Assembly: GCA_031263875.1 (NCBI GenBank)
Contig: JAISEX010000311.1
Location: 1-10,386, forward strand
Direction of reading: 5' to 3'
Length of the DNA: 10,386 nt
From: Eubacteriales Family XIII. Incertae Sedis bacterium
GTDB taxonomy: Bacteria; Bacillota; Clostridia; Peptostreptococcales; Anaerovoracaceae
Made by a program: the position numbers and the translations under genes. Below the pieces are notes generated by a model, which was not told where the DNA came from, made no database searches, and saw nothing but the letters and a program-made list of their open reading frames with translations. This document shows, piece by piece, positions 1-10,386 of this stretch. Position 1 is the stretch's first letter. Each line of letters begins with the position of its first letter.

Positions 1-43
1 GCTAAGCCGAATTAAAAAGCATAATTCGCATGGGTAAAATGGG

Positions 44-66
44 GGCCGCGCAGAAATGTCGCGGCC
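44..66. other. GC-rich hairpin near the left edge
   Basis: A perfect 7-bp stem (GGCCGCG at 44-50, CGCGGCC at 60-66) closes a 9-nt loop. Only a mixed TCTCTGT follows, so it is a poor intrinsic terminator. It may end an upstream transcript or be part of the repeat-rich spacer. No gene is visible to its left. Confidence 0.35.
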
Positions 67-106
67 TCTCTGTACATTGTTGCGTCGCTTCCGCTCAGGA
101 CGTCAT

Positions 107-229
107 TAGAGTTGTAACGAAATTAAAATTAAGTACAACAAACGTAAACGATTATGGCGTAAATTCAACCTGATTTGCGGTCAACTCGTTGCCATAATAT
201 GGAAAACGGCTAATTTCGTTACAACTCTA
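107..229. mobile_element. MITE-like element with 19-bp perfect inverted ends
   Basis: Positions 107-125 and 211-229 are perfect inverted copies of 19 bp, starting TAGAGTTGTAACG. The outermost two bases are TA on both sides. The arrangement can therefore be read as a 119-bp element with 17-bp ends and a TA target duplication, the pattern known for IS630/Tc1-mariner type elements. A second perfect inverted pair lies inside (ATTATGGC at 151-158, GCCATAAT at 191-198), so the whole element can fold into a long hairpin. It contains no ORF and is AT-richer than its surroundings. It lies just left of a repeat fragment and may have inserted into it. A transposase in trans is inferred; none is in the window. 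Confidence 0.7.
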
Positions 230-230
230 T

Positions 231-288
231 TGCAAGCGGAGCAGTTGCGAGGCGAAGCCGAGTCACATCCTAAGCGAAGCAATCCAGA
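231..288. repeat. Dispersed repeat fragment, left-hand copy
   Basis: The segment ends with CGAAGCAATCCAGA (275-288), which is repeated exactly at 10103-10116 in the palindromic repeat at the other end of the window. The upstream part (GCGAGGCGAAGCCGAG, 247-262) is built from the same GCGA/GAAGC words. The likely matching left part of the repeat lies at about 78-105, on the other side of the MITE, so the MITE probably interrupted it. It is non-coding. Confidence 0.5.
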
Positions 289-352
289 GAACCGTTCTTG
301 CAATCAATAAAAATGTTTCATAATAGTGTGTCGTGTTTTTCGTGAAAATTAC

Positions 353-381
353 TTGAACGTGCGTTCGTAGCGAGGTATAAT
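353..381 (+). promoter_or_regulatory. Strong sigma-A type promoter without an obvious gene
   Basis: TTGAAC (353-358) is followed by a 17-bp spacer and a consensus TATAAT (376-381). This matches the housekeeping consensus at 11 of 12 positions, and the local DNA is AT-rich. Transcription would begin near 388. A purine-rich Shine-Dalgarno-like stretch (411-420) follows, but the only start near it, ATG at 432, meets a stop after two codons. The promoter may make a small RNA, may drive the rpsF operon through a 700-nt leader, or may be left over from a gene displaced by repeats. Confidence 0.6.
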
Positions 382-387
382 ATTTAT

Positions 388-559
388 ATAAAAACAACAC
401 GAAGATCGAAAGGGAGAAGGCGATAAAAGAAATGCGGTAATATAAAGAGTATAGAGATATTTAATATGAGAAATGGCGGCTCAGAACGAGAATGATAGAC
501 GGTGCGAAGACGGCATGGAAGTTCGCGCATGTCCCGCGCACGGTAGAGCGCCACGGGCT
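388..559 (+). other. Transcribed spacer with very short ORFs and repeat segment A
   Basis: This stretch lies downstream of the 353-381 promoter. It has a two-codon ORF (ATG 432, stop 438-440) after a GGGAGAAGG stretch, then a nine-codon ORF (465-494), whose stop overlaps the ATG of a 72-codon ORF at 492-710. The last runs straight through two non-coding repeats, so I do not call it a gene. The segment 525-547 is repeated in inverted form around 9932-9955; 15 bp (533-547 against 9932-9946) match exactly. Confidence 0.3.
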
Positions 560-643
560 AACGTTCGCTACGCTCACTCCTCCGCTCGCGTTGCTCGCTT
601 CGCTGTCCTGTTTTACATTGCGGCTAAAGCCGCGTAAAACAGG
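560..643 (-). repeat. Hairpin repeat B, copy 1 (inverted)
   Basis: Read on the minus strand, this is a 37-nt hairpin followed by a tail rich in GCGAAGCGAG words and ending GCGAACGTTA. The stem is CCTGTTTTAC + GCGGCT, a TT loop, AGCCGC, a 3-nt bulge, then GTAAAACAGG. The same unit occurs in direct orientation at 1584-1670 and 1671-1740. Compared with copy 2, the fourth stem pair changes from A-T to G-C on both sides, so pairing is kept. It is probably a mobile REP-like or MITE-like non-coding element. Confidence 0.7.
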
Positions 644-658
644 CAAAGCTCCTGTACC

Positions 659-831
659 TCTGCCAAGGGATAGGAGGGGTGCGGTAGCAGCCGCGAAGCG
701 GCCGAAGTGAAGCGGAACCCCGGATAGCCCGGTGGGGCACTCAAAAATATAAGGCCATTTTTGTGAGTGCCTGCGTGTAAGACTATCCCGCGGGTTACGC
801 ACAAAATCATTTTGAGCGCCCCATGCGCCCG
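659..831 (-). repeat. Structured repeat C, copy 1 (inverted)
   Basis: The core at 721-831 aligns without gaps over 111 bp to the reverse complement of 9594-9704, with about 87 identities by hand count. Its ends form a 13-bp stem (734-746 with 810-822), GGGGCGCTCAAAA pairing with TTTTGAGTGCCCC when read on the minus strand, with one G-T pair. Weaker similarity continues to about 659 (CTATCCCTTGG on the minus strand). A reading frame stays open through both copies, but differences are spread evenly over codon positions, so I treat it as non-coding structured DNA or RNA. Confidence 0.7.
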
Positions 832-993
832 TATCGGTCGCTTGCGGGCGAAACACCGTGGGGGCGATTGGGGGACTGCGGCTTGTGCGGCGATGCCCGT
901 GCTCGCGGGCAATCTTGCCATCAAAGCGAACTTGTGGGTTGCGCTTGCGGTTGACCCCTGTGCTGTGCGGCGGCGAAAACCGAAATCCGGCGC

Positions 994-1022
994 TTGCGGC
1001 GGGGGCGCTGGTGTTGTATAAT
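994..1022 (+). promoter_or_regulatory. Promoter of the rpsF (S6) operon
   Basis: TTGCGG (994-999), a 17-bp spacer and a consensus TATAAT (1017-1022) lie 77 bp before the rpsF start. Transcription would start near 1029, giving a leader of about 70 nt with two hairpins. This is the only strong housekeeping promoter directly in front of the ribosomal-protein and replication genes. Confidence 0.7.
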
Positions 1023-1024
1023 AA

Positions 1025-1092
1025 AGAGCATTAATTTGGAACAATGCTCTCTGCTCAGGGGGAACCTGAGCCATTCAGTCCGGAGGGAGGTG
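1025..1092 (+). promoter_or_regulatory. rpsF leader with two hairpins, possible S6:S18 autoregulatory site
   Basis: Two perfect stems follow the promoter: AGAGCATT (1025-1032) with AATGCTCT (1043-1050), and GCTCAGG (1053-1059) with CCTGAGC (1065-1071). The first overlaps the predicted transcription start, so it may form only partly. A CCGG lies at 1080-1083 just before the strong ribosome binding site GGAGGGAGGTG (1082-1092). Many bacteria carry an rpsF leader RNA, with a conserved CCG, that binds the S6:S18 complex and represses the operon. Position and the second stem fit that idea, but I did not match the full consensus, so this is an inference. Confidence 0.4.
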
Positions 1093-1098
1093 AAAACA

Positions 1099-1398
1099 AT
1101 GAATCGTTATGAAATTATGTTCATCATCGCGAACGCGCTTGAAGATGAACAGAAGGAAGCTACCATCGAAACCGTTAAGGGTATTATAAATGATGGCGGC
1201 GAAGTCACGAAGGTCGATGTTATCGGATCTAAGCGGCTTGCTTATCCTATCCAGAAGAAGAACGACGGCTACTATGTACTCGTTGAGTTCAACGCGCCGG
1301 CGGATCTTCCGAAGGAATTGGATCGGAGGCTGCGGATATCCGACAGCGTTATCCGGCATCTCATTATCAATAAAGATGAAGATAAGGCGAGCGCCTAA
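1099..1398 (+). CDS. rpsF: 30S ribosomal protein S6
   Basis: S6 binds the central domain of 16S rRNA as a heterodimer with S18 in the small-subunit platform. The 99-residue product starts MNRYEIMFII, the typical S6 opening beta-strand, and contains GSKRLAYPIQKKNDGYYVLV (about residues 43-62), the most conserved part of the family. Length matches the usual 95-100 residues. I chose ATG 1099 because GGAGGGAGGTG ends 6 nt before it; an in-frame start at 994 would lie in the promoter. In most Firmicutes ssb and rpsR follow closely, but here a 510-bp repeat array separates rpsF from ssb. The C-terminus is short, without the long acidic tail of E. coli S6. Confidence 0.97.
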   Translation: MNRYEIMFIIANALEDEQKEATIETVKGIINDGGEVTKVDVIGSKRLAYPIQKKNDGYYVLVEFNAPADLPKELDRRLRISDSVIRHLIINKDEDKASA

Positions 1399-1575
1399 GG
1401 CCGAGTAAGTATGAGGGCTTCGCTTTTCCGTATAATTGTGCGGCGGGCGAGGCGTTCTGGCGGGAGCGGACGTGGCGGAGCCCGCGTATGCGCGATCTGG
1501 CTCGTACTTCGTTCACCGTCGCGAGTGCGTGCGATAAAACGGCGGAGCCGCGCGCGTTTCTCACCTTTTGCCTCG
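1399..1575 (+). other. Spacer after rpsF without recognisable gene
   Basis: Nothing coding is convincing here. A TATAAT lies at 1431-1436 but has no -35 partner at 16 to 18 bp. No intrinsic terminator follows rpsF, so transcription could run on into ssb. The stretch is GC-rich and leads into the hairpin array that starts near 1576. Confidence 0.4.
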
Positions 1576-1831
1576 GAATGTTGCCTATTTTACGCGGCTT
1601 TAGCCGCAGGGTAAAATAGGACAGCGAAGCGAGGCAACGCCGAGCGGAGGAAAGAGCAAAGCGAATGTTGCCTATTTTACGCGGCTTCAGCCGCAGGGTA
1701 AAACCGGACAGCGAAGCGAGGCAATGCAAGGCGAACGTTGCGCGAGTCGGTAAAACGGACGGCAAAACAGCAAAGCAGTTGCGAGCAAAGCGGCGGCAAG
1801 GAGCGGAGAAGCGGGCAATGCGAACGTTACA
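1576..1831 (+). repeat. Tandem array of hairpin repeat B (copies 2, 3 and a remnant)
   Basis: Copy 2 (1584-1670) is 87 bp: a hairpin (CCTATTTTAC 1584-1593 with GTAAAATAGG 1611-1620, inner stem GCGGCT/AGCCGC, TT loop) plus a 50-bp tail rich in GCGAAGCGAG and ending GCGAATGTTG. Copy 3 (1671-1740) is nearly identical over the hairpin and first part of the tail but has a tail deletion of about 17 bp and two broken stem pairs. A degenerate fourth unit (about 1748-1829) keeps GGTAAAACGGAC and ends GCGAACGTTA, but has lost the first half of the stem. The array lies inside the S6-SSB-S18 operon, so its hairpins should be present in the mRNA. Confidence 0.75.
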
Positions 1832-1908
1832 TGCGAGGCGGAACGGAGCCAAAACTCTTGCATCACGGCCAATGACGCATAACGCAAAGAAATGAGGAGG
1901 AGTAACCA

Positions 1909-2385
1909 ATGAATTTGGTGGTTATTATAGGGAATCTCGCGAGAGATCCGGAAATCAGATATGGCGCGAACAATCTTGCCATCGCGAAATTTACGGTGGC
2001 GGTAAACAGGTTTTCGCGCAAGGGCGGTGATGACCCGGGCGCCGACTTTATTCGCGTTACCGCGTTTGACAAGCAGGCCGAACTTATAGAGAAGTATCTG
2101 TCGAAAGGCAGAAAGGTTGCCGTCGAAGGCCGCATCCAAACCGGCAGTTATGACGGCAAGGATGGCCAGAAGGTCTACACGACGGACGTTATCGCGAACA
2201 GGGTCGAATTCCTGGGCAGCCGCGGAGAAGGCGGCGGTTCGGGAAATTACGGCGACGCGGCGGCTTCCGGCGGTTCGGGATATGCCGCTTCCGGCGGAGC
2301 AGGCCAGAGCAGCGCGCCGCAGAACGCGCCCGGGGACGTGCCCTCGGCGTTTGCGGAAATGGATGACGATGACCTGCCGTTCTAG
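1909..2385 (+). CDS. ssb: Single-stranded DNA-binding protein SSB
   Basis: SSB coats single-stranded DNA at replication forks and recruits repair and replication partners through its C-terminal tip. The 158-residue product has the OB fold at about 1-104 (opening MNLVVIIGNLARDPEIR, with FIRVTAFDKQAELIEKYLSK and VEGRIQTGSY). A Gly/Ser/Ala-rich flexible linker spans about 105-145, and the acidic tip MDDDDLPF is at 151-158, the canonical SSB tail. ATG 1909 follows the ribosome site GAGGAGG with good spacing. rpsR follows 62 bp later, the usual S6-SSB-S18 order. No separate strong promoter was seen, so it probably depends on read-through from rpsF across the repeat array. Confidence 0.97.
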   Translation: MNLVVIIGNLARDPEIRYGANNLAIAKFTVAVNRFSRKGGDDPGADFIRVTAFDKQAELIEKYLSKGRKVAVEGRIQTGSYDGKDGQKVYTTDVIANRVEFLGSRGEGGGSGNYGDAAASGGSGYAASGGAGQSSAPQNAPGDVPSAFAEMDDDDLPF

Positions 2386-2447
2386 TATTATGCTCAAACG
2401 GGCAAGAATTATGCTAACAAGCAACGATAAGGAGTGACAAAGCAATA

Positions 2448-2693
2448 ATGGACAAACCAAGAAAAAGCGGGGGCGGGATGGGCTTACGCCGGAAAAAAGT
2501 ATGCCAGTTCTGCGCCGACAAGAACGCAAAAATTGACTATAAAGATACGGAGTTGTTGTCGAAGTTCGTGACGGAGCGGGGAAAGATCCTGCCGAAACGC
2601 GTGACCGGCACCTGCGCCATCCATCAGCGTGAAATCGCGAACGCCATCAAGCGCGCGCGCATCGTGGCGTTGATGCCGTACATCAAAGACTAA
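2448..2693 (+). CDS. rpsR: 30S ribosomal protein S18
   Basis: S18 pairs with S6 on the 16S rRNA platform. The 81-residue product has the conserved core [20 protein letters not shown] and the ending [19 protein letters not shown]. It holds CQFC (residues 19-22) and TCAIH (about 55-59), giving three cysteines and a histidine that could bind zinc, as in the Cys-containing S18 forms known from many bacteria. ATG 2448 follows AAGGAGTG (2429-2436). rplI begins 18 bp after the stop. In B. subtilis yybS and yybT (gdpP) lie between rpsR and rplI; here there is no room for them. Confidence 0.97.
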
Positions 2694-2711
2694 GACCGAA
2701 AGGGATATACA

Positions 2712-3155
2712 ATGCAAGTAATATTAGTGGAAGACGTAGCGGGCAAAGGCAAGGCCGGCGACGTTGTTAAAGTAGCCGACGGATACGCCCGGAACTATTT
2801 GCTGCCGCGTGGCGTGGCGATTCCCGCGACGGACGCGAACATGAAGTCCATAGAGCACCGCAAGGCGAAGCTGGCCGCGAACCGGGAGCAATCGCTTGCG
2901 GAGGCGCAGGAAACGGCCGAGAAGATCAACAGCCTGAGCGTGACGATCACGTCAAAGTCCGGCGAGGGCGGAAGGCTTTTCGGCTCCATTACCTCGCAGG
3001 ATATTGCGAACGCTGTCAGCGAACAGCACGACGTGTTTATCGACAAGCGCAAAATCTCACTTGACGCACCGATCAAGGCGGTCGGCGTGCATCCCGTGGA
3101 GATAAAGATCTATCCCGAGGTGACCGCGACTATACGGGTTCTCGTCGAAGCCTGA
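2712..3155 (+). CDS. rplI: 50S ribosomal protein L9
   Basis: L9 binds 23S rRNA near the L1 stalk and helps keep the reading frame. The 147-residue product has the family's N-terminal RNA-binding domain (MQVILVEDVAGKGKAGDVV, then DGYARNYLLPRGVA at 23-36). A long connecting helix of about 40-74 and a C-terminal domain with GGRLFGSIT (87-95) follow. Length matches the usual 147-150 residues. The start has a modest GAAAGGGA ribosome site at 2698-2705. It is followed 30 bp later by dnaB, the standard rplI-dnaB pairing of Firmicutes. Confidence 0.97.
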   Translation: MQVILVEDVAGKGKAGDVVKVADGYARNYLLPRGVAIPATDANMKSIEHRKAKLAANREQSLAEAQETAEKINSLSVTITSKSGEGGRLFGSITSQDIANAVSEQHDVFIDKRKISLDAPIKAVGVHPVEIKIYPEVTATIRVLVEA

Positions 3156-3185
3156 CGCGCGGGCGCATACAGGAGCTAGAGGAAT

Positions 3186-4670
3186 ATGGCCGAGAGGATT
3201 CCGCCGCACAGCGACGCTGCCGAGCGTTCGGTGCTCGGCGCGGCGTTGCAGAGCAAGCAGGCGCTTTACGATATGATGGAAACGCTTGACGGTTCCGATT
3301 TCTTCGTGAAAGCGCACGCCTTGATATTTGACGCCATGTACCGGTTGCATAAAACCGGCGCGGCCGTGGATATCATTACGGTTTCCGAAGATTTAGACCG
3401 GAACAAACAGCTTTCCGCCGCGGGCGGACGGGCGTATCTTGGCGAGCTGACGAGCGCGGTGCCGTCGCCGCTGAACGCGATGCAGTATGGCGTGATCATC
3501 AAAGAAAAATCAAAACTGCGAAGGCTTATCGAGCAGTCGGGCGATATTATAACGATGAGTTACGACAGCACCGAACCGGCGAACGACATTCTGAGCAAGG
3601 CGGAAAATAAGATACTGGAGATAGCGCAGAGTTCGCAGGCCCACGAGATCGTTTCGGTGGGCGACGCGATACGCCAGAGTCTTGAGAAGATCCGCGAACA
3701 TTATGAATCGGGGCGCAAGCTGCTCGGCATTACGACGGGCTTCGGCCGGCTCAATAAAATCACGTCGGGTTTTCAGAAACAGGACCTCATTATTCTCGCG
3801 GCGCGGCCCAGTATGGGAAAGACGGCGTTGGCGCTGAATTTCGCGCTGAACGCGGCGATGCGGGAAGACGCGACCATTATGATATTCAGCCTCGAGATGG
3901 GTGAGCAGGCGCTCGCGCAGCGCATACTCAGCATTCTCAGCGAGGTGCCGCTCAGCAATATCCGCGACGGCAGCTTTTCCAACAGCAAGGACGATACGGA
4001 GAAGATAAACAAGGCGCTCGAACGGCTCGGCAAGCTGAATATAGAGATAGACGCGGCGACGGGCAGTTCCATTAACGAGATGAAGAATAAGTGCCGCCGG
4101 CTGAAACAGAAGCTTGGCCTCGATCTCGTTATCGTGGACTATCTGCAGTTGATGTCGCTTTCGGGCTCGGAACGGCTGGATAACAGGACGCTTGAGATAG
4201 CCGCCATTACGCGCATGTTGAAGCTGATGGCGAAGGAGCTCGACTGTCCCGTTATCGTGTTGTCGCAGACGAGCCGCGATTACGAAAAGCGCAGCGGCCG
4301 CCCGATGTTATCGGATCTGCGCGATTCGGGAGCGATAGAGCAGGACGCCGACCTCATTATGTTCATCCATAATAAGTCCTCGAAAGAGCAGGACGATGAC
4401 GACGATGAGTTTCATTACGATCCGGATATCAACCGTATGCTGCTGATATTGAAGCATCGAAACGGGGAAACCGGCGATGTGATATTGCGGTGGATCGGCG
4501 CGTATACGAAATTCGTGGATGTTGAGTTTCGGATGGCGGCGTCACCGTATGAGGTGTCGGGAGATTCGCGCGGGTCGGCGGCGGGCGATGAAGACGGATA
4601 CACGAACGGGGGTGGCGGCGCGGATATTCCCGAGGAAAATTACGCGCCAAAGCCGAAATTACCGTTCTAA
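3186..4670 (+). CDS. dnaB: Replicative DNA helicase DnaB
   Basis: This is the hexameric helicase that unwinds DNA at the fork (named DnaC in B. subtilis). The 494-residue protein has the N-terminal helical domain (about 7-110), a linker helix to about 175, and the RecA-like ATPase domain (about 180-447). Visible motifs are Walker A ARPSMGKT (206-213), the SLEM motif with catalytic Glu237, Walker B VIVDYLQLM with Asp318, SDLRDSGAIEQDAD (376-389), and KHRNG with the likely arginine finger Arg425. An acidic run EQDDDDDEF (401-409) lies in the loop before the last strands. The C-terminal extension (about 455-494) is Gly/acid-rich and ends PKPKLPF, similar in its last three residues to the SSB tip. 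ATG 3186 follows AGGAG. purA starts 24 bp downstream. Confidence 0.97.
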   Translation: MAERIPPHSDAAERSVLGAALQSKQALYDMMETLDGSDFFVKAHALIFDAMYRLHKTGAAVDIITVSEDLDRNKQLSAAGGRAYLGELTSAVPSPLNAMQYGVIIKEKSKLRRLIEQSGDIITMSYDSTEPANDILSKAENKILEIAQSSQAHEIVSVGDAIRQSLEKIREHYESGRKLLGITTGFGRLNKITSGFQKQDLIILAARPSMGKTALALNFALNAAMREDATIMIFSLEMGEQALAQRILSILSEVPLSNIRDGSFSNSKDDTEKINKALERLGKLNIEIDAATGSSINEMKNKCRRLKQKLGLDLVIVDYLQLMSLSGSERLDNRTLEIAAITRMLKLMAKELDCPVIVLSQTSRDYEKRSGRPMLSDLRDSGAIEQDADLIMFIHNKSSKEQDDDDDEFHYDPDINRMLLILKHRNGETGDVILRWIGAYTKFVDVEFRMAASPYEVSGDSRGSAAGDEDGYTNGGGGADIPEENYAPKPKLPF

Positions 4671-4694
4671 ATATTGATCAAAGGGGCGACAGAA

Positions 4695-5966
4695 GTGGCA
4701 AAGACAATAGCAGTTATCGGCTCGCAATGGGGCGATGAGGGAAAAGGCAAAATTATAGACTATCTCGCGACGGGCGCGGATATGGTGGTTCGCGCGCAGG
4801 GCGGGGCGAACGCGGGGCATTCCGTGGTAATAGAGGGCAAGCGGTATTCGCTGCATCTGATACCGTCGGGCGTCCTGAACGACAACGCGGTAAACATTAT
4901 CGGGAACGGGGTCGTTTTCGATCCGCCGGCTTTCCTTGCGGAACTCGATTCGCTGCGCGCGGACGGCGTTGCGGCGGATAAAATCTATATAAGCGACCGC
5001 GCTCACGTGGTTTTTCCGTATCATAAACTTTTGGATAAACTCGCGGAGGAGGCGCGCGGCGCGAACAGTATCGGCACGACGCTGAAGGGCATCGGGCCGT
5101 GTTATATGGACAAGGTGGAGCGCAGCGGCATTCGGATATGCGATATGCTTTCGGCGGGATTCAAGGAGAAACTCGCGGGCCGTATCGCGGCTAAAAACGA
5201 GATCATCGTCAAGCTGTACGGGGGCGAACCGCTTGACGCGGACGCGGTTATCGCGGAATATGAGGCGTATGCCGGCCGGCTTGCGCCCTACGTGCGCGAT
5301 ACGGGCATAATGGTGGACGAGGCGATTTCGTCGGGAAAAACCGTGCTGTTTGAAGGCGCGCAAGGTTCTATGCTCGACCTCGACCTCGGTTCTTATCCCT
5401 ATGTAACGAGCTCCCACCCGGTCTCCGGCGGCTTTGCCGTGGGCGCTGGTATCGGCGAGGGCCGCATCGAGGAGATAATCGGGATCACGAAGGCGTATAC
5501 GACGCGGGTCGGCGAGGGGCCGATGGTGACGGAGCTTTTGGATGGGATGGGCGATTTGATCCGCGAGCGCGGGCACGAATACGGCGTTACGACGGGACGA
5601 CCGCGCCGCTGCGGTTGGTTTGACGGCGTTGTGTGCCGTTACACGGCGAGGATAAACGGCACGACGGGTCTTGCGCTGATGCTGCTTGACGTTCTCGATG
5701 AATTCGACGAGATAAACCTGTGCTATGCGTACGAGGCGGACGGCGAGCGGCTTGACTATTATCCCGCAAGCCTCGAGAAGGTGAGCGCGTGCCGCCCGGT
5801 GTATAAGACTATACGGGGCTGGAAGCGCGATATTTCGGCGGTAACCTCGTGGGACGAGCTGCCGGCCGAGGCGCAGGCTTATGTTTCGGAAGTGGAAAAA
5901 ATCTGCGGTGTGCCGGTGAAATTTATTTCCGTTGGCCCGGGGCGCGAACAGACGATAGTGCGGTAA
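4695..5966 (+). CDS. purA: Adenylosuccinate synthetase
   Basis: PurA joins IMP and aspartate using GTP to form adenylosuccinate, the first committed step from IMP to AMP, in the cytoplasm. The 423-residue product has GSQWGDEGKGKI (9-20, catalytic Asp14), QGGANAGH (35-42, catalytic His42), GTTLKGIGPCYMDK (127-140), EGAQGSMLDLDLGSYPYVTS (220-239), TTGRPRRCGWFD (299-310), and VGPGREQTI near the C-terminus. Length is normal. I prefer GTG 4695 because AAAGGGG (4680-4686) lies 8 nt upstream and the protein then begins VAKTIAVIG; an in-frame TTG at 4674 has no ribosome site. It ends 1 nt before the next start, so translation is probably coupled. purA near dnaB and walRK is the B. subtilis arrangement. 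Confidence 0.96.
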   Translation: MAKTIAVIGSQWGDEGKGKIIDYLATGADMVVRAQGGANAGHSVVIEGKRYSLHLIPSGVLNDNAVNIIGNGVVFDPPAFLAELDSLRADGVAADKIYISDRAHVVFPYHKLLDKLAEEARGANSIGTTLKGIGPCYMDKVERSGIRICDMLSAGFKEKLAGRIAAKNEIIVKLYGGEPLDADAVIAEYEAYAGRLAPYVRDTGIMVDEAISSGKTVLFEGAQGSMLDLDLGSYPYVTSSHPVSGGFAVGAGIGEGRIEEIIGITKAYTTRVGEGPMVTELLDGMGDLIRERGHEYGVTTGRPRRCGWFDGVVCRYTARINGTTGLALMLLDVLDEFDEINLCYAYEADGERLDYYPASLEKVSACRPVYKTIRGWKRDISAVTSWDELPAEAQAYVSEVEKICGVPVKFISVGPGREQTIVR

Positions 5967-5967
5967 C

Positions 5968-7218
5968 GTGAGAATCTATACGTATGAAACGATAAATACG
6001 CTGCTCGAAGATACGTGCGTTCCGAATATATTTCTTGAGCTGTATCTTCCGCATCTGTCCGGCGACTGCGTGCGGGTCTATCTCTATGCGTGGACGAACG
6101 CGCGGCGGGGGCAGGTTTTTTCAAACGAGGGCATTGCGGACAAACTCGGCATACCGGTCGAGGCGGTGCTTTCCGCGTGGACGGAGCTTGAAAGCGAGGC
6201 GGTAGTCCGCAAGATTTTTCATAATGAGCATGACAAGCTGAGTTTCGATATAGAGTTTGCGGATTTAAAAGGGAGCATGTTCGCTCCGGAGGCAAAGTCT
6301 GCGCGGACGAAGCGCCCGTCGGACAAGGCGGCGGCGCGCCGTCTGAGCGACGCCGGCGTCAAAGACCTGTTCCGCGAGATCGAAAAAATAATAGGGCGGC
6401 CGTTTCCCGCCGGCGACTATCAGAAGGTGGCCGAGCTTTTGACGGAATTCGAGGCCAGCGCCGAGTTGGTGGCGCGGGCGTACGGCTATTGCATGGATCG
6501 CGGGCGCAATCCGTCGGCGGCGTATGTGCGCGAGATAATCCGGGAGTGGACGGGCAAGGGTATCCGGACCGCGAAGGAAGCTGACGACCATATTGAGGTC
6601 GTCGATATGCGTTTCGGGATATACCGGAAGATAATGCGGGCGTTGGGGCTTTCGCCGCAGGCGCTCACGGAAGCGGAGAAGCGCGTGTTCGACGTGTGGC
6701 TCGACGACTATACGATGAGCGCTGACGAGATACTGGAGGTAACCCAGAAGGCCGCGGGAAAACAAAATAAGTTTGACTATGTGAAGAAGATCATCGAAAA
6801 TAACCGGGCGCGCGCGGGCAGAAGCGGCGGCGCCGCTTCTGCTAGCGCCGCGATGACCGGCCGCAAGAAATACTATGCCGAGAAGCGCAGACGGAACGAA
6901 GAAGGCGCGGAGCAAAGGCGGGCGGAGGTCATCGCGGCGCTTCCCCGCGTCCCGGAACTGGAAGCGGGCATCAGCCGCCTGAATATGGAGCTGGCGTCGC
7001 TTGCCCTGTCGTCATTGCCCGGCAGGGACGCGGAGGCCGCGCGCTTATCTGCGGAAATCGACCGGCTGATAGCCGAAAAGGAAAAGGTGATGTCGTCAGC
7101 CGGCTTCGCCCCCGACTATATGGATATTCACTATACGTGTGATTTGTGCCGGGATACGGGCACACTCGACAACGGAACCTCCTGCAGATGTTTTGAAACC
7201 GCCGCCGTTTCCGAATGA
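5968..7218 (+). CDS. DnaD-domain primosomal protein fused to a DnaC-type zinc region
   Basis: The 416-residue product is a likely helicase-loading factor with an unusual end. Residues about 18-100 look like the winged-helix N-terminal domain of DnaD/DnaB-type primosomal proteins (YLPHLSGDCVRVYLYAW, then NEGIADKLGIP). Two DnaD (DDBH2) domains follow: about 127-205 with AYVREIIREW and about 213-285 with DYVKKIIENNR. After a Gly/Ala/Ser linker (285-298), residues about 300-410 match the N-terminal part of Firmicutes DnaC/DnaI-like helicase loaders: KYYAEKRRRNEE, a coiled coil, then APDYMDIHYTCDLCRDTG and CRCF with Cys391, 394, 406 and 408 as likely zinc ligands. The AAA+ ATPase that should follow is absent; the protein stops eight residues after the last cysteine. 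GTG 5968 lies 1 nt after the purA stop, without a clear ribosome site, suggesting coupled translation. The function is inferred from domains. Confidence 0.88.
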   Translation: MRIYTYETINTLLEDTCVPNIFLELYLPHLSGDCVRVYLYAWTNARRGQVFSNEGIADKLGIPVEAVLSAWTELESEAVVRKIFHNEHDKLSFDIEFADLKGSMFAPEAKSARTKRPSDKAAARRLSDAGVKDLFREIEKIIGRPFPAGDYQKVAELLTEFEASAELVARAYGYCMDRGRNPSAAYVREIIREWTGKGIRTAKEADDHIEVVDMRFGIYRKIMRALGLSPQALTEAEKRVFDVWLDDYTMSADEILEVTQKAAGKQNKFDYVKKIIENNRARAGRSGGAASASAAMTGRKKYYAEKRRRNEEGAEQRRAEVIAALPRVPELEAGISRLNMELASLALSSLPGRDAEAARLSAEIDRLIAEKEKVMSSAGFAPDYMDIHYTCDLCRDTGTLDNGTSCRCFETAAVSE

Positions 7219-7441
7219 ATTCTTGCGTTTATTGTGATAATATAGTAAAGGGCATTTCTAAAAACTTTTGCCGTGCCGCCGTGCCGCGTATTTCGCCGCA
7301 TTGCGCGGGTTCGGAATCGTGCGATAGCGCCGCTATTCCTGCGTTCCGGGCCAGTACACAGCAGAACTTTACAGCAATTCCACCGAGCCACCGTTTTTAG
7401 CGGCGCCCGAAAAAGAGCTTATCGCGAGAGGAAGGCATATT
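7219..7441 (+). promoter_or_regulatory. Spacer before walR with a possible promoter
   Basis: A TGATAATAT stretch (7235-7243) resembles an extended -10 site, but no good -35 lies at 16 to 18 bp, so the promoter call is weak. I looked in all forward frames for the missing AAA+ half of the preceding gene and saw no Walker motif or other trace. Small palindromes occur (ATAGCG/CGCTAT around 7323-7335). The walR ribosome site GAGAGGAAGG lies just before the ATG. A 61-codon ORF from 7215 has no ribosome site and was not called. Confidence 0.35.
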
Positions 7442-8140
7442 ATGGACGCGAGAAAAGTACTCATTATTGAAGACGAGAAGGCTATATCCGATATAGTCAA
7501 ATTTAATCTTACAAAAGAAGGGTTTGCGACGGACACGGCCTTTGACGGCAAGGAGGGGCTGGACAAGGCGCTTGCCACGGATCCCGACCTTGTGCTTCTC
7601 GACGTGATGCTGCCGTCGATGGATGGTTTTGAGGTCTGCCGCAAGCTGCGCGAAAAGAGCAACGTGCCTATCATTATGCTGACCGCCAAGGAGGAAGAAG
7701 TGGACAAAGTGCTCGGGCTTGAACTCGGCGCCGACGATTACATCACGAAACCCTTCGGACTGCGGGAGCTGATAGCGCGCATCAAGGCGAATATCCGCAG
7801 AATGCAGGAGCCGCCGGCCGCGGAAACGAACTCCGCGGGCATTCAGGACTTCGGCAGCTTGGCGATAGATATGGATCGTTATGAAGTGCGCAAAAAAGGC
7901 GTCGCGCTTGAACTGACGCTGCGGGAATTTGAACTGCTGAAATACCTCGCCGAGCGTGAGGACAAAGTATTCTCCCGCGAGCAACTGCTCGAGGACGTGT
8001 GGGGATACGAATATTACGGAGATATACGGACGGTGGACGTAACGGTTCGCCGCCTGCGCGAAAAGTTGGAGGACGACCCCGGAAACCCGAAATACATTAT
8101 GACCAAACGGGGCGTCGGCTACTATTTCAGGAGGTCTTAA
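7442..8140 (+). CDS. walR: OmpR-family response regulator, WalR-like
   Basis: It is a DNA-binding response regulator, probably the partner of the kinase encoded next. The 232-residue product has a receiver domain (about 4-118) with acidic pocket EDE (10-12), phospho-acceptor Asp54 in VLLDVMLP, Thr81 in IIMLTA, and Lys103 in TKPF. The OmpR-type winged helix (about 133-230) shows LTLREFELLKYLA, SREQLLEDVWGYEYYGD, RTVDVTVRRLREKLE, and the ending TKRGVGYYF. The VWGYEYYGDIRTVDV segment is typical of WalR (YycF). Position after dnaB and purA supports WalR, the essential regulator of cell-wall hydrolases in low-GC Gram-positives. PhoP-like regulators are similar, so the exact name rests partly on synteny. 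The kinase start lies 3 nt after the stop. Confidence 0.88.
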   Translation: MDARKVLIIEDEKAISDIVKFNLTKEGFATDTAFDGKEGLDKALATDPDLVLLDVMLPSMDGFEVCRKLREKSNVPIIMLTAKEEEVDKVLGLELGADDYITKPFGLRELIARIKANIRRMQEPPAAETNSAGIQDFGSLAIDMDRYEVRKKGVALELTLREFELLKYLAEREDKVFSREQLLEDVWGYEYYGDIRTVDVTVRRLREKLEDDPGNPKYIMTKRGVGYYFRRS

Positions 8141-8143
8141 TAG

Positions 8144-9565
8144 GTGCGCCGTTTTCCGGCAGTCTACGGCATGAGATGGAAGATCGTCTTTCTCGCGCTG
8201 GGGCTTCTTACAGCAGCGTTTATTATCGCGGGTCTGCTGGTTCGGTTTCTGGATCTCGACTTTGTGATATCCGCGGTGATCGCCGTGCTGGTCTGCCTCG
8301 CGGCCGGTTATTATATCGCGGGCAGGCTGACGCGCCCCATCGAGCATATCGCCGAAATGACGGATATGCTCGTGAACGGGGATTTTTCGGGGGAGATATA
8401 CGTTCGCTCCCATGACGAAATGGGCTGGCTCGCGCGGAATTATAATGAGCTGGGCGCCCGGCTCAGCGAGAATTTCTCCGAGATAACGACGGAAAAGCAG
8501 AAGCTCGAAACCATTCTGAAGCAGATGGCCGACGGCATGGTTGCCGTCAACCGTTCGGGCCGGATAATCAGCGCCAACGACGCCGCGCGCAAAATGCTGC
8601 GCATGAGCGACGACGACGTTACCTACAAACATTACGACGACATTATCCTGCGCTTTACGGATGAGCTGACCGCCGCGAAAATCAAGGCGAAACTGAACGC
8701 CGGCGAGCACAGCGGCCGCTATTCCTACGGCGGCAGAACATTCGAGATACGCTTCGATTACTTCCGCGACACCTACGCGTCGGAGGAAGGTCTGGTCATT
8801 ATGCTGCAGGACGTGACGGAACGCCTGAAAATTGACAATATGCAGACCGATTTTGTCGCGAACGTTTCGCACGAATTGAAGACGCCGCTGACGTCTATCA
8901 AGGGTTACGCGGAAACACTGCTCGCGGGCGGCATGTCGGATCCCGAAACCGCCTACGAATTCCTTTCCATTATAAACAGCGAAACGGACCGCATGAACCG
9001 GCTCGTGAAGGATATACTCCAGATGTCGCGCCTCGATACGGGCCGGCTGAAATGGGATATCCGCAGGAGCGATATCGTGTCACTCGTCAGAACTGCCATC
9101 AAGAAGATGAACGTGCAGGCCGAGCATAAGGGCCAGCAGCTCAACACCGTCTTCGACCCGAAGGAGCGCATACCGGTCGAGATGGATCGCGACAAGATAG
9201 AACAGGTCATTATGAATATCATCAGCAACTCCGTGAAATACACGAAGGAGCAGGGCCGCATCGACGTGAGCATCGCCACGTCCGGCAAAGAGGTGCGCAT
9301 AATGGTGATGGATAACGGCATTGGCATTCCCGAGAAGGATCTGCCGCGCGTGTTCGAGCGGTTCTTTATGGTCAATAAGGCGCGTTCCGGGCAGAGCGTC
9401 GGGACGGGGCTCGGGCTCTCCATATCCAAACATATCGTCGAGGAGCACGGCGGTTCCATCGAGATCGAAAGCGTTTTCGGCAAAGGCACGCGCGTCAGCG
9501 TCTACTTGCCGCTTGCGATACAGGAGCAGCCCGCAGCGAAAAAGGCGGATCGCACTACTCTATAA
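8144..9565 (+). CDS. walK: WalK-like sensor histidine kinase without extracellular domain
   Basis: It is a membrane sensor kinase expected to phosphorylate the adjacent regulator. The 473-residue product has two membrane segments (about 13-34 and 40-60) joined by only about five residues (FLDLD). HAMP (about 59-112), PAS (about 118-226) and HisKA follow, with phospho-acceptor His243 in SHELKTPLTSIKGYAETLL. The ATPase domain has the N box (NIISNSVKY, 358-366), DNGIGIP (390-396), VFERFF (403-408) and GTGLGL (420-425). The HAMP-PAS-HisKA order is that of WalK (YycG). Bacillus and Staphylococcus WalK are about 600 residues with a large extracellular sensor loop between the membrane segments, missing here. 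GTG 8144 has AGGAGGT 8 nt upstream. No walH, walI or walJ gene follows. Confidence 0.88.
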   Translation: MRRFPAVYGMRWKIVFLALGLLTAAFIIAGLLVRFLDLDFVISAVIAVLVCLAAGYYIAGRLTRPIEHIAEMTDMLVNGDFSGEIYVRSHDEMGWLARNYNELGARLSENFSEITTEKQKLETILKQMADGMVAVNRSGRIISANDAARKMLRMSDDDVTYKHYDDIILRFTDELTAAKIKAKLNAGEHSGRYSYGGRTFEIRFDYFRDTYASEEGLVIMLQDVTERLKIDNMQTDFVANVSHELKTPLTSIKGYAETLLAGGMSDPETAYEFLSIINSETDRMNRLVKDILQMSRLDTGRLKWDIRRSDIVSLVRTAIKKMNVQAEHKGQQLNTVFDPKERIPVEMDRDKIEQVIMNIISNSVKYTKEQGRIDVSIATSGKEVRIMVMDNGIGIPEKDLPRVFERFFMVNKARSGQSVGTGLGLSISKHIVEEHGGSIEIESVFGKGTRVSVYLPLAIQEQPAAKKADRTTL

Positions 9566-9593
9566 CCTCTAAAATTTATCGTGACTGCCTGTT

Positions 9594-9754
9594 CGGGCGC
9601 ATGGGACACTCAAAACGAGTTTGCCACTAACCCGTGGGACAATTCTATGCGTGCGCATTTACAAAAACGGTCTTTTATTTTTGAGTGTCCCACCGGGCTA
9701 TCCGCTTGTATCTTTTTCGCCTGCGGCGAAAAAGTATACCGCTGCTATCCCTTG
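9594..9754 (+). repeat. Structured repeat C, copy 2
   Basis: The first 111 bp (9594-9704) are the gapless inverted counterpart of 721-831. A perfect 13-bp stem, GGGACACTCAAAA (9603-9615) with TTTTGAGTGTCCC (9679-9691), closes it. Relative to copy 1 one stem pair changes from G-C to A-T on both sides, keeping pairing. The downstream GCTATCCCTTG (9744-9754) is also shared. Between them sits a perfect 10-bp hairpin (CTTTTTCGCC 9712-9721, TGC loop, GGCGAAAAAG 9725-9734) that differs from the hairpin-forming insert at that place in copy 1. It starts 28 bp after the walK stop. No run of T follows the stem, so a terminator role is possible but not typical. Confidence 0.7.
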
Positions 9755-10077
9755 CGCAAACATATGCGACATTCTGTGCCGCCTGCAAAACATATGTCAT
9801 TGCAGGCATAGCCGCAACCACCGTGCGGGCAAAGTACACGTCATACCCGTCCTTCTCACGGCGAACCCATTTCTCATATAAACAAAAAAACGCGCGGGCG
9901 AAAACCGGACGCGACCAACCCCTCCCTGCCGTCTACCGTGCGCGGGAATGTGCGAGAAAGGGCACACATCACGCCCATTCTTACTACGGCGTCCCCGTTT
10001 TCTCACCCAAACATCAAACCCGCGCGAGAAACAAAACCCGGCCCAAGCCCCATTTCTTGCCGCCGGCCCATTCTCGT
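9755..10077 (+). other. Gene-free spacer with repeat segment A
   Basis: No convincing gene on either strand. A hairpin GCCTGCA (9781-9787) with TGCAGGC (9801-9807) encloses a CATATG; a second CATATG is at 9761-9766. The segment 9932-9955 is an inverted copy of 525-547, with 15 bp exact. The region becomes C-rich on the + strand, unlike the G-rich + strand of the genes. An open frame on the minus strand (9797-10372) shows no recognisable domain and crosses the palindromic repeat at 10078-10160. Confidence 0.5.
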
Positions 10078-10160
10078 CGGTCATCCGCGAAGAACATCGC
10101 GACGAAGCAATCCAGAAAATAACGATAAACTGGATCGCGTCGTTTCGCTCGCGATGACCG
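10078..10160. repeat. Palindromic dispersed repeat, right-hand copy
   Basis: The two ends are imperfect inverted copies: the left arm begins CGGTCATCCGCGAAG and ends GACGAAGCAATCCAG (10078-10115), and the right arm (10130-10160) runs CTGGATCGCGTCGTTTCGC to GCGATGACCG. A 14-nt AT-rich loop separates them. The word CGAAGCAATCCAGA is shared with 275-288. The layout is that of a small non-autonomous palindromic element. Confidence 0.65.
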
Positions 10161-10208
10161 TGTGGGACGTCCTCAAAAAAAACCGCCTCCAACCCTATCC
10201 ATAACGAA

Positions 10209-10270
10209 ATTTTATCAAACCCGTAAAAATTGTAATCACGAATCTTGATAAAATAGGTATACACTATAGA
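10209..10270 (+). promoter_or_regulatory. Operator-like inverted repeat with weak promoter
   Basis: A perfect 10-bp inverted pair, ATTTTATCAA (10209-10218) and TTGATAAAAT (10245-10254), is separated by 26 bp of AT-rich DNA. The right arm includes a possible -35 (TTGATA, 10245-10250), but the best -10 (TATAGA, 10265-10270) is only 14 bp away, so the promoter call is weak. It precedes the possible gene start at 10314 and could be a regulator site or an element end. Confidence 0.35.
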
Positions 10271-10313
10271 AAGAAAAGTTTGTGAGTCGCAAACAATTGC
10301 GCAAAAGGGGAAC

Positions 10314-10386
10314 ATGCACAAAATCGTAACAAATAAAATGAACACCTTCCATATCCAGGGGGGGGGGGGCATGGCAGTATAGTTTA
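10314..10386 (+). CDS. Start of a possible gene, cut by the window edge; perhaps MurA-like
   Basis: From ATG 10314 a frame reads MHKIVTNKMNTFHIQGGGGH, then GSIV, and is still open at the window end. AAAAGGGG (10303-10310) lies only 3 nt before the ATG; another ATG is at 10338. The I-x-G-G...G-x-I/V pattern recalls the N-terminus of MurA, the UDP-GlcNAc enolpyruvyl transferase of peptidoglycan synthesis, but 24 residues are too few for a firm call. The four glycines come from a 12-G run, so length errors would shift the frame. Two alternative hairpins (10278-10294 and 10288-10301) lie in the leader. Confidence 0.3.
10358..10369 (+). repeat. Homopolymer tract of 12 G
   Basis: Twelve consecutive G lie 17 bp from the window edge inside the possible coding frame. 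Twelve G keeps the frame open. Eleven G would give a TAG stop four codons after the tract; thirteen would give a third frame, also open to the edge. Such tracts are either phase-variable slippage sites or sequencing and assembly errors. Confidence 0.6.

Follow-up and report, generated by a model that had tools for sequence, protein, structure and literature searches.

The window, i.e. the whole stretch of 10,386 nucleotides that was analysed, carries rpsF, ssb, rpsR, rplI, dnaB and purA, followed by the fusion ORF and the genes of a response regulator and a histidine kinase (Table 1). The names rpsF, ssb and rpsR are presumed from the translations. The fusion ORF opens with GTG one base past the end of purA, and this start is credible because a same-genus relative (L018) has ATG at the corresponding place. 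An internal start at ATG 6853, which would make a free zinc domain, was considered and rejected, as this ATG is not conserved.

Interspersed intergenic repeats were also seen in the window (560-831, 1576-1727 and 9594-9704). A 65-nt unit occurs twice with a start-to-start distance of 87 nt (94 % identical), and there are inverted 53-nt copies (91-92 %). Two further inverted copies of 111 nt (78 %) are separated by 8.8 kb. They are possibly a REP- or MITE-like element.

Table 1 Features of the fusion gene and its neighbours in the window
Feature	Position	Strand	Remarks
Replicative helicase gene dnaB, presumed partner	3186..4670	+	Pfam DnaB and DnaB_C
purA	4698-5966		between dnaB and the fusion gene; Pfam Adenylsucc_synt
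Fusion gene, DnaD joined to loader N-terminus	5968..7218	+	GTG start, 416 aa
N-terminal winged helix, DnaD N-domain-like	6007..6291	+	residues about 14-108
First DnaD (DnaB_2) domain	6370..6591	+	residues 135-208; Y186...W194 motif
Second DnaD domain	6595..6822	+	residues about 210-285; approximate limits from model helices
Helical part, former loader N-terminus	6868..7101	+	residues 301-378; presumed helicase-binding
Four-cysteine motif C391-x2-C394 ... C406-x-C408	7132..7197	+	residues 389-410; presumed zinc site
Intergenic stretch, 223 bp	7219..7441	.	no trace of AAA+ ATPase (tblastn)
Response regulator gene	7442-8140		next gene 3' of the fusion gene

Architecture of the fusion protein

The fusion protein begins with a DnaD-type winged helix and ends with a region of the kind found at the N-terminus of loaders, helical and with the pattern C-x2-C...C-x-C. 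The DnaB_2/DnaD domain was recognised in two profile searches (68.3 bits against a cut-off of 22, and 42.6 against 24.95). Pfam gives two stretches in the DnaD-domain region and the helices of the second domain are seen in the structure model; G227, E237, W244 and Y271 of this domain were invariant in an alignment of 55 sequences (A3). Residues 301-415 matched positions 11-124 of NF005304 (PRK06835), the 330-position profile of the clostridial DnaC-like helicase loader (E 1.3e-21), and a profile-profile comparison of the same residues with the loader gave E 9e-38 and an hhalign probability of 99.95. The fusion scored 77 bits against the NF005304 cut-off of 215, its frame stopping at profile position 124 of 330. 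It terminates where the AAA+ ATPase of a loader would start, 8 residues beyond the last cysteine, and neither Walker A nor Walker B of an AAA+ ATPase is present in the frame. No AAA+ remnant was found in the 223 bp 3' of the gene by tblastn with the AAA+ parts of 30 loaders.

The first-pass annotation, made from the DNA letters of the window, had described a winged helix and two DnaD domains joined to the four-cysteine zinc region of a loader, with the AAA+ domain absent and no trace of the ATPase in the downstream 223 bp. All of this was confirmed by the domain, Pfam and profile matches, the frame end and the tblastn search, and the assumed resemblance of the C-terminal residues to loader N-termini was borne out by both profile comparisons. 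The fusion can be described as a DnaC-type loader cut to its presumed helicase-binding part and attached to a DnaD; it lacks the AAA+ feature which defines the loader family.

The four cysteines, D396 and G398 were invariant in three alignments (A1, 30 sequences; A3, 55; A4, 40), as were their counterparts in 16 full loaders. The invariant set common to fusion C-termini and full loaders consists of Pro, the four Cys, Asp and Gly, and therefore the same constraint appears to act on both. The model of residues 300-416 had a mean pLDDT of 92.9. A fold search with it gave no loader and no DnaI chain among the matches listed, and a profile of fusion C-termini found no loader among the PDB sequences. 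Close matches in the databases are named only as DnaD-type ('DnaD domain protein', 'DnaD/phage-associated family protein' or similar) or as hypothetical proteins.

Spread in the family and loss of the loader ATPase

In a 61-genome sample, 36 of the 37 genomes of the window's family (f1) carried the fusion, each match extending to at least residue 409 of the query, and so did both genomes of family f9. The f1 genome without any fusion match was G026 (80 % complete); G088, G119, G080 and G085 (60-89 % complete) were likewise without one. Two copies lacking the N-terminal third (G012 and G023) are apparently at contig starts, and in G066 the protein is split in two pieces on two contigs. Among the 22 other genomes of the order, DnaD and the loader N-terminus were separate matches in 20, the exceptions having DnaD only (G056) or the loader only (G054). 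All of 30 fusion proteins compared (28 from f1, 2 from f9) stop soon after the four invariant cysteines. In named records the motif was present in 80 of 80 proteins (the best 80 of 161 relatives; 411-435 aa), with tails of 7-24 aa after it; the stop was seen in 79 and the remaining one (L069) runs off its contig. The frame does not continue into an AAA+ domain in the related genomes, in agreement with the truncation described in the first-pass annotation.

Carriers include Sinanaerobacter chloroacetimidivorans, Anaerovorax odorimutans, Bacilliculturomica massiliensis, Emergencia timonensis and Clostridium aminobutyricum, and the first four genera are placed in Anaerovoracaceae by the NCBI taxonomy. 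The Anaerovorax and Emergencia carriers are cultured bacteria. Three close database matches are labelled Clostridiales Family XIII, the older name of Anaerovoracaceae. The fusion is a trait of the whole family.

Some side observations were made on the matches. In the single-contig genome G510 the fusion lies over three frames of 63, 286 and 140 aa (G510:C1:1528666-1529941), the breaks probably being sequencing errors. In some genomes the profile match extends beyond the stop codon, e.g. to position 149 in G064 and to 157 in G111 (2 stops each). In G112, which bears the fusion, the loader N-terminus is also matched weakly at another place (G112:C1:687785-688045, profile 11-90), in a 384-aa frame. 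As regards a phage origin, tblastn of the fusion against 50,697 phage records gave 8 weak matches, which were not taken as evidence: all are unannotated 'Bacteriophage sp.' from human faeces, five of the eight are in two pieces, and one such record that was opened is marked UNVERIFIED.

A loader exceeding the NF005304 cut-off was found in none of 99 f1 genomes (98 with some match), nor in any of a set of 46 composed of 45 f1 genomes at least 97 % complete and the window's own. In the order sample the count was likewise zero in 25 f1 and 3 f9 genomes; in the other families 115 of 120 genomes exceeded the cut-off (the 3 fusion-bearing f9 genomes left out), and among Clostridia at large 240 of 293. 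These zeros alone are no proof of loss, because the cut-off misses some complete loaders, such as those of family f15, which score 147-195 bits. No match in the 46 f1 genomes spanned the zinc part through AAA+, the nearest being a 285-aa ORF in G095 (profile 52-308). The zinc part was present in 45 of the 46; G066 has it on a separate contig. At the sensitivity used, the loader AAA+ ATPase has been lost from f1 genomes.

Besides the fusion, the window's own genome gave only weak P-loop matches to NF005304. A 324-aa frame on contig C292 gave one PF01695 match that just reached the cut-off (profile 76-118, 24.1 bits); the remaining ones were sub-threshold. A separate loader ATPase elsewhere in this genome (67.8 % complete, 319 contigs) was rejected on the PF01695 and NF005304 results. 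DciA as a replacement of the loader was also rejected, since no PF05258 match exceeded the cut-off in 18 genomes, 12 of them from f1, the control being matched in 7 of 14; one sub-threshold match was seen (E 0.53, G044).

Other clostridial lineages and the tail of separate DnaDs

In the class sample 29 genomes had no loader match at E 1e-30. Twenty of these were listed, 16 of them outside f1, and 14 of the 16 were examined with the fusion profile. Truncated fusions, in which DnaD is followed by the zinc part and no AAA+ domain comes next, were found in both examined genomes of f42 (L152, L153), in two of the three of f68 (L154, L155) and in G304 of f15 (L156). No loader elsewhere in these genomes was among the NF005304 matches listed, G280 having one 158-aa fragment (E 6e-7). 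The third f68 genome, G370, has a 472-aa DnaD without the zinc part (L157; C7, 2393-3811, reverse strand) and no loader-like match among the matches listed; this is a possible next step of the reduction. Family f45 had divergent separate loaders or no match (G346). At L158 in G271 of f45 (reverse strand, 2270-4406) the DnaD adjoins a separate loader, divergent and about 300 aa long, which is below the NF005304 threshold used for the class sample. Six of the 20 genomes listed from that sample as having no strong match belong to genus g200. G337 and G243 did not match the fusion profile, G345 was cut by a contig end, and G343 had a 310-aa DnaD with no loader adjoining in the 3.7 kb read.

Three genomes of the same genus as G304 (G230, G260 and G355) have a separate dnaD and a complete loader gene 9 bp apart. 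With G322 of the same family included, the DnaDs are 479-484 aa, the loaders 302-309 aa with Walker A at 166-171, and the gaps 9-10 bp. The DnaDs of these four genomes end in 'QSIDE(I/V)EL' or similar, and the G304 fusion ends, beyond its zinc part, in 'IQSIDEVQL'. Thus the loader domain lies inside the DnaD tail in G304, a joint which differs from that of f1.

A tree of 56 rows was made from 30 separate pairs, 21 of the 30 fusions compared above and 5 further ones. On it the fusion label required four changes, all forced by starred branches, and f1 and f9 formed one clade. A single clade of all fusions was rejected (AU p 2e-74). The p of 0.010 for f68 and G304 as a group is weak, because the group was named after the tree had been seen. 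The tree was made by a quick method, several of its branches are long and some rows have an unusual composition, so exact placements should be read with caution. The count alone does not tell gains from losses; the four changes are read as gains because the return of a separate ATPase gene would be less likely. The fusion thus appears to have arisen repeatedly, by the tree four times, f42, f68 and G304 being three lineages beyond f1/f9, the last with its change inside one genus.

Separate DnaDs have a C-terminal motif, FHN(F/L)...Y(S/T)xEELE (e.g. L161, L159 and L179, each with a separate loader). Its Y(S/T)xEELE half was present in 19 of 30 separate DnaDs (17 of 19 in the order) compared with 0.47 of 30 in shuffled sequences, and in none of 100 distinct fusions, for which shuffling gave 2.7 of 100. 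Of the 30 separate DnaDs, 16 had the FHNF-like half, which was likewise absent from all 100 fusions. One pattern, written after the tails had been seen, was used for both groups; the last 60 residues of separate DnaDs and residue 271 to the end of fusions were scanned, and shuffles were therefore added. The table of separate genes was intended for 32 loci, of which L195 and L158 gave no pair and were dropped. B. subtilis DnaB is also a DnaD-domain protein. Its C-terminal tail binds the AAA+ part of DnaI, as stated in available passages of PMC13326638. By analogy, the clostridial motif is probably a dock for the AAA+ part of the loader, useless after the fusion, and the DnaD tail which presumably holds that part would have lapsed with it. 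The remnant of a DnaD tail in G304, where there is no AAA+ part, argues against a strict link between tail and ATPase.

A possible route of helicase loading without a loader ATPase

We consider it likely that DnaD delivers the replicative helicase by means of a helicase-binding domain joined covalently to it, no loader ATPase being involved. In B. subtilis, DnaD is recruited by DnaA at the origin. The DnaD part of the fusion would dock on DnaA and the opened oriC DNA and its helical/zinc part would grip the replicative helicase, which may then open or assemble on single-stranded DNA with no ATP turnover by a loader. Most likely the fusion recruits the helicase directly; its binding, its loading and the independence from ATP are steps that we infer.

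When separated from the ATPase, the helicase-binding domain of E. coli DnaC still stimulates unwinding and can load DnaB, reaching about half of the wild-type level (passages of PMC8213410); according to the same passages the AAA+ part raises the loading efficiency, which counts against the proposed mechanism. Walker mutants of the C. difficile loader deliver the helicase and fail to lock it, and the authors suggest that delivery does not require the loader to use ATP (PMC5204125, in part). The full-length C. difficile loader binds the replicative helicase, the interacting part not being mapped in the passages available (PMC5204125). DnaI contacts the C-terminal domain of the helicase through its N-terminal zinc domain, and in the DnaI-helicase crystal the N-terminal and AAA+ parts both touch the helicase, which again counts against the proposal (PMC3791466, in excerpts). 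Other loaders bind the helicase at its LH-DH module, which for DnaI is a prediction (PMC9912922). Taken together, the literature on DnaC, the C. difficile loader and DnaI makes an ATPase-free DnaD that grips the helicase by itself a plausible complete loader, and the fusion plausibly works as one.

It is also conceivable, though rather unlikely, that the fusion only recruits the helicase and that an AAA+ protein in trans, most plausibly DnaA, or a mobile-element loader of the IstB or phage DnaC type, opens or threads the ring. DnaA-length AAA+ matches occurred in most genomes listed, and 21 of the 46 f1 genomes had a loader-like AAA+ ORF of 157-297 aa (E 1e-8), which, like the weaker ones of G002 and G062 (E 1.1e-7 and 5e-6), could help in trans. 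However, the other 25 genomes, to which G002 and G062 belong together with the single-contig genomes G118, G112 and G510, had no AAA+ match at E 1e-8 except DnaA-length ones. Where a genome had more than 36 first-look AAA+ candidates, 36 were scored; in G118, G112 and G106, all candidates of which were scored, no loader-like AAA+ was among the matches listed to about E 0.01. Moreover, the loader-like ORF differs between congeners (present in G011 and not in G118, present in G107 and not in G178), as expected of mobile genes. The first-pass annotation had left it between an ATPase acting in trans and one that is not needed; with a loader over the cut-off in none of the 46 genomes and only DnaA-length AAA+ matches at E 1e-8 in 25, the balance leans to the latter. 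Delivery by DnaD with its own helicase grip thus remains preferred, and a divergent AAA+ partner, or DnaA itself, may act with the fusion.

There is very little probability that the truncated loader part is a leftover structural tail and that the helicase loads itself or is loaded by another factor. Some relatives may do without the zinc part and loader, as G370 has no zinc part and no loader-like match among those listed, and the C. difficile helicase was partly active without a loader in vitro (passages of PMC5204125), but the four Cys together with Asp and Gly do not vary among sequences that are otherwise ~30 % identical, and four lineages retained the same part. An artefact of assembly or annotation, in which the contig lost the ATPase through a deletion or misjoin, can practically be dismissed despite the fragmented genome of the window, because relatives from many assemblies, isolates included, have the same end point (79 of 80), and because 36 of 37 f1 genomes and 80 of 80 named-record relatives carry the fusion. 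Overall, the interpretation in the first-pass annotation is supported, the contact with the helicase being the part that we infer.

Compared to the clostridial DnaC-like loader (NF005304/PRK06835), with which it shares the helices and CxxC...CxC of loader positions 11-124, the fusion has no AAA+ domain, is joined to DnaD and comes without a second gene. C. difficile CD3654 is probably a loader of this kind, judging by the adjoining dnaD-like CD3653 (PMC5204125, in part). Firmicutes DnaDs (B. subtilis, S. mutans) have the winged helix and DnaD domains in common with the fusion, whereas the fusion has a loader domain and lacks the tail motif of separate clostridial DnaDs. B. subtilis DnaI is a two-part loader with an N-terminal zinc domain (PMC3791466, in passages); unlike the fusion it has an ATPase and is a separate protein. 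In comparison of DnaI with full clostridial loaders only the first CxxC aligned, weakly, and the DnaI-type N-domain is reported in the same passages not to be homologous to that of DnaC (PMC3791466). Helicase loading that needs no loader ATPase is described for DciA and for the helicase-binding domain of DnaC on its own (PMC8213410, in part); the search of 18 genomes gave no DciA above the cut-off. Loaders of DopE and lambda-P type are named in the passages of PMC13326638. Among the papers listed, none describes a DnaD-loader fusion in its title or the opening of its abstract.

A 2016 survey sorted bacteria into users of DnaC/I or DciA, with a few species having neither, and held that outside two orders dnaC/I, where found, was present in every species of the order, class or phylum (PMC5109545, in the passages available). 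Family f1 would be an exception to this all-species rule, and the fusion is a class missing from surveys that sort users of DnaC/I and DciA. The lost tail motif predicts where DnaD docks the AAA+ part of the loader.

Whether the loader ATPase is essential or only a regulator is a question raised in vitro with E. coli DnaC and the C. difficile loader. Nature has apparently done this deletion of the ATPase several times, in cultivable bacteria as well, retaining the part thought to be sufficient. The fusion provides a minimal loader to reconstitute, which would allow a test of whether the loader motor is needed at all. On balance we lean towards the view that Clostridia have repeatedly made an ATPase-free loader by fusing the helicase-binding domain to DnaD, with DnaD then being the loader at oriC, with no dedicated loader ATPase and no DciA. 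An entire bacterial family, living in the gut and in the environment, appears to have discarded the ATPase motor of its loader and to have attached the rest, presumed to grip the helicase, to DnaD.
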